A stretch of DNA of 64,000 bases from positions 3,331,631 to 3,395,630 of the forward strand of contig KB904821.1 of the NCBI GenBank assembly GCA_000380225.1, in the 5' to 3' direction. How positions within the stretch are numbered: the stretch's first letter is position 1; every line of letters starts with the position of its first letter. A program made the position numbers and the translations under genes. The notes under the pieces are model-generated. The model did no database searches, was not told where the DNA came from, and saw only the letters and a program-made list of their open reading frames with translations. Below are positions 1-64,000 of the stretch, piece after piece. This DNA comes from a filamentous cyanobacterium ESFC-1. Lineage in GTDB: Bacteria > Cyanobacteriota > Cyanobacteriia > Cyanobacteriales > Spirulinaceae.

Positions 1-498
1 TTTTTTGATCCATTTTTGAATCAAAATCGCTTTTTTAATAATCGCCCGACTTTACGATTTGGAGACGAAGGATCGACGGTACGTTATTTACAAAGCTTAT
101 TGAGAAATCAAGGTTATTTCATTGATGTAGATGGCGTTTTTGGTTCTCAAACTCAAGATAGGGTTAGAAGGTTTCAGACTTCGAGAGGATTAAGAGCAGA
201 TGGAGTAGTGGGATCGCAAACCTGGGCTGCTTTAGAAGGTGGCACATCACCATCCCCCCGTCCACCGCAAGCCTCAAACCTTCGTTATGTTGTCGTTGTT
301 CCAGGTGATAATAGAGTGCTACAACGACTACAGCAACGATATTTTAATGATGCCCGCCTTAGAAGTGATTTTAGTTTGATGCGAAATCGACTAGGACTGT
401 ATATAGAAGCAGGGAGGTTTGGTAGTCGCGAAGTGGCCGAAAGCCGTTCCTATCTATTGCGATCGCAAGGTTTTGATGCCAGAGTGATCTATGATTAG
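1..498 (+). CDS. Peptidoglycan-binding domain protein, 5'-truncated by window edge
   Basis: The reading frame is open from base 1 (FFDPFLNQN...) with no stop before the first possible start (TTG at 16), so the gene probably begins upstream of the window. The visible part has one peptidoglycan_binding_1 repeat (from LRFGDEG to DGVVGSQTW), a proline-rich linker (SPSPRPPQ), and a C-terminal stretch of about 65 residues that resembles a SPOR-like domain (VVVVPGDN ... SQGFDARVIYD). Such proteins sit at the cell envelope and bind murein; no enzymatic domain is visible. Family is clear, exact role unknown. Confidence 0.75.
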   Translation, partial: FFDPFLNQNRFFNNRPTLRFGDEGSTVRYLQSLLRNQGYFIDVDGVFGSQTQDRVRRFQTSRGLRADGVVGSQTWAALEGGTSPSPRPPQASNLRYVVVVPGDNRVLQRLQQRYFNDARLRSDFSLMRNRLGLYIEAGRFGSREVAESRSYLLRSQGFDARVIYD

Positions 499-600
499 AT
501 AAAATCTTGCTTGGTAATCGGCCACCTTGAGCAAGCTTTGGTAAAATTGCGGCATTAGTCAGCTATTTAAACCTCTAAATCGAACTATCGAGACATTGAT

Positions 601-1422
601 ATGGAAACATTAGCCTATTCTCAAATCGCCCTCTCTTACGAGGAAGCACAAGAGGGCTATGAAGAAGTCATCGAACTTCCCGCAGTCAGCGTCAAAACTT
701 GGTGGAAGCGAGGTCAGTGTTGTGCTTTGGCTTTGGGGACGGTGGCTGTCGGATTAGTGGGAACCACTACCAATGCCTTAGCGTTACTGAAACAAGGCGA
801 TCGCGGTGCAGAAGTGACGCGAGTGCAACAACGGCTGCAACGGTTGGATTATTTTGAAGAACAACCTACGGGCTATTTTGGGGATATTACAGAAAATGCC
901 CTGAAACGCTTTCAACGCGATCGCGGCCTCAAACCCGATGGTATTTTGGGCCCAAACACAGAAGCGGCGTTATTTGGCGAAAGTCAGCCTAATAGCGATT
1001 CTCCCTTCAACAATAGCGGCTTTAGTCAGGCCGACAGCGATTCCCCCTTCAACAATAGCGGCTTTTTAAGTGGCGATCGCGAAAGTTCTGCCCCCGTTGC
1101 GACGGCTGAACCCCAAGCAACAGCAACCGCAGAAGTCGAAGTAGATTCTCAAGCAACTGCCCGTTTATTAAAACTGCGGGACAAGGGCGATCGCGTCAGA
1201 CAACTGCAAATCCGCCTGGAAAAAGCGGGTTTCTCCCCAGGGGAAGCGGATGGTATTTTCGGGGAACAAACCCGTGAAGCGGTCTTAGGGTTCCAGCGAT
1301 CGCGAGGTTTGACGGTAGATGGTATTGCCGGCCGCGAAACTTTATCGGCGTTAGCAACCGAAGTGTCCGATTCTAATACCGAATCCCAACGCCTCTACAC
1401 CGTTACGGTCAAAAGTTCTTAA
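601..1422 (+). CDS. Secreted or anchored protein with two peptidoglycan-binding repeats
   Basis: 273 aa. A hydrophobic segment at about residues 40-60 (LALGTVAVGLVG) after a basic stretch looks like an uncleaved signal or anchor. Two peptidoglycan_binding_1 repeats follow (about 63-122 and 188-252), each starting LKQGDRGAEV / LRDKGDRVRQ and ending with the DG(I)xGxxT pattern. The linker holds a short internal duplication, DSPFNNSGF twice. No catalytic domain is present, so it probably targets or organises cell wall rather than cutting it. It follows another peptidoglycan-binding gene on the same strand after about 100 bp. Confidence 0.75.
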   Translation: METLAYSQIALSYEEAQEGYEEVIELPAVSVKTWWKRGQCCALALGTVAVGLVGTTTNALALLKQGDRGAEVTRVQQRLQRLDYFEEQPTGYFGDITENALKRFQRDRGLKPDGILGPNTEAALFGESQPNSDSPFNNSGFSQADSDSPFNNSGFLSGDRESSAPVATAEPQATATAEVEVDSQATARLLKLRDKGDRVRQLQIRLEKAGFSPGEADGIFGEQTREAVLGFQRSRGLTVDGIAGRETLSALATEVSDSNTESQRLYTVTVKSS

Positions 1423-1469
1423 CCCCTCTATTTTGAAAACGGTAAGCCCCTCGCCCGTTAATAAAAAGT

Positions 1470-1544
1470 CGCTCCTCTCTCATCCCCCCTCAACGTAGGG
1501 GGGAACGAGGGGGGTGGAGAGGGGTTTGGGGTGAGGGCAAAAGC
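1470..1544. repeat. CTCACCCC/GAGGGG palindromic repeat
   Basis: G/C-rich inverted sequence with runs of CCCCTC and GAGGGG and the motif GGGGTGAGGGCAA. Related copies occur at 15451-15486, 23611-23646 and 62478-62518. It lies between a rightward and a leftward gene, so it may act as a bidirectional terminator. That role is inferred. Confidence 0.6.
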
Positions 1545-1561
1545 TGGATTGCGGTTATAGA

Positions 1562-2830
1562 TTATTCTCCCAACGACTGAGGCAGAACTAAATTCAGCAA
1601 AACCCCCACAATGCCGCACAAGCCAATCCCTTCTAAGGCAAACTCTCCGGCTTCGAGGGCTAATCCCCCCACACCGAAAATTAAAATCACCGCCACAATA
1701 ATTAAATTGCGCGGCTGCATCAAATCCCGTCCCGACTGCACCAAACTATTAATCCCCACGACGACAATTGTGCCGAACAAAATCACCAAAATGCCGCCCA
1801 TTGCCGGACTCGGAATCGTGCGGATAAATGCGCCTAACTTGCTCACAAACGCCAAAATAACCGCAATAATCGCCGCCCAGGTCATAATTGCGCCGTTAAA
1901 GCTTTTAGTCAGCGCCACCGCCCCGGTTACTTCCGAATAAGTCGTATTAGGCGGCCCTCCTAGAAAAGCAGCGAGGGAGGTCGCCAAACCATCCCCAAGG
2001 AGGGTACGATGAATCCCCGGATCGCGCAAGTAATCCTTTTTGGCCACTGAACCGATCGCGATAACATCACCAAAATGCTCAATGGCTGGCGCGATCGCCA
2101 CCGGTAAAATATACAAAATAGCAGGGGCGTGAAATACAGGGAAAGTAAAACTGGGAATGGCAAACCAAGGGGCATCCGCCATCGGGGAAAAATCGACCAA
2201 ACCCAACACTAAACCCGCGACATAGCCCACCACAATCCCTATTAAAATCGGCAATAACCGCAACATTCCCCTGGCTAAAAGGGCAGTAAGAATCGTCGCC
2301 AATAAAGCCGCCCCCGCCACAATCAAAGCTTGACCTTTGGTATAGGTATCCCCCTCACTCGAAGCCATACCAATCGCAATGGGGGCTAAAGCCAACCCGA
2401 TGACCATAATGACGGGCCCGGTGACAATCGGCGGTAGCAAGCGCACTAAAAAGCCCGAACCAAAAAAGAAAATCAGCAAACTCAGCAGTAAATAAAACGC
2501 CCCCGCGGCCACTAAGCCCGACAGGGTTTCAGCGAGGCCGTATTCTGCCACCCCAAACTGAATCGGCGCAATAAAGGCAAAGGAAGAAGCCAGAAATACC
2601 GGAACTTTGCCCCCCGTGACCAGTTGAAACACCAACGTCCCAACCCCCGCCGTAAACAAAGCTACATTGGGGTCGAGTCCAGCTAAAATCGGCACTAAGA
2701 CCAACGCCCCAAAGGCCACAAACAGCATTTGTGCGCCGAAGATAATATCTCTACCGCGAAATTTATAAGCGGTGGGGTCAACTTCTGTCGCTGTCGGTTC
2801 AACCTCTGTCGTTGGTTTTGAGTCCTCCAT
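1562..2830 (-). CDS. NCS2-family uracil/xanthine permease
   Basis: 422 aa, polytopic inner-membrane protein of the nucleobase/ascorbate transporter (NCS2) family, which imports uracil or xanthine with protons. Family signatures are visible: VPVFLASSFAFI early in the chain, the conserved glutamate motif AIEHFGDV, and the GGPPNTTYSEVTGAVALT stretch. The first ~22 residues are a Thr/Glu-rich cytosolic tail. It lies 94 bp downstream of cpcF on the same strand and could receive read-through from the cpc operon, but functionally it looks unrelated. Substrate cannot be fixed from sequence; the uracil-xanthine subgroup is the best guess. Confidence 0.85.
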   Translation of the reverse strand: MEDSKPTTEVEPTATEVDPTAYKFRGRDIIFGAQMLFVAFGALVLVPILAGLDPNVALFTAGVGTLVFQLVTGGKVPVFLASSFAFIAPIQFGVAEYGLAETLSGLVAAGAFYLLLSLLIFFFGSGFLVRLLPPIVTGPVIMVIGLALAPIAIGMASSEGDTYTKGQALIVAGAALLATILTALLARGMLRLLPILIGIVVGYVAGLVLGLVDFSPMADAPWFAIPSFTFPVFHAPAILYILPVAIAPAIEHFGDVIAIGSVAKKDYLRDPGIHRTLLGDGLATSLAAFLGGPPNTTYSEVTGAVALTKSFNGAIMTWAAIIAVILAFVSKLGAFIRTIPSPAMGGILVILFGTIVVVGINSLVQSGRDLMQPRNLIIVAVILIFGVGGLALEAGEFALEGIGLCGIVGVLLNLVLPQSLGE

Positions 2831-2924
2831 GGGGGGCTTCTCCTACATACAAATAACAACTTGCTTTTAGGATGGAGCAAGTTTGAGCTTTGTACTGTAT
2901 ACCACAAAACGAAGGCGGTAATGG

Positions 2925-3533
2925 TTATGGACTCAAAGCCAGTTGCGATCGCGCCCTCACTGCCATTTCAGCGTCTTTTTGGGCTAACTGCTGCAAACGG
3001 TTCTCAATGCGCGATCGATATTCCTCGGCATTCTGCCCTAAAGCTTCTAACCCCACAATCGCCGCATAGCGCACTACCCATTCTGGGTCTTCGCACACTT
3101 GCATCAACACCTCAAAAATTTGCTTTTGAGCCGTGTTAATCTCATCTTCGCTTAATTTTGACCAATCTAGGCTTCCCAAGCCCTTAGCCGCCGCCCGACG
3201 GACGCTGAGAGCAAAATCACTCCTGGCAGCTTCGAGTAAAGTATTCAAAGCGCGAGGATCGCCAATGCGAGCCAGGGCGCGATTGGCCCAAGCCCTCGCT
3301 CCGTAGTTGTATCCGTCGATTTGTTCGAGTAACTTCGGCACTGCGACTTCCCCCAGTTGCACCAAACCTTCGACCGCAGCAACGGCAGCACCGGGGTTGT
3401 TGTACCCCAATACCTGAATCAATGTAGGAATGGCATCGGCATCTTTGGCGGCCGCTAACGCCCCCACCGCCGCCGTTAAACGGGGGGCAGAGTCGGCTTG
3501 TTCGACGGCTTGGATTAGGGGAGAAACAGTCAT
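2925..3533 (-). CDS. cpcF: Phycocyanin alpha-subunit bilin lyase, CpcF subunit
   Basis: 202 aa from the ATG at 3533 (MTVSPLIQAVEQ). CpcF and CpcE form the heterodimeric E/F-type lyase that attaches phycocyanobilin to Cys84 of CpcA. The protein is made of HEAT-like helical repeats (AIPTLIQVLG, AVAAVEGLVQLG, ALNTLLEAARSDFA). It is last in the cpc operon. The frame stays open upstream of the ATG through a GGAGGAGTGG minisatellite, giving an artefactual Ser/His-rich extension (SHSSPSSHSS) that I exclude. Confidence 0.9.
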   Translation of the reverse strand: MTVSPLIQAVEQADSAPRLTAAVGALAAAKDADAIPTLIQVLGYNNPGAAVAAVEGLVQLGEVAVPKLLEQIDGYNYGARAWANRALARIGDPRALNTLLEAARSDFALSVRRAAAKGLGSLDWSKLSEDEINTAQKQIFEVLMQVCEDPEWVVRYAAIVGLEALGQNAEEYRSRIENRLQQLAQKDAEMAVRARSQLALSP

Positions 3534-3537
3534 TAGT

Positions 3538-3703
3538 TTTTTGACGCAGTGGGAGGAGTGGGAGGAGGGGGAGGAGTGGGAGGAGGGGGAGGAGTGGGAA
3601 GAAATTATCAATTACCAATTAAAAATCTATTCCCTGTTCCCTACCAATAACCAATAACCAATAACCAACAACCAATAACCAATAACCAACAACCAACAAC
3701 TAC
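3538..3703. repeat. GGAGGAGTGG minisatellite plus CCAATAA/CCAACAA heptamer array
   Basis: Between cpcF and cpcE. Bases 3546-3600 are about three copies of a GGAGGAGTGG-type 18-mer. Bases 3640-3703 are about nine copies of the heptamer CCAATAA, with CCAACAA variants. The two blocks are joined by GGGAAGAAATTA. The same composite order reappears at 37838-37990. This is short tandemly repeated repetitive (STRR) DNA of the kind known from cyanobacteria. Confidence 0.9.
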
Positions 3704-4560
3704 AACAAACCATCCATTAATTGCATCAAATGAATGCTGTCTTCTGAAAGGGTAACAGCATCAGGATTTTCGGCGTTTAAGGCTTGTTCGAGTAAACCCT
3801 TGAGGGAAATCAGTTTGAGGCTGTTTTCGGCAAAAGCCCCCGCGATCGCGTCGGCGGCTTTAAGATAACCGACTGCTCCTAAATCCATCAAGGCCGAGCG
3901 CCGCAGTTGTAAGTTGGGGTCTCTCAGGGCGGCGATTAGTTGCTGGCCGTATTCGTCTTTTTGGGTGAGTTGATACATGGCCCGAGCTGCCGCATATTTT
4001 ACCTTGGCCACAGAATGCCCTAAAAAGGGTTCAATGGCGGTAATGGCTTCGATAGCATTTAATGTGCCTAACGCCTCGATAATGGCTTCATACGGCTCGG
4101 TGAGGTGGGGTTTGCCGGGGACGGGTTGCGCGGCTTCGACTCCACCCTCTAAGAGTTTGAGTAAGGGGGGAATGGCTTGGGAACGCCCTTGCATTTCTAA
4201 GGATTGGGCGGCGGCTTCGCGGACGTAGAAATCTGGGTCTTCGAGATGGGCAATTAAGGCGGGGACAATTCTAGGATCGTCGAGTTTGCCCAAGGCTCTC
4301 GCGGCGTTACGACGCAGGGGATAACCGCCATCGGGGGCGCGATCGCTTTCGTCTTCGAGGGCTGTTAGTAAAGCGGCGATCGCTTCTGGGGTACTGACGC
4401 GAAATTTCCCCAACCACCAAGCGGCGTAATAGCGCAAACTGGTGTCTGCGGTTTGTTGGAGGTTCGCGATCGCGTCAGCAACAGACATAACGCCATCATC
4501 GCTAGAGTTTTCCCCTACCGACGATGACGTTGTTGCTTTTGAATCAGGATTCGGCAACAT
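3700..4560 (-). CDS. cpcE: Phycocyanin alpha-subunit bilin lyase, CpcE subunit
   Basis: 286 aa from the ATG at 4560 (MLPNPDSKATT); a TTG codon lies immediately before it. CpcE is the partner of CpcF in attaching phycocyanobilin to CpcA. HEAT/PBS-lyase repeats are visible throughout (AIAALLTALEDESD, NAARALGKLDDPRI, VPALIAHLEDPDFYVREAAA, FLGHSVAKVKYAAARAMY). Length fits the family. It follows cpcD by 9 bp, so the two are surely cotranscribed. Confidence 0.92.
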   Translation of the reverse strand: MLPNPDSKATTSSSVGENSSDDGVMSVADAIANLQQTADTSLRYYAAWWLGKFRVSTPEAIAALLTALEDESDRAPDGGYPLRRNAARALGKLDDPRIVPALIAHLEDPDFYVREAAAQSLEMQGRSQAIPPLLKLLEGGVEAAQPVPGKPHLTEPYEAIIEALGTLNAIEAITAIEPFLGHSVAKVKYAAARAMYQLTQKDEYGQQLIAALRDPNLQLRRSALMDLGAVGYLKAADAIAGAFAENSLKLISLKGLLEQALNAENPDAVTLSEDSIHLMQLMDGLL

Positions 4561-4569
4561 CAATTCAAG

Positions 4570-4833
4570 TTACGATTCAGAATCAGACTCAGAATCAGAA
4601 TTCCAAGGTTTGATGCTGACAATTGTACCGCCCATGCGGGTAATTCGTTGCATTTCTTCGTTCATGCGACTATAAGGCACTTTAATTAAAATGCTGTTAC
4701 CGTTTGGCCGATAGCGGTAATCGTTTTCGTTGTTACCGTTGTTTTGCCGTAAACCCGTCACTTCGTAGGCGAAAATGCGGCTACTGGCGCTAGAACTACC
4801 GTTAGAACGACCTAGAAACGCTTGACCCAGCAT
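4570..4833 (-). CDS. cpcD: Phycobilisome rod-capping linker CpcD
   Basis: 87 aa. CpcD is the small linker that caps the distal end of phycocyanin rods. The CpcD fold is clear: FAYEVTGLRQ near the N-terminus, NSILIKVPYSRMNEEMQRI, and GGTIVSIKPW. The C-terminus is odd: after KPWNS it ends in an acidic tail DSESDSES, encoded by imperfect copies of a GAATCAGA-type repeat at 4574-4600. Typical CpcD proteins stop soon after the SIxP strand. The tail may be recent repeat expansion. Confidence 0.93.
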   Translation of the reverse strand: MLGQAFLGRSNGSSSASSRIFAYEVTGLRQNNGNNENDYRYRPNGNSILIKVPYSRMNEEMQRITRMGGTIVSIKPWNSDSESDSES

Positions 4834-4881
4834 AATGCTTGCTTTCTCCTTGTAAATTGATGTGCTGAATAGACCGATTGA

Positions 4882-5754
4882 TTAGGCGGGGGTAATGCTG
4901 GCAATTTTGCCACCCACGCGGTTCACTTCTTTAAGGGTTTGGGAAAGCTTGTCATAAGGTACAAGGTAAGCCCGACTGCTGCGACGCACACGGGGATAGC
5001 CTTGTTTGACTAAGCTGGTAACTTCGACACGATACATCCGCGCCGATTGAGCGCCAAAGGGGGTGGTTCCGCCGAGGGCTTGGTTCGGGGTGGTGTTATC
5101 TGCCGATTCGCGATAAGCCCAACCGTTGTTACTGCCAGACTGACCCACCACAGGGGAAGCGTCATTACGAGCTAACTCTCCGGCTAAACGCGATTGGCTG
5201 CCTTTGATTTGAGCGCGATCGCTATTGGCATAACCGCGATACAATTGGAACATCCGGGTAAAGCCAACGGTCTTTTGGCCTTTTTGGTTGTTAAAGCCCC
5301 GGTAATAAGGCACAACGTTTTCACCGAAGTTGTTTTGATACTCCTCGCTGTCAATATAGGAGTTCACTTCTTCGGCGTAGCCTTTTTCCTGATACAAGTC
5401 GAGGTGGTAGATCACCTCGGCTTCGTCATAGGGAGCGCGGCCTAAAAGGTGTTTGTAGCTCAGTTCGATGAACCGGGTTTGAAAGTTGCTGTAGAAAAAC
5501 TTTTTCTTGTACAACTCGGATTGTGCCACGGCCCGTACAAAGTCCCGCACGGTGATGTAACCATTCCGCAACAAAGACTCGGCGCTGTTTAGGCGCTCGG
5601 ATTTCATAATGTAGTCGTTACCGAGGACTTGACGGTAAACGGCGCGAATGACGTTTTGTACATCGTCTTCGGTGAAGTTCGAGCGCAATTCCACCCGTGG
5701 GGCTTCACTAAAGGCAGATGTACCCAAACGGGATGCTGCTGTTGTTATTGCCAT
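4882..5754 (-). CDS. cpcC: Phycobilisome 32-kDa-class rod linker CpcC
   Basis: 290 aa. Rod linker that joins phycocyanin hexamers. It has an N-terminal PBS_linker_poly domain (about residues 20-180; [54 protein letters not shown]) and a C-terminal CpcD-like domain (about 235-288; [19 protein letters not shown] ending [10 protein letters not shown]). It sits between cpcA and cpcD, the usual order. A strong hairpin separates it from cpcA, which should lower its expression relative to cpcBA. Confidence 0.95.
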
Positions 5755-5850
5755 ATTCCAAAAACTCCTGTTTTAAAAGTGTTGAGCTAACGCGATCGAG
5801 ACGGCTCGGAAAATCGCAGCACCGTATCTTGTTTCCTAGATACAATGAGA

Positions 5851-5907
5851 CCCGGAAAGGTAAACAATTGCTAACCCTATTGCTAACAACTATCCTACTT
5901 TTCCGGG
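5851..5907 (-). promoter_or_regulatory. Hairpin between cpcA and cpcC, probable attenuator
   Basis: CCCGGAAA (5851-5858) and TTTCCGGG (5900-5907) form an 8-bp G/C-rich stem. The loop holds two TTGCTAAC copies. On the transcribed minus strand it lies just after the cpcA stop. Hairpins at this point in cpc operons are known to make abundant short cpcBA transcripts and less full-length mRNA; no strong poly-U follows here, so it may act through partial termination or RNA stability. Confidence 0.55.
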
Positions 5908-5923
5908 CCAGCGATCTCGCCTG

Positions 5924-6412
5924 TTAGCTCAACGCATTGATGGCGTAATCGAGGTAAGAATTAGCTTCTACAGCCGGGTCACCGCTCAAGCCATGATTCA
6001 TTTTGATGTACTTGAGGGCTTCAATGTACCAGCTCGGAGATAATTCAAAGGTACGGTTGATTTCGTCGATACCTGCAATGAGGTACTCATCCATGGGGCC
6101 AGTACCACCAGCAACTAAGCAGTAGGTCACCATGCGGAGGTAGTAACCGATGTCACGAGCGCACTTATCTTTACCGCGTTGGTCAGCCGCGTATTGGGGC
6201 CCTTGCATTTGGGTGGTGTAAGGGAATTTGTTGTAAACCGCTTGGGCTGCACCGTTGACTAAGCTTTGGCTATTGCTGGTCAAGGCTTTAGCAGCTTGTA
6301 AGCTGGCAGTGGCTTGCTTAAAACGACCAAAAGCAATTTGAATTTCGGTGCTGCTTAAGAAACGGCCTTGAGAATCGGCGGCTGATACGGCTTCGGTAAG
6401 TGGAGTTTTCAT
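5924..6412 (-). CDS. cpcA: C-phycocyanin alpha subunit
   Basis: 162 aa, exact family length. Light-harvesting globin-like protein of phycobilisome rods carrying one phycocyanobilin on Cys84. The bilin site [20 protein letters not shown] and the N-terminal [18 protein letters not shown] are textbook. It lies 91 bp downstream of cpcB. Chromophore attachment needs CpcE/CpcF, both encoded in this operon. Confidence 0.98.
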
Positions 6413-6503
6413 GTTGTGATTTATCTCCTGTTGTTTGCGTTTATTTGAGTTAAGAAATTGTTGAAATTGAGAAGGCGTTGGCTGAACGGTTGTTGCTTAA
6501 AAA

Positions 6504-7022
6504 TTAAGAAACCGCAGAAGCAGCGCGATCGAAGTAACCAGCGACTTCAGACATTAAAGCACTGCAATCGCCTTGGGTGATGTCGCTAGGATTGTTAGCG
6601 ATTCCGGTAGCAGCGTCTTTCATTTTTTGAACGCCAGCAGCAACGGAAGCACCGGGAACGCCTAAAGCAACGTAGGTTTCGCGCAGGCCGTTGAGGCAAC
6701 GATCTTCTAATACACTGGCATCACCAGAGAAGATGGCGTAGGTAACGTAACGCAAGATGATTTCCATGTCGCGTAAGCAAGCAGCCATGCGACGGCTGGT
6801 GTAAGCGTTACCACCAGGAGCGATCAGTTGAGGCTGTTCGGCGAATAAAGCACGCGCAGCGTTAGCAACGATTTCAGAAGAGTTGCTGGTGATCCGGTTA
6901 ACGGTATCCATACGCTTGTTGCTTTCTGCAACCATACTGTTCAGTGCATCGAGCTGAGACTCAGACAAGAAATCGCCACGAGCATCAGCTTGGGAAACAA
7001 CCCGGGTGAAAGCGTCGAACAT
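6504..7022 (-). CDS. cpcB: C-phycocyanin beta subunit
   Basis: 172 aa, exact family length. It carries bilins at Cys82 ([20 protein letters not shown]) and Cys153 ([15 protein letters not shown]). The Asn72 methylation site region NAYTSRRM is conserved. It is the first gene of the cpc operon, transcribed leftward. The Cys82 bilin is normally attached by CpcS/CpcU-type lyases; two such genes lie just upstream. A CpcT-type lyase for Cys153 is not in this window. Confidence 0.98.
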
Positions 7023-7469
7023 CGAATCTATCTCCTACTTGAAATTTCGGTTTAAGTTTAAGTTTGGTTTCCAAACAAGTTTTTTGAGGGATATTTCGTC
7101 ACAACCGGCCGCGTTGACTCATTTGGGTCTGTTTGTTTCTCTCAATTCACAACCGCTTGGCTAACTAATCTTTGAGTTAAACACGGTGACAAAACATGAG
7201 AAAACTTAATGTTTTTATGAGGAAACAGTGTAGACGGGCTAAATGAGTATTCTGGCTGACGTTGACCTGGTTGTTTTCGCCCTCAAGTAATCTTTATACA
7301 ATGCTGTTGGTTGTTTGTTCGTTACAAATTATTAAGAAATGGCGAAGTTTTGTAAGGATAATTCTTGGGATTCCAGTGTTATCAACCTTTAAACCGTTTC
7401 TGAGAAGTTGGGCTGGCAATTTAGGGCGCGATCGCGCTGTTACATTGATATACATTAGCATTTGCCCCT
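7023..7469 (-). promoter_or_regulatory. Upstream region of the cpc operon
   Basis: About 450 bp with no credible gene between cpcB and the terminator of the neighbouring lyase gene. Such a long leader is usual for cpc operons. It must contain the cpc promoter and 5' UTR. A Shine-Dalgarno-like GGAG lies on the minus strand before cpcB (TAGGAGATAGATTCG). I cannot assign -35/-10 boxes with confidence. Confidence 0.5.
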
Positions 7470-7502
7470 AAAAAACTCCCAAAGCTAATGCTTATGGGAG
7501 TT
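7470..7502 (-). terminator. Intrinsic terminator of the CpcS-type lyase gene
   Basis: On the minus strand AACTCCCA ... TGGGAGTT forms an 8-bp stem with a 13-nt loop, followed by TTTTTT (poly-A at 7470-7475 on the plus strand). It ends transcription of the gene at 7552-8094 before it reaches the cpc promoter region. Confidence 0.8.
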
Positions 7503-7551
7503 ATAAGAATTTGTTTGGTTACCGTAACTTCAAGAGAAATTTTAAGTTGTG

Positions 7552-8094
7552 TTAAGCAACGCGGGTTTCTAGATATTGACCAATCATCTGTTGCTCTCCC
7601 GCGCGGGAAATAATCGTTTGACGAGTGCGATATTTCTGGCCGATTAATTTCAATTCTTCTTCAAACATCGAGCCGTTGTACTCGGTTCGCAGATTCATCG
7701 TTTGAGGATTCGGGAAATAAAACTGGGCGGTGACGGGCTTGCTGGTGGCAAAACCGCGATCGCGATACAAGGTTTCCCCTAAAATGCCAAATACCGTTGA
7801 GCCTTTAGCGGGTTTCCGTTTGGCCGGGGCAGTATAACGACTTTCCCAAGATACGGCGGTTCCGGCAACGAGCGCCTGGGGGTTATCGAGTTTGTGGCGT
7901 TGGGCTAGTTCGATTAACTGGGAATCTCCGGGTTCAAGATAACGCACTTGAATGGCGCTGATCACCTCTTGCGTTTCCCCATCGGTAAGGGTGTAATAAC
8001 GTCGTTGGGAATGCCATTGCCCGGCGGATTGCCGAAAGAACTCAACCGCCAGGGCTTCGGGCGAGAGTTGAGTAAGTTGTACCGATGATTGCAT
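7552..8094 (-). CDS. CpcS/CpeS-family phycobiliprotein bilin lyase
   Basis: 180 aa. A lipocalin-like lyase that attaches phycocyanobilin to Cys82-type sites of beta subunits and allophycocyanins. The family start FFRQSAGQWHSQRRYYTL is clear, with GSTVFGILGETLYRDRGF and the C-terminal TRTQTIISRAGEQQMIGQ-like strand region. It lies upstream of the cpc operon, same strand, with its own terminator. A second family member is divergent at 8335. In some cyanobacteria CpcS and CpcU form a heterodimer; which of the two this is cannot be decided here. Confidence 0.8.
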   Translation of the reverse strand: MQSSVQLTQLSPEALAVEFFRQSAGQWHSQRRYYTLTDGETQEVISAIQVRYLEPGDSQLIELAQRHKLDNPQALVAGTAVSWESRYTAPAKRKPAKGSTVFGILGETLYRDRGFATSKPVTAQFYFPNPQTMNLRTEYNGSMFEEELKLIGQKYRTRQTIISRAGEQQMIGQYLETRVA

Positions 8095-8334
8095 AAATTA
8101 CAGAACCTCAAAGAATGTGTCAACGCACAGTTGCAGCGCTTTGTAAAGCCAGAATACTCAACGCTTAATAATTGTTAACATTATAAGGGATAAATGTCTA
8201 GCCTGTCGTCAACCTCTGGGCAGAAATTGCAGAAATCAACGAAAACCCAATCAGGTTGAGACTATTTTGCAGAAAGTTCCCCGTTTATTCTGTAAGTATT
8301 TATACTCAACTGTCTTTTATTTAAGGATTGAACC

Positions 8335-8886
8335 ATGAAAATTAAGCCATTTCACCAATTTTTTGATTGTTGTGTGGGTCAATGGCGTTCGGAACGGACT
8401 TATCATTACTTATCCCACGGTGAAATCGAGCGATCGCGCACAGAATTTACCGTGAATCCCTTAACCGCCTCTCTCAAAGAAAAAGTCTTTAAAGATAACG
8501 AATACGATGTAGTGGACGATTTAGACATCATTCCCGGCTTCCAACTGGCGTTTCACACCGTTTCCGAAACTGGGGAGGAAGTATCCCAGCAACTCAACTT
8601 GCTGTTTGCCCCTACCCAGGAAAACAACGGCATTCTCGAAGGGGATTATCTGCGCGATCGCGCTTACGAAGAAGACCGCCCGATTATCTCCCATTTTCGC
8701 TTTATCCCTGAAACCCGCGAACTCTTGATGACCACCAAATATACCAAGGTGGTGTCGGTTGATTCGATTACCCTGATCAACCCGACTTTGAGAATGCGAC
8801 GGATTTTGAATTATCAGCGTCCCCCTGAAGATGGCCCGTTAGACCAAGTAAGACTGGCCGGGTTTGGAGTCGAACAGAAGATGTAG
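8335..8886 (+). CDS. CpcS/CpeS-family bilin lyase, second divergent copy
   Basis: 183 aa. Begins HQFFDCCVGQWRSERTYHYL, the CpcS-family lipocalin signature, and keeps the RDRAYEEDRPIISHFRFIPE and SITLINPTLRMRRILNYQ strands near the C-terminus. It is clearly diverged from the neighbour at 7552-8094, with which it shares a 240-bp divergent promoter region. Probably a partner or a paralogue with another target protein. An ATG with upstream AAGGA (8324-8328) fits the start. Confidence 0.75.
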   Translation: MKIKPFHQFFDCCVGQWRSERTYHYLSHGEIERSRTEFTVNPLTASLKEKVFKDNEYDVVDDLDIIPGFQLAFHTVSETGEEVSQQLNLLFAPTQENNGILEGDYLRDRAYEEDRPIISHFRFIPETRELLMTTKYTKVVSVDSITLINPTLRMRRILNYQRPPEDGPLDQVRLAGFGVEQKM

Positions 8887-8960
8887 AGCGTCATTGGTCA
8901 TTGGTCATTCGTCATTTGTACTGAGCTAATGACAAAGGACAAAAGACAAATCATCAACAA
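8887..8960. repeat. CATTGGT / ACAAAGG heptamer repeats
   Basis: Short run of ATTGGTC copies (about 8891-8915) followed by ACAAAGG/ACAAAAG copies (about 8930-8950). Same STRR families as elsewhere in the window. Confidence 0.7.
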
Positions 8961-9036
8961 TTGCAAACTGCGAGATCGGATGTAACGAGAGCTACAATAT
9001 ACTATTCTGTGACGAAGCAACGCGCGGGAGATAGCA

Positions 9037-10761
9037 ATGGCCAAGAAAAATCGTAAAGCCTCTACTCAATCCTCAAATCGAAAATCTAAAGTTGGGATTT
9101 CTTTATCCTCAAAAGCCGTTGATAACCTCAGTCATATTGCCAAACAAACGGGGTTATCGCGCTCGGCTTTAGTAGAGCGACTGATGGGTGGAGAAATTGC
9201 GATTTCCCCATCGGCTGCTGAAATTACCGTCACGTTTAACCCGTCAGAAAATGGCTCGGAGGCGATCGCACCCGATGGTATCTTAGTCGTGAGTCATGAG
9301 GAGACTGAGGCCACTGAATCCCCCACGATCAAGGCTACAGCATCGACCGCCAGCGATCGCCCAGAAGCCCTACAAGCGGAAATCGAGACCTTAAAGCAAC
9401 AGTTAGCCAAGCAAACCGCAGAAAATCAAACCCTACAACAAGAAATTGCCGACCAAAATCAAGGGACTGCTGATTCTAGCGCACAACTCGCAGACCAAAA
9501 ACAAGCCCTGCGCGAGCTTCAGCAGGATGTGGAAGTGAAAGCCCAAGAGTTGGGGAAAGTCAGCCAAAACCTAGAGAGTCAAACCGCCGAAAATCAGACC
9601 CTAAAACAAGAGCTTGAGTCTAAAAATAAAGGCATTGCGGACTTAAACCAACAATTTGAAGAACGCGAACAGGTATTACGCGAGCTTCAGCAGGATGTGG
9701 AAGTAAAAGCCCAAGAATTGGGGAAAATCAGCCAAAACCTAGAAAGTCAAACCGCCGAAAATCAGACCCTAAAACAAGAGATTGAGTCCAAAAATAAAGG
9801 CATTGCGGATTTAAACCAACAACTAGAAGGCAAAAATCAGGAAGTCAAATCCTTACAACAAGACCTTGAAAGCCAGAATCAAGCCACGGCTGATTTACAT
9901 CAAAACTTAGAGACTCAAACCACCGAAAATCAGACCCTAAAGCAAGAGATTGAGTCTAAAAATAAAGGCATTGCGGATTTAAACCAACAGCTAGGAGGCC
10001 AAAACCAAGAAATCCAATCCTTGCAAGAAACCCTAAACGGTAAAAATGATGAAGTTGGGGAGTTGACTCAACAGCTAGAAGGGAAAGAGCAAGAAATCCA
10101 ATCCCTGCAAGAAACTTTAGACGGTAAAAATAGCGAGATTGGGAATTTGACTCAACAGCTAGAAGGGAAAGAGCAAGAAATCCAATCCCTGCAAGAAACC
10201 CTAAACGGTAAAAATAGCGAGATTGGGAATTTGACTCAACAGCTAGAAGGGAAAGAGCAAGAAATCCAATCCCTGCAAGAAACCCTAGACGGTAAAAATA
10301 GCGAGATTGGGGAGTTGCAAACACAATTGCAGCAGCGCGATCGCGACTTAGCCCAAAATCAAGAAACTCAGCGATCGCTACAGCAAGAAATCGACAGCAT
10401 ACAAAGGGAACTCGAACAGCAAAAAACTGTAGTGCAAGAGAAACATAAAGCCGAACAAGCCCTACAGCAAACGATCGCCGAAAAAGAAAATCTGGCTCAA
10501 CAACAACAGCAGCAAATTAAAGACATTCAGGCTCAGTTAGAGGCGCAAAAAGGTCAAGCCCAAACGACAGCCCAAACGATTCAGAATTTGCAACAAGAAG
10601 CCAGCAGTCGCGCACAACAAATCAATCACCTCGAACAAGAGCGCGATCGCCTCAACGCCGAAATTGCTCAACTGCGACAAAAAAACAGTGGGTTGCAAAG
10701 TGCGGCGCAGATCGGGGAAAATTATCTCAACCGATGGCGTAAAAGCACTTTCTCCCGTTAA
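9037..10761 (+). CDS. RHH-type DNA-binding domain fused to a long repetitive coiled coil
   Basis: 574 aa. Residues about 18-55 (KVGISLSSKAVDNLSHIAKQ then LSRSALVERLMGGEI) look like a ribbon-helix-helix DNA-binding domain. From about residue 105 to 560 it is one long Gln/Glu-rich coiled coil with internal repeats: a ~66-residue unit (ELQQDVEVKAQELGK ... GIADLNQQ) and at least three near-identical 28-residue units (LTQQLEGKEQEIQSLQETL...) at about 10055-10312. No membrane segment. I do not know its function; a chromosome-binding or scaffold role is a guess. The next gene starts on the base after its stop. Confidence 0.8.
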   Translation: MAKKNRKASTQSSNRKSKVGISLSSKAVDNLSHIAKQTGLSRSALVERLMGGEIAISPSAAEITVTFNPSENGSEAIAPDGILVVSHEETEATESPTIKATASTASDRPEALQAEIETLKQQLAKQTAENQTLQQEIADQNQGTADSSAQLADQKQALRELQQDVEVKAQELGKVSQNLESQTAENQTLKQELESKNKGIADLNQQFEEREQVLRELQQDVEVKAQELGKISQNLESQTAENQTLKQEIESKNKGIADLNQQLEGKNQEVKSLQQDLESQNQATADLHQNLETQTTENQTLKQEIESKNKGIADLNQQLGGQNQEIQSLQETLNGKNDEVGELTQQLEGKEQEIQSLQETLDGKNSEIGNLTQQLEGKEQEIQSLQETLNGKNSEIGNLTQQLEGKEQEIQSLQETLDGKNSEIGELQTQLQQRDRDLAQNQETQRSLQQEIDSIQRELEQQKTVVQEKHKAEQALQQTIAEKENLAQQQQQQIKDIQAQLEAQKGQAQTTAQTIQNLQQEASSRAQQINHLEQERDRLNAEIAQLRQKNSGLQSAAQIGENYLNRWRKSTFSR

Positions 10762-11358
10762 ATGGTGACACAGCAAGAATTAGCCCCTTGGCGATCGCTC
10801 CTGGCTCGATCCTTACACCGCAACCGCAGCAAACCGCAATCGCGCTATTTTCAATTGGCTACGGTGCAAAGTAATGGCAAACCCGCAAATCGGACGGTGG
10901 TGTTTCGGGGTTTTGTCGAAACGAGTAATCATCTCAAAATCGTTACGGATCGCCGTAGCGAGAAGATCGAGCAAATCCAGCAACAGCCCTGGGGGGAAAT
11001 TTGCTGGTACTTTAGCAAAAGCCGGGAGCAGTTTCGTTTAGGGGGGGAATTGATTTTGATTGGCGATCGCGATCGCGATTCCGAATTTTATACCGAGCGC
11101 CAAAACACCTGGGAAAACCTATCAGATTCGGCTCGTTTGCAATTTGTCTGGCCGCATCCCAAGCAAGAGCGATCGCCCGATTCTGGGGCTTTTGAACCGC
11201 CTGCCCCTGAGAGTGACACCCCGGTTGAGAATTTTTGCTTATTGTTACTCAACCCTCATCAAGTGGATTATTTGACCTTACGGGGCGATCCGCAAAATCG
11301 TCATATCTATTGGCAAGAAGAAGATCGAACCTGGCGCGATCGCGAAGTGAATCCCTAA
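10762..11358 (+). CDS. Pyridoxamine 5'-phosphate oxidase-like FMN protein
   Basis: 198 aa. Resembles the Npun_F5749 family of FMN-dependent PPOX-type flavoproteins found in cyanobacteria. Visible features are the N-terminal WRSLLARSLHRNRSKPQSRYFQL, the FMN-contact strand ANRTVVFRGF, RSEKIEQIQ, WYFSKSREQFRLGG and WPHPKQERS. The ATG follows directly after the stop of the coiled-coil gene, so the two are probably translated from one mRNA. The enzymatic substrate is unknown. Confidence 0.8.
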   Translation: MVTQQELAPWRSLLARSLHRNRSKPQSRYFQLATVQSNGKPANRTVVFRGFVETSNHLKIVTDRRSEKIEQIQQQPWGEICWYFSKSREQFRLGGELILIGDRDRDSEFYTERQNTWENLSDSARLQFVWPHPKQERSPDSGAFEPPAPESDTPVENFCLLLLNPHQVDYLTLRGDPQNRHIYWQEEDRTWRDREVNP

Positions 11359-11525
11359 TTTTGGCTCATGTCGTTAGTAATTGTAAATTGTTCTCCGATT
11401 ACGGCCAACAAAAACAGTAAAATTAAACTACAAAGCTCCTTCAATTGATTTACCTTTTGTGTTGGACTCTTTGGCTTTGAGCATCAGTGTTGACCATCTC
11501 TGACTCTGCCCCTTCACAAGTTTTC

Positions 11526-13400
11526 ATGAATAAATCCATCTTAAAATCCTCTATCGCTGCTCTCGCTACGAGTTTGACCATCCTTGGCGCGATCGCGTTT
11601 GTCGATCGTGCTGAAAATCGTCGCTTCCAACAACAAGAGCGAGTCAATGTTGTCAATAAAATCAGTACCATTCGCGCCAATCTCGAAGCAGCTCTCAACC
11701 GTCGCTTATTTTTGACGCGGGGTTTCATTGCTTATGTTTCCTCTCTCAACTCAGACATTACCCAAGCGGAGTTTGAGCAATTAGCCGCTTCGGTTTTGGC
11801 CGGAGAAACAGGGGTTCATAGTGTTTATCTCTATGAAGATACGATTTGCAGTCATGTGTATCCCTTAGCCGGAAACGAAGATTGCATCGGATTTACGCCC
11901 CTGTCGATTCCTGAAGAACGGGAAGCTGTTGAACGGTCGATCGACAACAAACAAACGGTGGTCGCCGGGCCAGTCGATTTGGTGCAAGGGGGAATCGCAT
12001 TTATTGGTCGCAGTCCCATTTATTTAACGCCCCCGGATGGTGTCCCAGAAAGTGGCGATTATTGGGGATTAACCAGTGTGGTCATCGAACAAAACGCTTT
12101 GTTTGAAGATGCGGGTTTGGTGAATGCTGAGGATTCTCCCCTTCAATATGCTTTGCGGGGTAAAGATGGTTTAGGGGCCCAGGGAGAGATATTTTGGGGA
12201 GATGAAGTTATTTTTGAGGGGAATCCGGTTACATCCTCGATTACGTTACCGAATGGGTCTTGGCAACTGGCCGCAGTCCCGACAACGGGATGGGCGGCGC
12301 GATCGCCCTTGTCGCAATGGCTGTGGGTAGGTGGGGCGCTGAGTGCCATTTTAGGGGGGAGTTTGGTGTTCGTTTTGGTGAGTGCGCCTTCTCGCTTGCG
12401 AGTAGCGGTAGACAAGGCAACTCGCGATTTACAAAAAGCGAAAGCAGCTTTGGCGGATGCGAATGTAACGTTAGAAGATCGAGTTAAGCGACGGACAGCA
12501 CAATTAGCCAGTGCAAATGAAGAAATTTCTTTGCTCAATGACAAGCTGAAAGAAGAAAATCTGCACATGCACTCGAAACTGTTGGTGTTAAAAGAAATGC
12601 AGCAGATGATCTTACCCAAGCCAGAGGAATTGCAAGCGATCGCGGGGTTGGAAATTGCCGGATTTATGCAACCTGCCGAAGATGTGGGGGGCGATTATTA
12701 TGATGTGCTGTATACCGATGGCGTGGTCACATTAGGCATTGGGGATGTGACGGGTCACGGTTTAGAAAGTGGCATTTTGATGGTGATGGCGCAAACGGCG
12801 GTGCGAACCCTAGAGGAAATGCGCGAACGAGATGCGGTGAAGTTTCTTGATGTTCTCAATCGCACTTTGTTTAAAAATGTCCAACGGATGAACACGGACA
12901 AAAATTTAACTTTATCAATTCTGAATTATGTCGATGGTCACTTGAGCATTAGCGGCCAACACGAAGAAGTGTTGATTATCCGAGTTAATGGCAGCATTGA
13001 ACGGGTGGATACGATAGATTTGGGTTTTCCTATTGCTCTCGATCGTGAAATTGCCGATTTTATCGATTGCACCACGGTAGAGTTAGAGCCTGGGGATGGG
13101 GTGGTGTTGTACACCGATGGGATTACTGAAGCGGAAAATCGCGATCGCGAACAATACGGCCTCGACAATCTATGTCGCGTTATTAGTCAAAATTGGCACA
13201 AACCCATCGAAGGGATTAAACAAGAAGTCATCGATGATTTGTTGTACTTTATTGGCCAACAAGAAATTTTCGACGACATTACCTTCGTGATTTTCAAACG
13301 CTCTCCCACTCCTCAAACCCTAGACCAACCGGGCTTGTTGTCTGCTGCTACCCCTCAAGAAAAAGCGATCGGCACAGGGCAAGCGGCAGTCGGCGCGTAG
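11526..13400 (+). CDS. CHASE-domain membrane PP2C (SpoIIE-type) phosphatase
   Basis: About 624 aa from the ATG at 11526 (MNKSILKSSIAAL); an in-frame start at 11487 would add 13 residues. Order: N-terminal TM (about 8-27), extracytoplasmic CHASE domain (RRLFLTRGFIAYVSS, VFLYED-like core), second TM (WLWVGGALSAILGGSLVFVL), coiled coil, then a SpoIIE-type PP2C phosphatase domain. Metal-binding motifs are intact: EDVGGDYYDVL, IGDVTGHGLESG and LYTDGITEAEN. It probably senses an external ligand and dephosphorylates a Ser/Thr-phosphorylated regulator, such as an anti-anti-sigma protein. Targets are not nearby. Confidence 0.85.
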   Translation: MNKSILKSSIAALATSLTILGAIAFVDRAENRRFQQQERVNVVNKISTIRANLEAALNRRLFLTRGFIAYVSSLNSDITQAEFEQLAASVLAGETGVHSVYLYEDTICSHVYPLAGNEDCIGFTPLSIPEEREAVERSIDNKQTVVAGPVDLVQGGIAFIGRSPIYLTPPDGVPESGDYWGLTSVVIEQNALFEDAGLVNAEDSPLQYALRGKDGLGAQGEIFWGDEVIFEGNPVTSSITLPNGSWQLAAVPTTGWAARSPLSQWLWVGGALSAILGGSLVFVLVSAPSRLRVAVDKATRDLQKAKAALADANVTLEDRVKRRTAQLASANEEISLLNDKLKEENLHMHSKLLVLKEMQQMILPKPEELQAIAGLEIAGFMQPAEDVGGDYYDVLYTDGVVTLGIGDVTGHGLESGILMVMAQTAVRTLEEMRERDAVKFLDVLNRTLFKNVQRMNTDKNLTLSILNYVDGHLSISGQHEEVLIIRVNGSIERVDTIDLGFPIALDREIADFIDCTTVELEPGDGVVLYTDGITEAENRDREQYGLDNLCRVISQNWHKPIEGIKQEVIDDLLYFIGQQEIFDDITFVIFKRSPTPQTLDQPGLLSAATPQEKAIGTGQAAVGA

Positions 13401-13643
13401 GGGCGCTCTTTGCCCCATCCAATCCCCATTGCTCAAAGGCAAGATGTCAAGTAGAGTCCTAAACCTGTGTAGGGGTGAGGTCTCGCGCGCGCAATCTCAA
13501 CTTGAAATTACGATTTGATACCGTTACCGCACCCAAAATCGACAAGGATCAACGTAAACTGGGACGGGGAAACCCCGCCCCTACGAGAAATGGGACAATC
13601 AAACCCAAACCTTAACTGGTCACAATTGACCAAGGACAAATGG
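13401..13643. repeat. Degenerate dispersed repeat with GGGGAAACCCCGCCCC palindrome
   Basis: No gene. Bases about 13441-13610 align, with many mismatches, to 38958-39120: both have GATGTCAAG, a GTAGGGG/ACAGGTCTC stretch, CAATCTCAACTT, a CGTAAACT(T)GG segment, then GACGGGGAAACCC.GCCCCTAC and TGGGACAAT/TTGACAAT. It ends just before cysE. Confidence 0.6.
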
Positions 13644-14459
13644 CTAAATTCCAGCCCCGTTGAAAAACTCTTGAATCGCTTTATCTTCCAGGTGACAGCA
13701 ATCGCCATCATCATCCTTGCCATCTTGTACTGCCAGAGGTAAAGCCGATGTGGCCAGAGAATAGGTTTCGCTTTGTTGTTGTTGGAGGGTTTGGAGTTGC
13801 TGCTCTAGGCTTTCGATGCGGTCTACAAGGGTGCGGATGACCGTGGCTTCTGAGTCGGGCAGTTTGCCGTGAGCAAGGGGATCGACTCGTACCCCAGAAC
13901 GATACACAATGCGCCCAGGAATGCCGACAACGGTACAATCTGACGGTACATCCCGTAACACTACCGATCCGGCTCCGATGCGGACTTCGTTGCCGATTTG
14001 GAGATTGCCTAAAACTTTGGCCCCTGCCCCGACAACGACGTTTTCCCCTAGGGTGGGGTGACGTTTCCCGCTTTCTTTACCAGTACCGCCGAGGGTTACG
14101 CCTTGGTAAATGAGGCAGGAGTCGCCGATAATAGCCGTCTCACCCACAACTACCCCCATGCCGTGGTCGATAAAGACTCCTTTACCAATTTGTGCGCCGG
14201 GGTGAATCTCGATGCCTGTGAAGAAGCGGGCAAGATGGGAAATGAGGCGGGGAAGTAGGGGAATCCCGACATTGTACAGCCAGTGGGCGAAGCGGTGAAA
14301 GAGTAGGGCTTGCAGTCCGGGATAGCAAAAGATGACCTCTAGCCAGTTGCGGGCGGCGGGGTCACGGTCAAAGATAATGCGAAAGTCGGCGGCGATCGTA
14401 GATAACACGAGCGATTTTAGTCTTCTGTTGTACAGTCCACTGGTTATTTTATCGTTCAT
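13644..14459 (-). CDS. cysE: Serine O-acetyltransferase
   Basis: 271 aa from the ATG at 14459 ([13 protein letters not shown]). A GTG at 14408 ([13 protein letters not shown]) matches the usual family N-terminus and is an alternative start; a longer frame to 14546 would overlap the upstream gene. It makes O-acetylserine from serine and acetyl-CoA, the first step of cysteine synthesis. The left-handed beta-helix hexapeptides are clear ([63 protein letters not shown]). The C-terminal ~50 residues are a Gln-rich coil and acidic tail found in cyanobacterial forms. Confidence 0.92.
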
Positions 14460-14487
14460 TGGGCTGTTGATGCCTCGTTCGGTAGTT

Positions 14488-14967
14488 TTAGTTTTCGCGA
14501 GCGATGAAATCGTAGTTCCAGCGTTGATTTGGGTCAAAAGAGCCAATCCAAATTTGATAAGTCCCGGCGGGGAAGTTATCGTAATTCAGGCGAGCGTCGG
14601 GGCTGTTGTTGAAGTCGTCACCACAGTAGATGATATTGCGATCGCGGTCTTGGATGACGATTGTGGTGTCATTGCCGCCGCTATCGACTTCTAGGGTGAG
14701 TTGTGGTAGGTCTTCGGCGATGGTCAATATATAATCGGGGGTAATATCACCGTAGCCGACACAAAGATTGCCTTCGCGATCGCGGTTGAATTGTTCGGTA
14801 AACGAATGAGTCCCTCCGGTAAAGCCATTTTTGGCGGTGCGATTAAAGCCAGGACTTAGGTTGATTTCCCCAAATAGGGAATCATCGGCTACCGCAGGAA
14901 GGGCAATGATGGACGCGATCGCCATTCCGAGAAGATAATGGTATTGTTTCACGATTTTTTCCTCCAA
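14488..14967 (-). CDS. Secreted protein resembling a bacterial pre-peptidase C-terminal (PPC) domain
   Basis: 159 aa. An N-terminal signal peptide is visible ([21 protein letters not shown]). The rest is a beta-sandwich-like sequence ([54 protein letters not shown]) like PPC domains of extracellular enzymes, but with no catalytic domain. Two cysteines could form a disulfide (CVGYGD and IYCGDD). Function unknown. Same strand as cysE, 28 bp upstream of its ATG. Confidence 0.7.
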
Positions 14968-15104
14968 TCTCCTGTTTCACTTCAGCGCGATCGGGCTGAA
15001 TTACGCTCGACTAGAGTAACATTTATTAGGGGTTGGGGTTTCTTCTATGACTACCCTGGCGACGAGTCTTTGCGGTTGAGTTTTTACCTTTATCTTCAAA
15101 AAGT

Positions 15105-15303
15105 CTATCCAAGTTTTATTTTTTTGTTTGTAATGTTATTAGTTGCGTTATTTGTATTATTAATGATTGCTAATTGGTTTTTCTCAGAAATTCTCATTGT
15201 TTACCCACTTCAAATTATTCATGCTTTGAGTTTATATAGTCCCTGGCTTGTTTTGATTCTTTTGGGTTCGTTTGTGGCTTGGTGTATGGGGGATGATGGA
15301 TAA
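15105..15303 (+). CDS. Possible small membrane protein
   Basis: Low-confidence frame. The distal part of an open frame (running from 14938) encodes two strongly hydrophobic segments (SFIFLFVMLLVALFVLLMIA and YSPWLVLILLGSFVAWC) and ends in GDDG. The upstream part overlaps the divergent secreted-protein gene and looks non-coding. No clear start or ribosome site was found, so the start given is approximate. Confidence 0.25.
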
Positions 15304-15450
15304 TTTACAATGTATAATTTACAATTGATTTTTTTCGCTTCCAGGGAAAACCGGGGATTCCATCAATTTATAACAAAATTTTAATAAAGACCGTAGAATA
15401 TAGCAACTGCCAAAGCGGTTAAGACACCATATCCAACCTCAGAAAATCAG

Positions 15451-15486
15451 CCCCTCTCCCGTGGGAGAGGGGTTGGGGTGAGGGCA
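15451..15486. repeat. CCCCTCTCCC-GGGAGAGGGG palindrome with GGGGTGAGGGCAA
   Basis: CCCCTCTCCC-GT-GGGAGAGGGG forms a near-perfect hairpin followed by TTGGGGTGAGGGCAAA. Dispersed family, also at 1470, 23611 and 62478. The rest of 15304-15587 holds fragments of the AACCGGGG repeat family (near 15341 and 15550) and no gene. Confidence 0.75.
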
Positions 15487-15587
15487 AACCATAAAACGTC
15501 TTAACAGCTTTGCTTACTGCTACACAATCGAGACCCCGAATTTTTAAGAAAACCGGGGCATTTTAATCAATCTTGTAATTTCAGAAA

Positions 15588-15875
15588 TTAACTATCTTGC
15601 ACTTTGACTCCCCGCCAAAATGCCACATAGCCTTCAATGTTTTTGGCTTTTTCTTTAGCTTCGGGATAATACCAAGCTGCATCTTTGTTTTCTTGACCAT
15701 CCACTACAACATTGTAATAACTAGCTACACCTTTCCAGGGACAAGTTGTTTTCTTGTTGCTGTCTTGTAAATATTCCGATTTGACGGCATCGGCAGGAAA
15801 ATAATAATTACCTTCCACTCTTTCGCAATTATCGCTTTCGGCAATAACGGTGTCGTTCCAAATGGCTTTCGGCAT
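15588..15875 (-). CDS. DUF427-family protein
   Basis: 95 aa, the usual size of a single DUF427 domain. Typical features are the start MPKAIWNDTVIAESD, NYYFPADAV, TTCPWKGVASYY and DAAWYYPEAKEKAKNIEGYV. Many bacteria have it as a small cytosolic stand-alone protein. Its biochemical role is not established. It is divergent from recQ. Confidence 0.85.
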   Translation of the reverse strand: MPKAIWNDTVIAESDNCERVEGNYYFPADAVKSEYLQDSNKKTTCPWKGVASYYNVVVDGQENKDAAWYYPEAKEKAKNIEGYVAFWRGVKVQDS

Positions 15876-16008
15876 AACTTTGTTAAACCTTGACTGTAAT
15901 AACTTTACTTATTATGAAGGAATTTCTCAAAAATGGATCGCCAGAGAACGATCTAAACAAAAACAACTGATACAATAGTTCCGTTGTGCGCTGTTTGAGC
16001 TAGGATTT

Positions 16009-18159
16009 ATGTACCAATCCCCGACTCCCCTTCATACGTTGGAAGATTATCTTAAGTATTTCTTCGGTTATGATAGCTTTCGACCGGGACAGCGCCAAAT
16101 TATTGAAGCAGCATTAGAAAACCGCGATTTATTAGCCATTATGCCCACAGGGGGCGGAAAGTCTCTGTGTTTTCAGTTACCCGCTTTGCTCAAACCGGGA
16201 ATTACGGTGGTGGTTTCCCCGTTAATTGCCTTAATGCAGGATCAAGTGGATGCGTTGGTAGACAATGGCATTGGCGCAACTTTCCTCAATAGTAGCTTGG
16301 ATTGGGATGAGGTGCGATCGCGCACACAAGCGATTTTTAAGGGGAAAATTAAGTTACTTTATGTAGCACCTGAGCGTTTATTATCAGAGCGTTTTTTGGG
16401 CTTTCTCGATGAGTTGGCCAACTCCATTGGGATTAATTGTTTTGCGATTGATGAAGCCCACTGTGTCTCGGATTGGGGACACGATTTTCGCCCAGAATAT
16501 CGTCAATTACAACTACTCCGCTACCGCTATCCAAGTGTGTCTTTTATGGCACTCACCGCAACAGCAACAAATCGCGTCCAAGGCGATATTATCCAACAAT
16601 TACGACTGCGAGAACCGACGATTCATGTGGCGAGTTTTAATCGCCCGAATTTGTATTATGAAGTTATTCCTAAAGAACGCCGCAGTTACAATCAGTTGTT
16701 AAAAAAAGTGCGGTCTTTTTCCGGTTCTGGAATTATTTATTGTCTTAGTCGTCGTCGCGTTGATGATATTGCTTTTCGTTTGTCTCAAGATAATATTGCG
16801 GCTTTACCTTATCATGCGGGAATTGAGGATAAAACGCGATCGCAAAATCAAACTCGTTTTATTCGCGATGATGTCCAGATTATTGTGGCTACTGTGGCGT
16901 TTGGAATGGGGATTAATAAGCCGGATGTACGCTTTGTGATTCACTATGATTTACCCCAGAATTTAGAACGGTATTATCAAGAATCAGGACGGGCTGGACG
17001 AGATGGAGAACCGGCTTATTGTACGTTATTTTATGGGGGAAGTGACCTCGGTACAATTAATTATTTAATCGACCAAAAACAAGACCAAAACGAGCAACGA
17101 ATTGCCCGACAACAGTTAACTCAAATGCTGGATTATGTGGAGGGAACGGAATGTCGGCGCACGATTCAACTTAGTTATTTTGGCGAGAAGTTTGCGGGAA
17201 ATTGTGATAATTGTGATAACTGTCGCAATCCTAAACCGATTGAAGATTGGACGATAGAAGCCCAGAAGTTTTTATCTTGTGTTGCCCGGTGTCGCGAACG
17301 GTTTGGCATGACTCATATTATTAATGTTTTGCGGGGGTCAAGTAATAAGAAGATTGCTCAAAATGGTCACCATTTATTGTCTACTTATAATATTGGTAAA
17401 GACCGCAGTGTTGCTGAATGGAAATTGTTGGCGCGATCGCTGTTGCATCAAGGGTTAATGGCAGAAACCAATGATGGCTATCGGGTGCTGAAACTGAATA
17501 AAAGAAGTTGGGAAATTTTGCGATCGCAACGTTCGGTACAAATCGCTGTCCCACAGCAAGATAAAGCGGCTGATTTAGCCCTGAGTTCTCGCAGTTTAGA
17601 AGTGGAACTGTTAACAGAACGTTTACGCCGTTTACGCAAACAAATTGCTGATGTTCAAGCCGTTGCACCTTATGTTATTTTTGCGGACTCAACTCTCAAA
17701 GTGATGGCGCATAACAAGCCCCAAAGTTTAGAGGAATTCCAGCAAATTTCCGGGGTAACAGAATATAAATTACAGCAATACGGCGAGCGTTTTGTCTCAG
17801 AAATTCGGGCATTTTGTTGGCAACAAACGACTCCGGTTATGACTCCGAGTTCGACACAACTTATTACTTTACAACTGTATCAGCAGGGTTTGGATGTGGA
17901 CGCGATCGCGACAGAACGAGGACTAAAATCGCGCACTATTATTAACCATCTCAGCGAGTTATTAGAAATGAATCAACCCATCGATCTCGACTGTTTGGTA
18001 AAACCGGAACACCAACAACCGATTATTCAGGCATTAGAGAAAATTGGCGATCGCTCTTTAACCAATTTAAAAGAGCATTTAGCACATAAATATAGTTACG
18101 GCGAAATTCAATTAGTCCGGGGATATTGGCGCAGAAAACGGCGAGAATCCGTATCATAG
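16009..18159 (+). CDS. recQ: ATP-dependent DNA helicase RecQ
   Basis: 716 aa. 3'-5' helicase in recombination and replication-fork repair. Motif I MPTGGGKS is at residues 45-52; the Walker B box IDEAHCVSDWGHDFR, motif V/VI (ATVAFGMGINKPDV, QESGRAGRDGEP) and the RecQ zinc cysteines (TECRR ... GNCDNCDNC) follow. An HRDC-like segment is near 560-630 (FADSTLKVMAHNKPQSLEEF). A C-terminal helix-turn-helix of the HTH_40 type (QQGLDVDAIATERGLKSRTI) ends the protein, as in many bacterial RecQs. Confidence 0.95.
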   Translation: MYQSPTPLHTLEDYLKYFFGYDSFRPGQRQIIEAALENRDLLAIMPTGGGKSLCFQLPALLKPGITVVVSPLIALMQDQVDALVDNGIGATFLNSSLDWDEVRSRTQAIFKGKIKLLYVAPERLLSERFLGFLDELANSIGINCFAIDEAHCVSDWGHDFRPEYRQLQLLRYRYPSVSFMALTATATNRVQGDIIQQLRLREPTIHVASFNRPNLYYEVIPKERRSYNQLLKKVRSFSGSGIIYCLSRRRVDDIAFRLSQDNIAALPYHAGIEDKTRSQNQTRFIRDDVQIIVATVAFGMGINKPDVRFVIHYDLPQNLERYYQESGRAGRDGEPAYCTLFYGGSDLGTINYLIDQKQDQNEQRIARQQLTQMLDYVEGTECRRTIQLSYFGEKFAGNCDNCDNCRNPKPIEDWTIEAQKFLSCVARCRERFGMTHIINVLRGSSNKKIAQNGHHLLSTYNIGKDRSVAEWKLLARSLLHQGLMAETNDGYRVLKLNKRSWEILRSQRSVQIAVPQQDKAADLALSSRSLEVELLTERLRRLRKQIADVQAVAPYVIFADSTLKVMAHNKPQSLEEFQQISGVTEYKLQQYGERFVSEIRAFCWQQTTPVMTPSSTQLITLQLYQQGLDVDAIATERGLKSRTIINHLSELLEMNQPIDLDCLVKPEHQQPIIQALEKIGDRSLTNLKEHLAHKYSYGEIQLVRGYWRRKRRESVS

Positions 18160-18299
18160 CTCACGGCAATTTTCCCAAAAAATCTTAAAATATTCTAAGA
18201 TACCAGGGGTGCGATACAGTCCAGTTTCTAAATAAGAAGCTGGGATTTTACAGAATTTACGGTTCGGTCATTTTAGCTTCAGTATATTTACAGAGCTAA

Positions 18300-21200
18300 A
18301 TGGCTCGCGAATTTATCCTACTAGCTCAGAAGCACTCAGTCTCTAAAATCATGACGGGAACTCGCAAAATTGTCAAAGAACGCCGGGACTATAACACCTG
18401 GGTAGCCACAGAAACCCTCGAAGATTATTCCCTGCGTTATGCTCCCCAATCTTTTCGCAAATGGTCAGAATTATTAGTTGCTAATACTGCCTTGGGAGGG
18501 ATTTCTTTCTTGGCTTTAGAAGCCATTGGCGGTTCGTTATTGATTAGCTACGGTTTTGCGAATTCCTTTTGGGCAATTATTACCGTTAGTGCTATTATTT
18601 TTCTCCTTGGTATTCCTATTACTTATTACGCCGCGAAGTATAACATCGACATGGATTTGCTGACGCGGGGAGCCGGATTTGGTTATATTGGCTCAACCAT
18701 TACTTCCCTCGTTTATGCTTCGTTTACCTTCATTTTCTTTGCTTTAGAAGCCGCAATCATGGCGCAGGCATTGAATTTATATTTTCATTTACCCTTAGCT
18801 TGGGGATATTTATTCTGTGCAATTATTATTATCCCCATTGTTTTCTATGGGGTAACATTAATCAATCAATTACAACTGTGGACGCAACCAATATGGTTGT
18901 TTTTGATGATTTCTCCTTATGTTTTTGTCCTTTATAAAGAACCGGATGCGTTGAGTCACTGGACGCATTTTAGCGGTCATTCTGCGAGTGGGGCTGCGTT
19001 CGATCCGTTACTCTTTGGGGCTGCGGCTACGGTGTCTTTTTCCCTGATTGCTCAGTTGGGGGAACAAGTGGATTATTTGCGCTTTTTACCTAACCTCGAA
19101 AAAGCGAATCAAAAGCGGTGGTGGTTAGCGGTCATTTTAGCCGGGCCCGGTTGGATTATTTTGGGATGTGCGAAACAATTAGGAGGGGCGTTTTTAGCCT
19201 CTTTAGCCATTCAACACGGGGCAACAATTAGCAAAGCCAAAGAACCAATCCAGATGTATTTAGCGGGCTTTGGGGATATGTTTGACGACCCGAAAGTGGT
19301 GTTATTAGTGGGTACAATTTTTGTAATTGTTTCCCAGATTAAAATTAATGTAACCAACGCTTATGCGGGGTCTTTGGCTTGGTCGAATTTCTTTTCGCGT
19401 CTGACCCACAGCCATCCGGGGAGGGTGGTTTGGTTAATATTCAATGTGGTAATCGCGCTACTTTTAATGGAGTTGGGGGTATTTGAAACCCTAGAAGCGG
19501 TTTTAGGTTTATATTCCAATATCGCGATCGCGTGGGTGGGGGCATTAGTCGCAGATTTAGTGATTAATAAACCCTTGGGAATTAGCCCCTCTTACATCGA
19601 GTTTAAACGGGCTTATCTCTACAATATTAACCCCGTGGGTTTTGGGTCGATGGCGATCGCCTCTATCATTTCGATTGTGGCATTTTTGGGTCTTTTAGGG
19701 GATTATGCCCAAGCGTATTCGGCATTTTTGGCTTTAGGGATTGCCTTAATATTATCCCCCGCGATCGCTTTTCTCACCGGGGGAAAATACTATATTGCCC
19801 GTGAAAATACCCTGCGTCAAACCTCGCAAAATCTCCTGACTTGCTGTGTTTGCGAACAAGATTATGAACCCGCCGATACTGCTTTTTGTCCAGTGTATGA
19901 CGGGCCGATTTGTTCTCTGTGTTGTACCCTCGATGCCCATTGTCACGACAGTTGTAAAACCGACACCCAAATCGAACAAAAACCGCTTTTAGAACGCTTA
20001 TCGGCGCGAATTTTTCGTGATAAACTTTCCCTGCAATTGGGGATTCGTATTTTGCGCTTTGCCGGAATTTTTGTCTCACTTGCGGGGAGCATTGCCGTTA
20101 TTTTTGCCATTGTGTATCATCAAAGCATGGCGCGATCGCCCCAACTCGCAGCCCTGCCCCACGAAGCCCTATTAAGCATTTTTGGCAAACTCTACACCCC
20201 TCTGTTTCTGCTTTGCGGTTTGGGGTCTTGGTGGTGGGTTCTCAGCGAAGAAAGCCGCGAACTCGCAGAAGAAGAACTCGACAAGCAAAACCAACAACTA
20301 CAAGCCGAAATTCACGAACGTCAACGGGCTGAAGCAGCGTTACAAGGTCTTACCCACGAACTAGAAAACCGCGTCCAACAGCGTACTGCGGAACTGCAAG
20401 ACACCGTAGCTACCCTGAAAAAAGCCCAAATGCAACTGGTTCAAAGTGAAAAACTCTCTAGTTTGGGTCAATTAGTTGCGGGTGTTGCTCACGAAATCAA
20501 CAACCCGGTTAACTTTATTCACGGTAATGTCGAACACGCGACTAACTACGTTAACGAATTGCTAAGTACAATCGCGGCTTATCGTCGAGAATTTCCCTAT
20601 CCCTCTACCGAACTTAGCGATTTTATCGAAGACATTGAACTGGATTTCATTGAGGAAGATTTACCGAAACTGCTGGCTTCAATGAACTTAGGAACTGAAC
20701 GCATCCGTCAAATTGTTCTCTCCCTACGAGTCTTTTCGAGAGTGGATGAATCGGAGGTCAAATCGATTAATATTCACGATGGGATTGAAAGTACCTTGAT
20801 GATCCTCGGAAATCGCCTTAAAGCTAACGCCGAACATCCAACAATTTCTGTAATTCGTAACTACAGCGAATTGCCTTTAGTAGAATGTTACGCAGGACAA
20901 CTCAATCAAGTTTTTATGAACTTGTTGGCCAATGCCATTGATGCTTTTGAAGACCATAATCGCGATCGCAGTTATACCGAGATTCAAGCCAATCCTAACA
21001 TCATTACCATTACTACAAGTCGCCTCGATTCCGATGGGATTAGTATCGAAATTGCCGACAATGGCCCCGGTATTCCTGAACCCGTACGAGACAAAATATT
21101 TGATGCCTTTTTCACTACAAAAAACGTCGGAAAAGGAACGGGATTAGGCTTATCAATCTGCCATCAAATTGTTACAGAAAAGCACCAAGGAAAGCTTACT

Positions 21201-21314
21201 TGCCTTTCTAAACTCGGTCAAGGTACTATCTTCCGCATCGAGATTCCGATTCGTTCTCAAGCCCTCAAAGTAACGCAGAATCTTCACCCCAAGACTGTTA
21301 CCATCGAGTCTTGA
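18300..21314 (+). CDS. NCS1-type permease fused to a sensor histidine kinase
   Basis: 1004 aa; the ATG at 18351 (MTGTRKIVKERRDYN) is an equally good start. Residues about 40-500 are a polytopic transporter module resembling NCS1 purine/cytosine/allantoin permeases. Next comes a cysteine-rich segment (LTCCVCEQDYEPADTAFC, ICSLCCTLDAHCHDSC), probably a metal-binding treble-clef-like unit. Two more TMs (about 575-600 and 620-640) and a coiled coil lead to the kinase: H-box GVAHEINNPVNFIHGN, N-box NQVFMNLLANAIDAFED, G1 EIADNGPGIPEP and G2 GKGTGLGLSICHQIV. It probably senses a nucleobase-like solute or its flux. No response regulator is adjacent. Confidence 0.85.
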   Translation: MAREFILLAQKHSVSKIMTGTRKIVKERRDYNTWVATETLEDYSLRYAPQSFRKWSELLVANTALGGISFLALEAIGGSLLISYGFANSFWAIITVSAIIFLLGIPITYYAAKYNIDMDLLTRGAGFGYIGSTITSLVYASFTFIFFALEAAIMAQALNLYFHLPLAWGYLFCAIIIIPIVFYGVTLINQLQLWTQPIWLFLMISPYVFVLYKEPDALSHWTHFSGHSASGAAFDPLLFGAAATVSFSLIAQLGEQVDYLRFLPNLEKANQKRWWLAVILAGPGWIILGCAKQLGGAFLASLAIQHGATISKAKEPIQMYLAGFGDMFDDPKVVLLVGTIFVIVSQIKINVTNAYAGSLAWSNFFSRLTHSHPGRVVWLIFNVVIALLLMELGVFETLEAVLGLYSNIAIAWVGALVADLVINKPLGISPSYIEFKRAYLYNINPVGFGSMAIASIISIVAFLGLLGDYAQAYSAFLALGIALILSPAIAFLTGGKYYIARENTLRQTSQNLLTCCVCEQDYEPADTAFCPVYDGPICSLCCTLDAHCHDSCKTDTQIEQKPLLERLSARIFRDKLSLQLGIRILRFAGIFVSLAGSIAVIFAIVYHQSMARSPQLAALPHEALLSIFGKLYTPLFLLCGLGSWWWVLSEESRELAEEELDKQNQQLQAEIHERQRAEAALQGLTHELENRVQQRTAELQDTVATLKKAQMQLVQSEKLSSLGQLVAGVAHEINNPVNFIHGNVEHATNYVNELLSTIAAYRREFPYPSTELSDFIEDIELDFIEEDLPKLLASMNLGTERIRQIVLSLRVFSRVDESEVKSINIHDGIESTLMILGNRLKANAEHPTISVIRNYSELPLVECYAGQLNQVFMNLLANAIDAFEDHNRDRSYTEIQANPNIITITTSRLDSDGISIEIADNGPGIPEPVRDKIFDAFFTTKNVGKGTGLGLSICHQIVTEKHQGKLTCLSKLGQGTIFRIEIPIRSQALKVTQNLHPKTVTIES

Positions 21315-21344
21315 TACCAAATCTGGATAAATAACCTTTGTTTT

Positions 21345-21373
21345 ATAACCCCGGTTTTTTAACCAGGGGTTCT
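21345..21373 (+). terminator. Hairpin after the permease-kinase gene
   Basis: AACCCCGG TTTTTT and AACCAGGGGTT fold into a short stem (21347-21371). It begins about 30 bp after the stop. It shares the AACCCCGGTTT core with the dispersed hairpin family at 23798, 25745 and 27685, so it could be a degenerate copy recruited as terminator. Confidence 0.5.
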
Positions 21374-21513
21374 TATTAATTTCAGTATTTGAAGTCATTT
21401 CTTCCCCAACTTTCCCAGAATTAAAGCTAACCGTCGCACAAATTCTCGCTGCATCGGGGTTGGAATTGTTGTAGAATTTGGAATTAAGATATCCCCCGAA
21501 CGGGCTGCAATAC

Positions 21514-23430
<1,917 letters not shown>

Positions 23431-23889
23431 TTAGATATTTTGATTTAAATGACTCTCTCTCGTTCCTTGATATAGTATTTACAAATCGGATGTAAACATC
23501 CCAATCTCGTTCCTTGGTTCCACCAAGGGACGCACCAAACGAGGCTCCGCCTCGATTCTATAACAGAGATATAGCAGCAAGCAAAACAGTGAGAACGTTT
23601 TATTTGAGGTTTGCCCTCACCCCAACCCCTCTCCCACGGGAGAGGGACTTATTTTCTAAGGATGGATATGTCGTCCTGACCAATGTGGCGGTTGCTATAC
23701 TATTAAGAAAAAACGCAATCTGAGTTTACGTCTCAAATGAAAATACTATATAACTAAGGGACGTAAAAATGAGGCTCTACCTCGATCGCTGTTTGAGAAC
23801 CCCGGTTTCTTACCTGCTTACACAGTCAAGTTAAAATTTAACCCCAGAAACCGGGGTTTTAAAGCTTCACTAATTAAACAGATTTGAGA
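23431..23889. repeat. Gene-free stretch packed with three dispersed repeat types
   Basis: 459 bp without a gene between convergent dnaG and the methyltransferase gene. It holds a diverged copy of the CTCGTTCC...GAGGCTCC palindrome (23508-23560), the CTCACCCC/GGGAGAGGG palindrome (23611-23646), a second GAGGCTCTACCTC fragment (23771-23785), and the AACCCCGGTTTCT hairpin (23798-23858). Confidence 0.7.
23798..23858. repeat. AACCCCGGTTTCT ... AGAAACCGGGGTT hairpin element, copy 1
   Basis: Inverted repeat with 13-bp arms (23798-23810 and 23846-23858) around a 35-nt spacer. Two close relatives lie at 25745-25809 and 27685-27745. It is positioned where a terminator between two convergent genes is expected. 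Confidence 0.8.
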
Positions 23890-25107
23890 TCATAACCACT
23901 TTTTCGACAATTTCAAAGCCCGTTGATAAGTCAAATTCAACCAAGCGCGATCGCCCAATGTTAAAGTAATATCCGGTTTAGTCGGATTTGCACCCATCGC
24001 AGCAATAATTTGTTGACCCAATGCTTGCGCTAAACGGGGGGGAACCGCATTTCCCACCTGTCGAAAACCGTGCCATTTTGTTGCGTGACAGCGAAACCAA
24101 TCGGGAAAAGAGTGCAACCGGGCCGCTTCTCTAACCGAAATTGTGCGAGGATAGGAAGGATGAACCGGACGCGGGGAAGTGTGACTGCCGCGATCGCGAT
24201 TCGTTCCTGCTCGTAAAGTGTGGCATTGTCCGTCCCAGTTTAAACGCCGCAAACGACTGGTAGAATCGAGTTGGTTGGGTTTAAGCTGGCTAAACCGTTG
24301 AATAATCCTATCGCTGTGTTGAGTTTGCCAAGAACTGGTCAGTAAATGCGGATTCCAGACTCGCGGATAAGCTAAATCTGCACCGACCAAGCCCCGCAAT
24401 TGTCGCACATAAAGACTCGCATTGGCTTCTAGACGCTCGATTCTATCGGGTTTGAGGTACACCTCGTCTCCGGTCGCTAAGTCTGGGAAATCGTCAATAT
24501 TGGGCAAGTCCGCGATCGCGTCTCGTACCGTAATCCGTGTAGTATTAGGCTGCGGATACAGCGCCAAATTTTCCCCATTGCGGCTTCCTAAAATAAACAA
24601 CCGCTTGCGATTCTGCGGTACACCAAAATCGGCTGCATTCAGCACTTGTACCGGTTCTGTAATACGATAACCTGCGGCCTTAAATTCTCGCTTCAACCGT
24701 CGCAGCAGCGTCTTATTTTGACCTTGCTTCAGTCCCGGTACATTTTCCATCAGGAAATAGCGGGGTTGTAACTCCCTCACCCAGCGACAAAACGCAAAAA
24801 TCAACTCATTGCGATTGTCCTTGAGGTCGTGTTTCCCCATCACCGAAAAGCCCTGACAAGGTGGCCCCCCAATAATCAAATCCAGAGAAGACGGTAAAAA
24901 TTTTTGTATCTCCTGGCTGGACAACTGTGCTACATCCCCACAAATTACCGGAGTCTTCGGGAAATTATAACGGTGTATCGCTGCGTGTACCGGGTCGCTT
25001 TCGACGGCTAACACCACATCAAACCCCGCTTGTTCCATTCCGAGGGAGAATCCCCCCGCACCCGCAAACAAGTCAATCGCAATGGGTCTGTCAAAAGAAG
25101 AAGTCAT
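23890..25107 (-). CDS. DNA (cytosine-5) methyltransferase, solitary
   Basis: 405 aa from the ATG at 25107 (MTSSFDRPIAIDLF); the frame is open further upstream but that stretch does not look like coding sequence. C5-methyltransferase motifs in order: I DLFAGAGGFSLGMEQAGF, IV with catalytic Cys GGPPCQGFSVMGKHD, VI FLMENVPGL, VIII region QNRKRLFILGSR, IX RTISVREAARLHSFPDWF and X QVGNAVPPRLAQALGQQI. No restriction endonuclease gene adjoins. In Synechocystis a related solitary enzyme methylates CGATCG, the HIP1 core. That specificity is only a possibility here. Confidence 0.92.
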   Translation of the reverse strand: MTSSFDRPIAIDLFAGAGGFSLGMEQAGFDVVLAVESDPVHAAIHRYNFPKTPVICGDVAQLSSQEIQKFLPSSLDLIIGGPPCQGFSVMGKHDLKDNRNELIFAFCRWVRELQPRYFLMENVPGLKQGQNKTLLRRLKREFKAAGYRITEPVQVLNAADFGVPQNRKRLFILGSRNGENLALYPQPNTTRITVRDAIADLPNIDDFPDLATGDEVYLKPDRIERLEANASLYVRQLRGLVGADLAYPRVWNPHLLTSSWQTQHSDRIIQRFSQLKPNQLDSTSRLRRLNWDGQCHTLRAGTNRDRGSHTSPRPVHPSYPRTISVREAARLHSFPDWFRCHATKWHGFRQVGNAVPPRLAQALGQQIIAAMGANPTKPDITLTLGDRAWLNLTYQRALKLSKKWL

Positions 25108-25363
25108 AAAATAGGCGCTTTGCGTCCGGGTTTTTGGCAGAAGACAACTATATTCTCGACATTGTACGCGATCGCCCCTGTTTCTTTCCGATACTACATC
25201 CCTCGGAGTCAGCTTTTCAGGGCTTCCCAAACTGATTTCAAAAAATATTGCCGATCCTCTTGACACTCGTGTAATATGTTTGTAGTATGTTTACAGAAAC
25301 AAAAATTAAATCAGTTCAATAAACGCCAACTTTGGCTCAAACCTCATTACAAAGTAGAGGTGA

Positions 25364-25567
<204 letters not shown>

Positions 25568-25577
25568 GAAAAACTTT

Positions 25578-25723
25578 GCCGCACCCCAACATTAAAAGCT
25601 TACATACTACCGTCTACGAAACGGAAGGTTGTGGGTTCGAGTCCCGCCATCGTCACTTTTTTTAGACGATGTAGCTCAAACGGATAGAGCATTTTATGAA
25701 ATGGCTTTTTCAACTTGTGCGGC
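25578..25723 (+). ncRNA. Y-RNA-like element A with circularly permuted tRNA-like module
   Basis: Closing stem GCCGCAC (25578-25584) / GTGCGGC (25717-25723), then conserved CCCAAC and ACTT in the internal loop, then inner stem AAAAGC (25594-25599) / GCTTTT (25704-25709), then TTACATAC. Inside, tRNA parts come in permuted order: anticodon-arm-like hairpin CCGT-CTACGAA-ACGG (25610-25624; loop as in tRNA-Arg ACG), T arm GTGGG-TTCGAGT-CCCGC (25631-25647), acceptor 3' strand CATCGTC (25648-25654), 10-nt loop, acceptor 5' strand GACGATG (25665-25671), then TA and D arm GCTC...GAGC (25674-25690). Bacterial YrlA-type Y RNAs are known tRNA mimics of this kind. Confidence 0.75.
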
Positions 25724-25744
25724 TCTTATTTTTCTATTTAGTCT

Positions 25745-25809
25745 AGAACCCCGGTTTCTTTTGGGTTTATTTACTTAAGTTATAGTTTTTACTCAGAAAC
25801 CGGGGTTCT
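25745..25809. repeat. AGAACCCCGGTTTCT hairpin element, copy 2
   Basis: Perfect 15-bp arms AGAACCCCGGTTTCT (25745-25759) and AGAAACCGGGGTTCT (25795-25809) with a 35-nt AT-rich spacer. Lies between RNA elements A and B. A degraded piece of the GGCTCTGCTTTCATT repeat follows at 25830-25880. Confidence 0.85.
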
Positions 25810-25922
25810 GAACCCTAACTCTTTAACCTCGTAACTTGGCTCAAGTCCCGTTACAAAAAAGAAGGCTCTGCTTTCATTCCAATCCCAAAAACTAAACCCA
25901 ATCTTCCTCCTACAAAGCTACA

Positions 25923-26056
25923 ATTCGCGTCCCAACTGACAAAGCTTACACGCATTTAGAGCAACTTGGTAGCTCGTTTGATTTAGCATCAAAAGGTTAC
26001 AGGTTCAAATCCTGTAATGTGTACCACAAACTACAGCTTTCTCGACTTACGCGAAT
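25923..26056 (+). ncRNA. Y-RNA-like element B enclosing a complete linear tRNA-like module
   Basis: Closing stem ATTCGCGT (25923-25930) / ACGCGAAT (26049-26056), internal loop CCCAACTGAC / CTCGACTT, inner stem AAAGCT (25941-25946) / AGCTTT (26035-26040), then TTACA. In contrast to elements A and C the enclosed tRNA is in normal order (25950-26026) with an intact acceptor stem and CCA. The outer stem therefore brackets both tRNA ends. Confidence 0.75.
25950..26026 (+). other. Linear tRNA-like sequence, apparent anticodon UAG, encoded CCA
   Basis: Acceptor ACGCATT / AATGTGT (7 bp with one G-U), TA at positions 8-9, D arm GAGC-AACTTGGTA-GCTC, G26, anticodon arm TTTGA-TTTAGCA-TCAAA, 5-nt variable loop, T arm ACAGG-TTCAAAT-CCTGT, then A-CCA. 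UAG would read Leu CUA, but tRNA-Leu should have a long variable arm, and the base after the anticodon is C where a purine is expected. More likely a mimic or an odd tRNA than a normal decoding tRNA. Confidence 0.55.
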
Positions 26057-26102
26057 CTTTATTTCAAAACCATGACCTGTCTCAACTCACAATAACAAAA
26101 TT

Positions 26103-26249
26103 ACCGCGCCCCAACCCGCAAAGCTTACACACATTAAGTTTACCCATCATCGTAGGTTCGAGTCCTACTAGCTGCGCCTTTTATGCAGCTATAGCTAAGG
26201 GGTTAAAGCAATGGGATTGTGATTTTTTAGCTTTACTTACTTGTGCGGT
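26103..26249 (+). ncRNA. Y-RNA-like element C with circularly permuted tRNA-like module
   Basis: Closing stem ACCGCGC (26103-26109) / GTGCGGT (26243-26249), loop CCCAACCCGC / ACTTACTT, inner stem AAAGCT (26120-26125) / AGCTTT (26229-26234), then TTACACAC. Permuted tRNA order: anticodon-stem 3' strand CCCAT (26143-26147), T arm GTAGG-TTCGAGT-CCTAC (26152-26168), acceptor 3' strand TAGCTGC (26169-26175), 9-nt loop, acceptor 5' strand GCAGCTA (26185-26191), TA, D arm GCT...AGC (26194-26209), A, and anticodon-stem 5' strand ATGGG (26211-26215) pairing CCCAT. The RNA ends thus leave through the anticodon position. Confidence 0.75.
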
Positions 26250-26359
26250 TTATTTCATTTCCAGATTTTACCTAGAAATACGAAAACAAGGCTTTATTTC
26301 AACTCTAAGACCGTAAAATATGATGAGAAGTTTAGTTTAAATTTGACAAAATATTCTAT

Positions 26360-26480
26360 TTCGCGCCCCAACTGTGAAAGCCTACATACTAGCCTAATGG
26401 TAAAGGCACTTGACTCATAATCAAGCGAATACGGGTTCAACTCCTGTGTGTGACACAACAGCTTTCCAAACTTGCGCGAA
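26360..26480 (+). ncRNA. Y-RNA-like element D with linear tRNA-like module, anticodon CAU
   Basis: Closing stem TTCGCGC (26360-26366) / GCGCGAA (26474-26480), loop CCCAACTGTG / CCAAACTT, inner stem AAAGC (26377-26381) / GCTTT (26461-26465), then CTACATAC. Linear tRNA-like 26383-26454: D arm GCCT-AATGGTAA-AGGC, anticodon arm CTTGA-CTCATAA-TCAAG (CAU), T arm ACGGG-TTCAACT-CCTGT. The acceptor (TACATAC / GTGTGAC) pairs only over five positions and no CCA follows, so it is degenerate as a tRNA. The conserved TACATAC motif doubles as its acceptor strand. Confidence 0.7.
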
Positions 26481-26515
26481 TCCCTCTTTTAAATTTTAGT
26501 TTTCCCAATACATTT

Positions 26516-27232
26516 GTGAGCGAACATCGATTAGACAAAATCATTATCGAACGCCCTCGCTATGGCTCTCGTGATAAAGCCAAAAAAGTGCAAGGCTATC
26601 GTAAACGACTTGATAAAATCACCCAAGAAGCACAAGAAGATGGCTTTTTACAACCCTACTTATTCAAACCTCGAAAAACTCGCCACTTATCCGATAATCT
26701 TGCGCCTTTATATCGCTGGTTGCGTTCCAAAGTCGGGCAACCCTGGGACGATGTTTACAGCCAACTCTGCCAACAACTAGATACTAAATCTACCATTGGA
26801 CAGCACGTTCTAGAGCATCTTTGGCAAACCGTCGAGCGTCATGTCGAAATCAGAAATAATCAAATTTATGCCAAACATAAACCCAACTATCCCTTAACCT
26901 CTGGTCAAACTCATCCCAAATTTTACGTTCATCCCGAAACTGGAATATTTTGTATAGCACCCCGCAAGCAAAAATCCGAAACTCAACCCCAAGATGACGT
27001 AGTAATTGTTAATCGCTATCAACAATATCGCCGGATTGATAATATTTGGTATTTCGTTTCTTTTCGAGATGTGAAATACTCCCCCAAAAATACAGAGCGA
27101 GACCTTCTTGCCAACCGTATTCTTGACCCTTGGGAAGCCCGTAAACTCTACGGCAAACCCATTTCCGCGTACCACAAAAGACACGCCACCAAAAAAGAAA
27201 TTAAATCTCTCAAAAAACAACAGAAATGCTAA
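26516..27232 (+). CDS. Basic conserved protein of the Ro60 locus
   Basis: 238 aa from the GTG at 26516 (VSEHRLDKIIIERPRYGS). A start at 26450 would place 22 codons inside RNA element D, so I reject it. Arg/Lys/His-rich, no TM, no signal peptide. Recognisable blocks are ERPRYGSRDKAKKVQGYRK, LSDNLAPLYRWLRSKVGQPW, DDVYSQLCQQLDTKSTIGQH and a C-terminal DPWEARKLYGKPISAYHKRH with a Lys-rich end. I recall similar uncharacterised proteins with a GRPWDKVYSEI-type block beside TROVE genes in planctomycetes, but cannot check this. Probably RNA- or ribosome-binding, by charge and context only. Confidence 0.7.
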   Translation: MSEHRLDKIIIERPRYGSRDKAKKVQGYRKRLDKITQEAQEDGFLQPYLFKPRKTRHLSDNLAPLYRWLRSKVGQPWDDVYSQLCQQLDTKSTIGQHVLEHLWQTVERHVEIRNNQIYAKHKPNYPLTSGQTHPKFYVHPETGIFCIAPRKQKSETQPQDDVVIVNRYQQYRRIDNIWYFVSFRDVKYSPKNTERDLLANRILDPWEARKLYGKPISAYHKRHATKKEIKSLKKQQKC

Positions 27233-27309
27233 CCTTTTCAACCCTACCCAGATACAGTATTAAAATTCCCGACAACTGAAAAGCGCCTGAATAACGGGGA
27301 GGTGAAACC

Positions 27310-27675
27310 ATGAGCGCAAAAGTATTGTCGATTATCGAACAAATGAAAACCTTAACGCTGTGGGAAGCCACCGAATTAATTCATCAAATCGAAGATACTT
27401 TCGGTGTGAGCGCCTCCCCGGTGCATCAACAAATCAAAAATCACTTGATTGAAACCCCCAATCTTTACGATGTTATTTTAGAAGCCGTTCCCAAAAGTAA
27501 GAAAAGCGCTATTATCAAAATCGTTTGGAACTTCGCCGGAGAAGGGTTAAATCATGCCCGTAAACTGGTCGAATCTGCACCCGTTTTGATTAAAAAAGAT
27601 GTCGAATACCGACGCGCTTTCGCCTTCAAACAGCAACTGGAACGTTTAGGCGCAACAGTTACTTTACACCCGTAA
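27310..27675 (+). CDS. Stand-alone ribosomal protein L7/L12-like protein
   Basis: 121 aa, the size of bL12. Residues 1-40 resemble the dimerising N-terminal domain (LSIIEQMKTLTLWEATELIH, FGVSASP), the hinge is short, and residues 55-121 match the C-terminal fold (YDVILEAVPKSKKSAIIKIV, GLNHARKLVESAPVLIKKDV, LERLGATVTLH). The true rplL normally sits in the rplKAJL cluster; here it lies between a Ro60-locus gene and RNA elements, so this is a paralogue. bL12 recruits translational GTPases to ribosomes. A similar contact role in an RNA surveillance complex is an inference. Start is supported by GGGGAGGTGAAACC. Confidence 0.75.
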   Translation: MSAKVLSIIEQMKTLTLWEATELIHQIEDTFGVSASPVHQQIKNHLIETPNLYDVILEAVPKSKKSAIIKIVWNFAGEGLNHARKLVESAPVLIKKDVEYRRAFAFKQQLERLGATVTLHP

Positions 27676-27684
27676 AGATTCACC

Positions 27685-27745
27685 AACCCCGGTTTCTTAT
27701 TTCCTTATCCGATAACGTAATCTTTTAATATCAGAAACCGGGGTT
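27685..27745. repeat. AACCCCGGTTTCT hairpin element, copy 3
   Basis: Arms AACCCCGGTTTCT (27685-27697) and AGAAACCGGGGTT (27733-27745). It follows the L7/L12-like stop by 9 bp and precedes RNA element E, so it could terminate the upstream transcript. Confidence 0.8.
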
Positions 27746-27763
27746 CTAGGATACAAAAATATT

Positions 27764-27881
27764 GCCGCACCCCCATGCACGGGACTTACATACCTTCGAC
27801 CAAAACTACGGTACGCTTACGAAGAAAGCGTTGCAAGCCTGAGACCCATAGCAGGCATACAGTCCCGCCGACTTGTGCGGC
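27764..27881 (+). ncRNA. Y-RNA-like element E, no tRNA module
   Basis: Closing stem GCCGCAC (27764-27770) / GTGCGGC (27875-27881), identical to element A. Internal loop CCCCATGCA / CCGACTT, inner stem CGGGACT (27780-27786) / AGTCCCG (27861-27867), then TTACATAC. The interior has hairpins such as GCCTG...CAGGC (27837-27856) but no T loop or acceptor stem. It shares the scaffold with A-D but carries another apical domain. Confidence 0.65.
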
Positions 27882-27922
27882 TCATCCCTTGGCAATCTCA
27901 GAAAAATAAATTAGCAACTGTC

Positions 27923-27993
27923 GCCGCGCCCCCACCCAGAGGGCATACATACACCTGTAACGTGTTTCCCAACGCCCCCTAAACTTGCGCGGC
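27923..27993 (+). ncRNA. Y-RNA-like element F, minimal form
   Basis: Shortest element, 71 nt. Closing stem GCCGCGC (27923-27929) / GCGCGGC (27987-27993), CCCCAC on the 5' side and AACTT on the 3' side of the internal loop, inner GGGC (27941-27944) / GCCC (27974-27977), the ATACATAC motif, and a small apical hairpin ACAC-CTGTAAC-GTGT (27951-27965). No tRNA-like part. It ends 75 bp before the Ro60 start codon. Confidence 0.6.
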
Positions 27994-28005
27994 CTCAATC
28001 TTTGA

Positions 28006-29520
<1,515 letters not shown>

Positions 29521-29544
29521 ATTACTGCTAGGGTGGGTATTATA

Positions 29545-29919
29545 CTCACCCTTTCTATTTTCTCCAAAATTCCAGCGAGCTGTTTTTTTGCTAATTCTGT
29601 ATTGTGTAGTTTGCTCTCCTTGCTGCACTGTATAACGTATTTCAACATTTGAAACTGTATCCCATTGGGTATCTTGAAAAAAGGATGAAGGAAAATAAGT
29701 TTCGTTTTTTGTTTTTCCTTCATAACAACTTGCTAGTGCTTTTAGAGCAGTTGTTTTTCCAGTACCGTTTTCTCCAACAATTGCTACAACTGGAAACTTA
29801 AACTGAATAGTTTGTCCAGTCCAACCTCTTAAGCCAGAAATCTCCAGTCGATGTATAAACTTTGGCCAGAGGTCTGCTGTAAATTGCTCCTTGATTTTAT
29901 TGATTTCATTAAAGTCCAT
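29545..29919 (-). pseudogene. Truncated AAA ATPase (SMC/RecF-like N-terminus)
   Basis: The intact start MDFNEINKIKEQF leads into FIHRLEISGLRGWTGQTIQF and a Walker A AIVGENGTGKTTALKALAS, as in AAA_23/AAA_15 family ATPases. Family resemblance stops after about 115 residues, and the frame runs on to 29470 antisense to the end of the Ro60 gene. Walker B and signature motifs are absent, so this is a 5' remnant of a longer gene. The loss point coincides with the Ro60 3' end, suggesting a rearrangement junction. Confidence 0.65.
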
Positions 29920-29969
29920 AGTAATTAAGGCATTGATGTCTACAGTTCACTATTCTAGAAATTTTGCCT

Positions 29970-30023
29970 GTTGAGGAGGCAGAGCCTCCAGGTTGCGTCC
30001 CCAGGTACAACCTGGGAACGAGG
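29970..30023. repeat. GAGGCAGAGCCTCC ... CCCAGGTACAACCTGGGAACGAG palindromic repeat
   Basis: Two adjacent small palindromes: GGAGGCAGAGCCTCC and CCCAGGTACAACCTGGG, separated by AGGTTGCGTC and ending GAACGAGG. Two fuller copies lie at 31681-31926 next to the RAYT gene. Confidence 0.8.
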
Positions 30024-30036
30024 AAACATACGGAGA

Positions 30037-31536
30037 TTATTCGTACAAGCGAGCTTCTAGCTGTTTAAGAATTTTTTTCGGGTTGTTTTTATTGCCTTTC
30101 GTATATTTCCAAACCGCTAAACCTACCCCTGCTGCAACAACTGCTGCACCACCTGTCATAACACTAACACCCCCTAAAGCTGCCATTGTTGCGCTGTAAG
30201 CTGCTGCACCAGAGAGAGTACCAATTGCAGTACCCGTACTTGCTACACCAAACACGCTCACTGCTGTCCATGCTGTCCAAATTGTAGCCGCACTGGTCGC
30301 AACACCCACACCCGCAGCAATACCTAAATTCTTTTTGTCTTCAGCGTCCATCTGAGTAAAAGAAGCGACTGATACCAGTGCTGCGGCTCCAAATAATGCT
30401 GCTCCTCCGGTAGCTACGGCTAATCCACCGAGCATTCCCAAACCTCCCGCAGCAACAGAACCACCACCAAGAAGCGCTAAGGTTGAGTTCGTGGCTGCGG
30501 CTCCAGAAAGACCGCTAATAGCTACACCTGTTCCGGCTTTAGCTCCTATTGCACTGGCAATATGTGTTGTATTAGGAACTATTCCCGCAGCGCGTTTAGA
30601 AGCTTTCTTCACAACTTTGTAGGTTTCATACACCTGGTTGAGCGTTTCTTCTTTGGATTGATTAGATTGACTTGCACTGACAACCCCATCACGCATTAGT
30701 TTATACATAACTTTGCACTGCTCAGGGATATCAGAAGATAAAATTAGTCGATCTAATTGATTAACAATTAATTGATTGAGTTTGCCTTTTCCATCTCGCA
30801 ATTTTTCATAATTTGAAATAAATACATCATTCTCATTCGGAGGAATAAAAGTTTCAATTAAGTTAATGATATACCAATTTGTTGTTGCTACCTTACAAGC
30901 CGCACTTCCCTGAAAATAAAACTGTTTTATTTCTTCAGGAATTGAAACACTTTGTACCAAGGAGTCTGATTTTGCTAATCCGTTTAAGTCTTCAATCCAA
31001 TCACCAGCTTTCACTTGCTGATAAATACCTATTAATTCCTTTTGCTCTTTTTGAGATAGTAAAGAGTCATGCAATTTTTCTTTTACCGAATTTTCGAGCC
31101 AAAGCAATCGTGAATTTTTGCTGGCTATACTATAGGTTTCAGCAACTACTGGAGATACCTTTGCAGATACAATAACAAAATCTAGTAAATTTAGAGCAGC
31201 TATATCTTCCGAGTATTTTTCCTGCTTTAACAGGTTGTATACTTTCATACACCGTTCTTGGCTCTGATTTTTTATCTCAGTACGATGTAATACTTCATTA
31301 ATAACTCGATCGAATTCTAATTCAGTATCAAAGAGTGAGTGAGTTACTAATTTAATCTCTATATTATTTTTCTTAATACTTAAGTCACTACCGTTAAAAC
31401 AGTTCGATGGGATTCTGACTTTGATGGTGTTACCAGATTTTAAAGTAATGCTTTGAAGGCCACCGTGTTTGGCCACATCTTGTGATAAAAATACATGATA
31501 CGTTTGTTCTAAAGTCATAATTGGCTCTTTGCTCAC
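30037..31536 (-). CDS. Protein with DnaJ-C-like N-terminus and C-terminal glycine-zipper membrane region
   Basis: 499 aa, not assigned to a known family. Residues about 10-60 contain GGLQSITLKSGNTIKVRIPS, similar to the beta-strand substrate-binding region of DnaJ C-terminal domains. A helical middle (60-330) follows. From about 345 to 480 it is Gly/Ala-rich with two related blocks: GTGVAISGLSGAAATNSTLA with LLGGGSVAAGGLGMLGG, and GTGTAIGTLSGAAAYSATMA with LGGVSVMTGGAAVV. These look like glycine-zipper hydrophobic helices able to enter membranes. The tail is Lys-rich. A membrane-perforating effector is one possibility; this is speculation. The region is AT-rich and accessory. Confidence 0.6.
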   Translation of the reverse strand: MSKEPIMTLEQTYHVFLSQDVAKHGGLQSITLKSGNTIKVRIPSNCFNGSDLSIKKNNIEIKLVTHSLFDTELEFDRVINEVLHRTEIKNQSQERCMKVYNLLKQEKYSEDIAALNLLDFVIVSAKVSPVVAETYSIASKNSRLLWLENSVKEKLHDSLLSQKEQKELIGIYQQVKAGDWIEDLNGLAKSDSLVQSVSIPEEIKQFYFQGSAACKVATTNWYIINLIETFIPPNENDVFISNYEKLRDGKGKLNQLIVNQLDRLILSSDIPEQCKVMYKLMRDGVVSASQSNQSKEETLNQVYETYKVVKKASKRAAGIVPNTTHIASAIGAKAGTGVAISGLSGAAATNSTLALLGGGSVAAGGLGMLGGLAVATGGAALFGAAALVSVASFTQMDAEDKKNLGIAAGVGVATSAATIWTAWTAVSVFGVASTGTAIGTLSGAAAYSATMAALGGVSVMTGGAAVVAAGVGLAVWKYTKGNKNNPKKILKQLEARLYE

Positions 31537-31680
31537 AAAAGCTTGTCTATATCTAGAATGCCCCAGTTTTCGTGAAATTCACCTTTTTCGGAAAAAATAT
31601 TTTGAAAGGACTGAGTAGAAAGGCTTAAAGCTAGTTATATCAATAGTTTCATCTGGAGAAAGAAAAATAAAAACCACTAC

Positions 31681-31926
31681 CATTACCTCGTTGCGTGGCT
31701 CTAGCCGCGCAACGCAACCTGGAGGCTCTGCTTTCATTACTTATCTGGGAGGCAGAGCCTCCAATTTGCGTCCCCAGGTATAACCTGGGAACGAGGGGGG
31801 ACGAGGGGTGAGTAATGCTTAATCTGGTTGTGTGGCTCTAGTCGCGCAACGTCAAGGGATGGCTCTGCCTTCATTTAGGAGGCAGAGCCTCCAGGTTGCG
31901 TCCCCAGGTACAACCTGGGAACGAGG
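31681..31926. repeat. Two tandem REP-like palindromic units beside the RAYT gene
   Basis: Unit 1 (about 31686-31801) and unit 2 (about 31828-31926) each contain GTGGCTCTAG(C/T)CGCGCAACG, GGCTCTGC(T/C)TTCATT, GGAGGCAGAGCCTCC and CCCAGGTAYAACCTGGGAACGAGG. Repeats of this kind next to a RAYT transposase form the arrangement called a REPtron. The rest of 31537-31680 holds no gene. Confidence 0.75.
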
Positions 31927-31936
31927 ATGCGGGGGG

Positions 31937-32467
31937 TTAGGTGATGATTTCGATGTTGAGTAGGGTTTCGCCGCCGTAATAATTACGATAACTGGAATAA
32001 CGCCAGTGAGCGGGTTCGTCAATATAGCCGCGTTTGACTGGATTGTTGTGAATATACTCTAGTTTTTGTAACAACATTTCGGTTGAAGAAATGAATTGCG
32101 GATGGAAGCCTTCTTGCCAAACTTGATACTGTTGGTCTGTTTTATAAATTTGTTTTGCGGCTTTGAGTTGAGCGAGTAAATAGGTTTTTTGATGGGCTTT
32201 TAAGTAATCAATAATGGAGCGGGCGGTGAAGGATTTGAAACAGCTTATTTCTCTGGATAGTTTCTCGGCTGATGCAATCAGGTGTAAGTGGTTTTCCATG
32301 ATGACATAGCCGTAGAGTTGGATTCTTTGCTTGTCTTGGAGAAATTTCAGGGAGTTGAGGATAATTTGTGCGATCGCGCGATCGCCGAACAGTGGTATCC
32401 AATTTACTATAGTAGAGGTGATAAAGTGAGGATGTTGATTAATAACTTGATAGCGAGAGCGTCCCAT
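31937..32467 (-). CDS. REP-associated tyrosine transposase (RAYT, Y1_Tnp)
   Basis: 176 aa. Single-strand DNA transposase family related to IS200/IS605 TnpA, domesticated to handle dispersed palindromes. The HUH-type metal motif MENHLHLIASAE is present, with FLRDKQ-like helix, YLKAHQKTYLLAQLK, and the conserved end EYIHNNPVKRGYIDEP and WRYSSYRNYYGG. It starts MGRSRYQVINQHPHFITSTI, the common RAYT N-terminus. Looks intact. REP-like palindromes sit directly at its 3' side. Confidence 0.85.
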   Translation of the reverse strand: MGRSRYQVINQHPHFITSTIVNWIPLFGDRAIAQIILNSLKFLQDKQRIQLYGYVIMENHLHLIASAEKLSREISCFKSFTARSIIDYLKAHQKTYLLAQLKAAKQIYKTDQQYQVWQEGFHPQFISSTEMLLQKLEYIHNNPVKRGYIDEPAHWRYSSYRNYYGGETLLNIEIIT

Positions 32468-32507
32468 CAGCTTTAAAATTGAAGTATTCTGTCAGTTGAA
32501 AATATAA

Positions 32508-32924
32508 ATGCCTGCTAAAGATATTTACCATAATGCCGTGAGATTTGCATTGGTTAAAGATGGCTGGGAGATTTTAACAGAAGATTATACTTTAGAATAT
32601 GGAGGCGATCGCGTATTTGTAGATATTGCCGCAGAAAAAACAATCGCTGCTGAAAAACAGGGTCAAAAAATTCTTGTGGAAGTCAAAAGCTTCTTAGGAC
32701 GTTCGTTTATTAATGATTTGGAAAAGGCTGTAGGTCAGTATGTTATTTATAGAAATATTTTACAAGAAACAGTATTGGATTTTGACCTGTATTTAGGGAT
32801 TACACAAGGCATTTACCGCAGTTATTTCCAACGTCCATTAGCCCAAATGATTGTTAATCGAAATCAAGTTAAATTATTGATTATTGATGCAGAATCGGAG
32901 GTCATTGTACAGTGGATAGATTAA
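32508..32924 (+). CDS. xisH: XisH-family protein
   Basis: 138 aa. XisH was defined as a factor needed for excision of the fdxN element in Anabaena, but xisHI pairs are scattered in many cyanobacteria without that element. Starts MPAKDIYHNAVRFALVKDGW. The core VFVDIAAEK ... KILVEVKSFLGRS has the D...ExK pattern of a PD-(D/E)XK nuclease fold. It overlaps xisI by 13 bp. Confidence 0.9.
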   Translation: MPAKDIYHNAVRFALVKDGWEILTEDYTLEYGGDRVFVDIAAEKTIAAEKQGQKILVEVKSFLGRSFINDLEKAVGQYVIYRNILQETVLDFDLYLGITQGIYRSYFQRPLAQMIVNRNQVKLLIIDAESEVIVQWID

Positions 32925-33250
32925 AACATTATCGTCAAACTATTAAAGAAGTTATAACCGAATATCATCAAATTAATAAAAAAGCCAATTCTGCCATTGA
33001 AAGTGTTTTAGCTTTGGATGAGGTTCACGATCAATATCTTTTACTCTTGATGGGTTGGAATAAAGATGAACGGATTAAGAATGTAATGATTCATATCCAA
33101 TTGAAAGATGAAAAAATTTGGATTGAGGAGGATTGGACAGAGGAGGGAGTAGCAACAGATTTGTTGCAGAAAGGAATAGGACGAGAGGAAATTGTTTTAG
33201 CTTTTCATCCACCCCATGTCAGAAAATATACCGAATTCGCGATCGCGTAA
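32912..33250 (+). CDS. xisI: XisI-family protein
   Basis: 112 aa, GTG start inside the end of xisH. Typical features are MDRLKHYRQTIKEVITEYHQ, DQYLLLLMGWNKDERI, IWIEEDWTEEGVATDLLQKG and VLAFHPPHVRKYTEFA. It is the constant partner of XisH. The pair could be an excision-control module or a toxin-antitoxin-like unit; no site-specific recombinase (xisF) is nearby. Confidence 0.9.
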   Translation: MDRLKHYRQTIKEVITEYHQINKKANSAIESVLALDEVHDQYLLLLMGWNKDERIKNVMIHIQLKDEKIWIEEDWTEEGVATDLLQKGIGREEIVLAFHPPHVRKYTEFAIA

Positions 33251-33369
33251 TTTCTTTTACTATCAATTTTGTTATGTTGTGATTCTTCTTAATTATAACT
33301 TTAAAAAAAAGAGAGTATTGCCCTTTGTTCTTGGTACAAATGACCAGTGACAAAGGACAAACAACAAAT

Positions 33370-36300
33370 TTACTCAGAATCGAGTAAATTTAGCTGTAAA
33401 TACTGACTGCGGTTGGATTTTGCGTTCTTGCTGGTGATTTTAGCCTTAGACTCCCCCTCAGACTCAGAAAAATCATCAGGGCGATCGCGAGTTAACCAAC
33501 GCTGAAACACCTGTAACCGTCCGTCATTAGGCTGTTGGACTTGATAGACGCGGACTCGTTTTTTGCCTTGACTTTCGATGCGGCAATACTTGAGACTGTA
33601 GCCCAGAAGTTCCAGGAAACGCCGCACAACGGTCACAGGACTGTAGTTTTTCGCCAAACCGATGCCAGTGGTCGTTTTAATGGCCGAACGGTTATGAAGG
33701 GCAAATTGGGCGAGTTGGATCAAGTCAGCATCGGTGTTGCGGAGTTCGCGGTTTTCGTCAGCGAGAAAGTCCCGAATCCTCATGAGTTCTAGGGTTCCGA
33801 CGATTGCACCCAGTTGGGAACGGTTGAAGTCTGGGGGGAAAATACTGCCTTGACCCAGTTCTAGGAGGTTTTTGGCGATCGCGGCATCCCGATTGCTAAG
33901 ATAGTCACGACCGAGAGTCAGGAAATAGTGCAGTCGCAGTTGACGATACCACCCCTGGTCATCTTTGCGGACTAATTCCGGGGTGACGGGGATATCATAG
34001 CGATGGTAGAGTTCGTATTTCCGCGCTTGTCGCCTTTCTTGAGCCGTTTTAACCAGGCTTTTGCGTAAGGATTGGTACTCGCGATCGCTCATCAAAGAAG
34101 CATTCGCAATATCTTCGCATTCGGCTTGGTAATTTTGCGATCGCACCGCATCAATCGCTTCGGTGAGAGATTCCTTCTGAGTTCCCTTCCCTTGGCGTTT
34201 AGGAGACTTAAGGGGCGGAATCGGCATAATTTGATGGCCTTCTGCGGCTAAAGCCGCCAAAACCGCAGATCGATATTGAATCATCGAAGCATTGGATCGC
34301 ACCGCAAAGCGTCCCCAACACAGCAACGATTCCGCTTGAAACCCCGTATCGAAATCGTCGAGTGCATCAAAATCCGATTGTTGCAATAATCGGATATTAA
34401 GTTGCGTCAACTTGTGACCGGAATTGAGTAAACCGGGAATCGAAGTCGAACCATTTCCGACTTTGTTAAAGCCATAAGAAGCCACCCAAAGATAGCGAGG
34501 AACATTATCCCGCAACCGTCCCAAAGATTGACGGACAGCGTTTTCGCTTTGGACTCCCTGAGCGATCGCCCACACTGAGGTAAAATGACGGCGAATCTCA
34601 ATACTGACCCCCGTTTCAATGGACGGACTCGCCAAAACAACATCATAATCCGCGAGAATATCATTAAGACGGGTAATGCAACGATACGCGGGATGATTGG
34701 GGTCTGCGACAGATTCCGAATCAATGCGAAGAATGCGGGCTGTCTGAAACTGCTTTTGTAAATAGGCTTCAAGCGATCGCGTCCCCCATTGACTGGTGAG
34801 TTTTTGCGCGGAGAGACACACCATCGGCTTCCCCCCGTCGCGGATATGCTGTTCTAAATCCTGAACGAGACGCTTGGGGGTACTCTCGTTATAAGTTAGC
34901 ACTTGCCAAGCTTCATTGGGTTCCGGTCGCCAATGATTTTGAATCACAAACGGTTGGCGATGAACTCCGGCTAAAGTTAAAAGGTAATCGATGCTAATAT
35001 CGCTCAAATCTGCATCAGCGATATAAACGCGACCGCAACCGCCAATCACATTCTGCATCAAGGTTTTGAGGGATTTAAGAATCGCGACTCGATGATGGCG
35101 ACAGGTATTAGAATTAAGGGCGTGCCATAACACCTGTTCCACTTCATCGATAATAACCACCCCATCCGACCAATCTTTGGCGTTAAACTTGGCTTGGGAC
35201 TTCGGGTGTAGAGAATCGACGCACAAGCCATAACCCAGAGTAGCCCCGGTTTCGGAAGCTTGCACCTCGGTAATATAATTCAAGCCGAAACGCTGACACA
35301 ATTCCTCTACCAATTGTACGCGGTGGCCGATGACTAGCACCCATTTTTGCTGCGCGATCGCGTCTTTGACCACTGTTTCAAGAAACTTGGTTTTCCCTGT
35401 CCCTTTCGGTGACTTAATCGCGATTAACTGCGCCGTTTTAGGAATGGTATCAACTTCTGATTGCGGTAAATAGCGACAATTTAACTCAATATCCGGCGTA
35501 TAAGTCAGCTTTGCCCAAGATTGCGCTTTCCAGGTATCCAAAGGAACCGCTTGCTGATACAATCGCTCAAAAGTTTCCCGTCCTTGTCCAGAAATCAGAT
35601 CGTCAATTCCCTTTCCCCATTGGGGATTCCAAGTCACCACATTGACGGGACATCCCCTTTGCGTCAAAAGGTATCCCATCTGCCGAATTGCAGCATTAAC
35701 CGCCTTAATCGTGTTGGGCTTGCTGTCTTGGTCGAAAACAATATAAATCCTGCGTTTTGCTTGGGCTAACACCTGTAATTGCGGAATAAGGCGAGTTTTA
35801 CCAATACGGTGTCCCCCCTCATCCTTCGGGACACGATAGCCCCCATTGACCCCAGGAAGCGCGATCGCGGCATATCCGGCGCTCAGTAGCGTCCCGGCTT
35901 TTTTCGCCCCTTCTGTGATACATAACGGGATGTTCGGGTGCTTTTCTAACCATTGCCAAAACCCCAAATCGGCGCGATCGCGTTTAATATCTTCCGGGGT
36001 AAGCTGTACTTTGTAACGTTGGGCAATTTTGCGCCATAAATCCTCCGGGACACGCAACGCAAAAACCCCAGTTGTCATTTTCGGCGGATGTTCGTACTTA
36101 ATCGCTTTGCGACGATCCTCACTCAGACGGGGTTGTGTCGGCTTGAAACAGCCCCACATATCTTCTTTTCCCGTCAGCAAATCCACCCCCGAACACCACC
36201 AGCCCCCTTGCTCGATATGCTGGTAGCGTTTCAGGTAAGATGTGCCAATGCGGCCATCATTGCGTCGAGGTAATTCCTCAGAGTAGAACAAATAATTGTA

Positions 36301-36414
36301 GGCGCGATCGCCCTCTAAAGCCGTCACATTCAGGCGCGTTACACCCGCATCTACACAGCTTGCATTCCACTCAGTTAGGTAATTCACAGCGTTTTCGTTA
36401 TCATCCTCAAACAA
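33370..36414 (-). CDS. Plasmid replication protein, CyRepA1 family
   Basis: 1014 aa. The N-terminal third has a DUF3854/TOPRIM-like region (NIPLCITEGAKKAGTLLSAG, GVNGGYRVP, RIYIVFDQDSKPNT). The middle is a superfamily helicase: Walker A IAIKSPKGTGKTKFLE, Walker B VVIIDEVEQVLWH, SIETGVSIEIRRHFTSVWAI and the arginine-finger-like AVRQSLGRLRDNVPRYLW. This is the organisation of CyRepA1, an initiator of large cyanobacterial plasmids. The C-terminus is basic and serine-rich. Here it lies among chromosomal genes without parAB, so it may mark an integrated plasmid or mobile element. Confidence 0.8.
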   Translation of the reverse strand: MFEDDNENAVNYLTEWNASCVDAGVTRLNVTALEGDRAYNYLFYSEELPRRNDGRIGTSYLKRYQHIEQGGWWCSGVDLLTGKEDMWGCFKPTQPRLSEDRRKAIKYEHPPKMTTGVFALRVPEDLWRKIAQRYKVQLTPEDIKRDRADLGFWQWLEKHPNIPLCITEGAKKAGTLLSAGYAAIALPGVNGGYRVPKDEGGHRIGKTRLIPQLQVLAQAKRRIYIVFDQDSKPNTIKAVNAAIRQMGYLLTQRGCPVNVVTWNPQWGKGIDDLISGQGRETFERLYQQAVPLDTWKAQSWAKLTYTPDIELNCRYLPQSEVDTIPKTAQLIAIKSPKGTGKTKFLETVVKDAIAQQKWVLVIGHRVQLVEELCQRFGLNYITEVQASETGATLGYGLCVDSLHPKSQAKFNAKDWSDGVVIIDEVEQVLWHALNSNTCRHHRVAILKSLKTLMQNVIGGCGRVYIADADLSDISIDYLLTLAGVHRQPFVIQNHWRPEPNEAWQVLTYNESTPKRLVQDLEQHIRDGGKPMVCLSAQKLTSQWGTRSLEAYLQKQFQTARILRIDSESVADPNHPAYRCITRLNDILADYDVVLASPSIETGVSIEIRRHFTSVWAIAQGVQSENAVRQSLGRLRDNVPRYLWVASYGFNKVGNGSTSIPGLLNSGHKLTQLNIRLLQQSDFDALDDFDTGFQAESLLCWGRFAVRSNASMIQYRSAVLAALAAEGHQIMPIPPLKSPKRQGKGTQKESLTEAIDAVRSQNYQAECEDIANASLMSDREYQSLRKSLVKTAQERRQARKYELYHRYDIPVTPELVRKDDQGWYRQLRLHYFLTLGRDYLSNRDAAIAKNLLELGQGSIFPPDFNRSQLGAIVGTLELMRIRDFLADENRELRNTDADLIQLAQFALHNRSAIKTTTGIGLAKNYSPVTVVRRFLELLGYSLKYCRIESQGKKRVRVYQVQQPNDGRLQVFQRWLTRDRPDDFSESEGESKAKITSKNAKSNRSQYLQLNLLDSE

Positions 36415-36721
36415 TCATCAACACCCCCATCACACTATATCTAGGGGTGGGATGGACAATTTTAAGGATAAAACGCTACCAATGGCAAGGTCAGTCATCA
36501 GTCATCAGTCATCAGTTATCAGTTATCAGCAGCGAAGGATGGCGTTTTTCCGATGATTGACTGGTTATTGGTTATTGGTTATTGGTTATTGGTTATTGGT
36601 TATTGGTTATTGGTTATTGGTTATTGGTTATTGGTTATTGGGCGGGGAAACCCCGCCCCTACACACCGATTGCCGATTGCCCACTGCCTACTGCCTACTG
36701 CCCCTTAATTGCTGATAACTG
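36415..36721. repeat. Heptamer arrays (TCATCAG, TTGGTTA) and GGGGAAACCCC palindrome
   Basis: No gene. 36491-36530 holds CATCAGT/TATCAGT heptamers. 36563-36638 holds about eleven TTGGTTA copies. 36641-36661 is GGCGGGGAAACCCCGCCCC. 36680-36720 holds ACTGCCT/ATTGCCG heptamers. Confidence 0.9.
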
Positions 36722-37705
36722 CTATCCCAACCCCAACTCCCGTTTGAGGAGATTAATCGACTTATCCCCGATATAATTTTCGCTGCAAATCAACTGAGGA
36801 TGACGAATCAGATCGTCTCTGGCGGTTAAAATGGCTGCTTTGACGCGATCGTAACTGGCTTTATCGCTGATAATGGTTTGAGCGCTACGCACCAGCGCAT
36901 TGAGCTTGTAAGCATCGTTAACTTGCGCCGTCATCACCAACAAATCGTCACCGCGCAAACTGTGAATCAGGATTTCTGCGATACTGAGAATCCCCGCACT
37001 CAAACTGACGATACCCAAACAACGGTCTTGAGATAACTGTTGAATCTGCCCTAATTCCTTAGAATAATCGTAAATATCGACAGGAATCACCCGTACCGAT
37101 CGCGGGGCTGCAATTTCTTCCGCTTCCCCGATAAAATAACGACTGGTGACCACTGTGCCTGAGTGAGTTTGTTCGAGAATTTGGGATAATTCCTCTAAAG
37201 GAACCAATTGCACCGGAATATTAAGCGCTTGCTCAATTTCGCGCACCATTAATTCCCCTGCGCCCATGTCACGGGCAGGAACCGTCACTAAAACCCTAGC
37301 ACTACAGCGCAACCGCCAATCAATTTCCGAGAGAAATAACTCGCGGGCTTGGGACAAAGAACAACCTTGACCGAGCAATTCATCGAGGCTACGTTGTACG
37401 ATTTTATAAGCTTCGGGATATTCTTCGAGAATCGGCGATCGCCTTTGGGTTCCCCCTTCGTGACCTTGGGCTTTAACATAAATGCCAGACCCCGCTTGGG
37501 ATTCGACCAACCCGGTTTCTTCGAGTTGTCGATAAACTTTACTAATCGTGTTGCGGTGTAAGCCTGTAATCATCGCCAGTTGGCGGGTACTGGGAAGCCG
37601 ATGGCCAGGAGGATACTGACGCGACGCGATCGCAAACTGGATTTGGTCAAATAGTTGTTTAGAAGCAGGTATGTCGCTATCGGACTGGATATGATACTGA
37701 ACCAT
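36722..37705 (-). CDS. plmA: GntR-family regulator PlmA
   Basis: 327 aa. The N-terminal winged-helix GntR domain is clear (residues 10-80: ASKQLFDQIQFAIASRQYPP, HRLPSTRQLAMITGLHRNTI, YRQLEETGLVESQAGSG). The long C-terminal effector domain (VPARDMGAGELMVREIEQAL, DRCLGIVSLSAGILSIAEIL) is the type seen in PlmA, conserved across cyanobacteria and first found through plasmid maintenance in Anabaena. PlmA forms complexes with PipX and PII in Synechococcus. Start MVQYHIQSDSDIPASK matches the family. Confidence 0.88.
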   Translation of the reverse strand: MVQYHIQSDSDIPASKQLFDQIQFAIASRQYPPGHRLPSTRQLAMITGLHRNTISKVYRQLEETGLVESQAGSGIYVKAQGHEGGTQRRSPILEEYPEAYKIVQRSLDELLGQGCSLSQARELFLSEIDWRLRCSARVLVTVPARDMGAGELMVREIEQALNIPVQLVPLEELSQILEQTHSGTVVTSRYFIGEAEEIAAPRSVRVIPVDIYDYSKELGQIQQLSQDRCLGIVSLSAGILSIAEILIHSLRGDDLLVMTAQVNDAYKLNALVRSAQTIISDKASYDRVKAAILTARDDLIRHPQLICSENYIGDKSINLLKRELGLG

Positions 37706-37799
37706 CTGAATTTAAAAGCGATGGAGGATGAAATCTTCAAAAATCGGGCGAATTTTTTGCTAAACTGCACCCCTAGATTTAAGTCTAGTTTACGGTCGA

Positions 37800-38003
37800 T
37801 TGGGTCGAGTTGGGAATTTTCCCGCCCAAGAGGGGGGAAAGTGGGAGGAGTGGGAGGAGGGGGAAGAGTGGGAAGAAATTACCAGTTACCAATGACCAAT
37901 TACCAATTGAGGGATTCTGCTAACAACCAACAACCAACAACCAACAACCAATAACCAAGGACAAAGGACAAACAACCAAGGACAAAGGACAAAGGACAAA
38001 ACA
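37800..38003. repeat. Second GGAGGAGTGG minisatellite plus CCAACAA / ACAAAGG heptamers
   Basis: 37838-37872 GGGAGGAGTGGGAGGAGGGG-type units, then GGGAAGAAATTA, then CCAATTA/CCAACAA heptamers (37880-37957) and ACAAAGG heptamers (37958-38000). Same module order as at 3538-3703. Upstream of the dienelactone hydrolase gene. Confidence 0.85.
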
Positions 38004-38735
38004 ATGGACATTAAAACCGAAAACGTCAAAATTCGTAGCCAAGATGTAGTCGTTGATGCCTACCTCGCCCTGCCCTCTGGGGAAGGCCAATATCCGGCTG
38101 TGGTGGTGGTGCAAGAGATTTTTGGGGTCAACGAGCATATTCGCGATGTCACCCGTAGAATCGCCCAAGAAGGCTATGTCGCGATCGCCCCTGCCATTTA
38201 CCAACGCCAAGCCCCCGGTTTTGAAGTCGGCTACACCCCAGAAGACCTCGAAATCGGCAAAAAATACAAAGCCCAAACCCAAGCCGACGAACTCCTCAGC
38301 GACATACAAGGGGCAGTGGATTACCTCAAAGGCTTACCCGAAGCCCAAGATGGCGGTTATGGCTGTATCGGCTTTTGCTTTGGCGGCCATGTCACTTACC
38401 TCGCCGCCACCCTAGACGATATTACCGCCGCAGCGTCCTTTTATGGGGCAGGAATCGCCACCATGACCCCAGGCGGGGGCGACCCTACCCTTACCCGCAC
38501 CAAAGACATTACAGGCACGATTTACTGCTTCTTTGGCCTCGAAGATGCCAGCATCCCCGTCGAACAAGTCAACCAAATTGAAACAGAATTGCGAAAATAC
38601 AACATTCCCCATCGCATTTTCCGTTATGAAGGCGCAGATCATGGCTTTTTCTGCGACCAACGCAGCAGCTACAACGCCGAAGCCGCCCAAGATGCTTGGC
38701 AAAAGGTTCTTTTCTTGTTCAAAGAGGCATTATAG
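38004..38735 (+). CDS. Dienelactone hydrolase family protein
   Basis: 243 aa, alpha/beta hydrolase. The catalytic triad is intact: Cys in YGCIGFCFGGHVTYL (GxCxGG), Asp in FFGLEDASIP, His in GADHGFFCD. Early part AYLALPSGEGQYPAVVVVQE and VNEHIRDVTRRIAQEGYVAI is typical. Cytosolic; true substrate in cyanobacteria is unknown. No other aromatic degradation gene is near. Confidence 0.9.
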   Translation: MDIKTENVKIRSQDVVVDAYLALPSGEGQYPAVVVVQEIFGVNEHIRDVTRRIAQEGYVAIAPAIYQRQAPGFEVGYTPEDLEIGKKYKAQTQADELLSDIQGAVDYLKGLPEAQDGGYGCIGFCFGGHVTYLAATLDDITAAASFYGAGIATMTPGGGDPTLTRTKDITGTIYCFFGLEDASIPVEQVNQIETELRKYNIPHRIFRYEGADHGFFCDQRSSYNAEAAQDAWQKVLFLFKEAL

Positions 38736-39328
38736 TCATAGTCATTGGTCATTAGCATCTAAGGGGCAGTAGGCAGTGGGCAGTGGGCAGTGGGGGGGAG
38801 TTGAATTTTACCCCAGAAAGTGAGTCAGAAACTTTGGCCTAGATGGCAGACTCTAAAAAAGGCTCAACACTAGAATACACTTGGGTTCGGTTCCTCAAAA
38901 AGCGAATTTAAGTTTCACCGAGAGTCTTTTGTCATTGGTCAATTGTGACAAGTTAAGGCGAAAAGCGTGATGTCAAGAGGGCAGAAAACCCCTGTATCGG
39001 GGAACAGGTCTCCTCGTCCAATCTCAACTTTAGGGTTAGGACAATTTGGTGCTGAAATCGCGCCCAATAACGTAAACTTGGACGGGGAAACCCAGCCCCT
39101 ACAAGCAATTTGACAATAGGTACACATTGGAAGCCTCATCACTCAAGACGAAGGACAAAGGACGAAGGACAAAGGACTAATATCAAAGTATTAAATAATC
39201 TCTACAGACTGGGCGCTTCGATCATTTGCTCGTTACGCTGAAGATAAGTCAGCTAAAATTGCCAGGCTACGGTCAATGACTCGTCCTGTCGCGACTCGCT
39301 CCACTTTTGATTTAATATCCAACAACTT
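38736..39328. repeat. Gene-free repeat mosaic
   Basis: 593 bp with no gene. 38757-38800 GGCAGTG heptamers. 38790-38906 one arm of a ~150-bp inverted pair with 49439-49585. 38958-39120 a degenerate direct repeat of 13441-13610, including GACGGGGAAACCCAGCCCC. 39145-39180 ACGAAGG/ACAAAGG heptamers. The last ~100 bp probably hold the promoter of the S1-domain gene. Confidence 0.8.
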
Positions 39329-40252
39329 ATGACTTTTGCTTCTGAATCCAACCCTTCTCAAGACCGTGATATTTCCTTCTCGATGGATGACTTTGCTCAA
39401 GCGTTAGACTCGCAAAGTTATGACTTCAGTCGCGGAAAACTTGTGCCGGGTAAGGCTTTTGAATACAGTTCTGACGGTGTTTATGTTGATATTGGTGGCA
39501 AGTCTTCGGGCTTTGTCCCCCTGACAGAAATGGCACTAGAACGGGTGACAGAAGCAGATTTACCCGAAATTTTGCCCCTAGATGAAGAACGAGAGTTTTA
39601 TATTCTGCGCGGCCAAGATGATAACGGTCAAGTGATTCTGTCTTTGCGTCAACTCCAACTGCAACAAGCTTGGGAAGAATTACAAGAAATCCAAGAAAGC
39701 GACAAATCCCTACAAATGGAAGTCACCGGGAAAAATCAAGGGGGTATAACGGGTGAAGTGATGGGATTACGGGCGTTTGTGCCGCGATCGCATCTCCTCG
39801 AACGAGATAATCTTGAGATGTTAATCGGTCAACAAATCACCGTTTCTTGTTTGGAAGTGAATCCCGAAACGAAGAAACTGGTTCTTTCCCAACGAAACGC
39901 CATGCGTGCTACTGCAATGCAGCAAATTGTGGCTAAAACCGTGGTTTCGGGCAAAGTGGCCAGTATTAAGCCCTATGGCGTATTTGTAGATATTGGTGGT
40001 GTGACGGGCTTACTGCACATTAGCCAAGTCAGCAAAACCCAAATCGAATCTTTGACCCAACTGTTTCAGATCGGTCAGTCGATTAATGTGGTGGTAACGG
40101 ATGTGGATGAATACAAAAACCGCATTTCCCTGTCTACTAAGCTGCTAGAGGAGTACCCCGGAGAGTTGGTCGAAAAATTTGATGTGGTTATGGCCAATGC
40201 TGAAGAACGCTATCAAGCCAAGCAGGAAACTCCAGAAAATCCAGAGTCTTAG
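39329..40252 (+). CDS. S1 RNA-binding domain protein, ribosomal protein S1 paralogue
   Basis: 307 aa with three S1 OB-fold domains: about 34-103 (GKLVPGKAFEYSSDGVYVDI, SSGFVPLTEM), 120-185 (EVTGKNQGGITGEVMGLRAF, VPRSHL) and 205-275 (VSGKVASIKPYGVFVDIGGV, GLLHISQVSK). Cyanobacteria have two S1 homologues of about 300 aa; this resembles the shorter Rps1b type more than the main one, but I cannot be sure. S1 proteins bind mRNA on the 30S subunit. Confidence 0.85.
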   Translation: MTFASESNPSQDRDISFSMDDFAQALDSQSYDFSRGKLVPGKAFEYSSDGVYVDIGGKSSGFVPLTEMALERVTEADLPEILPLDEEREFYILRGQDDNGQVILSLRQLQLQQAWEELQEIQESDKSLQMEVTGKNQGGITGEVMGLRAFVPRSHLLERDNLEMLIGQQITVSCLEVNPETKKLVLSQRNAMRATAMQQIVAKTVVSGKVASIKPYGVFVDIGGVTGLLHISQVSKTQIESLTQLFQIGQSINVVVTDVDEYKNRISLSTKLLEEYPGELVEKFDVVMANAEERYQAKQETPENPES

Positions 40253-40317
40253 TTTTTGATATTGTTGATTGGGGTCATGGGTTGTTTGCTCAACTTGCCA
40301 ACAATTGATGACCTTTC

Positions 40318-40608
40318 ATGCTTAAACTTAATATTTGCACAACGCTTATGGGTCGCCTAAATCCTCAAGTTCTCCACATGGAGATTAGCCGGATGTTCGC
40401 TCAGGGTCAATCCTTTTTTTGTATCCCCAAGGTACAGGATTGGCTGCGGGAACGCCAATACAATCCGGAGGAATACGATATTATTTTTCACGAAAAGCCA
40501 GCACCTCCCGGCTCAGATTTGGTTAAGATAATCGACATCGAGTTACGCCGCAAAGATGGTCAACCTGTCGATCCGGCACTGCAAGCTGAGGTGAATCGTC
40601 AAACATAA
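40318..40608 (+). CDS. Conserved cyanobacterial hypothetical protein
   Basis: 96 aa, soluble, no recognised domain. Reads MLKLNICTTLMGRLNPQVLH, EISRMFAQGQSFFCIPKVQD, WLRERQYNPEEYDIIFHEKP, and ends DPALQAEVNRQT. An internal ATG at codon 11 (MGRLNPQVLH) is another possible start. It follows the S1-domain gene by 65 bp on the same strand and may be cotranscribed. Function unknown. Confidence 0.6.
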   Translation: MLKLNICTTLMGRLNPQVLHMEISRMFAQGQSFFCIPKVQDWLRERQYNPEEYDIIFHEKPAPPGSDLVKIIDIELRRKDGQPVDPALQAEVNRQT

Positions 40609-40766
40609 CTTGCTCAATGCCGTTAGTTTGAAGATTTGTTGAACTGTTGAACCGGAATTGTGAAAAAACGAGACGAATATAATAGTAATTGTCAAATCTT
40701 TGACAAATTGCTAATGTTTTAAGGATATTTTGGGCGATCGCGTGCCGACCGTTCGTTACCGCAACG

Positions 40767-42611
40767 ATGAAATTTTGGAGTCGCAGTCTAGTTGTCAGGT
40801 TAGTCGGTTACTTCTCGCTACTGTCCCTGATCACAGTATCGAGTGTTGGCATATTAACCTACATGGGCGCAAGAGTCGTAATCAAGCGCTTGGTTTTCGA
40901 TCGTCTGCGCGTTACGGCAACATTGAAAGAAGATGCCCTTAATTTGTTGCTCGACAATCAACAAGAAGCCACCACTGCGATCGCGCAAATCCCCGATTTA
41001 CGGGAACAAGTAGCGATTTTAACCACTCAAGCCCAAAGCGATCGCTCCTTTCAAATCGCTTATGACTTGACGCAAGAATACCTAGATTCTGCTTTAATCA
41101 GCCGTCCTGAAGTCCGCGAGGTGATGCTCCTTGATGCCCAAAATGGCCGGATTTTACTCTCAACGAAACAAAGAAACGAAGGGGAATTTCGTCAAAATAC
41201 ACCGTATTTCCGCCAAGGGCTAGAAGATACGGCCATTCAACCTTTATATCTCCTGCCTTCGACTCAAGAACCCACCATTACCATTTCCACTCCCCTACAA
41301 AACCCTGAAGAAGAAGTAGAAGCGGTTTTAGTCACACATTTTCATCTCAAACCCCTTCTACAAATTGTTTCTGAAAGTACGGGCTTAGGAGAAAGCGGTA
41401 AGGCTTATATCGTCGATCCGAATTATAATTACTACGCCACCGAGCGCTCGGACGAACTGCTCATTCAAGAAAATGTGCGATCGCAAGGTATCGATAAAGC
41501 GGTTGAGGGTCATGTCGGGGGCGGCTTATATCCTGATTATCGCAGCATTCCCGCCATTGGCTATCATCGCTGGGTCGATCGCCTTAATGTTGCGGTAATT
41601 GTGGAAATTGACCAAAATGAAGCCTTTGAACCCGCTCGTCAAATGGCGTTGGGGATTTTCTTAGTCGGATTCGTCGCTGCGGGAATTTTGACTGTAGGGG
41701 TGTATCCCGTCGCCCGTCAAATTGCTCGACCTATCTTAGCCATTACCGAGACAGCTTTGCAAGTAGCCGCCGGGGAGTTTCACCATCAAGCCCCCGTGTT
41801 AACCCAAGATGAGGTGGGCATTTTAGCAGAAGCGTTTAATCGCATGACTCAGCAACTGGATCGGCTGTATTGTGGTTTACAGGAAAACGTGGCTCAATTG
41901 CAAGATGCGGATCGGGCTTTGAGAAAAAGCCTCAGCGAACTCAGATATGAGCAGGAACGCTCGGAAAAGTTGTTATTGAATATTCTGCCCCAACCCATTG
42001 CTTTGCGCCTCAAAGTCGAAGAAACGACCATTGCTGAAAGCTTCGATCGCGTGAGTGTTTTATTTGCCGATTTAGTTCGCTTTACAGAACTCTCTGAGCG
42101 AATTTCCCCGACTGAATTGGTCGAAATTCTCAATGTGATTTTTTCTGAGTTCGATCAACTGTGCGATCGCCACGGTTTAGAGAAAATTAAAACCATTGGT
42201 GATGCTTATATGGTGGTGGGCGGTTTACCCACCCCGAATCCTAATCATGCTGGGGCGATCGCGGAAATGGCTCTCGATATGCAAGATATTATCAGCCAAT
42301 TTGACCGGGAAACCGGAGAATCTTTTAGTCTCCGCATTGGCATTCATAGCGGTTCAGTTGTGGCCGGGGTGATTGGCATTAAAAAGTTTATTTACGACCT
42401 TTGGGGCGATACAGTTAATATTGCCTCTCGCATGGAATCTCAGGGGCTTTCTGACGAAATTCAGGTCACAGAAGCCACTTATGAGCTACTCAAAGACCGC
42501 TTTCATCTCGAAGAACGGGGTAGCATTAAGGTCAAAGGGAAGGGCATGATGACCACTTATCTACTCAAAAATCGCAAGTTTTCGAGAACTTTACCGGATA
42601 GTCTGCCTTAG
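40767..42611 (+). CDS. Membrane-bound class III adenylate cyclase with extracellular sensor
   Basis: 614 aa. TM1 (about 10-32, LVGYFSLLSLITVSSVGILT), an extracytoplasmic Cache-like domain (to about 285), TM2 (MALGIFLVGFVAAGILTVGV), HAMP (RPILAITETALQVAAGEF), coiled coil, and a class III cyclase domain (about 425-600). Catalytic residues are present: metal aspartate FADLVRF, second metal site KTIGDAYMVVGG, adenine-specifying Lys in EKIKTIGDAY and Asp in IYDLWGDTVNIASRME, so cAMP is the likely product. An external signal probably sets cAMP levels. Confidence 0.9.
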   Translation: MKFWSRSLVVRLVGYFSLLSLITVSSVGILTYMGARVVIKRLVFDRLRVTATLKEDALNLLLDNQQEATTAIAQIPDLREQVAILTTQAQSDRSFQIAYDLTQEYLDSALISRPEVREVMLLDAQNGRILLSTKQRNEGEFRQNTPYFRQGLEDTAIQPLYLLPSTQEPTITISTPLQNPEEEVEAVLVTHFHLKPLLQIVSESTGLGESGKAYIVDPNYNYYATERSDELLIQENVRSQGIDKAVEGHVGGGLYPDYRSIPAIGYHRWVDRLNVAVIVEIDQNEAFEPARQMALGIFLVGFVAAGILTVGVYPVARQIARPILAITETALQVAAGEFHHQAPVLTQDEVGILAEAFNRMTQQLDRLYCGLQENVAQLQDADRALRKSLSELRYEQERSEKLLLNILPQPIALRLKVEETTIAESFDRVSVLFADLVRFTELSERISPTELVEILNVIFSEFDQLCDRHGLEKIKTIGDAYMVVGGLPTPNPNHAGAIAEMALDMQDIISQFDRETGESFSLRIGIHSGSVVAGVIGIKKFIYDLWGDTVNIASRMESQGLSDEIQVTEATYELLKDRFHLEERGSIKVKGKGMMTTYLLKNRKFSRTLPDSLP

Positions 42612-42856
42612 AGGAATTTTGTTATTGGTTGTTGGTTATTGGTTGTTGGTTATTGGTTATTGGTTATTGGTTGTTGGTTGTTGGTTATTGGTTATTGGTT
42701 ATTTCCTCCCCCGATCTTTTTGGGGAACAACACCCTCTCTCAAAACAAGAACAAACAACAAATAACAGAAAACCAGTCAATCATCGGAAAAACGTTCCAC
42801 TTAGGTGCTGATAACTGAAAAACCCTACTGTCCAAAACTGTTAAAAAGATTCATTT
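42612..42856. repeat. TTGGTTA/TTGGTTG heptamer array
   Basis: 42622-42706 holds about twelve TTGGTTA and TTGGTTG copies. The remaining bases to 42856 hold short CAAACAA-type repeats and no gene. Confidence 0.9.
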
Positions 42857-43291
42857 ATGTTGAAAATATTTAAGCGATTTAATGTTGTGATAGGATTGGC
42901 GATCGCGTCTTTGGGATTATTTTCAGGGGACGCGATCGCGGGGACTTGTGTAGCCAGTAGTAGCTGCGGGCCGCCTCGCGTTCAGTTTGCCCCCGGTTCT
43001 AGAGTCACCATTGAAGTTGTCAATTTAGCCCCGGTTCCCGTGTATATTCAGCACGTTGGCATGATGTATCCCGATACCATTTTCTTCGGAGAACCGCCTA
43101 CAATTTTAAGCGGAACAACCCTAACTCCGAATTTTTCGCTGCTGTTTTGGCATTATGAAGGCGAGACATTAACCGCCAATGTTTTACAACCCAGTCCGGG
43201 GGTGATGCGCGTTGAAATTCGTCCGGGGGGCGCGATTTCGGGCAATAACGGTATTTATTTACGCAACGATGGCAGTGTAGATATTCTTTAG
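42857..43291 (+). CDS. Secreted hypothetical protein
   Basis: 144 aa. Signal peptide (MLKIFKRFNVVIGLAIASLG to SGDAIAG) with a likely cleavage after AIA. The mature part is beta-rich with two N-terminal cysteines (GTCVASSSCGPP) and a pattern VTIEVVNLAPVPVYIQHV, LSGTTLTPNFSLLFWHYEG, VMRVEIRPGG. No family recognised. Probably periplasmic. Confidence 0.65.
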   Translation: MLKIFKRFNVVIGLAIASLGLFSGDAIAGTCVASSSCGPPRVQFAPGSRVTIEVVNLAPVPVYIQHVGMMYPDTIFFGEPPTILSGTTLTPNFSLLFWHYEGETLTANVLQPSPGVMRVEIRPGGAISGNNGIYLRNDGSVDIL

Positions 43292-43370
43292 CTGCGTTTT
43301 TTCGAGTTTTTGCGAAAATTCGGGGGTCAAGGGGCTTGCTTTTTGGCTTTTTTTGTTTTACTATTTTCTT

Positions 43371-43419
43371 ATAATGGAAATATTGGCAAAATTTTTAAAA
43401 TCGGCACTATTTCCATTAT
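43371..43419. repeat. 12-bp inverted repeat ATAATGGAAATA / TATTTCCATTAT
   Basis: Perfect arms at 43371-43382 and 43408-43419 around an AT-rich 25-nt spacer. Lies between convergent genes; a terminator or a miniature mobile element is possible. No matching second copy was found in this window. Confidence 0.6.
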
Positions 43420-43530
43420 GAAAAAATAATATCAGAAATTCAGCAAAAAGTATAGCCCCCATTTAACATTTTGAAATTTTTAGATCGCGGGTAGAAAAAT
43501 GAAATAAGGGGCGATCGCCGCTCAACCCAT

Positions 43531-45060
43531 TTATTCTGCCAACTCCTCGAAATCCTCGTCATCATCCTCATCGGGTGAAGGCATAGTGCCAAAACGAGGT
43601 TGTGGGGGAATTGCCGCCACGATCGCGTCAATCACCTTACCCACCGGGACAATCTCAATCCCCAAATCATCCGCAAAAGTCTGACCCTTGGGTACAATTG
43701 CCCGTTTAAAGCCGAGTTTTGCCGCCTCCTTGAGTCTGAGTTCCATTTGCGACACCAAGCGCACTTGCCCCCCCAAACCCACCTCACCAATGAGAACAGT
43801 ACGATGGTCTACAATGCGATCGCGAAAACTCGCCACCACCGCGATCGCCACCCCCAAATCCGCCGCCGGTTCAGCCACCCCCAAACCGCCAGCCGAAGCC
43901 ACATAAGCATCTAACTTCGACAAAGGAATGCCCACCCGCTTTTCTAGCACCGCCAAAATCTGCTGTAAGCGGCTGTAATCGACTCCAGTAGTAGACCGAC
44001 GAGGAGAAGAATAGCTCGTCGGACTAACCAGGGCTTGTAACTCCACCACAAGCGGCCTTGTTCCTTCACAAGCCACCACCGTTGCTGTACCGGGGACAAA
44101 CTCATCGCGACTCCCCAAAAACAACTCCGACGGGTTAGCCACTTCTTGCAACCCATGTTCGACCATCTCGAAAATGCCGATTTCGTGGGTTGAACCAAAG
44201 CGATTTTTCACCGATCGCAACAAGCGGTGGGACGCATAGCGATCGCCCTCAAAATACAAGACCGTATCCACCAGGTGTTCTAGGACACGCGGCCCCGCGA
44301 TCGCCCCTTCCTTGGTCACATGACCCACAATCAGCAACGTAATATTTTCCCGTTTCCCCACCTGCATCAACGCCGAAGTACATTCGCGTACCTGAGCCAC
44401 AGAACCCGGCGCAGAACTCAAAGAAGCAAAATAAAGCGTCTGAATACTATCAATTACTGCCATTTGCGGCTTGAGGGCTTCTAATTCCCGCAAAATTTCC
44501 TCTAAATCCGTTTCAGGCAGAATATAGATATTCGTATCCGTGTCGATCGATTGCCCTTGAGACTCGTCCGCTTCATCTTCTGAGTCCTTTTGGTCTTCCC
44601 CCACCCCCAAACGAGCAGCCCGCAGCTTCACCTGTTGGCCGGATTCTTCGGCACTCACATACAGCACCCGATGACCTCGGGCCATACGATTCGCCGTTTG
44701 CAGCAACAACGTAGACTTACCAATACCCGGATCGCCCCCAATCAGCACCAAAGACCCCGGAACAACGCCACCCCCCAACACCCGGTCAAACTCGTCATAA
44801 CCGGAGGTAAAGCGGGTTTGGACATCTTCAGAAATCTGGGAAAAGCGCAAAGATGAGCGCGGCGCGGGTTCGGTCGCAGACGAACGGCGCGATCGCGTGT
44901 TAGACTGCCAACCGCCCCGATTAATGACACTACTGGCTTCGGGGAGTTGTGTTTGCTCGTCGATGGTGCCATATTCCGAACAACTGGGACAGCGACCAAA
45001 CCATTGCGGCGATTCAGCACCACAGGCACTACAAACGTAAACGGTGCGAGACTTTGGCAT
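43531..45060 (-). CDS. radA: DNA repair protein RadA/Sms
   Basis: 509 aa. Branch-migration ATPase in recombination. Zinc finger VCSACGAESPQWFGRCPSCS, Walker A GGDPGIGKSTLLLQ, the RadA-specific KNRFGSTHEIGIFEM motif, and a C-terminal Lon-protease-like domain (VGIPLSKLDAYVASAGGLGV, GEVGLGGQVRLVSQMELRLK) are all present. An acidic insert (DQKDSEDEADESQGQSID) lies in the ATPase domain, and the C-terminus is acidic (DEDDDEDFEELAE). Confidence 0.95.
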   Translation of the reverse strand: MPKSRTVYVCSACGAESPQWFGRCPSCSEYGTIDEQTQLPEASSVINRGGWQSNTRSRRSSATEPAPRSSLRFSQISEDVQTRFTSGYDEFDRVLGGGVVPGSLVLIGGDPGIGKSTLLLQTANRMARGHRVLYVSAEESGQQVKLRAARLGVGEDQKDSEDEADESQGQSIDTDTNIYILPETDLEEILRELEALKPQMAVIDSIQTLYFASLSSAPGSVAQVRECTSALMQVGKRENITLLIVGHVTKEGAIAGPRVLEHLVDTVLYFEGDRYASHRLLRSVKNRFGSTHEIGIFEMVEHGLQEVANPSELFLGSRDEFVPGTATVVACEGTRPLVVELQALVSPTSYSSPRRSTTGVDYSRLQQILAVLEKRVGIPLSKLDAYVASAGGLGVAEPAADLGVAIAVVASFRDRIVDHRTVLIGEVGLGGQVRLVSQMELRLKEAAKLGFKRAIVPKGQTFADDLGIEIVPVGKVIDAIVAAIPPQPRFGTMPSPDEDDDEDFEELAE

Positions 45061-45284
45061 TTTTGGGTTTATCTTATAAAAATAAAAAGAATCGTTACAA
45101 TCTGAAGGTTTGTTTAATAAGATTTAACAAATCCCAGTCAAAAATTTTCTTTTGTTTAAAGAATCAAAGTCCGATTCTGGTCGGGAAGACCGCCATAAAC
45201 CGTTATTGTAGAAATACAAGCTATTAACAATTTATGCAAAGGATTGATAATCGTTTGTAACGTTACAAGGAGTGTTGAGTTAAC

Positions 45285-46013
45285 TTGGAGACTCATAAAG
45301 AAAAAATCCTCGTCGTTGATGATGAGGCCAGTATCCGTCGTATCTTGGAAACCCGCCTTTCCATGATCGGCTACGATGTCGTTACCGCCGCCGACGGCGA
45401 AGAAGCCATTGAAGCCTTCCGGGATGCTAATCCAGATTTAGTGGTGTTAGATGTGATGATGCCGAAACTCGACGGTTACGGTGTTTGTCAAGAACTCCGC
45501 AAAGAATCGGATATTCCCATCATTATGCTAACGGCTTTGGGGGATGTGGCCGATCGCATTACCGGACTAGAACTGGGTGCAGATGATTATGTCGTCAAGC
45601 CCTTTTCACCCAAAGAGTTAGAAGCCAGGATTCGTTCAGTGCTGCGTCGCGTTGAGAAAAATGGCAGTCCCGGCATCCCCAGTTCCGGCGTAATTCAAGT
45701 CGGTTCGATCAAAATCGATACGAATAAACGCCAAGTGTACAAAGGCGACGAACGCATCCGCCTGACCGGGATGGAGTTCAGCTTGCTGGAGTTATTAGTC
45801 AGTCGTTCGGGGGAAGCCTTTTCCCGTTCGGAAATTTTACAAGAGGTGTGGGGCTATACTCCCGAACGCCATGTGGATACCCGTGTGGTGGATGTTCACA
45901 TTTCCCGCCTCCGGGCTAAATTAGAAGACGATCCGAGCAATCCCGAACTGATTTTGACAGCGCGAGGCACAGGCTATTTGTTTCAGCGCATTTTAGAACC
46001 GGGAGAAGAATAG
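45285..46013 (+). CDS. rpaB: OmpR-family response regulator RpaB (Ycf27)
   Basis: 242 aa, TTG start (LETHKEKILVVDDEAS); no in-frame ATG fits the family start. Receiver domain with phosphoacceptor Asp in PDLVVLDVMMPKLDGYG and Lys in DDYVVKPFSPKEL, winged-helix output domain with RVVDVHISRLRAKLEDDP. Nearly invariant among cyanobacteria: RpaB controls high-light and photosystem genes through HLR1 sites. No kinase adjoins, as usual. I do not see a clear HLR1 pair upstream. Confidence 0.93.
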   Translation: METHKEKILVVDDEASIRRILETRLSMIGYDVVTAADGEEAIEAFRDANPDLVVLDVMMPKLDGYGVCQELRKESDIPIIMLTALGDVADRITGLELGADDYVVKPFSPKELEARIRSVLRRVEKNGSPGIPSSGVIQVGSIKIDTNKRQVYKGDERIRLTGMEFSLLELLVSRSGEAFSRSEILQEVWGYTPERHVDTRVVDVHISRLRAKLEDDPSNPELILTARGTGYLFQRILEPGEE

Positions 46014-46102
46014 CGTTTTAAAAGGGTATTGGTTGAAAGCCAGAGACGAGTGCAATTTTGTCTTTCAACCCTAGCCTTTTTTTGTCGCAGTAATGAGAAT
46101 TT

Positions 46103-47008
<906 letters not shown>

Positions 47009-48115
47009 GTGGTTCAAACACCAATCCCGAATACAACGACAACTCGCGCATCTTTCCCCTTAGAGGGGGAAGCCCTACAAAGCGCCTTAGACCAATTAGT
47101 AACCGATATTGTCAACGGCGATCGCATCTCCAAAGAAACCGCGATCGCCCTAACCCAAATCGAAGGGCAAGACAACATCCTCAAACTTTGTGAAGCCGCC
47201 GATCGCGTGCGGCAAGCCTGTTGTGGCAACAAAGTCGATTTATGCAGCATTATCAACGTAAAATCTGGCAGTTGCTCGGAAAATTGCGGCTTTTGTTCCC
47301 AATCCGTCCACCATCCCGGCGAAAACTCCCCGGTGTACGGCCTCAAAACCCAAGAAGAAATCTTAGCCCAAGCCCAAGCCGCCGCCGATGCCGGGGCAAA
47401 GCGTTTTTGCCTCGTCAGTCAAGGCCGCGGCCCCAAATACAGCAGCCCCAAATCCTCGGAATTTAGCGAAATTATCGCCACCGTCCGCGCCATTATCGAC
47501 CAAACCAACATTAAACCCTGTTGCGCCCTAGGGGAAGTCACCCCCGAACAAGCCGAAGCCTTACGAGAAGCGGGAGTCACCCGTTACAACCACAACCTCG
47601 AAGCCTCGGAAAACTTTTTCGACAAGATTGTAACCACCCATACCTGGCGCGATCGCGTCGAAACCGTGAAAAACCTCAAAAATGCAGGTATTCAAGCCTG
47701 TACAGGCGGAATTATGGGGATGGGTGAAAGTTGGGAAGATCGGGTAGACTTAGCTTTAGCACTGCGCGAGCTTGAAGTCGATTCTGTGCCAATTAACCTA
47801 CTCAACCCCCGCCAGGGAACGCCCTTGGGCGATCTACCGCGTCTCGATCCCTTTGATGCCCTCAAAGCGATCGCGATTTTCCGTCTCATTCTCCCCGAAC
47901 AAATCCTGCGCTATGCAGGAGGCCGCGAAGCCGTTATGGGAGAACTGCAAAGCCTCGGTTTAAAAGCAGGCATCAACGCCATGTTGATCGGTCACTACCT
48001 CACAACCATGGGTCAACCCCCCGAACGCGACCATGCTATGCTGAACAACTTAGGACTTGAAGGTGGTGAAGCCCCTATTCCTGGTGAATATCAAGCCCCG
48101 TCCCCAACCTCGTAA
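47009..48115 (+). CDS. bioB: Biotin synthase
   Basis: 368 aa, GTG start ([16 protein letters not shown]). Radical SAM enzyme that inserts sulfur into dethiobiotin. The [4Fe-4S] cysteines are in [13 protein letters not shown], the [2Fe-2S] site residues ([26 protein letters not shown]) and the conserved Arg region follow. Length is slightly above average because of an N-terminal extension. The end overlaps bioY. Confidence 0.95.
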
Positions 48116-48758
48116 TCGTCGGCGATCGCGTCCTCGTTCTTCTAAATCGCGTCAATCCGACAACTCCCCTAAAATCTCTGCCCCGATTCAGTTTTTATGG
48201 GCGGTCATTGGTTTACTCTTAACCATTGGCGGCACCATGATCGAAGCCTTTTGGACAAACTTTCCTTGGGATTGGGCCCAAAGTGGCGTTTATCCCGTGT
48301 CTTTGGGCGTAACCTGCCAAATTGGGGCAGTATTATTAGTCGGTTGCTTGGGGGGCAAAAACGCCGCCGCTTTATCCCAAATCGCCTATTTGGTTTTGGG
48401 ATTGGCTTGGAAACCCGTTTTCGACCAAGGCGGCGGTATTGCCTATATGATCAAACCCACCTTTGGCTACATTATTGGTTTTATTCCGGGGGCGTGGTTG
48501 TGCGGTTTTCTGGCATTTCGTCACAAAGCCAAACTCGAATCCCTCGCCTTTAGCTGTTTAGGAGGCTTGGGAGTGATTCATTTTATCGGCGTGACTTACC
48601 TAGCCGGATTGCAGTTATTTAGTCCCTTGGGGGAAGGTTTTATGGCACTATTACAGGGGATTGTGCGCTATTCGATTGTGCCGTTACCCGGTCAAATCGC
48701 GATCGTTTGTGCCATTTCGGTTCTTAGCTTTGTGCTGCGACAAATACTATTTTATTAG
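48084..48758 (+). CDS. bioY: Biotin transporter BioY (ECF S component)
   Basis: About 224 aa from a GTG at 48084 ([14 protein letters not shown]); the extreme N-terminus is Arg/Ser-rich and uncertain, and an ATG at 48237 (MIEAFWTNFPWDW) is another option. The core has six hydrophobic helices and BioY motifs (GVTCQIGAVLLVGCLGG, DQGGGIAYMIKPTFGYIIGF, PGAWLCGFLAF). It binds biotin in the membrane. The 32-bp overlap with bioB suggests translational coupling and joint control of synthesis and uptake. Confidence 0.85.
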   Translation: MNIKPRPQPRNRRRSRPRSSKSRQSDNSPKISAPIQFLWAVIGLLLTIGGTMIEAFWTNFPWDWAQSGVYPVSLGVTCQIGAVLLVGCLGGKNAAALSQIAYLVLGLAWKPVFDQGGGIAYMIKPTFGYIIGFIPGAWLCGFLAFRHKAKLESLAFSCLGGLGVIHFIGVTYLAGLQLFSPLGEGFMALLQGIVRYSIVPLPGQIAIVCAISVLSFVLRQILFY

Positions 48759-48799
48759 TCATTTGTCATTTGTCTTTTATCCTTCGTTATTAGTCTTTA

Positions 48800-49279
48800 A
48801 TGACCAAAAACCGTTATTTCTGGATTGCTGCCGTTATCGGCTTGATTTTAGACCAAGTTACGAAATACTGGACGATCTATCGCTTTGACAACGTTGGCGA
48901 GACGATCCCCTTAATTCCTAATATTTTTCACTTTACCTATGTTCGCAACACTGGGGCAGCATTTAGCTTGTTTGCAGGTGGGGCAGGTTGGTTGCGCTGG
49001 CTTTCGTTGGCGGTGAGTTTGGGATTGATGGGGTTTGCCATTTGGGGCCCGCGTCTGCGCGAAATCGAACAATTGGCTTATGGGTTTGTTTTGGCCGGGG
49101 CAATCGGAAACGGGGTTTGCCGCTTTATTTACGGTTATGTGATTGATTTCTTGGATTTCCGCGCAATTAACTTCCCTGTGTTTAATATTGCGGATGTTTG
49201 CATTAATATTGGCATTATTTTGCTATTATTCGCCAGCTTCTACACGCCTTCTAACGATTCTAAACGGCGATCGCAGTAA
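48800..49279 (+). CDS. lspA: Lipoprotein signal peptidase
   Basis: 159 aa with four TMs. Removes signal peptides from prolipoproteins. Catalytic aspartates lie in YVIDFLDFRAINFPVFNIAD; the substrate-pocket motif YVRNTGAAFSLFAG is present. Follows bioY by about 40 bp on the same strand. Confidence 0.93.
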   Translation: MTKNRYFWIAAVIGLILDQVTKYWTIYRFDNVGETIPLIPNIFHFTYVRNTGAAFSLFAGGAGWLRWLSLAVSLGLMGFAIWGPRLREIEQLAYGFVLAGAIGNGVCRFIYGYVIDFLDFRAINFPVFNIADVCINIGIILLLFASFYTPSNDSKRRSQ

Positions 49280-49632
49280 TTAGTCCTTTGTCTTTTGTCC
49301 TTTGTCTTTTGTTGTTGGTTATTGGTTGTTGGTTATTGGGCGGGGAAACTCCGCCCCTACACACCGATTGCCCACTGCCCACTGCCCAAAAACTGATGAG
49401 GCGATTACTGATGACTCTCGCGTGAAACGTTAATGCGCGCTTTTTAAGGAACCGAACCCTAGTATAGTCTAGTGTTGAGCCTTTTCTAGAGTCTGCCATC
49501 TAGGCCAAAGTTCCCGATCCCTTTTTGGGGTAAAATTCAACTCCCCCCCCACTGCCCACTGCCCAATACCTACTGCCCCTTAGAGGCCGATAACTGAAAA
49601 AACCTGCCTAAAACCCTGACAACTGATGACTG
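49280..49632. repeat. Gene-free repeat mosaic
   Basis: 353 bp, no gene. 49284-49338 TTTTGTC/CCTTTGT and TTGGTTA heptamers; 49338-49361 GGCGGGGAAACTCCGCCCC; 49368-49390 CACTGCC heptamers; 49439-49585 the inverted partner of 38757-38908; then short TAACTGA/ACTGATG repeats. Confidence 0.85.
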
Positions 49633-50844
49633 TTAACTGCTAACTGAATAACTCCGGCCTCGCCAGGATTTCGGCTGAGTCTGGGCTGAGAGGAAAATGC
49701 GTAAAACCGCTAGAGGATCGGCCAGGGGAGAAAGCCAAAACAGCCACGATGCCGGGGTCGCGTTTGACCAGTCATAAGAAGGCGCGATCGCGAATAGCAA
49801 CGCCCAACGAATCGCCACCAAAGCGCCGTTAATGCCCGTTAACAGGGTCAAAGGCAAGGCAGAATACCCCAACGCCATTAGCCCCAATCCCACCCCAGTT
49901 AACGGTAAAGGTAAGGCTTGGGCCGAGAGTAAAACCCAGAGATCGTTACTGAGTTGCGCCGGGGAACAAGCATCTTTGAGATCGAGCGATCGCCCCCATT
50001 CAATCCAGGTTTCGCGCCAACCTTCATACATCCGCACTTTAATAATTTTCTGACCATCGAGAAAGCCCACGCGATAACCCTGATTCGCCACAGAACGAGC
50101 GAGGGTGACATCATCGCAAAAAGAGCGTTTCGCGCATTCATAGCCCCCCAATGCCTCTAAAACCGACCGCTTGTAAAAGAAACACTGACCATTGGCCATC
50201 ACGCGATCGCCCTGGGGATTCGGTGTTCCTGCCGGGTCAAAGCGATACAGCAACGTCATCAGTAAAGCTGGCTGTAGCCACCATTCCCCCGGATATTCCA
50301 AGATAAACTGCGGCGAACAAGAAACAAGATCGTAATCTTCCGCTTGCGCGATCGCCAATAAACCCGCCACCAAGCCCGGTTGCGGTTGGGTATCGGCATC
50401 TACCCCCAAAATCCATTCACTTTCGGGGGAACTGCTTAAAAAGCCGTTATGCAGCGCCCAAGGACGACCGACCCAATCTTGCGGAAGGGGGTCATCACTC
50501 AGCAAGCGCAAGCGGGGGTCTTGTTGGGCTGCATTTTTAACTAAATCCTGCGTACCGTCGGTAGAATTGCTATCGACAATTAAAATCTCGCGCACTTCGT
50601 AACTTTGGGCGCTCAGTCCCGCTAAACAAGGCTCAACGCGATCGACTTCATTGAGAGTCGGAACCACCACACTGACTTTAGCCAACTGTTCTGGGGTAGT
50701 GCGTTGGGGAGGGACTGGAGGACGGCGTTGGGGGCCTTTCAACAAGCGGGAGAAAAAGATCGCGATCGCGGGAACAGTAAAGACTAAAATCAGCAGCGAT
50801 ACGGCACTAATGAAAGTTTCTGAGGGTAAATCGGGAACAAACAC
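49633..50844 (-). CDS. cruG: Family 2 glycosyltransferase, CruG (myxoxanthophyll glycosyltransferase)
   Basis: 403 aa. An N-terminal TM (about 10-30) and a GT-A domain: VSVVVPTLNEVDRVEPCLAG, IVDSNSTDGTQDL, EWILGVDADTQPQPG with DxD, QCFFYKRSVLEALGGYE, and a late RxxRW-like WRETWIEWGRSLDLKD. Two TMs end the protein. CruG attaches the sugar to the 2'-OH of myxol carotenoids. The assignment rests on family look and on cruF lying just upstream on the same strand. Confidence 0.8.
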   Translation of the reverse strand: MFVPDLPSETFISAVSLLILVFTVPAIAIFFSRLLKGPQRRPPVPPQRTTPEQLAKVSVVVPTLNEVDRVEPCLAGLSAQSYEVREILIVDSNSTDGTQDLVKNAAQQDPRLRLLSDDPLPQDWVGRPWALHNGFLSSSPESEWILGVDADTQPQPGLVAGLLAIAQAEDYDLVSCSPQFILEYPGEWWLQPALLMTLLYRFDPAGTPNPQGDRVMANGQCFFYKRSVLEALGGYECAKRSFCDDVTLARSVANQGYRVGFLDGQKIIKVRMYEGWRETWIEWGRSLDLKDACSPAQLSNDLWVLLSAQALPLPLTGVGLGLMALGYSALPLTLLTGINGALVAIRWALLFAIAPSYDWSNATPASWLFWLSPLADPLAVLRIFLSAQTQPKSWRGRSYSVSS

Positions 50845-51258
50845 GAAATTGTTAGGGGTTATGAGTTTTGAGTTTTGGGCTGGGATTCGGGTTTTCGATA
50901 CCCCAAACCCTCAAAGATTTTAAGCGAATTTAGTTGTCCTTTGTCTTTTGTCTTTTGTCTTTTGTCCTTTGTCTTTTGTCTTTTGTCCTTTGTCTTTTGT
51001 CCTTTGTTATCGATCATCACCCAAAAAACCAATGACCAATGACCAATGACCAATGACCAATGACTAATGACCAAAAAACCAATGACCAATGACCAATGAC
51101 CAATGACCAATGACCAATGACCAATGACCAATGACTAATGACCAATGACCAATGACTAATGACCAATGACCAATGACCAATGACCAATGACCCATAAAAA
51201 ATCCCCGCACCATTGAGGACGGGGAACGAACCAGCAAGGATACCAACGGCAATGAAAT
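50845..51258. repeat. TTTTGTC and CCAATGA heptamer arrays between cruF and cruG
   Basis: No gene. 50936-51008 about ten TTTGTCT/CTTTGTC heptamers. 51026-51190 about twenty-two CCAATGA heptamers, with occasional CTAATGA and one CCAAAAAA interruption. It separates the two carotenoid genes by over 400 bp. Confidence 0.93.
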
Positions 51259-52173
51259 TTAAGCCACAGGGACTTTAACGGTATCGCGGTCGATCGCGTC
51301 AGGTGCCGTTTGCGGAAGATTGTCAGGGGGCGTTTGGGTGCGAGTCGCCAAAACATAACAGAGAATCGCCGGGAATACGCCGACAATCAAGCCGAGAAGG
51401 GCAGGAATCCAGAAACCCGACCAAACGCTCATCACGGTGGCAAAGGCTAAATTACTGAGATAGACCACCAAGGGGAAAGTCAAGGTATTGGCAGAAATTT
51501 GAATCGGGGATTTTTGCCAAAATAAAGTTGCCACGCTCATAAAGACGATTCCGGTTCCCAACCAACCGACAAAGTTTTGGTAAGGCATACCGAAAAACGC
51601 GCCCGGTTGTTCCCAAATCCAGAAGGGAACGGTAGTTTGGCTCATCGCGGGGTCGAGAACAAAGTCCCAAGAAGTCAGTAACAAAGACCCCAACGCGATC
51701 GCGCCGCTTAAATAAGCCCAACGGGGTAACTTTAAAGTATTCAGGCCAGCCCGCGCTAAAACATAAGCACAGAAACCGAGATAAAACCAAGACAAAGGAA
51801 TGGTAAACGGGACTAACCCGGCCACTTTGTAACCCAGGCCGCTGAGGTAGTGATAATGACCGAAGGGAAATCCGGTGCTAGTGCCGAGGAGTTCGCTACC
51901 TAGAGATAAGAAAATTGCGGAAAACATAAAGGTTAGCCAATGCCAGCGACCCAGGGTACGGTAAGCATAAAGAGCGACGGCGGCAGTTCCCAAAAGCATA
52001 TACACAACTCCGCCCCCCGCCATTGACCACCTAAACAGGGTTTGACCGGAGGGGGGTAAGCTACTGATCAACTCAGCATTGGGCAAGACCAGTAATAATC
52101 CGGCTAACCCAAATATCATGGAAATAATATGACCAATGAGTACTGCACGTTCTGTAATCAGCGATAGTTTCAT
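51259..52173 (-). CDS. cruF: Carotenoid 1',2'-hydratase CruF
   Basis: 304 aa from the ATG at 52173 (MKLSLITERAVLIGH); a longer frame adds 18 unlikely residues. Polytopic membrane protein of the CruF/COG2324 family that hydrates the psi end of gamma-carotene on the way to myxoxanthophyll. Characteristic segments are LGSELLGTSTGFPFGHYHYL, VPFTIPLSWFYLGFCAYVLA, SWDFVLDPAMS and PGAFFGMPYQNFVGWLGTG. Confidence 0.9.
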   Translation of the reverse strand: MKLSLITERAVLIGHIISMIFGLAGLLLVLPNAELISSLPPSGQTLFRWSMAGGGVVYMLLGTAAVALYAYRTLGRWHWLTFMFSAIFLSLGSELLGTSTGFPFGHYHYLSGLGYKVAGLVPFTIPLSWFYLGFCAYVLARAGLNTLKLPRWAYLSGAIALGSLLLTSWDFVLDPAMSQTTVPFWIWEQPGAFFGMPYQNFVGWLGTGIVFMSVATLFWQKSPIQISANTLTFPLVVYLSNLAFATVMSVWSGFWIPALLGLIVGVFPAILCYVLATRTQTPPDNLPQTAPDAIDRDTVKVPVA

Positions 52174-52500
52174 TAAAATCTGTACCTCTTGAACTTTTTT
52201 TATCGCGTTTGAATAGCCCAGGCGCAAGCCTTTTCAGGTTTTACTGCGTCGGGAGAATGCTGGCAAAGTCGCGACACGCGCCAATTTGTCTAGTTAATAG
52301 TTTACAAATGTTTATGAACATTTATGCCAATTGTTTGACAAAATTCCTAAAATTCACCTTTTCCGAGAGCAGTCTCGACCCCACTTGACGCAATTCCCTC
52401 TAGAGATTAGCCAAAATAGATAAGATAAAGACAAGTTCTCTCGAACTGCCCGCCTGCCACGGGGGTTTGGCCCCTCACCTGCTGAAATTGAAAGTTAAAC
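52174..52500. promoter_or_regulatory. Divergent intergenic region, cruF / GNAT gene
   Basis: 327 bp without a gene or repeat array. It must hold the promoters of both divergent genes. AT-rich in the middle (52280-52360). I see no regulatory motif that I can name. Confidence 0.4.
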
Positions 52501-53724
52501 ATGACAGTACCCGTTTCGCCCAACTCTAAACTTACCATTCGCTCTTGCCACTATCGAGACCTCGAAGCTCTCGAAGTTTTAGCTGCGAAAGCTTGTGAGA
52601 CCGAACCCAACACTTGCTCAATCGCCCTCAACCAAAAGCTGCAAACAACACGGCGTTGGTACGGCTTGTTTAAACTTTTAAGCTGGTTTCCCAATCCCTA
52701 TCAATACTACTTCTGTGGCTTTGTGGCCGAAGAAAATCAGCAAGTGGTCAGTGTGATTCAAGTTTCCCCGTTTAATAGTACCCGTAGCACTTGGCGGGTA
52801 GATCGAGTCATTACCGATAGCGATGTTAAACTCCAAAAAAACGGTTTTAGCGATATCGGTTCCCAGTTGCTGCGGCATTGCTTCGAGCATATTGTCGAAG
52901 CTCGGACTTGGATTCTCGAAGTCAATGTGAATCAGAAGCGCACTTTAGCGTTATATCGTCAAAATGGCTTTCAACCCTTGGCGCAAATAACGGATTGGGC
53001 GATCGCGCCAGAACTTCTCGAACAATTGGCGCAACATGAACCCGAACTGCCGAACTTGCTGCCCGTTAGTAACGCCGATGCCAAATTATTGTATCAGCTT
53101 GATACCGTTTCCATGCCACCGTTGCTGCGGCAAGTTTTTGACCGTCACATCAACGACTTTAAACAAAATCCCTTTGGCTCGGTTTGCCAACAAGTTCAAC
53201 AAAGTTTAGCCAGCAGCGAAATTGTGACGGGCTACGTTTTTGAACCCCAACGCAAAGCCGCCATTGGTTACTTTAGCTTAGAAGTTTGTAAAGACGGTAA
53301 TAAGCCCCACCAAGCCGAAATTACCGTTCATCCGGCTTACACTTGGCTTTATGCCGAATTGTTCTCGCAAATGGCCAGAATTGTCCAAAACTACCCCCCT
53401 CAATCGTTACAACTCGCTTCTGCTGATTATCAACCCGAACGGGAAGAATATCTCGAAAAACTCGGCGCACGACGCATCGAACATACCTTGTTGATGTCTC
53501 GTTCGGTTTGGCACAAAATCCGCGAAACCAAGCCCCTCGAAGCGTTACAACTCTCGGAAGTGCTGCAAGGCTTACAACCGCGCACTCCCATTCCCACGCG
53601 GATGTCGTTTAAATCGATTAAAGCGTTACGGAAAAATCCTCACCCTCCCAATTCTCAAAGCGATCGCTCCTCATCGGGAGACGATTCTTCCCAATCCCAA
53701 AATCCCCCCGAAGCCCAGCTTTAA
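52501..53724 (+). CDS. GNAT-family acetyltransferase
   Basis: 407 aa. The N-terminal half is a GNAT domain: IRSCHYRDLEALEVLAAKAC at the start, GFVAEENQQVVSVIQV, then the acetyl-CoA region SDIGSQLLRHCFEHIVEART and EVNVNQKRTLALYRQNGFQP. The second half looks like a degenerate GNAT repeat (IGYFSLEVCKDGNKPHQAEI, YLEKLGARRIEHTLLMSRSV). The C-terminus is a Ser-rich basic tail. Substrate unknown. Its last 4 bp overlap the convergent transferase gene. Confidence 0.8.
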   Translation: MTVPVSPNSKLTIRSCHYRDLEALEVLAAKACETEPNTCSIALNQKLQTTRRWYGLFKLLSWFPNPYQYYFCGFVAEENQQVVSVIQVSPFNSTRSTWRVDRVITDSDVKLQKNGFSDIGSQLLRHCFEHIVEARTWILEVNVNQKRTLALYRQNGFQPLAQITDWAIAPELLEQLAQHEPELPNLLPVSNADAKLLYQLDTVSMPPLLRQVFDRHINDFKQNPFGSVCQQVQQSLASSEIVTGYVFEPQRKAAIGYFSLEVCKDGNKPHQAEITVHPAYTWLYAELFSQMARIVQNYPPQSLQLASADYQPEREEYLEKLGARRIEHTLLMSRSVWHKIRETKPLEALQLSEVLQGLQPRTPIPTRMSFKSIKALRKNPHPPNSQSDRSSSGDDSSQSQNPPEAQL

Positions 53725-54473
53725 GATTTGAGCTGGAAGCCTTGTAACTGTAAGGATTGACCCCGGCAGGCGATCGCGCCCACATAACCCGCAGGTAAGG
53801 GCAGATCGCACAACAGCCAATCTGCCAATTTTTCCTCTGGGGGAACTTGTAGCAACGCCGCATCCTGGGGGGAGAGAGAAACGGTGAGGGCTTGCAGTTG
53901 GGCAATTCCGACTCCTGTCGCTTTGAGAAATGCCTCTTTGCGAGTCCAACCCCGAAAAAAGGCCAGTTGTTGTTGCTGGGGGGGTAAGGCTTGTAAAGCG
54001 GTGGCTTCGTGGGGGGTAAAAAAGCGCTCGGCCAGTTGTTGGAGTTTGGGGAGGGGGCGGATACTTTCGAGATCGACTCCTAAAAGGCGATCGCGACTGA
54101 TGGCATATAAAATGCGATCGCCAGAGTGGGACACATTAAACACCAAGCGATCGGGATTTAAACTCGGATCGAGTTGCGGTTTACCCGTTTGACTATAAAT
54201 AAATTTAATCTGAGTGGGTTCGAGATTGAGGTATTGTCCCAACAGCGATCGCAACTGCCCTCTCCCGGCAACAAAAGCCCTGGCATCTCGGTCAAAACAA
54301 TAACGATCGGCTCGCTTTTTCTCGTCTGCTGATAAAGTATTGCGCCAACTCGTTAATTCGCGATCGCTCCTTTTAAGATAAGATTGCCAAATTTGGACAG
54401 GGTAATTGTCAAGTTCGGATAATGTCGGGGGGAATAATGACAGCGATCGATCCTCAAACCTCAATTCAGACAT
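53721..54473 (-). CDS. 4'-phosphopantetheinyl transferase (Sfp/HetI type)
   Basis: 250 aa, Sfp-length. Activates acyl, peptidyl or aryl carrier proteins by adding phosphopantetheine from CoA. Mg-binding motif LGVDLESIRPL and the signature FFRGWTRKEAFLKATGVGI are intact, as is the early KPQLDPSLNPDRLVFNVSHS. Cyanobacteria usually have one broad enzyme of this type (HetI-like). No carrier-protein gene cluster is in the window. Confidence 0.92.
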   Translation of the reverse strand: MSELRFEDRSLSLFPPTLSELDNYPVQIWQSYLKRSDRELTSWRNTLSADEKKRADRYCFDRDARAFVAGRGQLRSLLGQYLNLEPTQIKFIYSQTGKPQLDPSLNPDRLVFNVSHSGDRILYAISRDRLLGVDLESIRPLPKLQQLAERFFTPHEATALQALPPQQQQLAFFRGWTRKEAFLKATGVGIAQLQALTVSLSPQDAALLQVPPEEKLADWLLCDLPLPAGYVGAIACRGQSLQLQGFQLKS

Positions 54474-54613
54474 TTGTCTTTTCTATACATAGAAGCCCAG
54501 ATTAGGAGAGCAATCCCTGAAAAACACTTCTTAACGTATCGATAAATCTAACATTTGCAGTATAAGTGGTTTGGTGCTGTCCTCTGGGCGAATGCGTGGT
54601 GTGAAATAAAACG

Positions 54614-57600
54614 ATGACCCAACTTCCTAATCCCGATAACGAACCTGAGTCCAATAGTCCCGACGAACAGCCATCCCCTCGACGCAGACGGCGTTGGTGG
54701 TTGTGGCTGAGTGTAGCCCTCATTGCGACCGTTAGCGGTGGCGTTGCGGTGAGTTGGTTTATTGTCAAACAACAACTCACCCCCCAAATTTCCCGGATTC
54801 TCACCAATGCCGTCGATCGTCCGGTGAATTTAGGGGAAGTGCAAAGTCTGACGTTAGGATCGGTGCGGTTTGGGGAAACAGAAGTCCCACCAACGACCGA
54901 AGACCCAGATCGGGCGATTGTCGAAGCCGTGGATGTTAAATTCGACTTACTGCGCCTGATTACCGAACGTACCCTTGCCCTCGATATTACCCTGATCGAG
55001 CCAGATGCTTATATCGAGGAAGATTTTAACGGGCAATGGATCGGTATTACCCTCAGAGAACGAGAAGAAGAATCCCCCCTTGAGCTTGATGTGCATACCA
55101 TTCGGGTGCGGGATGGGGAAGTGGCGTTGCTTAAAAGTATTGGCGAAGATGAGTTTAACGAACCCGTCGAGTTAATTATTCCCGAAGCCATTATCTACAC
55201 CTACGAAGATTACAACGTCATTGAAGCGGACGCAGAAGGGTCTTTTGTGGGGGGAGGGGAGTTTGATGTCAATGGGACGGTTGAGTGGCGAGAATGGGAC
55301 GGGAAAGTAGCGCTCACGGCTCAGGATGTGAGTTTACCCTATCTCAGCCGCTTGCTGAATGCCCCGTTAGAGGTGCAATCGGGGACGGTGGGAACGAATG
55401 TAGACATCGAACTCAACGGCAATCCCACTGAAGAATTACCCGAAATTCAAGGGGTGTTGACCCTCTCCGGGTTGAATGCTCAACTCGAACAACCACAAAA
55501 TCCCCCTGTACCCGAATCTGTACCCGTTGAGGAGCGATCGCCCTTTTATTTTCTCAATAATCTGCCCATTCAACTGCCCGCAATTACCGATACTAACGGT
55601 AGATTTCGTTTTCGCGATCGCCTGATTGTTGTTGAAGAACTTAATACCCAAATTGGTGAGATAACAGCCGATGTGCGGGGACAAATTGACCTCGAATCCG
55701 GCTACGATCTCGCGGCTGTAACCGAAACGGCTACCTTTGATGAACTTTTAACCACTTTTGATTTAGAAGAACCCCCCATCCCCGCAGAAGGGGCAGTACA
55801 AGTCGCCCTCAACATGACCGGAGCGCTGGATAACCCGTTGATTACCGGAACCATTGACAATACCAGCAGAATTACGATTGATAAGGTCGATTTTGACGAA
55901 GTTCGCGCCAATGTCGCCTTTTCGGTAGCAAATCGCACCTTGGTTTTACAACAATTTACCGCAGAACCTGTTTTGGGGGGCGCGATCGCGGGGAAAGGTC
56001 AAGCGATTTTAGGGACAGAAGACCGAGAAAGCCGCTTAATTTTAGATTTAGATGTCAGGGATGTACCCGGAGACCAAATTGCTGCCCTTTACACCGACAA
56101 TCTCCCGTTAGAAATTGGCCCCGTCTCAGCCCAAGTCCAGGTTTTCGGGCCGCTGAATAAAATCGAAGATTTACGGGCAAATGTTAACAGTAATCTGCTG
56201 TTAGGCGGCGGTACGGTTAACATTAGCAATATTGCTCTACAAGACGGACGCTGGCGCGGCACAGTACGGGCGACGGGCATACAACCCGACCGCTTTTTAC
56301 CCATTCCCCCAACGTTACAAGGAGAAATTGGGACGGCAACGGCGGCGTTTGATGTATCGGGTGCGGTGGAAAACTTTGCTCTCTCGACGTTACAAGCGGC
56401 GGGGTTTGTTAATCTCAATGTGGCGGGAGGGACAATTTTAGCCGAGAATTTGCGCTTAAATAACGGACTCTTTAGGCTTAATCTCATTGCATCGGGCGTT
56501 CAAGCCGAAAACCTCCTGTCGGACTTTGCACCGCCGAATCTCCCCCTCGGCCCCTTGGGAACCTTGGGGGGTCGTTTGGCAGTTTCGGGACGCTTGGACC
56601 CAGACGCTCCGGGATTGCCTGTGCAGGACTTAGCCGGGTCAGGAGCGTTGGGTTTGGATGTGGCGAGTGGGACGGTACGAATTACTGATGTGCGCCTACA
56701 AGGAACGCAAATTCGGGCGGATGTGGCGGCTAATAATGTGCAACTCAGTCGCTTTGCCAATGCCATAGATTTGCCAACCGCTTTGGATCGCGCTCAAGCT
56801 TCTTTGGGTTCATTGACGGGAACTGCTCAACTCACGGCCAATCTCGATAATTTGAATGTTAACGCCATTGCCGCCACGGGAACGGGACAAGTCGCGATCG
56901 CGGGGGGTGGTGTTAATGCCGATTTCAACCTCGATAATGGCGCTTGGCGGACGGTTGTTAACGCCACAGGGCTGCAACCGCAACGATTACTGGCGAATGT
57001 TCCCGATCGCTTTGACAACCCCATTACCGGGCGTTTTACGGCGAGTGGGACGATTGATGATTTCTCCCCCGAAGCGATTTTAGCCCAAGGTTCGGGTCAA
57101 ATCGCGATCGCGGGGGGAACCCTAGCAGCAGATAACATTAGGCTTAGTCAAGGCAGATTACAAGCGGTATTGCGTCCCCAAGGCATTGATATCGGGCAGT
57201 TTACCGACTTAGCCACCGGGACAGCCACGGGCAATATTAACGTCACCGCCAATTTAGATAATTTATCTCCTGCCGCAATTCTGGCCAACGGTCAGTTAAC
57301 CTTAAGCGACGGGATCGCCCCCATTAACGGCCCTGTGGCGGCTAATTTTGCTTGGACGGGTTCGCGATTGCAACTATCCCAAGTCAGCGCCCCCAATTTA
57401 AGCGCCAGTGGCTTTATCGAGATTGACGAAACCGCCTTAGCTGCGGGACAAATTAACCCGGATATTGTCGAACGGTTTAACCTGGATGTGGATGCGAGGG
57501 GATTGAATTTGCCGCAATTAGTCGCTCAGGTGCAAGAACTAGCCCCGTTACCCCTGAATGTGCGTCGCACCTTGAACCAAGTCGCGATCGCGGGGAATGC

Positions 57601-60457
57601 CGCCTTTGCAGGTACGATTCGCGGCACATTACGCAATCCTACTGCAATCGGGACATTAGCGTTACAGAATTTAGCGGTGAATAATTTAGACTTCGATTCC
57701 CGTTTAGCCGGCCCCGTCACCGCTACCCCCGGAGAAGCCATTAGCATTGATTTAAGAGGCGTACAAGACCGCATTGCTTTGACCTTGGGGCCCGATTATC
57801 GCCCCGAATCCCTGAATCTGCAAGTCAACGATACCCTTGCCACCGGGACGCGGGACGGGGAGTTATTCGCGGTGAATGTGCAGGACTTTCCTTTGGCGTT
57901 GTTGCAAGATTTGGCCCCGACTGGACTGGTTCCCCCGCGCCTTGCCGAACAACCGATTTCGGGGGATTTAGCGGGGAATTTCAATGTTAATTTAGAAACC
58001 TTCGCCACATCGGGCAATATTACCGTAGATAATCCCTTAATCAGTCGGATTGAGGGCGATCGCTTTACGGCCAGTTTTCAATATGCCGATGGCAATTTCG
58101 CCCTGTCTGATACGGTCTTTACCGCCGGGGGAACCGAATATGTCCTCGATGGTAATATCGTCCAAACTGCCACCGGGCCTGCCTTTAATCTGGCGCTCAA
58201 TCTTGATGATGGCAACATTCAGGATATTCTGGCAACTCTGCAAATTTTTGAGGTCACAGACTTTGCCAACTTACTCGACCTACCCACCTATGAAGATGCC
58301 TCGGTTTTAGCCCGTCGGTCGATTGACGTAACCGGAGAACCTTTACTGCAACAACTCCGCCGTTTAGCCGAAGTTGAAGCCTTTTTGCGCTTTCAACGGC
58401 AACAACGGGCCGCGACTTCCCCCTTACCCCCGTTGACTCAAGCCACTGGGGAAGTTAGCGGTCAAATTGTGGTGTCGGGCAATTTACGAGAAGGGATTGA
58501 GGCCGAATTTGACTTTGATGGGGATAATTGGCAATGGGGGCCGTTTGCTGCCGAAGACGCGATCGCGTCGGGTAGCTTTGAAGATGGCGTGTTAAGCATT
58601 AATCCGGTGCGTCTAGAGTTAGTTAATGGCGGTTTTGTCGCCTTTTCCGGGGCAGTTGGGGGCGAAACCCCTTCCGGTCAACTGCAAGTCGAACAGTTAC
58701 CCGTGGCGTTAGTCCAAGAATTTATCAATCTCCCTGCCGATATTGGCGTGACGGGCTTAATTAACGCCACAGCCAACTTAGCCGGAACCCAAGAAAATCC
58801 CATTGCGCGGGGTCAACTCACGGTAGTTGATGCCACCCTCAACAACGAACAAATCGAAGCCACCGAGGGTAATTTTGTTTACAGTAATGCTCGTCTCAAT
58901 TTCTTCTTACAAAGTATCCTCACCGCAGAAACTGAACCTTTACAAGTTACAGGCAGTTTTCCTTATCAGTTTCCCCTGGGGAATGCGATCGCCCCCAATA
59001 GCGATGAATTTAACCTCAATCTCTCTTTGGCCGATAGCGGTTTAGCCATCCTCAACGCCCTGACCAATTCAACGGTAACTTGGGAAGAGGGTAACGGCGA
59101 GGTGGATTTAGACATTATCGGACGCTATGACCAAACCGAAAATCAGATTTTGAGTTTGCGAGCCGATGGTATTATTTCCCTGGATAATGCCGTTATCGCT
59201 TCGTTGTTTTTACCCGAACCCGTGACCAATATCAACGGCGATATTGTCTTTAACCTTAGCGATATTACCGCCCAAGATGTGCGCGGAGAATTTGGTGGCG
59301 GTGAGGTTATTTTGACCGGAACTTTGCCCCTCGAAACCCCTAGACCCGTTGAAAATCCCCTCACCCTCGACCTCGATACCCTGGCCGTGAATGTCAAAGG
59401 GCTATATGACGGTCAAGTGGGGGGCGCAGTACAAGTCACGGGGGCAGCCTTAGACCCGGAGGTGGGGGGAACAGTACGCTTGTCTGATGGGCGGGTGTTG
59501 TTGGGCGGTTTAGCAACCCTGAGAGGCGGTGCGGTAGGGGGCGGCGGTGGCGGCCAAACCAATCAAATTTTGAACGCCTTATCGTTGGATACCTTGGATG
59601 TGGTGCTGGTGGATGGGTTGCGTTTAGAAGTGCCGTTGCTGCTAAACTTTGTCGCGGATGGCACGATTACCCTAGACGGCCCGATCTCGAATTTAGCTGC
59701 CAGTGGGATTGTGAATTTACCCAGAGGTGATGTGAATTTGTTTGCCACTCAGTTACGCCTGGATCGGGGTTATCCTAATATTGCCAGTTTCCGCCCAGAA
59801 TCGGGACTCGACCCCCTCTTGGAGTTACAGTTGGTGGGGAATGTTATCGAAGGAACTCGCAGTCCGGTTTCGAGTACCACGCCGTTTTCGACGGAAATTA
59901 GCGATTCCCGAATTAATGTGGGAACGGTTGAGACGGTAAGGGTGGAGGCGATCGTGGATGGTTTCGCTTCGGAGTTGATTGCGGCGTTGCGAATTGAACC
60001 GGGAATTGCTGCTGGACGACGGGTGCGATCGGTTCTGGAGTTGGAAAGTACGCCGCCTCGCAGTGAAGCGCAGATTTTAGCGCTGTTAGGGGGTGGTTTT
60101 ATTAATGCGTTTCAGGGGGAAGATGCGGGGATTGGTTTAGCGAATTTGGCGGGGAATGCTTTGTTTGGCGGTTTGCAAAATACCCTCGGCGATGCGTTAG
60201 GCTTGAGCGAGTTCCGCATTTATCCTAGTCCGGTTCCTGATGATGACCAACGTACCCAGACGTTTGGGGTGGCCGCGGAGTTGGGACTGGATGTGACGGA
60301 TAATATCGGTTTCTCGGTAACGCAGTTTTTAACGCCGCCGGATGTTCCCACTCAAGTTAATATTCGTTATCGTTTAGATGACTATGTTTTGTTGCGCGGT
60401 TCTACTAATTTTTCCGGCGAAAATCGCGTTTTATTAGAGTATCGTCGGCGCTTTTAA
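54614..60457 (+). CDS. Giant TamB-like (DUF490) envelope protein
   Basis: 1947 aa. One N-terminal TM after a basic stretch (PRRRRRWWLWLSVALIATVS), then a very long beta-helical body of DUF490/AsmA-like repeats (SGTVGTNVDIELNG, RVEVLDG-like LLGGGTVNISNIALQDGRW, TGQVAIAGGGV, QGSGQIAIAGG), and a C-terminal DUF490 domain (LLALLGGGFINAFQG, SEFRIYPSPVPDDDQRTQTF, LLEYRRRF). TamB-type proteins span the periplasm and move lipids or help outer-membrane assembly. The terminal phenylalanine and beta-strand end are typical. An Omp85 partner is not in the window. Confidence 0.9.
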   Translation: MTQLPNPDNEPESNSPDEQPSPRRRRRWWLWLSVALIATVSGGVAVSWFIVKQQLTPQISRILTNAVDRPVNLGEVQSLTLGSVRFGETEVPPTTEDPDRAIVEAVDVKFDLLRLITERTLALDITLIEPDAYIEEDFNGQWIGITLREREEESPLELDVHTIRVRDGEVALLKSIGEDEFNEPVELIIPEAIIYTYEDYNVIEADAEGSFVGGGEFDVNGTVEWREWDGKVALTAQDVSLPYLSRLLNAPLEVQSGTVGTNVDIELNGNPTEELPEIQGVLTLSGLNAQLEQPQNPPVPESVPVEERSPFYFLNNLPIQLPAITDTNGRFRFRDRLIVVEELNTQIGEITADVRGQIDLESGYDLAAVTETATFDELLTTFDLEEPPIPAEGAVQVALNMTGALDNPLITGTIDNTSRITIDKVDFDEVRANVAFSVANRTLVLQQFTAEPVLGGAIAGKGQAILGTEDRESRLILDLDVRDVPGDQIAALYTDNLPLEIGPVSAQVQVFGPLNKIEDLRANVNSNLLLGGGTVNISNIALQDGRWRGTVRATGIQPDRFLPIPPTLQGEIGTATAAFDVSGAVENFALSTLQAAGFVNLNVAGGTILAENLRLNNGLFRLNLIASGVQAENLLSDFAPPNLPLGPLGTLGGRLAVSGRLDPDAPGLPVQDLAGSGALGLDVASGTVRITDVRLQGTQIRADVAANNVQLSRFANAIDLPTALDRAQASLGSLTGTAQLTANLDNLNVNAIAATGTGQVAIAGGGVNADFNLDNGAWRTVVNATGLQPQRLLANVPDRFDNPITGRFTASGTIDDFSPEAILAQGSGQIAIAGGTLAADNIRLSQGRLQAVLRPQGIDIGQFTDLATGTATGNINVTANLDNLSPAAILANGQLTLSDGIAPINGPVAANFAWTGSRLQLSQVSAPNLSASGFIEIDETALAAGQINPDIVERFNLDVDARGLNLPQLVAQVQELAPLPLNVRRTLNQVAIAGNAAFAGTIRGTLRNPTAIGTLALQNLAVNNLDFDSRLAGPVTATPGEAISIDLRGVQDRIALTLGPDYRPESLNLQVNDTLATGTRDGELFAVNVQDFPLALLQDLAPTGLVPPRLAEQPISGDLAGNFNVNLETFATSGNITVDNPLISRIEGDRFTASFQYADGNFALSDTVFTAGGTEYVLDGNIVQTATGPAFNLALNLDDGNIQDILATLQIFEVTDFANLLDLPTYEDASVLARRSIDVTGEPLLQQLRRLAEVEAFLRFQRQQRAATSPLPPLTQATGEVSGQIVVSGNLREGIEAEFDFDGDNWQWGPFAAEDAIASGSFEDGVLSINPVRLELVNGGFVAFSGAVGGETPSGQLQVEQLPVALVQEFINLPADIGVTGLINATANLAGTQENPIARGQLTVVDATLNNEQIEATEGNFVYSNARLNFFLQSILTAETEPLQVTGSFPYQFPLGNAIAPNSDEFNLNLSLADSGLAILNALTNSTVTWEEGNGEVDLDIIGRYDQTENQILSLRADGIISLDNAVIASLFLPEPVTNINGDIVFNLSDITAQDVRGEFGGGEVILTGTLPLETPRPVENPLTLDLDTLAVNVKGLYDGQVGGAVQVTGAALDPEVGGTVRLSDGRVLLGGLATLRGGAVGGGGGGQTNQILNALSLDTLDVVLVDGLRLEVPLLLNFVADGTITLDGPISNLAASGIVNLPRGDVNLFATQLRLDRGYPNIASFRPESGLDPLLELQLVGNVIEGTRSPVSSTTPFSTEISDSRINVGTVETVRVEAIVDGFASELIAALRIEPGIAAGRRVRSVLELESTPPRSEAQILALLGGGFINAFQGEDAGIGLANLAGNALFGGLQNTLGDALGLSEFRIYPSPVPDDDQRTQTFGVAAELGLDVTDNIGFSVTQFLTPPDVPTQVNIRYRLDDYVLLRGSTNFSGENRVLLEYRRRF

Positions 60458-60485
60458 CTGTATTTTTCGATCCTTCACAAATTTC

Positions 60486-62207
60486 ATGTTACGACTCGAA
60501 CATATTAGCAAAATCTATCCGACTGGCGAAGTTCTCAAAGATGTGACTTGGGAGGTGAAAGATCGCGATCGCGTAGGGCTTGTGGGCGTTAATGGCGCAG
60601 GCAAATCAACCCAACTCAGAATTATTATGGGGGAAGTTGAGCCAACGACAGGAGAAGTGATTGCTCCGGCAGATTACCATGTGGCTTACCTCACCCAAGA
60701 GTTTGAAGTCGATCCCTCTCGTACCGTCCGCGAGGAATTTTGGACGGTGTTCACCGAAGCCAATAAAACCCACGCCGAAATTGAGCGTATTACCCACGCC
60801 ATGGGAATGGCTGACCCGGATGAACTCGACCGCCTCATTCACGCCTTAGACAAAGCGCAACGGCAGTTTGAAGCGTTAGATGGCTATGGTCTCGAAGCCC
60901 AAATTGAGAAGATTTTACCGGAGATGGGCTTTCAACCGGAAGATGGCGATCGCCTGGTCAGCTCTTTTAGTGGGGGTTGGCAGATGCGGATGAGTTTGGG
61001 TAAAATTCTGCTCCAATCGCCGGATTTATTGTTATTGGACGAACCGACTAACCATTTAGATTTAGAAACGATTGAGTGGCTTGAAATTTACCTCAAGTCC
61101 CTCAATACGCCGATGGTAATTGTCTCTCACGACCGCGAGTTTCTCGACCGTCTGTGTACGAAAATTGTGGAAACAGAACGGGGCGTTTCGACGGTTTATT
61201 TAGGTAATTATTCGGCGTATTTACAACAAAAAGCCGAGAATCAAGAAGCACAACTGGCGACTTACGAACGACAACAAAAAGAAATTGCCAAACAAGAGGT
61301 ATTTGTTGAGCGTTTCCGTGCCAGTGCGACTCGCAGTACCCAAGCTAAAAGTCGCGAAAAACAACTCGATAAAATTGAGAAAGTTGAAGCCCCAACCGGC
61401 AGTTTAAAGTCTTTGAAATTCCGCTTTCCCCCTGCCCCTCGTAGTGGTTTAGAAGTGATTAAAATTGAAGACTTAACCTACACTTTCGACGAAACCATTT
61501 TGTTTTTAGGGGCAAACTTACTGATTGAACGGGGCGATCGCGTGGCATTTCTCGGCCCCAATGGTGCGGGAAAATCCACCCTATTGCGCCTGATTATGGG
61601 GATGCACGAAGCAGACGAAGGCATTGCCGAAATTGGTAAACATAACGTTCTGCCTGGCTATTTCGAGCAAAACCAAGCCGAAGCCCTGGCTTTAGATAAA
61701 ACGGCCATTGATACGATTCACGATGAAGTCCCCGATTGGAAAAACGAAGAAGTCCGCACCTTACTCGGACGCTTTCTCTTTAGCGGTGATACGGTTTTCA
61801 AAGAAGTTCGCGCTTTAAGTGGTGGTGAAAAAGCCCGGTTAGCTTTAGCCAAAATGCTACTGCATACGGCTAACTTATTACTACTCGATGAGCCAACCAA
61901 TCACTTAGATATTCCCGCCAAAGAAATGCTCGAAGAAGCATTACATGACTATGATGGCACCGTGGTTATTGTTTCCCACGATCGCTATTTTATTTCCAGA
62001 GTCGCCAACAAAATTGTTGAGATTCGCGACGGGGAACTCATTGTTTATAACGGCGATTATCACTATTATTTAGATAAAATTGCCGAGGAAAAACAACAGG
62101 AAAAGCAACGCCTAGAAGCCGAAAAACGAGCCGCGAAAAAAGCAGAAAAAGCCGCGAAGAAAAAGGGAAAAGACAAGCAAAAGAAGGCGGCTAAGTCACG
62201 TTCTTAG
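60486..62207 (+). CDS. ABC-F family ATPase (Uup/EttA type)
   Basis: 573 aa, two ABC domains, no TM. Walker A LVGVNGAGKST and LGPNGAGKST; signatures SFSGGWQMRMSLGK and LSGGEKARLALAK; Walker B/D-loop LLLDEPTNHLD twice. The linker between (about 245-310, ENQEAQLATYERQQKEIAKQ) is the P-site motif region. The C-terminus is a Lys-rich tail (KKAEKAAKKKGKDKQKKAA). ABC-F proteins act on ribosomes. It starts 28 bp after the TamB-like gene. Confidence 0.92.
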   Translation: MLRLEHISKIYPTGEVLKDVTWEVKDRDRVGLVGVNGAGKSTQLRIIMGEVEPTTGEVIAPADYHVAYLTQEFEVDPSRTVREEFWTVFTEANKTHAEIERITHAMGMADPDELDRLIHALDKAQRQFEALDGYGLEAQIEKILPEMGFQPEDGDRLVSSFSGGWQMRMSLGKILLQSPDLLLLDEPTNHLDLETIEWLEIYLKSLNTPMVIVSHDREFLDRLCTKIVETERGVSTVYLGNYSAYLQQKAENQEAQLATYERQQKEIAKQEVFVERFRASATRSTQAKSREKQLDKIEKVEAPTGSLKSLKFRFPPAPRSGLEVIKIEDLTYTFDETILFLGANLLIERGDRVAFLGPNGAGKSTLLRLIMGMHEADEGIAEIGKHNVLPGYFEQNQAEALALDKTAIDTIHDEVPDWKNEEVRTLLGRFLFSGDTVFKEVRALSGGEKARLALAKMLLHTANLLLLDEPTNHLDIPAKEMLEEALHDYDGTVVIVSHDRYFISRVANKIVEIRDGELIVYNGDYHYYLDKIAEEKQQEKQRLEAEKRAAKKAEKAAKKKGKDKQKKAAKSRS

Positions 62208-62583
62208 TCATTGGTCATTGGTCATTGGTCAATCGTGATAAGTTAAGGTTTTGTGCCTATCGTTAAATTACTTGTAGGGGCGGGGTTTCCCCGCCCAATT
62301 TTACGTTTTATAGTCATTCCAATTAAGTTCCATACATTGATGCGTGTTTCCTGAGTCCGTGAAAGCGGACTTTGCTCTGTGTTAGCCCCAGATTTTAATC
62401 TGCGGGCGGGCTGTCGGTTCTTATTTAGAATTACTATAGCGATGTATTGTAGCAATTCGGGTTAGGACGTAGTGGGGTTTGCCCTCACCCCAAACCCCTC
62501 TCCCACTCCGAGAGGGGCTGCTGGTTTTTATTTGGAATTGCTATATGACTGAAAATTCCCCCCGACTGCTGATAGCTGTATTA
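62208..62583. repeat. ATTGGTC heptamers, GGGGTTTCCCC and CTCACCCC palindromes
   Basis: 376 bp without a gene. 62209-62232 about three CATTGGT copies; 62233-62250 GTGATAAGTTAAGG also seen at 38945-38956; 62273-62297 GTAGGGGCGGGGTTTCCCCG; 62478-62518 the CTCACCCC...GAGAGGGG palindrome. Confidence 0.8.
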
Positions 62584-63534
62584 TTAAGCTGAGGATTGAA
62601 CCTGGATGCCGTGGGTAATGAATTGAGCCACCCAAATCCCTAAATCCGGGTTGTTGAGAGTTTGTTTCACCTCGGCGGCGACTTTCTCGGCTTCGGCTTG
62701 AGTGGCACATAAGGCAAACACGGTGGGGCCACTGCCGGACATCAGGGTTCCCAGGACTTCAGGGCGATTAAATGCGGCTTTAAGGTCAGCAACTTGAGGA
62801 TATTGGGGTAAAACGACCTTTTCTAAGTCGTTGCGGAGGAGTTGACCGATTTTTGCGCCATCTTGGTGGGCGATCGCGTCTAGGAGAGGACTCGAATGAA
62901 CGTGACTGGCTCTGGCTTTGATGCTTTCGTCATCTCTGAGATAAGTGTCGCTGAATTGCTGACGATAGGTGGTATAAGCCCAAGCGGTGGAGACTTCTAA
63001 ACTCTGATATTTGGCTAAAATCACCCAAAGATCGTGAGGAGATTCGATACAGTCGAGTTGTTCGCCGCGGCCTGTCGCGATCGCAGTTCCTCCTGCCACA
63101 CAGAAAGGCACATCAGACCCCAACTGTGCCGCTAAAACCTGCAATTCGGGCTGAGTTAAACCGAGGTTCCACAGTAAGTTTAACCCGACTAACACGGCGG
63201 CGGCGTTGGCCGATCCTCCGGCTAATCCGGCAGCGATGGGAATACGTTTATCAATGGTAATATCAACGCCCCCATGCTTGGCAAAGGCTTGGGGAAACTG
63301 CTGGGTCATCAGTTGAGCCGCTTTGTAAGCCAAATTTTGGTCTTGGGGGGGCATTTGGGGGAGATCGCAGTAGAGCCGAATCGTGGGGGCGTTGTTGGCA
63401 GCGATTTCGATGCGATCGCCCAAACTGATGCTTTGCAATACCATGACCAACTCATGGAAACCATCGGCGCGATCGCCAATAATTTCTAAATGTAAGTTAA
63501 TTTTAGCGGGGGCAATTAGAGAATAAGTTTGCAT
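62584..63534 (-). CDS. ispE: 4-diphosphocytidyl-2-C-methyl-D-erythritol kinase
   Basis: 316 aa. GHMP kinase of the MEP pathway, which feeds carotenoid, chlorophyll phytyl and quinone synthesis. Start MQTYSLIAPAKINLHLEIIG, the ATP-binding IPIAAGLAGGSANAAAVLVG, and the C-terminal MSGSGPTVFALCATQAEAEK are all typical. Confidence 0.95.
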   Translation of the reverse strand: MQTYSLIAPAKINLHLEIIGDRADGFHELVMVLQSISLGDRIEIAANNAPTIRLYCDLPQMPPQDQNLAYKAAQLMTQQFPQAFAKHGGVDITIDKRIPIAAGLAGGSANAAAVLVGLNLLWNLGLTQPELQVLAAQLGSDVPFCVAGGTAIATGRGEQLDCIESPHDLWVILAKYQSLEVSTAWAYTTYRQQFSDTYLRDDESIKARASHVHSSPLLDAIAHQDGAKIGQLLRNDLEKVVLPQYPQVADLKAAFNRPEVLGTLMSGSGPTVFALCATQAEAEKVAAEVKQTLNNPDLGIWVAQFITHGIQVQSSA

Positions 63535-63765
63535 ACCGGAATAACAGTGTTCTTGAGTTTTTTCAGGGGAATGGGATTCAGAAAAATCGCAGATTTTCCC
63601 TTATAACATTTCTGGTGCGACTCAAGTTCCCCAAAAAACACCTTATCTTGATGGAAATACAGCAAAATTCATAAAGGCAACTTGAATCAAAACCCAAACA
63701 CCTCGCCTCAGACACCAATCGATCGGATAATAAAAAAGCACTCTGGCTTATATGGCGTTGACATC

Positions 63766-64000
63766 ATGCACAGACAAGCTCGCTTCATCTCTCTCGGTTT
63801 AACGGCAGTATTGCTGATTTTGTCGCGACCCTTACCCCTTTTCGCGCAAACGCCACCCCCCACCCTGAGAATCGGCAGTGAAGGGTCGGATGTGGCGAAA
63901 ATTCAAAGCACCCTAAAGCTACTCGGTTATTATGGCGGGACGGTGAATGGTACTTATAACGAAGGTACGGTGATTGCGGTGTATTTGTTTCAGCAAGCGG
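63766..64000 (+). CDS. Secreted peptidoglycan-binding domain protein, 3'-truncated by window edge
   Basis: Starts MHRQARFISLGLTAVLLILS with a signal peptide ending near FAQT. A peptidoglycan_binding_1 domain begins LRIGSEGSDVAKIQSTLKLL and GYYGGTVNGTYNEGTVIAVY and runs off the window. Earlier ATGs at 63752 lead to early stops. Confidence 0.8.
   Translation, partial: MHRQARFISLGLTAVLLILSRPLPLFAQTPPPTLRIGSEGSDVAKIQSTLKLLGYYGGTVNGTYNEGTVIAVYLFQQA

What the first reader, a model, noticed from the sequence alone, without database searches (positions are those of the whole stretch)
25578..26249. Two elements contain circularly permuted tRNAs
In elements A and C the T arm and 3' acceptor strand come before the 5' acceptor strand and D arm, joined by a short loop where tRNA ends would be. 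Acceptor stems pair perfectly over 7 bp (CATCGTC/GACGATG; TAGCTGC/GCAGCTA), the T loops are TTCGAGT, and TA sits at positions 8-9. In C the break is in the anticodon loop; in A it appears between D arm and anticodon arm, and the intact anticodon loop CTACGAA equals that of tRNA-Arg(ACG). YrlA RNAs are known tRNA mimics entered through the anticodon position; retention of a readable Arg anticodon arm in A looks novel.
Basis: partly seen in the sequence, partly recalled or inferred. Interest (0 to 1): 0.88.

Follow-up and report, generated by a model that had tools for sequence, protein, structure and literature searches.

The report
Y RNAs mimicking tRNAs and rRNA
A cyanobacterium encodes a family of small RNAs that share one Ro60-protein handle and each appear to carry a copy of a different working part of the protein-making machinery (a tRNA, whole or rearranged, or a piece of ribosomal RNA), which looks like a set of baits and has no function shown yet.

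Summary
Elements A and C contain circularly permuted tRNA folds, supported by compensatory changes in relatives. They are Y RNAs: a shared stem scaffold lies upstream of a divergent Ro60 gene (fold match Z 22). The finding is wider than reported. B and D, on the same scaffold, hold tRNAs in normal order. In related cyanobacteria I found 418 scaffolds in 107 of 116 sequence sources, 0 on reversed controls; 411 of 411 scaffolds in Ro60 loci lie on Ro60's strand. The scaffold is grafted onto tRNAs at several places (acceptor end, anticodon loop, D/anticodon junction, D loop). Other members carry 23S rRNA pieces: sarcin-ricin loop plus GTPase-associated centre (30), or helix 69-71 (27). One of the former sits in this genome's own tRNA array. 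The "readable Arg anticodon" is not special: intact anticodon arms recur with varying anticodons. Best explanation: Ro60-held baits for proteins that recognise tRNA or ribosome parts. Identity is well supported; function is inferred. tRNA-mimicking Y RNAs are known; my searches found no report of rRNA-mimicking ones.

The parts
25367..25567 (+). 66-aa protein ending in glycine; possible ubiquitin-like modifier
   Evidence: tblastn relatives in 85 of 112 Ro60 sources; 17-row alignment with invariant last Gly; no Pfam or NCBIfam match, no PDB match below E 0.17. Ubl identity is inference.
25578..25723 (+). Element A: Y scaffold with permuted tRNA, intact anticodon arm
25648..25671 (+). A: acceptor hairpin CATCGTC/GACGATG, closed by a 10-nt loop
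   Evidence: covariation
25924..26055 (+). Element B: Y scaffold holding a canonical-order tRNA (25950-26026, ARAGORN Leu TAG, Rfam 62.6 bits)
26103..26249 (+). Element C: Y scaffold with permuted tRNA entered at the anticodon loop
26360..26480 (+). Element D: Y scaffold holding a canonical-order tRNA (26383-26456, ARAGORN Met CAT, Rfam 51.2 bits)
26450..27232 (+). Conserved protein of unknown fold within the Y cluster (start probably near 26516 by homologues)
   Evidence: relatives in 41 of 112 Ro60 sources, always on Ro60's strand; no family, no PDB fold match, model pLDDT 69.6
27310..27675 (+). L7/L12-like ribosomal stalk protein paralogue
   Evidence: Pfam PF00542 3.5e-17 and PF16320 2.2e-9; relatives in 26 of 112 Ro60 sources
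27764..27881 (+). Element E: Y scaffold with an unidentified, pseudoknot-like module
   Evidence: no hit to own 16S or 23S
27923..27993 (+). Element F: minimal Y RNA directly upstream of Ro60
   Evidence: minimal type median 106 nt before Ro60
28069..29520 (+). Divergent Ro60 (helical-repeat ring plus vWA domain)
   Evidence: AF2 pLDDT 84.3; Foldseek top 13 all Ro60/Rsr; VIA Z 22.1 over 432 residues

Best explanation
A and C are two of six Ro60-associated Y RNAs in the window. Shown by sequence: all share a 5'/3' stem with a conserved CCC bulge (the presumed Ro60 grip), an inner stem and a TACATAC-like strand onto which a module is grafted. The modules are copies of translation parts: tRNAs in normal order joined at the acceptor end; tRNAs circularly permuted and joined at the anticodon loop, the D/anticodon junction or the D loop; and in relatives the 23S sarcin-ricin loop with the GTPase-associated centre, or helix 69-71. 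Inferred: Ro60 holds the stem and presents the module as bait. Proteins that recognise these parts (RNA-cleaving or RNA-modifying toxins first, possibly also host RNA enzymes) bind the bait instead of the real tRNA or ribosome, or are brought to the Ro60 particle. Different grafts expose different faces: canonical grafts expose the anticodon and hide the acceptor end, anticodon-loop grafts do the reverse. Neighbouring repair genes would mend what is still cut.
For: Scaffold: 418 copies in 107 of 116 sources, 0 on reversed controls. Its helices covary (134 doubly changed cells against 46.5 +/- 5.8 shuffled). 411 of 411 in Ro60 sources are on Ro60's strand, 384 upstream. Of 386 genomes 11 have the exact core pattern, and 10 of these 11 have Ro60, against 29 of 386 overall. 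Ro60 fold. Modules, of 418: canonical 135, permuted 82, minimal 73, SRL-GAC 30, H69 27, other 25, E-type 16, half 15, T-arm only 15. Covariation of three tRNA topologies. Rfam's LSU model, with no motif choice of mine, calls the own array element an LSU fragment (57.9 bits). GAC helices show compensatory changes. SRL-GAC inserts hit own 23S in 29 of 30, H69 inserts in 27 of 27. Context: KptA/Tpt1 in 18 and RNA ligase in 9 of 112 Ro60 sources; the own tRNA array holds PARG-type and NADAR ADP-ribose enzymes and MNT/HepT. Two contigs listed as viral carry Ro60 with Y scaffolds. Competitive inhibition of an anticodon nuclease by YrlA's tRNA-like domain is already proposed in PMC7790460 (passages).
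Against: No expression, binding or phenotype data. PMC7790460 reports that YrlA fragments were not detected when the Salmonella nuclease acted (passages), which fits an inhibitor but not a sacrificial decoy. 73 of 418 elements carry no module and 16 an unidentified one, so not every Y RNA is bait. No fixed promoter was seen upstream of the elements. L7/L12-like genes are not enriched with SRL-GAC elements (p 0.43). The SRL-GAC and H69 classes were defined by rRNA motifs, so conservation of those motifs is by construction. No toxin that hits these sites was shown in these genomes.
Confidence: 0.5

Rival explanations
1. Adaptor, not decoy: as in Deinococcus, the module tethers an effector such as PNPase to Ro60, and different modules recruit different RNA-processing enzymes to misfolded RNA.
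For: PMC8394870 and PMC7790460 passages describe Rsr-Y RNA-PNPase and modification of YrlA by DusA and TruB. The same anatomy is present here. Repair enzymes are encoded nearby.
Against: Does not by itself explain SRL-GAC and H69 modules or the several tRNA graft positions.
Confidence: 0.3
2. B and D (and their relatives) are ordinary extra tRNA genes for translation under stress, and the scaffold is only a leader and trailer.
For: ARAGORN and Rfam call them tRNAs. An inducible tRNA array is known in Anabaena (PMC10272220 passages).
Against: Their acceptor stem is only about 5 bp and is made from the scaffold strand; the outer scaffold helix covaries in the same molecules. Permuted and rRNA modules on the same scaffold cannot be tRNAs. 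Best identity to own tRNAs is 0.75, below the median non-self identity of 0.81.
Confidence: 0.06
3. Neutral capture: a recombining scaffold picks up stable RNA pieces without function, or tRNA pieces are integrase attachment scars.
For: Some modules are degenerate (half, T-arm only) and some hold insertions.
Against: Compensatory changes keep module helices; 411 of 411 share Ro60's strand; SRL and GAC are not integrase sites (general knowledge).
Confidence: 0.08
4. Regulatory sensor: damage or occupation of the module changes Ro60 binding and signals to the operon, as damaged tRNA does to RtcR.
For: tRNA-fragment control is reported for the Salmonella operon (PMC7790460 abstract and passages).
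Against: No regulator gene was identified here.
Confidence: 0.06

Closest known systems
YrlA bacterial Y RNA (Rfam RF02553) with Rsr/Ro60
   Same: Basal stem for Ro60, tRNA-like domain with T, D and acceptor arms, acceptor closed by a loop, entry at the anticodon (C-type); A scores 38.7 bits
   Different: Below the family cut-off; many copies per locus; further tRNA graft topologies and 23S rRNA modules; different scaffold sequence
Deinococcus Rsr / vertebrate Ro60
   Same: Whole-length fold match
   Different: 15-17% identity; missed by Pfam TROVE and NCBIfam
Cyanobacterial long tRNA arrays (Anabaena trn operon)
   Same: Own genome has such an array; two Y scaffolds lie inside it
   Different: The Ro60 cluster is separate; the passages read describe tRNA genes only, and 'Y RNA' and 'Ro60' occur 0 times in that paper
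Bacterial ubiquitin-like operons (Ubl, JAB, E1, E2; type 6d of PMC1779556)
   Same: Small protein with C-terminal Gly, ThiF E1-like in 56 of 112 loci, JAB-like in L224
   Different: Linked to Ro60 and Y RNAs; the 300-aa partner shows no E2 match; 'TROVE' occurs 0 times in that paper

Membership tests
YrlA (RF02553) | Covariance-model score at or above 69 bits | tested here: not met
   A 38.7 bits; C, B, D, E, F not listed as YrlA at E<=10; relatives 32-38 bits
YrlA (RF02553) | tRNA-like domain of T, acceptor and D arms in permuted order | tested here: met
   A and C
YrlA (RF02553) | Encoded next to a Ro60 gene | tested here: met
YrlA (RF02553) | Bound by Ro60 and modified by tRNA enzymes | not testable with these tools
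   needs pull-down and mass spectrometry
Ro60/Rsr | TROVE ring plus vWA fold | tested here: met
   AF2 model, Z 22.1 over 432 residues to 9nfa, 19.8 over 440 to D. radiodurans Rsr
Ro60/Rsr | Pfam TROVE / Ro60 vWA models by sequence | tested here: not met
   TROVE not listed; vWA_Ro60 weak in 3 of 42 members. The family is diverged; the fold decides.
tRNA genes (B, D) | Score above Rfam tRNA cut-off | tested here: met
   62.6 and 51.2 bits, cut-off 29
tRNA genes (B, D) | Free 7-bp acceptor stem that matures and is charged | tested here: inconclusive
   acceptor of about 5 bp built from the scaffold strand; processing not testable
23S SRL-GAC (array element and relatives) | Homology to 23S rRNA | tested here: met
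   Rfam LSU 57.9 bits; 29 of 30 inserts hit own 23S
Ubiquitin-like conjugation operon | Ubl fold, E1, E2, JAB | tested here: inconclusive
   ThiF met; JAB weak, below cut-off, in L224 only; Ubl and E2 folds not shown

The most novel reading that the evidence does not exclude
The locus is an RNA-baited protein-tagging system. Ro60 presents mimics of tRNAs and of the ribosome's factor-binding centre; a toxin or viral protein that binds a mimic is then marked by the neighbouring ubiquitin-like modifier through the E1-like enzyme and the conserved 300-aa partner, and so disabled. Large viruses would carry their own version to protect translation from host nucleases.
Probability: 0.12. Interest if true: 0.97.

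Novelty: new variant of a known kind. Interest (0 to 1): 0.88.

Why it matters
The role of Y RNAs is a long-standing open question. Here evolution offers a catalogue: one scaffold, many modules, most of them copies of the parts that tRNA-cutting and ribosome-cutting toxins attack and that translation factors touch. That makes the bait idea directly testable by swapping modules. It also suggests that some 'tRNA genes' called beside Ro60 are Y RNA domains, and that current protein and RNA family models miss the whole locus.

Tried and rejected
Element-specific promoters: no fixed -10 box seen over 418 upstream flanks. L7/L12-like gene as partner of the GAC mimic: association not significant, 8 of 26 against 19 of 86, p 0.43. 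H69 module as a circularly permuted rRNA domain: the 3' tails hit the expected place in only 3 of 27. E-type as rRNA: 0 of 16 with a hit to own 16S or 23S. ORF 26450 by fold: no PDB match at E<=0.001. Small protein and 300-aa protein by profile against PDB: best E 0.17 each, no ubiquitin or E2. R1 on a whole genome is lossy: it missed D in the own genome although D scores 54 bits in the window, so I used a script finder. First-pass finders were replaced. SRL pattern in viral contigs: 0. Plasmid and phage scans with the SRL-GAC element mostly return the GAC part only, probably ordinary 23S sequence; one record of 522, pAfl69 of Dolichospermum, covers most of the query. B and D as recent copies of own tRNAs: rejected.

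Literature searches for the novelty claim: Y RNA + cyanobacteria + Ro60 (2 papers), Y RNA + sarcin-ricin loop + mimic + Ro60, TROVE + RNA repair, Y RNA + tRNA-like + cyanobacteria + Rsr, SRL + GAC + decoy, PRTRC/Ubl + TROVE. No title or abstract start in the listings shown gives rRNA-mimicking Y RNAs; subscription papers are missing from the library, so prior reports cannot be excluded.

Full report
What is at the coordinates. Elements A and C hold tRNA folds whose T arm and 3' acceptor strand come before the 5' acceptor strand and D arm. Rfam finds A as YrlA at 38.7 bits, below its cut-off of 69, and does not list C. Between A and C lies B, and after C lies D: the same outer stems around tRNAs in normal order, which Rfam and ARAGORN call as tRNAs. 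E and F follow, then a 483-aa gene.

The gene is Ro60. Pfam and NCBIfam do not name it. A model from 42 relatives (pLDDT 84.3, pTM 0.76) matches Ro60 and Rsr over the whole length: the 13 best Foldseek hits are all Ro60; VIA gives Z 22.1 over 432 residues. Identity is about 16%. Relatives are in 29 of 386 genomes of the phylum and 136 of 388 of the order (the two sets overlap).

The scaffold. From 43 scaffolds with modules removed, the outer 7-bp helix pairs in every cell and both helices covary. These rows were picked by a finder that asks for the outer stem, so percent paired is partly built in; which bases form the pairs is not. A finder trained on them gives 418 scaffolds in 107 of 116 sources and 0 on reversed controls at score 26. 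Of 112 Ro60-bearing sources, 104 have at least one; all 411 scaffolds there are on Ro60's strand, 384 upstream and 27 downstream. The covariance model R1 gave 149 and 150 matches at E<=1 on 62 and 54 of the sources; the longest modules were not among them.

The modules. Classes by script, of 418: canonical-order tRNA 135, permuted tRNA 82, minimal 73, SRL-GAC 30, H69 27, other 25, E-type 16, half tRNA 15, T arm only 15. Shuffled inserts fit the permuted descriptor in 5 and the canonical one in 1 of 4640. In the permuted class ARAGORN sees a tRNA across the joined ends in 50 of 82, never in the linear element and in 0 of 820 shuffles; 2 of the 82 lack descriptor coordinates and were placed in the class by ARAGORN itself. 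Of the other 80, 27 have a split anticodon stem as in C, 18 an intact anticodon arm as in A, 13 are ambiguous (A among them, by a chance 5-bp match), 5 and 17 are unresolved. Three further elements (L104:6341, L117:8517, L190:12960) read by eye as opened in the D loop. Covariation is strong for canonical (26 rows), A-type (22 rows) and C-type (19 rows) alignments: each measure is reached by at most 1 of 500 shuffles. These rows are a hand-picked part of their classes, and row choice favours paired rows, as said above. In the canonical type the scaffold's CATAC strand is the 5' acceptor strand.

Ribosomal RNA modules. The own genome's tRNA array (C1:1561667-1567069) holds a scaffold with a sarcin-ricin loop and a GTPase-associated centre; Rfam's LSU model picks it up (57.9 bits). 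29 of 30 such inserts hit the own 23S; 27 of 27 H69 inserts hit at 1897/1905-1929. Reversed rRNA gave a few weak hits (2 of 27 H69, at most 2 of 30 SRL-GAC, 1 of 73 minimal elements). Both classes were defined by short motifs, so motif invariance is no evidence; the GAC helices outside the motif show compensatory changes (24 of the 30 elements aligned). A second scaffold in the array holds a half tRNA.

Neighbours. In 112 Ro60 sources: a 300-aa family in 59, ThiF-like in 56, ORF 26450 family in 41, a 144-aa family in 40, GNAT in 38, L7/L12-like in 26, KptA/Tpt1 in 18, DRB0094 RNA ligase in 9. A 66-aa protein ending in an invariant glycine is found by tblastn in 85 of 112; in the window it is 25367-25567. 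Contigs listed as viral, L223 (390 kb), L224 (469 kb) and L225 (122 kb), encode Ro60 relatives; all three have the 66-aa protein, L224 and L225 the 300-aa and ThiF proteins, L224 a JAB-like protein. L223 has four scaffolds, one with a canonical tRNA; L225 has one that by eye holds an A-type permuted tRNA; L224 has none by that script. That these contigs are viruses rests on IMG/VR alone.

Mechanism. Shown: scaffold, modules, genetic link to Ro60. From the literature (passages of PMC8394870 and PMC7790460): the basal stem binds Rsr, the tRNA-like domain is recognised by DusA, TruB and PNPase, and a competitive-inhibitor role against an anticodon nuclease has been proposed. PMC7824862 (passages) calls the Ro protein of some jumbo phages a platform for RNA repair with a tRNA-like partner. 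Inferred: the modules are baits. They share one theme, the surfaces touched by tRNA, by translation factors and by the toxins that attack them (general knowledge). The adaptor reading is the main rival and the two are not exclusive.

Novelty. Recalled, not read: Chen et al. 2014 (RNA 20:1715) described tRNA-like Y RNAs in many bacteria; Wang et al. 2018 solved a YrlA domain. New here, as far as my searches reach: rRNA modules, several graft positions, canonical-order tRNA modules, and the link to an E1-like cassette. Other papers seen in passages only: PMC10272220, PMC11277228, PMC1779556. Toxin names and rRNA helix names are recalled knowledge.

Noticed in passing
Own genome C1:1561667-1567069 (L031): 5.4-kb chromosomal tRNA array with PARG-type macrodomain, NADAR, MNT and HepT genes and two Y scaffolds.
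   Followed up: partly
window 27764-27881 and 15 relatives: E-type module: conserved GGTGCGTAC...GTACGCTGCAAGCC...AGCAGGC with a possible CTCC/GGAG pseudoknot (by eye); no match to own 16S/23S; identity unknown.
   Followed up: partly
L120:6060, L132:9968, L134:12462, L158:6630, L160:7765, L168:11915, L173:6709, L174:11434, L181:6265: Insertions that replace the T loop of tRNA modules with other hairpins (by eye).
   Followed up: no
L113:5045: One scaffold with an insert that resembles none of the classes.
   Followed up: no
window 27310-27675: L7/L12-like stalk protein paralogue inside the Y RNA cluster, in 26 of 112 Ro60 loci.
   Followed up: partly
L223, L224, L225: Large contigs listed as viral with Ro60, the 66-aa protein and, in two, Y scaffolds.
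   Followed up: partly
NZ_CP051207.1 (Dolichospermum flos-aquae plasmid pAfl69): Plasmid with Ro60 pieces at both ends of the record and an SRL-GAC Y RNA without a listed feature (the gene table lists no RNA genes).
   Followed up: partly
window 23890-25107: Minus-strand ORF that looks like a C5 DNA methyltransferase (by eye).
   Followed up: no

What the first reader, a model, noticed from the sequence alone, without database searches (positions are those of the whole stretch)
25923..26056. Complete tRNA with CCA nested inside a Y-RNA-like stem
Element B holds a canonical cloverleaf in linear order (7-bp acceptor, D, anticodon and T arms, encoded CCA), bracketed by the same outer stem and loop sequences as the permuted elements. 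The apparent anticodon is UAG, the variable loop is short, and position 37 is C, which is not normal for tRNA-Leu. It could be a tRNA freed from a Y-like precursor, or evidence of how a tRNA was captured to make a Y RNA. Elements B/D (linear) and A/C (permuted) side by side suggest an evolutionary series.
Basis: seen in the sequence. Interest (0 to 1): 0.85.

Follow-up and report, generated by a model that had tools for sequence, protein, structure and literature searches.

The report
tRNA look-alike built into Y RNA
In many cyanobacteria and a few phages, a small RNA next to a gene for a Ro60-type protein carries a complete tRNA-shaped domain on a conserved handle; it looks like a stress-induced decoy or adaptor that imitates tRNA, and sister RNAs imitate pieces of the ribosome.

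Summary
Element B (25923-26056) is a linear tRNA cloverleaf (ARAGORN, Rfam 62.6 bits) inside a two-part outer stem. A covariance model built without the window finds B at 94.6 bits and D at 124.6 bits.

It is not an oddity of one genome. I found 121 such linear RNAs in 80 loci, nearly all cyanobacterial, upstream of one protein family. That protein (28069-29520) is not recognised by Pfam's TROVE model, but its predicted fold is Ro60 (Z 17.6-19.4). The outer stem covaries strongly. Across 373 genomes, linear Y RNAs occur in 22 of 26 with this Ro and 2 of 347 without. The same 5' Y motif occurs in sister RNAs carrying permuted tRNA, 23S H69-H70 sequence, or sarcin-ricin loop plus GTPase-centre sequence.

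Release as a decoding tRNA is unlikely: there are 35 apparent anticodons on one shared acceptor strand, and B's counterpart in the nearest relative has another anticodon and A33. The operons often start with a promoter matching the TrcR (translation-stress) site.

Best reading: an un-permuted tRNA-mimic Y RNA of a stress-induced Ro RNP. Decoy versus tether is open. Expression, Ro binding and processing are untested.

The parts
25260..25288 (+). Promoter with TTGACA (25260-25265), TGTAATAT (25270-25277) and TGTAGTAT (25281-25288, overlapping the -10); matches the published TrcR site
   Evidence: Sequence; tandem pattern in 45 of 108 upstream regions on the sense strand, 0 on the reverse; TrcR site TGTAGTAT overlapping a -10 box from PMC10272220
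25367..25567 (+). Small ORF (66 aa, ...IIRPEAVYG) that opens the operon
   Evidence: Homologue in 81 of 108 Ro upstream regions and in both phage loci
25567..25735 (+). Element A: Y-stem RNA with permuted tRNA (YrlA-like)
   Evidence: Rfam YrlA 38.7 bits, below cut-off; R2 48.7 bits
25923..26056 (+). Element B: Y-stem RNA with a linear tRNA-like domain
25950..26026 (+). Linear tRNA-like domain of B (anticodon TAG 25984-25986, CCA 26024-26026)
   Evidence: ARAGORN; RF00005 62.6 bits
25923..25929 (+). B lower outer stem, 5' strand (pairs with 26050-26056)
   Evidence: Fold; homologous 10-bp helix covaries
26050..26056 (+). B lower outer stem, 3' strand
25941..25946 (+). B upper outer stem AAAGCT, 5' strand (pairs with 26035-26040)
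   Evidence: Invariant or covarying helix 2
26035..26040 (+). B upper outer stem AGCTTT, 3' strand
26092..26261 (+). Element C: Y-stem RNA with permuted tRNA arms
   Evidence: R2 39.1 bits; sequence
26349..26492 (+). Element D: Y-stem RNA with linear tRNA-like domain (26383-26456, apparent CAU)
   Evidence: R2 124.6 bits, E 6.4e-31
26450..27232 (+). ORF of unknown function in the operon (the 5' end of the open frame overlaps D, so the true start is probably downstream)
   Evidence: No Pfam or NCBIfam match; homologue in 47 of 108 Ro upstream regions
27310..27675 (+). Second ribosomal protein L7/L12-like gene
   Evidence: Pfam PF00542 and PF16320; 45% identical to the other copy at G000 C1:5140015
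27764..27881 (+). Element E: Y-stem RNA with an unidentified payload (X4 class)
   Evidence: R2 18.6 bits, fold; relatives; no Rfam match
27919..27998 (+). Element F: minimal Y-stem RNA without a tRNA
   Evidence: R2 36.5 bits; sequence and fold
28069..29520 (+). Divergent Ro60/Rsr-fold protein (HEAT-like helices plus VWA)
   Evidence: AlphaFold model pLDDT 74; Foldseek hits at E<=0.001 are all Ro60; Z 17.6-19.4 to Ro60 structures; Pfam TROVE not matched

Best explanation
Element B is a Y-type RNA of a divergent cyanobacterial Ro60 RNP. Its outer stem is the handle, inferred to bind the Ro60-fold protein encoded 2 kb downstream. Its payload is a captured, un-permuted tRNA that now serves as a tRNA mimic rather than a decoding tRNA. 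It is one of six Y-stem RNAs in an operon whose promoter matches the TrcR site, so it is probably made when translation is inhibited. In action, Ro holds the stem and shows the tRNA fold, with tRNA-like elbow and anticodon loop, to tRNA-handling proteins. Two sub-models remain: (a) a decoy or competitive inhibitor for enzymes that cut or modify tRNA and rRNA during translation stress (about 45%); (b) a tether or specificity adaptor that brings a tRNA-recognising enzyme or ribonuclease to Ro, as Y RNA does for PNPase in Deinococcus (about 35%). Shown by computation: structure, covariation, co-occurrence with Ro, shared 5' motif across payloads, Ro60 fold, promoter match. Inferred: Ro binding, expression, TrcR control, decoy or tether role.
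For: Outer stem, acceptor, D, anticodon and T helices covary together in 50 linear RNAs. 121 linear RNAs in 80 loci show 35 apparent anticodons, including CUA 9 times, with 5' acceptor TACATACT in 92 and TTACATAC in 19. The motif TACA[TAC][AG]C follows the upper stem in 240 of 249 Y RNAs of every payload class, 1.7% in shuffles. Model R1 at 98 bits or more: 22 of 26 genomes with this Ro, 2 of 347 without (Fisher p 2e-29). Of the four Ro genomes without it, one contig ends just upstream and three have truncated or broken Ro. The downstream protein has a Ro60 fold. Tandem TrcR-type promoter in 45 of 108 regions, 0 on the reverse strand. Literature: TrcR represses the tRNA array and rtcB and is relieved by translation inhibitors (PMC10272220); a TROVE gene rises sharply with erythromycin in Chlorogloeopsis (PMC6424891); TROVE and RtcB rise together in coculture (PMC11423583); YrlA's tRNA-like domain proposed as a competitive inhibitor of an anticodon nuclease (PMC7790460); Y RNA tethers Rsr to PNPase (PMC8394870).
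Against: No transcript, Ro binding or partner has been shown. U33 (102 of 108) and purine 37 (104 of 108) are as conserved as in ordinary array tRNAs, so the anticodon loop could still be ribosome-competent. B has a good 7-bp acceptor and an encoded CCA. The trcR gene of this genome was not identified. The TROVE genes in the transcriptome papers may be canonical TROVE rather than this family. The AlphaFold model is of moderate confidence (pLDDT 74).
Confidence: 0.72

Rival explanations
1. B is a precursor from which RNase P and 3' trimming release a functional tRNA that reads CUA or CUN codons; the outer stem only protects or delays processing.
For: High tRNA score, 7-bp acceptor, encoded CCA; U33 and R37 widely kept in the family; stress tRNA arrays exist in the same genome.
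Against: Apparent anticodons vary freely among orthologues on one shared acceptor strand, including CUA, which would suppress amber codons. The counterpart in the nearest relative (L061) has GUA and A33. C37 and class I form do not fit tRNA-Leu, and the genome has its own class II tRNA-Leu(UAG), L189. The outer stem is as constrained as the tRNA arms.
Confidence: 0.12
2. The linear element is a tether: its tRNA fold recruits a tRNA-binding enzyme or exoribonuclease to Ro, so that structured or damaged RNAs are degraded or repaired. (This is sub-model b of the best explanation, listed apart from the decoy.)
For: Y RNA tethers Rsr to PNPase in Deinococcus (PMC8394870); rtcB belongs to the TrcR regulon (PMC10272220).
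Against: Does not by itself explain the variety of payloads (two kinds of tRNA, several 23S regions).
Confidence: 0.35
3. B is a relic: a tRNA gene that chanced to sit between two Y-stem halves, no longer used.
For: Anticodon drift; B scores lower than D against the family model (94.6 against 124.6 bits).
Against: Strong compensatory change in outer and inner stems, presence in 80 loci, tight co-occurrence with Ro, presence in two phage contigs.
Confidence: 0.03

Closest known systems
YrlA (Rfam RF02553), bacterial Y RNA with a tRNA-like domain
   Same: Ro-type stem with 3' ACUUG-like motif, gene beside a Ro60-type gene, T-arm and D-arm mimicry of tRNA.
   Different: YrlA is permuted: T arm, closed acceptor, D arm, with the Y stem in the place of the anticodon arm (alignment). 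B is in normal tRNA order, with an anticodon loop and the Y stem attached at the acceptor end. Rfam does not match B as YrlA.
Deinococcus radiodurans Y RNA and Rsr (RYPER)
   Same: A ring-shaped Ro protein with a small RNA whose far end contacts another factor; predicted fold match to 2nvo, Z 19.2.
   Different: Sequence identity is low (14%), Pfam TROVE is not matched, and partner binding is unknown here.
Anabaena trn operon, the TrcR-controlled tRNA array (PMC10272220)
   Same: Same type of promoter; the window's genome has such an array (L143), which itself holds two Y-stem RNAs.
   Different: The array encodes ordinary tRNAs; the Ro locus encodes mimics on Y stems.
tRNA (RF00005)
   Same: Cloverleaf, elbow sequences, anticodon loop, CCA in B.
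   Different: Nested in an outer stem, shared acceptor strand across anticodons, CCA not kept in the family.

Membership tests
YrlA (RF02553) | Reaches Rfam gathering score (69 bits) | tested here: not met
   B and D give no YrlA match; A gives 38.7 bits
YrlA (RF02553) | Permuted order, T arm then acceptor then D arm | tested here: not met
   B and D are in linear tRNA order; A matches the permuted YrlA order
Bacterial Y RNA (broad sense) | Conserved basal stem with internal loop and 3' ACUUG-type motif | tested here: met
   Invariant A-C-U-U and covarying stem in A2; YrlA consensus also has AcUuG. B has ACUUA through a C-G to U-A change
Bacterial Y RNA (broad sense) | Encoded near a Ro60-type gene | tested here: met
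   Ro60 fold 2 kb downstream; co-occurrence 22 of 26 against 2 of 347
Bacterial Y RNA (broad sense) | Bound by the Ro60-type protein | not testable with these tools
   Needs pull-down or binding assay
tRNA | Covariance score above RF00005 cut-off | tested here: met
   62.6 bits against 29
tRNA | Anticodon and identity elements conserved among orthologues | tested here: not met
   35 apparent anticodons on a shared acceptor strand; orthologous group varies in the anticodon
tRNA | Processed to a free, aminoacylated 3' CCA end | not testable with these tools
   B encodes CCA; counted generously, a CCA near this place occurs in 38 of 121 linear RNAs
Ro60/TROVE protein (for 28069-29520) | Pfam PF05731 match | tested here: not met
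   No TROVE match in any of 20 members, nor in the window's genome
Ro60/TROVE protein (for 28069-29520) | HEAT-ring plus VWA fold of Ro60 | tested here: met
   Foldseek E 2e-8 to 1e-6, Ro60 only; ten Ro60 entries at Z 17.6-19.4 over 415-437 residues, next rows isolated VWA domains at Z 12.3

The most novel reading that the evidence does not exclude
One Y-RNA scaffold is used with exchangeable payloads that copy the vulnerable RNA sites of translation (linear and permuted tRNAs, 23S H69-H70, sarcin-ricin loop plus GTPase-associated centre). Ro RNPs carrying them are released by a translation-stress switch as a set of decoys against RNA-cutting or ribosome-targeting attackers, and huge phages carry their own version.
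Probability: 0.3. Interest if true: 0.95.

Novelty: new variant of a known kind. Interest (0 to 1): 0.85.

Why it matters
The tRNA-bearing Y RNAs described in the sources I could read are of the YrlA kind, which in Rfam is permuted. Here is a large family in which an intact, linear tRNA fold sits on the Y stem, beside sister RNAs that carry pieces of the ribosome. It suggests that Y RNAs are a general scaffold for presenting copies of translation RNAs, links Ro60 to a stress switch already studied in Anabaena, and makes the open question of what the tRNA domain of Y RNAs is for testable in culturable cyanobacteria. It also warns annotators that ARAGORN and Rfam count these RNAs as tRNA genes.

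Tried and rejected
Individual promoters for each Y RNA: a logo of 248 upstream regions shows no clear -35/-10 box, so operon transcription is favoured. B as a captured initiator tRNA (A11-U24 in the D stem): the closest tRNA of the same genome to B's core is tRNA-Pro(UGG), with the initiator only fourth, so the donor is left open. Degenerate anticodon loops: rejected, U33 and R37 are kept about as in ordinary tRNAs. Missing CCA as a strong argument: weak, since B has CCA and a generous count gives 38 of 121. Linear Y RNAs at canonical TROVE loci of cyanobacteria: none above 31 bits with a stem, although tRNA arrays lie beside some of them. Identity of the X4 payload: no Rfam match and no hit to the own 23S rRNA. 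The key papers on YrlA (PMC4201824, PMC6047535, PMC6281776) are not held, so prior mention of linear Y RNAs there cannot be excluded. Full-text searches found none. No family was excluded on the strength of absence from the VIA-align list.

Full report
WHAT IS THERE. The window lies in a 5.6-Mb genome. The nearest named relatives of the Ro-like protein are Spirulina sp. CCY15215 (80%) and an unclassified cyanobacterium (78%), so the host is probably a Spirulina-like cyanobacterium (inference). ARAGORN finds exactly two tRNAs in 64 kb, at 25950-26026 (TAG) and 26383-26456 (CAT); Rfam agrees, 62.6 and 51.2 bits. Both sit inside a two-part outer stem. For B the stem is ATTCGCG/CGCGAAT at 25923-25929 and 26050-26056, then AAAGCT/AGCTTT at 25941-25946 and 26035-26040. 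It is part of the minimum-energy fold, z -3.46.

NOT CHANCE AND NOT UNIQUE. The protein at 28069-29520 was sought in 386 cyanobacterial genomes and found in 29, and 80 more loci were fetched from named genomes. A scan of up to 7 kb upstream with a 5' and a 3' motif and a pairing rule found 266 Y-like RNAs, 249 distinct. Some genomes occur in both collections; identical sequences were merged. Of these RNAs, 121 carry a linear tRNA called by ARAGORN inside the stem, in 80 loci. In an alignment of 50 linear RNAs (A2), 95.4% of cells pair. The lower stem has compensatory changes at 9 of 10 pairs, and the anticodon, T and D arms also covary. The covariation score is 0.434, against 0.197 in shuffles (0 of 500 reach it) and at most 0.125 with partners slid. 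A model built without the window's sequences (R2) finds D at 124.6 bits and B at 94.6 bits, and also A, C, F and weakly E.

LINK TO A RO60-TYPE PROTEIN. Pfam TROVE does not match the protein or its relatives, and the window's genome has no canonical TROVE gene. The predicted structure has HEAT-like helices followed by a VWA domain (pLDDT 74). Foldseek's only matches at E 0.001 or better are Ro60 entries. A second alignment puts ten Ro60 entries first, Deinococcus Rsr included, at Z 17.6-19.4 over 415-437 residues; isolated VWA domains follow at 12.3. Over 373 genomes, linear Y RNAs at 98 bits or more occur in 22 of 26 with this protein and 2 of 347 without (Fisher p 2e-29). One of the four exceptions is a contig that ends just upstream of the gene; the other three have truncated or broken copies. 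Ordinary tRNAs score about 60 bits or less. Canonical TROVE loci of cyanobacteria show no linear Y RNA.

WHY NOT A DECODING tRNA. Thirty-five apparent anticodons occur, including CUA nine times, while the 5' acceptor strand is TACATACT or TTACATAC in 111 of 121. In one orthologous group the anticodon shifts among UAG, UAA, CAA, UGA, CUA, GAA and others. The acceptor strand is a Y motif rather than a tRNA identity element: TACA[TAC][AG]C follows the upper stem in 240 of 249 Y RNAs, whatever they carry, against 1.7% in shuffles. B deviates from this motif in its acceptor, but its counterpart in the nearest relative (L061) has anticodon GUA and A33, and the genome has its own class II tRNA-Leu(UAG). 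In fairness, U33 and R37 are kept in 94% and 96% of the family, much as in array tRNAs, so the loop is still tRNA-shaped.

ORIGIN. One linear element (L034, -531) still has a long variable arm like a class II tRNA-Leu(UAG), next to the common D arm and anticodon arm of that group. This supports tRNA capture. B's donor is unclear.

OTHER PAYLOADS. At many loci the same scaffold carries a permuted tRNA, or a 23S piece matching H69-H70 of the own 23S rRNA (22-33 nt at 81-100% identity; class seen in about 31 RNAs). In most of these the sequence that precedes H69 in 23S appears at the 3' side, as if permuted (22 of 31 by a simple pattern). In the window's genome, a 29-tRNA array elsewhere holds two Y-stem RNAs. 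One is permuted; the other carries AGTACGAGAGGA of the sarcin-ricin loop and a 23S GTPase-associated-centre segment (Rfam LSU 57.9 bits; 68-nt BLAST match at 87%). The naming of 23S helices rests on my own knowledge of 23S structure.

REGULATION. TTGACA-N4-TGTARYAY-N3-TGTAGTAT stands upstream of the cluster in the window (25260-25288) and in 45 of 108 regions on the sense strand, never on the reverse. A like promoter precedes the tRNA array. TrcR of Anabaena binds such a site over the -10 of its tRNA array and represses rtcB and others; repression is lifted by translation inhibitors (PMC10272220). A TROVE gene is strongly induced by erythromycin in Chlorogloeopsis (PMC6424891), and TROVE with RtcB in coculture (PMC11423583). 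Whether those genes belong to this family is not known. The small ORF 25367-25567 opens the operon and is present in 81 of 108 regions. No individual promoters were seen.

PHAGES. A viral contig (L155) and a 595-kb phage genome (L212, LR756511.1) carry the same set: small ORF, linear Y RNAs (84.5 and 89.5 bits with R2) and Ro at about 48% identity.

MECHANISM. Shown by computation: structure, conservation, link to a Ro60 fold, shared scaffold, promoter match. Inferred: Ro binds the stem; the RNA is made under translation stress; the tRNA fold is presented to tRNA-handling factors. A decoy reading has a precedent as a proposal for YrlA against an anticodon nuclease (PMC7790460). A tether reading has the precedent of PNPase in Deinococcus (PMC8394870). 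The variety of payloads tilts me slightly to decoy.

COMPARISON. B is not YrlA: it fails the Rfam model and the permuted order. It is best described as a Y-type RNA with an un-permuted tRNA mimic. Prior description cannot be ruled out, because the main YrlA papers were not held.

Noticed in passing
L035, L036, L039, L062 and others; 31 RNAs: Y-stem RNAs of about 176 nt carry a 23S rRNA H69-H70 segment, apparently permuted so that the Y stem replaces the H69 loop.
   Followed up: partly
L143 7029-7252 (G000 C1:1566028-1566251): A Y-stem RNA inside the genome's 29-tRNA array carries the sarcin-ricin loop sequence and a 23S GTPase-associated-centre segment.
   Followed up: partly
L143 about 2999-3137: A permuted-tRNA Y-stem RNA lies between ordinary tRNAs of the array.
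   Followed up: partly
window 27764-27881; L032, L037, L045, L085, L140: Y-stem RNAs of a fourth class (X4) with a conserved payload (GCAAGCCTGA...AGCAGGC) of unknown identity.
   Followed up: partly
window 27310-27675: A second ribosomal L7/L12-like gene (45% identical to the other copy) lies in the same operon; homologues in 22 of 108 Ro upstream regions.
   Followed up: partly
L155; L212 (LR756511.1, 595-kb phage): Phage-borne versions with small ORF, linear Y RNAs and Ro; L155 also has many tRNAs and a group I intron match.
   Followed up: partly
L090 -2698, L118 -729, L132 -862, L133 -519, L139 -862: A short palindromic insert (GGTACCCTNCGGGAA...) interrupts the T loop of both linear and permuted Y RNAs, like a small dispersed repeat.
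   Followed up: no
L196-L200: Canonical TROVE genes in some genomes of the phylum lie beside large tRNA arrays.
   Followed up: no
L119, L112, L043: In several genomes a large tRNA array lies directly upstream of the Y RNA and Ro cluster.
   Followed up: partly

What the first reader, a model, noticed from the sequence alone, without database searches (positions are those of the whole stretch)
27310..27675. Free L7/L12-like ribosomal stalk protein in a Ro60 locus
A full-length bL12-like protein (N-terminal dimer domain and C-terminal domain) is encoded outside any ribosomal cluster, between the basic protein and the RNA elements. bL12 recruits translation GTPases. Combined with tRNA-mimic RNAs and Ro60, this suggests a surveillance complex that touches the ribosome or its factors.
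Basis: partly seen in the sequence, partly recalled or inferred. Interest (0 to 1): 0.72.

Follow-up and report, generated by a model that had tools for sequence, protein, structure and literature searches.

The report
Ro60-linked ribosomal-stalk protein paralog
Many cyanobacteria keep, next to a relative of the human Ro60 autoantigen and its tRNA-like Y RNAs, a second dedicated copy of the ribosomal stalk protein that normally recruits translation factors, which ties a Ro60 RNA-handling particle to the protein-synthesis machinery by genome evidence.

Summary
The gene at 27310-27675 encodes a full-length bL12-like protein. The genome has a separate genuine rplL after rplA-rplJ, so this is a paralog. 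The neighbour at 28069-29520 is a divergent Ro60: Pfam TROVE misses it, but its model matches D. radiodurans Rsr over 438 residues (Z 20.9). Six Y RNAs flank the bL12-like gene. The paralog lies upstream of Ro60, same strand, in 24 of the 80 best Ro60 loci (a remnant in one more). All 29 paralogs form one clade apart from 30 RplL (99/99), are under purifying selection and have lost the Ala/Gly hinge. In 386 cyanobacterial genomes an intact full-length second bL12 was found only beside Ro60 (5 of 29 Ro60-bearing, 0 of 357 others). Six Ro60 loci in two lineages also carry an EF-Ts paralog. In 19 of 29 copies the GTPase-contact patch is kept at 97.7%; the window's, Spirulina and Okeania copies have altered it. 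Best reading: an accessory subunit linking the Ro60/Y RNA particle to translation GTPases, probably EF-Tu, or to the 50S stalk. Biochemistry is untested.

The parts
27310..27675 (+). bL12-like paralog (Ro60-associated stalk protein), 121 aa
   Evidence: clade of Ro60-linked paralogs
27328..27423 (+). L12_N dimerisation domain of the paralog (residues 7-38)
27466..27666 (+). L12 C-terminal domain (residues 53-119); GTPase-contact patch partly altered (S66, W73, N81, R84 in E. coli numbering)
27296..27305 (+). Shine-Dalgarno sequence GGGGAGGTGA
28069..29520 (+). divergent Ro60 (HEAT-repeat ring plus vWA domain with DxSxS motif), 483 aa
26516..27232 (+). basic protein (MSEHRL... family, GTG start set by homologs), 238 aa, no known fold found
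   Evidence: recurrent in Ro60 loci (32 loci)
25367..25567 (+). conserved 66-aa protein upstream of the Y RNA array
   Evidence: in 59 of 81 Ro60 loci, same strand
25576..25727 (+). Y RNA element 1; tRNA-like module apparently in permuted order
25922..26059 (+). Y RNA element 2 with tRNA-like module (called tRNA-Leu by ARAGORN)
26101..26253 (+). Y RNA element 3; tRNA-like module apparently in permuted order
   Evidence: fold z only -1.75
26358..26484 (+). Y RNA element 4 with tRNA-like module (called tRNA-Met by ARAGORN)
27762..27885 (+). Y RNA element 5, between bL12-like gene and Ro60
27921..27997 (+). Y RNA element 6, short form just upstream of Ro60

Best explanation
The gene encodes a dedicated paralog of ribosomal protein bL12. 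It split once from cyanobacterial RplL and became an accessory subunit of a Ro60/Y RNA system. The proposed working is as follows. The N-terminal domain makes a dimer that docks on a partner: Ro60, the basic protein, or uL10 on the 50S subunit. The C-terminal domain, on a less flexible linker, presents the translation-GTPase binding patch, so that EF-Tu or another GTPase is brought to the Ro60/Y RNP or the RNP is brought to the ribosome. tRNA-like Y RNAs and, in two lineages, an EF-Ts paralog fit the same target. In the window's lineage the patch has changed, so its partner may differ or recruitment may be weakened. Shown here: paralogy, single origin, linkage, selection, patch retention in most lineages, EF-Ts paralogs, Y RNAs, Ro60 fold. 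Inferred: complex formation, GTPase binding, and EF-Tu as the target.
For: Separate RplL in the genome. Intact full-length second bL12 only beside Ro60 in 386 genomes: 5 of 29 versus 0 of 357, Fisher p 1.7e-6. 24 of 80 named Ro60 loci carry it, always upstream and same strand. One clade, 99/99. dN/dS 0.11-0.47. GTPase patch kept 97.7% in 19 core copies against 72.9% of equally invariant CTD sites, permutation P 0.011; N-terminal invariant sites kept 81% overall. EF-Ts paralogs directly downstream of Ro60 in six loci, five of them with bL12 or its remnant, in genomes that also hold a normal tsf. Covarying tRNA module in Y RNAs. Ro60 fold. Co-inheritance of bL12 and Ro60, Mantel r 0.82. The bL12 C-terminal domain is the common binding site for translation GTPases, including EF-Tu (PMC10931766). 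D. radiodurans Rsr acts in rRNA maturation and decay (PMC4726728).
Against: No interaction was tested. Most Ro60 loci with enough upstream sequence (46 of 65) lack the gene, so it is dispensable. bL12 presence does not go with more Y RNAs (2.8 against 2.4 elements). In Okeania, Spirulina and the window the patch is not preferentially kept. EF-Ts paralogs are in two lineages only, and the EF-Ts/bL12 association (p 0.010) ignores shared ancestry. The tRNA-like module is closed inside the Y RNA stem, so it has no free aminoacylated 3' end of the kind EF-Tu normally binds.
Confidence: 0.45

Rival explanations
1. Alternative ribosomal stalk or docking subunit: the paralog replaces one or more RplL dimers on uL10 and so docks the Ro60/Y RNP (with a nuclease such as PNPase) on the 50S subunit, for 23S rRNA maturation or ribosome decay under stress. 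The N-terminal domain is the working part and the CTD is secondary.
For: N-terminal invariant sites are kept at 73-85% in every lineage group, including those whose CTD patch diverged. D. [quoted passage not shown]
Against: The GTPase patch is selectively kept in 19 copies, which docking alone does not need. EF-Ts paralogs do not fit. The uL10 contact residues were not mapped.
Confidence: 0.28
2. The bL12 fold is reused only as a dimeric scaffold or adaptor inside the Ro60 RNP, with no present tie to ribosome or GTPases.
For: Loss of the Ala/Gly hinge in all copies (48% Ala+Gly in RplL linkers against 2-14%). Altered patch in Okeania, Spirulina and the window. Net charge is +2 in the window and +4.5 in the Spirulina copies against about -9 in RplL.
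Against: Selective retention of the GTPase patch in 19 of 29 copies, and linked EF-Ts paralogs.
Confidence: 0.17
3. Chance neighbour or hitchhiker: a spare or stress-form rplL that happens to sit by Ro60.
For: Patchy presence; several decayed copies.
Against: Single clade, found only beside Ro60, always upstream and on the same strand, across many cyanobacterial families, co-inherited with Ro60.
Confidence: 0.05
4. The gene is simply the genome's ribosomal rplL.
For: Domain content.
Against: Genuine rplL present after rplA-rplJ; below the TIGR00855 cut-off; outside the RplL clade.
Confidence: 0.01

Closest known systems
Ribosomal protein bL12 (RplL, L7/L12)
   Same: Same two domains (L12_N dimerisation domain and L12 CTD) and similar length; descends from cyanobacterial RplL
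   Different: Not in the rplJL cluster, scores below the equivalog cut-off, Ala/Gly hinge replaced, own clade linked to Ro60; GTPase patch altered in the window copy
D. radiodurans Rsr / Y RNA / PNPase complex (RYPER)
   Same: Ro60-fold protein (2nvo, Z 20.9) next to Y RNAs with a basal stem and tRNA-like module
   Different: Sequence too far for Pfam TROVE; locus carries bL12 and sometimes EF-Ts paralogs, a basic protein and a 66-aa protein; any PNPase link is untested
Salmonella rsr-yrlBA-rtcBA RNA repair operon
   Same: Ro60 plus tRNA-like Y RNAs; some cyanobacterial loci hold RNA repair genes (KptA in 9, an RNA ligase in 6 of 80)
Elongation factor Ts (Tsf)
   Same: The linked copy tested scores above the tsf cut-off (TIGR00116, 168.6 bits); linked copies keep the TDFV motif
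   Different: Second copies beside Ro60, lacking the C-terminal tail of the genome's own Tsf; none in the window

Membership tests
Ribosomal bL12 (RplL) | L12_N and L12 CTD domains in one protein | tested here: met
Ribosomal bL12 (RplL) | Above curated equivalog cut-off TIGR00855 | tested here: not met
   77.3 against 84.4 bits
Ribosomal bL12 (RplL) | Encoded after rplJ | tested here: not met
   The genome's rplJ-rplL pair is elsewhere
Ribosomal bL12 (RplL) | Ala/Gly-rich flexible hinge | tested here: not met
   6% Ala+Gly in the window linker against 48% mean in RplL
Ribosomal bL12 (RplL) | Conserved GTPase-contact patch in the CTD | tested here: not met
   Window copy 38% identical at patch sites; 19 other paralogs 99-100%
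Ribosomal bL12 (RplL) | Assembly on uL10 in the 50S stalk | not testable with these tools
   needs ribosome fractionation or binding assay
Ro60 / Rsr | HEAT-repeat ring plus vWA domain fold | tested here: met
   2nvo Z 20.9 over 438 residues; human Ro60 9nen Z 20.2
Ro60 / Rsr | Pfam TROVE sequence match | tested here: not met
   no hit at E 1; PHROG 850 RNA-binding 1.3e-4; PDB profile search top hits are TROVE proteins at E 0.11
Ro60 / Rsr | vWA metal-binding DxSxS motif | tested here: met
   D306, S308, S310 invariant in 14 homologs
Ro60 / Rsr | Y RNA binding | not testable with these tools
   Y RNAs are adjacent; binding not tested
Bacterial Y RNA | Basal stem joining 5' and 3' ends, supported by covariation | tested here: met
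   (0 of 500 shuffles reach the covariation score)
Bacterial Y RNA | tRNA-like module | tested here: met
   acceptor-, D-, anticodon- and T-arm helices 91-99% paired in 33 sequences

The most novel reading that the evidence does not exclude
Cyanobacterial Ro60/Y RNPs form a machine coupled to translation factors: a dedicated bL12 (and in some lineages a dedicated EF-Ts) loads EF-Tu or another translation GTPase on tRNA-like Y RNA or on damaged ribosomes, so that Ro60-guided RNA surveillance is driven or gated by a translation GTPase.
Probability: 0.3. Interest if true: 0.9.

Novelty: new variant of a known kind. Interest (0 to 1): 0.74.

Why it matters
What Ro60 and Y RNAs do in bacteria outside Deinococcus and Salmonella is largely open. 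A bL12 paralog found only at Ro60 loci, with EF-Ts paralogs in some and tRNA-like Y RNAs nearby, gives a concrete and testable link to translation GTPases or the 50S stalk. It also shows a ribosomal stalk protein gaining a stable second role, and adds a Ro60 branch that standard family models miss.

Tried and rejected
Plain rplL: rejected. Second L12-CTD matches in G008, G027, G060, G172, G224, G255 and G355 are CTD-only, tandem or fused proteins, not full-length second copies. Link between bL12 presence and number of Y RNAs: none seen. Basic protein: no Pfam, NCBIfam, PHROG or PADLOC family and no PDB fold match; the model is only moderately confident. EF-Ts paralogs as one clade: not decided, AU p 0.21. 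Literature: the papers most likely to mention such neighbourhoods (Burroughs and Aravind 2016; Sim et al. 2020; Chen et al. 2014) are not held, so earlier notice of the bL12-Ro60 link cannot be excluded; searches for Ro60 with stalk protein or EF-Tu gave nothing relevant in the titles and abstracts listed.

Full report
Observation. The ORF at 27310-27675 (+) encodes 121 residues with an L12_N domain (7-38) and an L12 C-terminal domain (53-119). It has a strong Shine-Dalgarno sequence. It scores below the curated cut-off for ribosomal L7/L12. The genome (5.63 Mb, 100% complete) has one other bL12, 129 aa, directly after rplA and rplJ. So the gene is a paralog.

The neighbour. The ORF at 28069-29520 has no Pfam TROVE hit. 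Its AlphaFold model (14-sequence alignment, mean pLDDT 71.6) matches D. radiodurans Rsr (2nvo, Z 20.9, 438 residues aligned), human Ro60 (9nen, Z 20.2) and phage TROVE proteins, well above unrelated vWA proteins. A profile search of PDB sequences puts TROVE proteins on top at a weak E of 0.11; PHROG 850, an RNA-binding family, hits at 1.3e-4. It is a divergent Ro60.

The RNAs. Six elements in the window share a basal stem (5' CGCGCCC-type arm, 3' ACTTGYGCGG-type arm) and an inner stem. The scan found 198 such hits (some overlapping) in 71 of 81 loci. Two size classes were tested. The ~118-nt class (33 sequences) has 95.6% of cells paired and 115 cells changed on both sides; the ~74-nt class (26 sequences) has 90.8%. 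In both, 0 of 500 shuffles reach the covariation score. The structures were drawn by eye from these alignments, which favours them to some degree. The 118-nt class holds a tRNA-like module (acceptor, D, anticodon and T arms). The two tRNAs called by ARAGORN and Rfam are such modules, not free tRNA genes. Published bacterial Y RNAs have a basal stem that tethers Rsr and a tRNA-like domain (PMC8394870).

Linkage. Ro60 of this family is in 29 of 386 cyanobacterial genomes. A profile of the paralog finds an intact full-length second bL12 in five genomes, all beside Ro60, and none among the 357 genomes without Ro60 (Fisher p 1.7e-6). A sixth, beside Ro60 in G129, is broken. Other second matches that were inspected are CTD-only or fused proteins. 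Two further genomes with two weaker matches (G299, G369) were not looked at one by one. Among the 80 best Ro60 loci of a genome-wide scan, all titled as cyanobacteria but one MAG, 24 carry a bL12-like gene (one of them split, L121; one lacking its start, L124) and one more a remnant (L138), always upstream and on the same strand. Of loci with at least 3.5 kb upstream, 19 carry it and 46 do not.

Phylogeny and selection. 29 Ro60-linked copies form one clade against 30 RplL, support 99/99. The window copy has the longest branch and joins the two Spirulina-type copies. dN/dS between close pairs is 0.11-0.47. On the Ro60 tree presence of bL12 needs 11 changes, at least 6 on firm branches, and bL12 and Ro60 distances agree (Mantel r 0.82, 24 loci). 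With a single-origin paralog this points to inheritance with repeated loss, though transfer is not excluded.

Anatomy. All copies lost the Ala/Gly hinge (2-14% Ala+Gly against 48%). The GTPase-contact positions used here (E. coli 65, 66, 67, 69, 70, 73, 80, 81, 84) come from general knowledge of bL12. In 19 copies they are kept at 97.7%, against 72.9% for other CTD sites equally invariant in RplL (P 0.011). In Okeania (0.60 against 0.57) and in Spirulina plus window (0.48 against 0.60) they are not preferentially kept. N-terminal invariant sites are kept at 73-85% in all groups. The window copy has S66, W73, N81 and R84.

A second translation factor. Six loci (L111, L112, L113, L123, L131, L138) have an EF-Ts gene just downstream of Ro60. 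Their genomes also hold matches to a separate tsf; this is clear for G386, G387, G390 and G391, while the copies in G388 and G389 lie partly on contig fragments. The linked copies keep TDFV, and the complete ones lack the C-terminal tail. Five of six are in loci with bL12 or its remnant (p 0.010, not corrected for ancestry). One or two origins remain open. The window's genome has a single EF-Ts.

Other recurrent neighbours: a 66-aa protein (59 of 81 loci, in the window at 25367-25567), the basic protein (32), a 147-aa protein (29), a ThiF-like protein and a 276-aa protein downstream (34 and 37), KptA (9) and an RNA ligase (6).

Mechanism. The bL12 CTD recruits translation GTPases (PMC10931766) and EF-Ts acts on EF-Tu; Y RNAs here imitate tRNA. 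The simplest joint reading is that some Ro60/Y RNPs work with a translation GTPase, EF-Tu first, or with the 50S stalk. The alternative stalk-docking model fits the kept N-terminal domain and the known role of Rsr in rRNA maturation and decay (PMC4726728). The window copy, with an altered patch, may have moved to another partner. None of the binding steps is shown.

Novelty. The parts are known kinds; the combination is, as far as the held library shows, not described. Three likely sources could not be read.

Noticed in passing
25576-25727 and 26101-26253: Two Y RNAs appear to hold tRNA-like modules in permuted order (T arm and 3' acceptor strand before 5' acceptor strand and D arm).
   Followed up: partly
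25950-26026 and 26383-26456: tRNA-Leu(TAG) and tRNA-Met(CAT) called by ARAGORN and Rfam lie inside Y RNA stems; likely mis-annotation as free tRNA genes.
   Followed up: partly
25367-25567: 66-aa protein with no family match, present on the same strand in 59 of 81 Ro60 loci.
   Followed up: partly
L165:11380-12015 and L166:14356-15183 (many loci, not the window): ThiF/E1-like protein and a 276-aa protein downstream of Ro60 in 34 and 37 of 80 loci; possible ubiquitin-like link.
   Followed up: partly
L129:12625-13170; L138:9477-10466: RNA 2'-phosphotransferase KptA (9 loci) and an RNA ligase (6 loci) near Ro60.
   Followed up: partly
L134, ORFs starting near 5117 and 5669: Okeania sp. SIO3I5 has two tandem bL12-like genes before Ro60.
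   Followed up: no
27686-27749 and about 25743-25818: Inverted repeat AACCCCGGTTTCT...AGAAACCGGGGTT occurs twice in the locus.
   Followed up: no
29470-29919 (-) and 30037-31536 (-): Short AAA ATPase ORF matching the N-terminal part of PADLOC HEC-04, and a glycine-rich protein matching PDC-M09A, downstream of Ro60.
   Followed up: no
NZ_CP083583.1 (Kovacikia minuta plasmid pA); NZ_CP051207.1 (Dolichospermum plasmid): The same Ro60 family occurs on two cyanobacterial plasmids, one of them in pieces.
   Followed up: no
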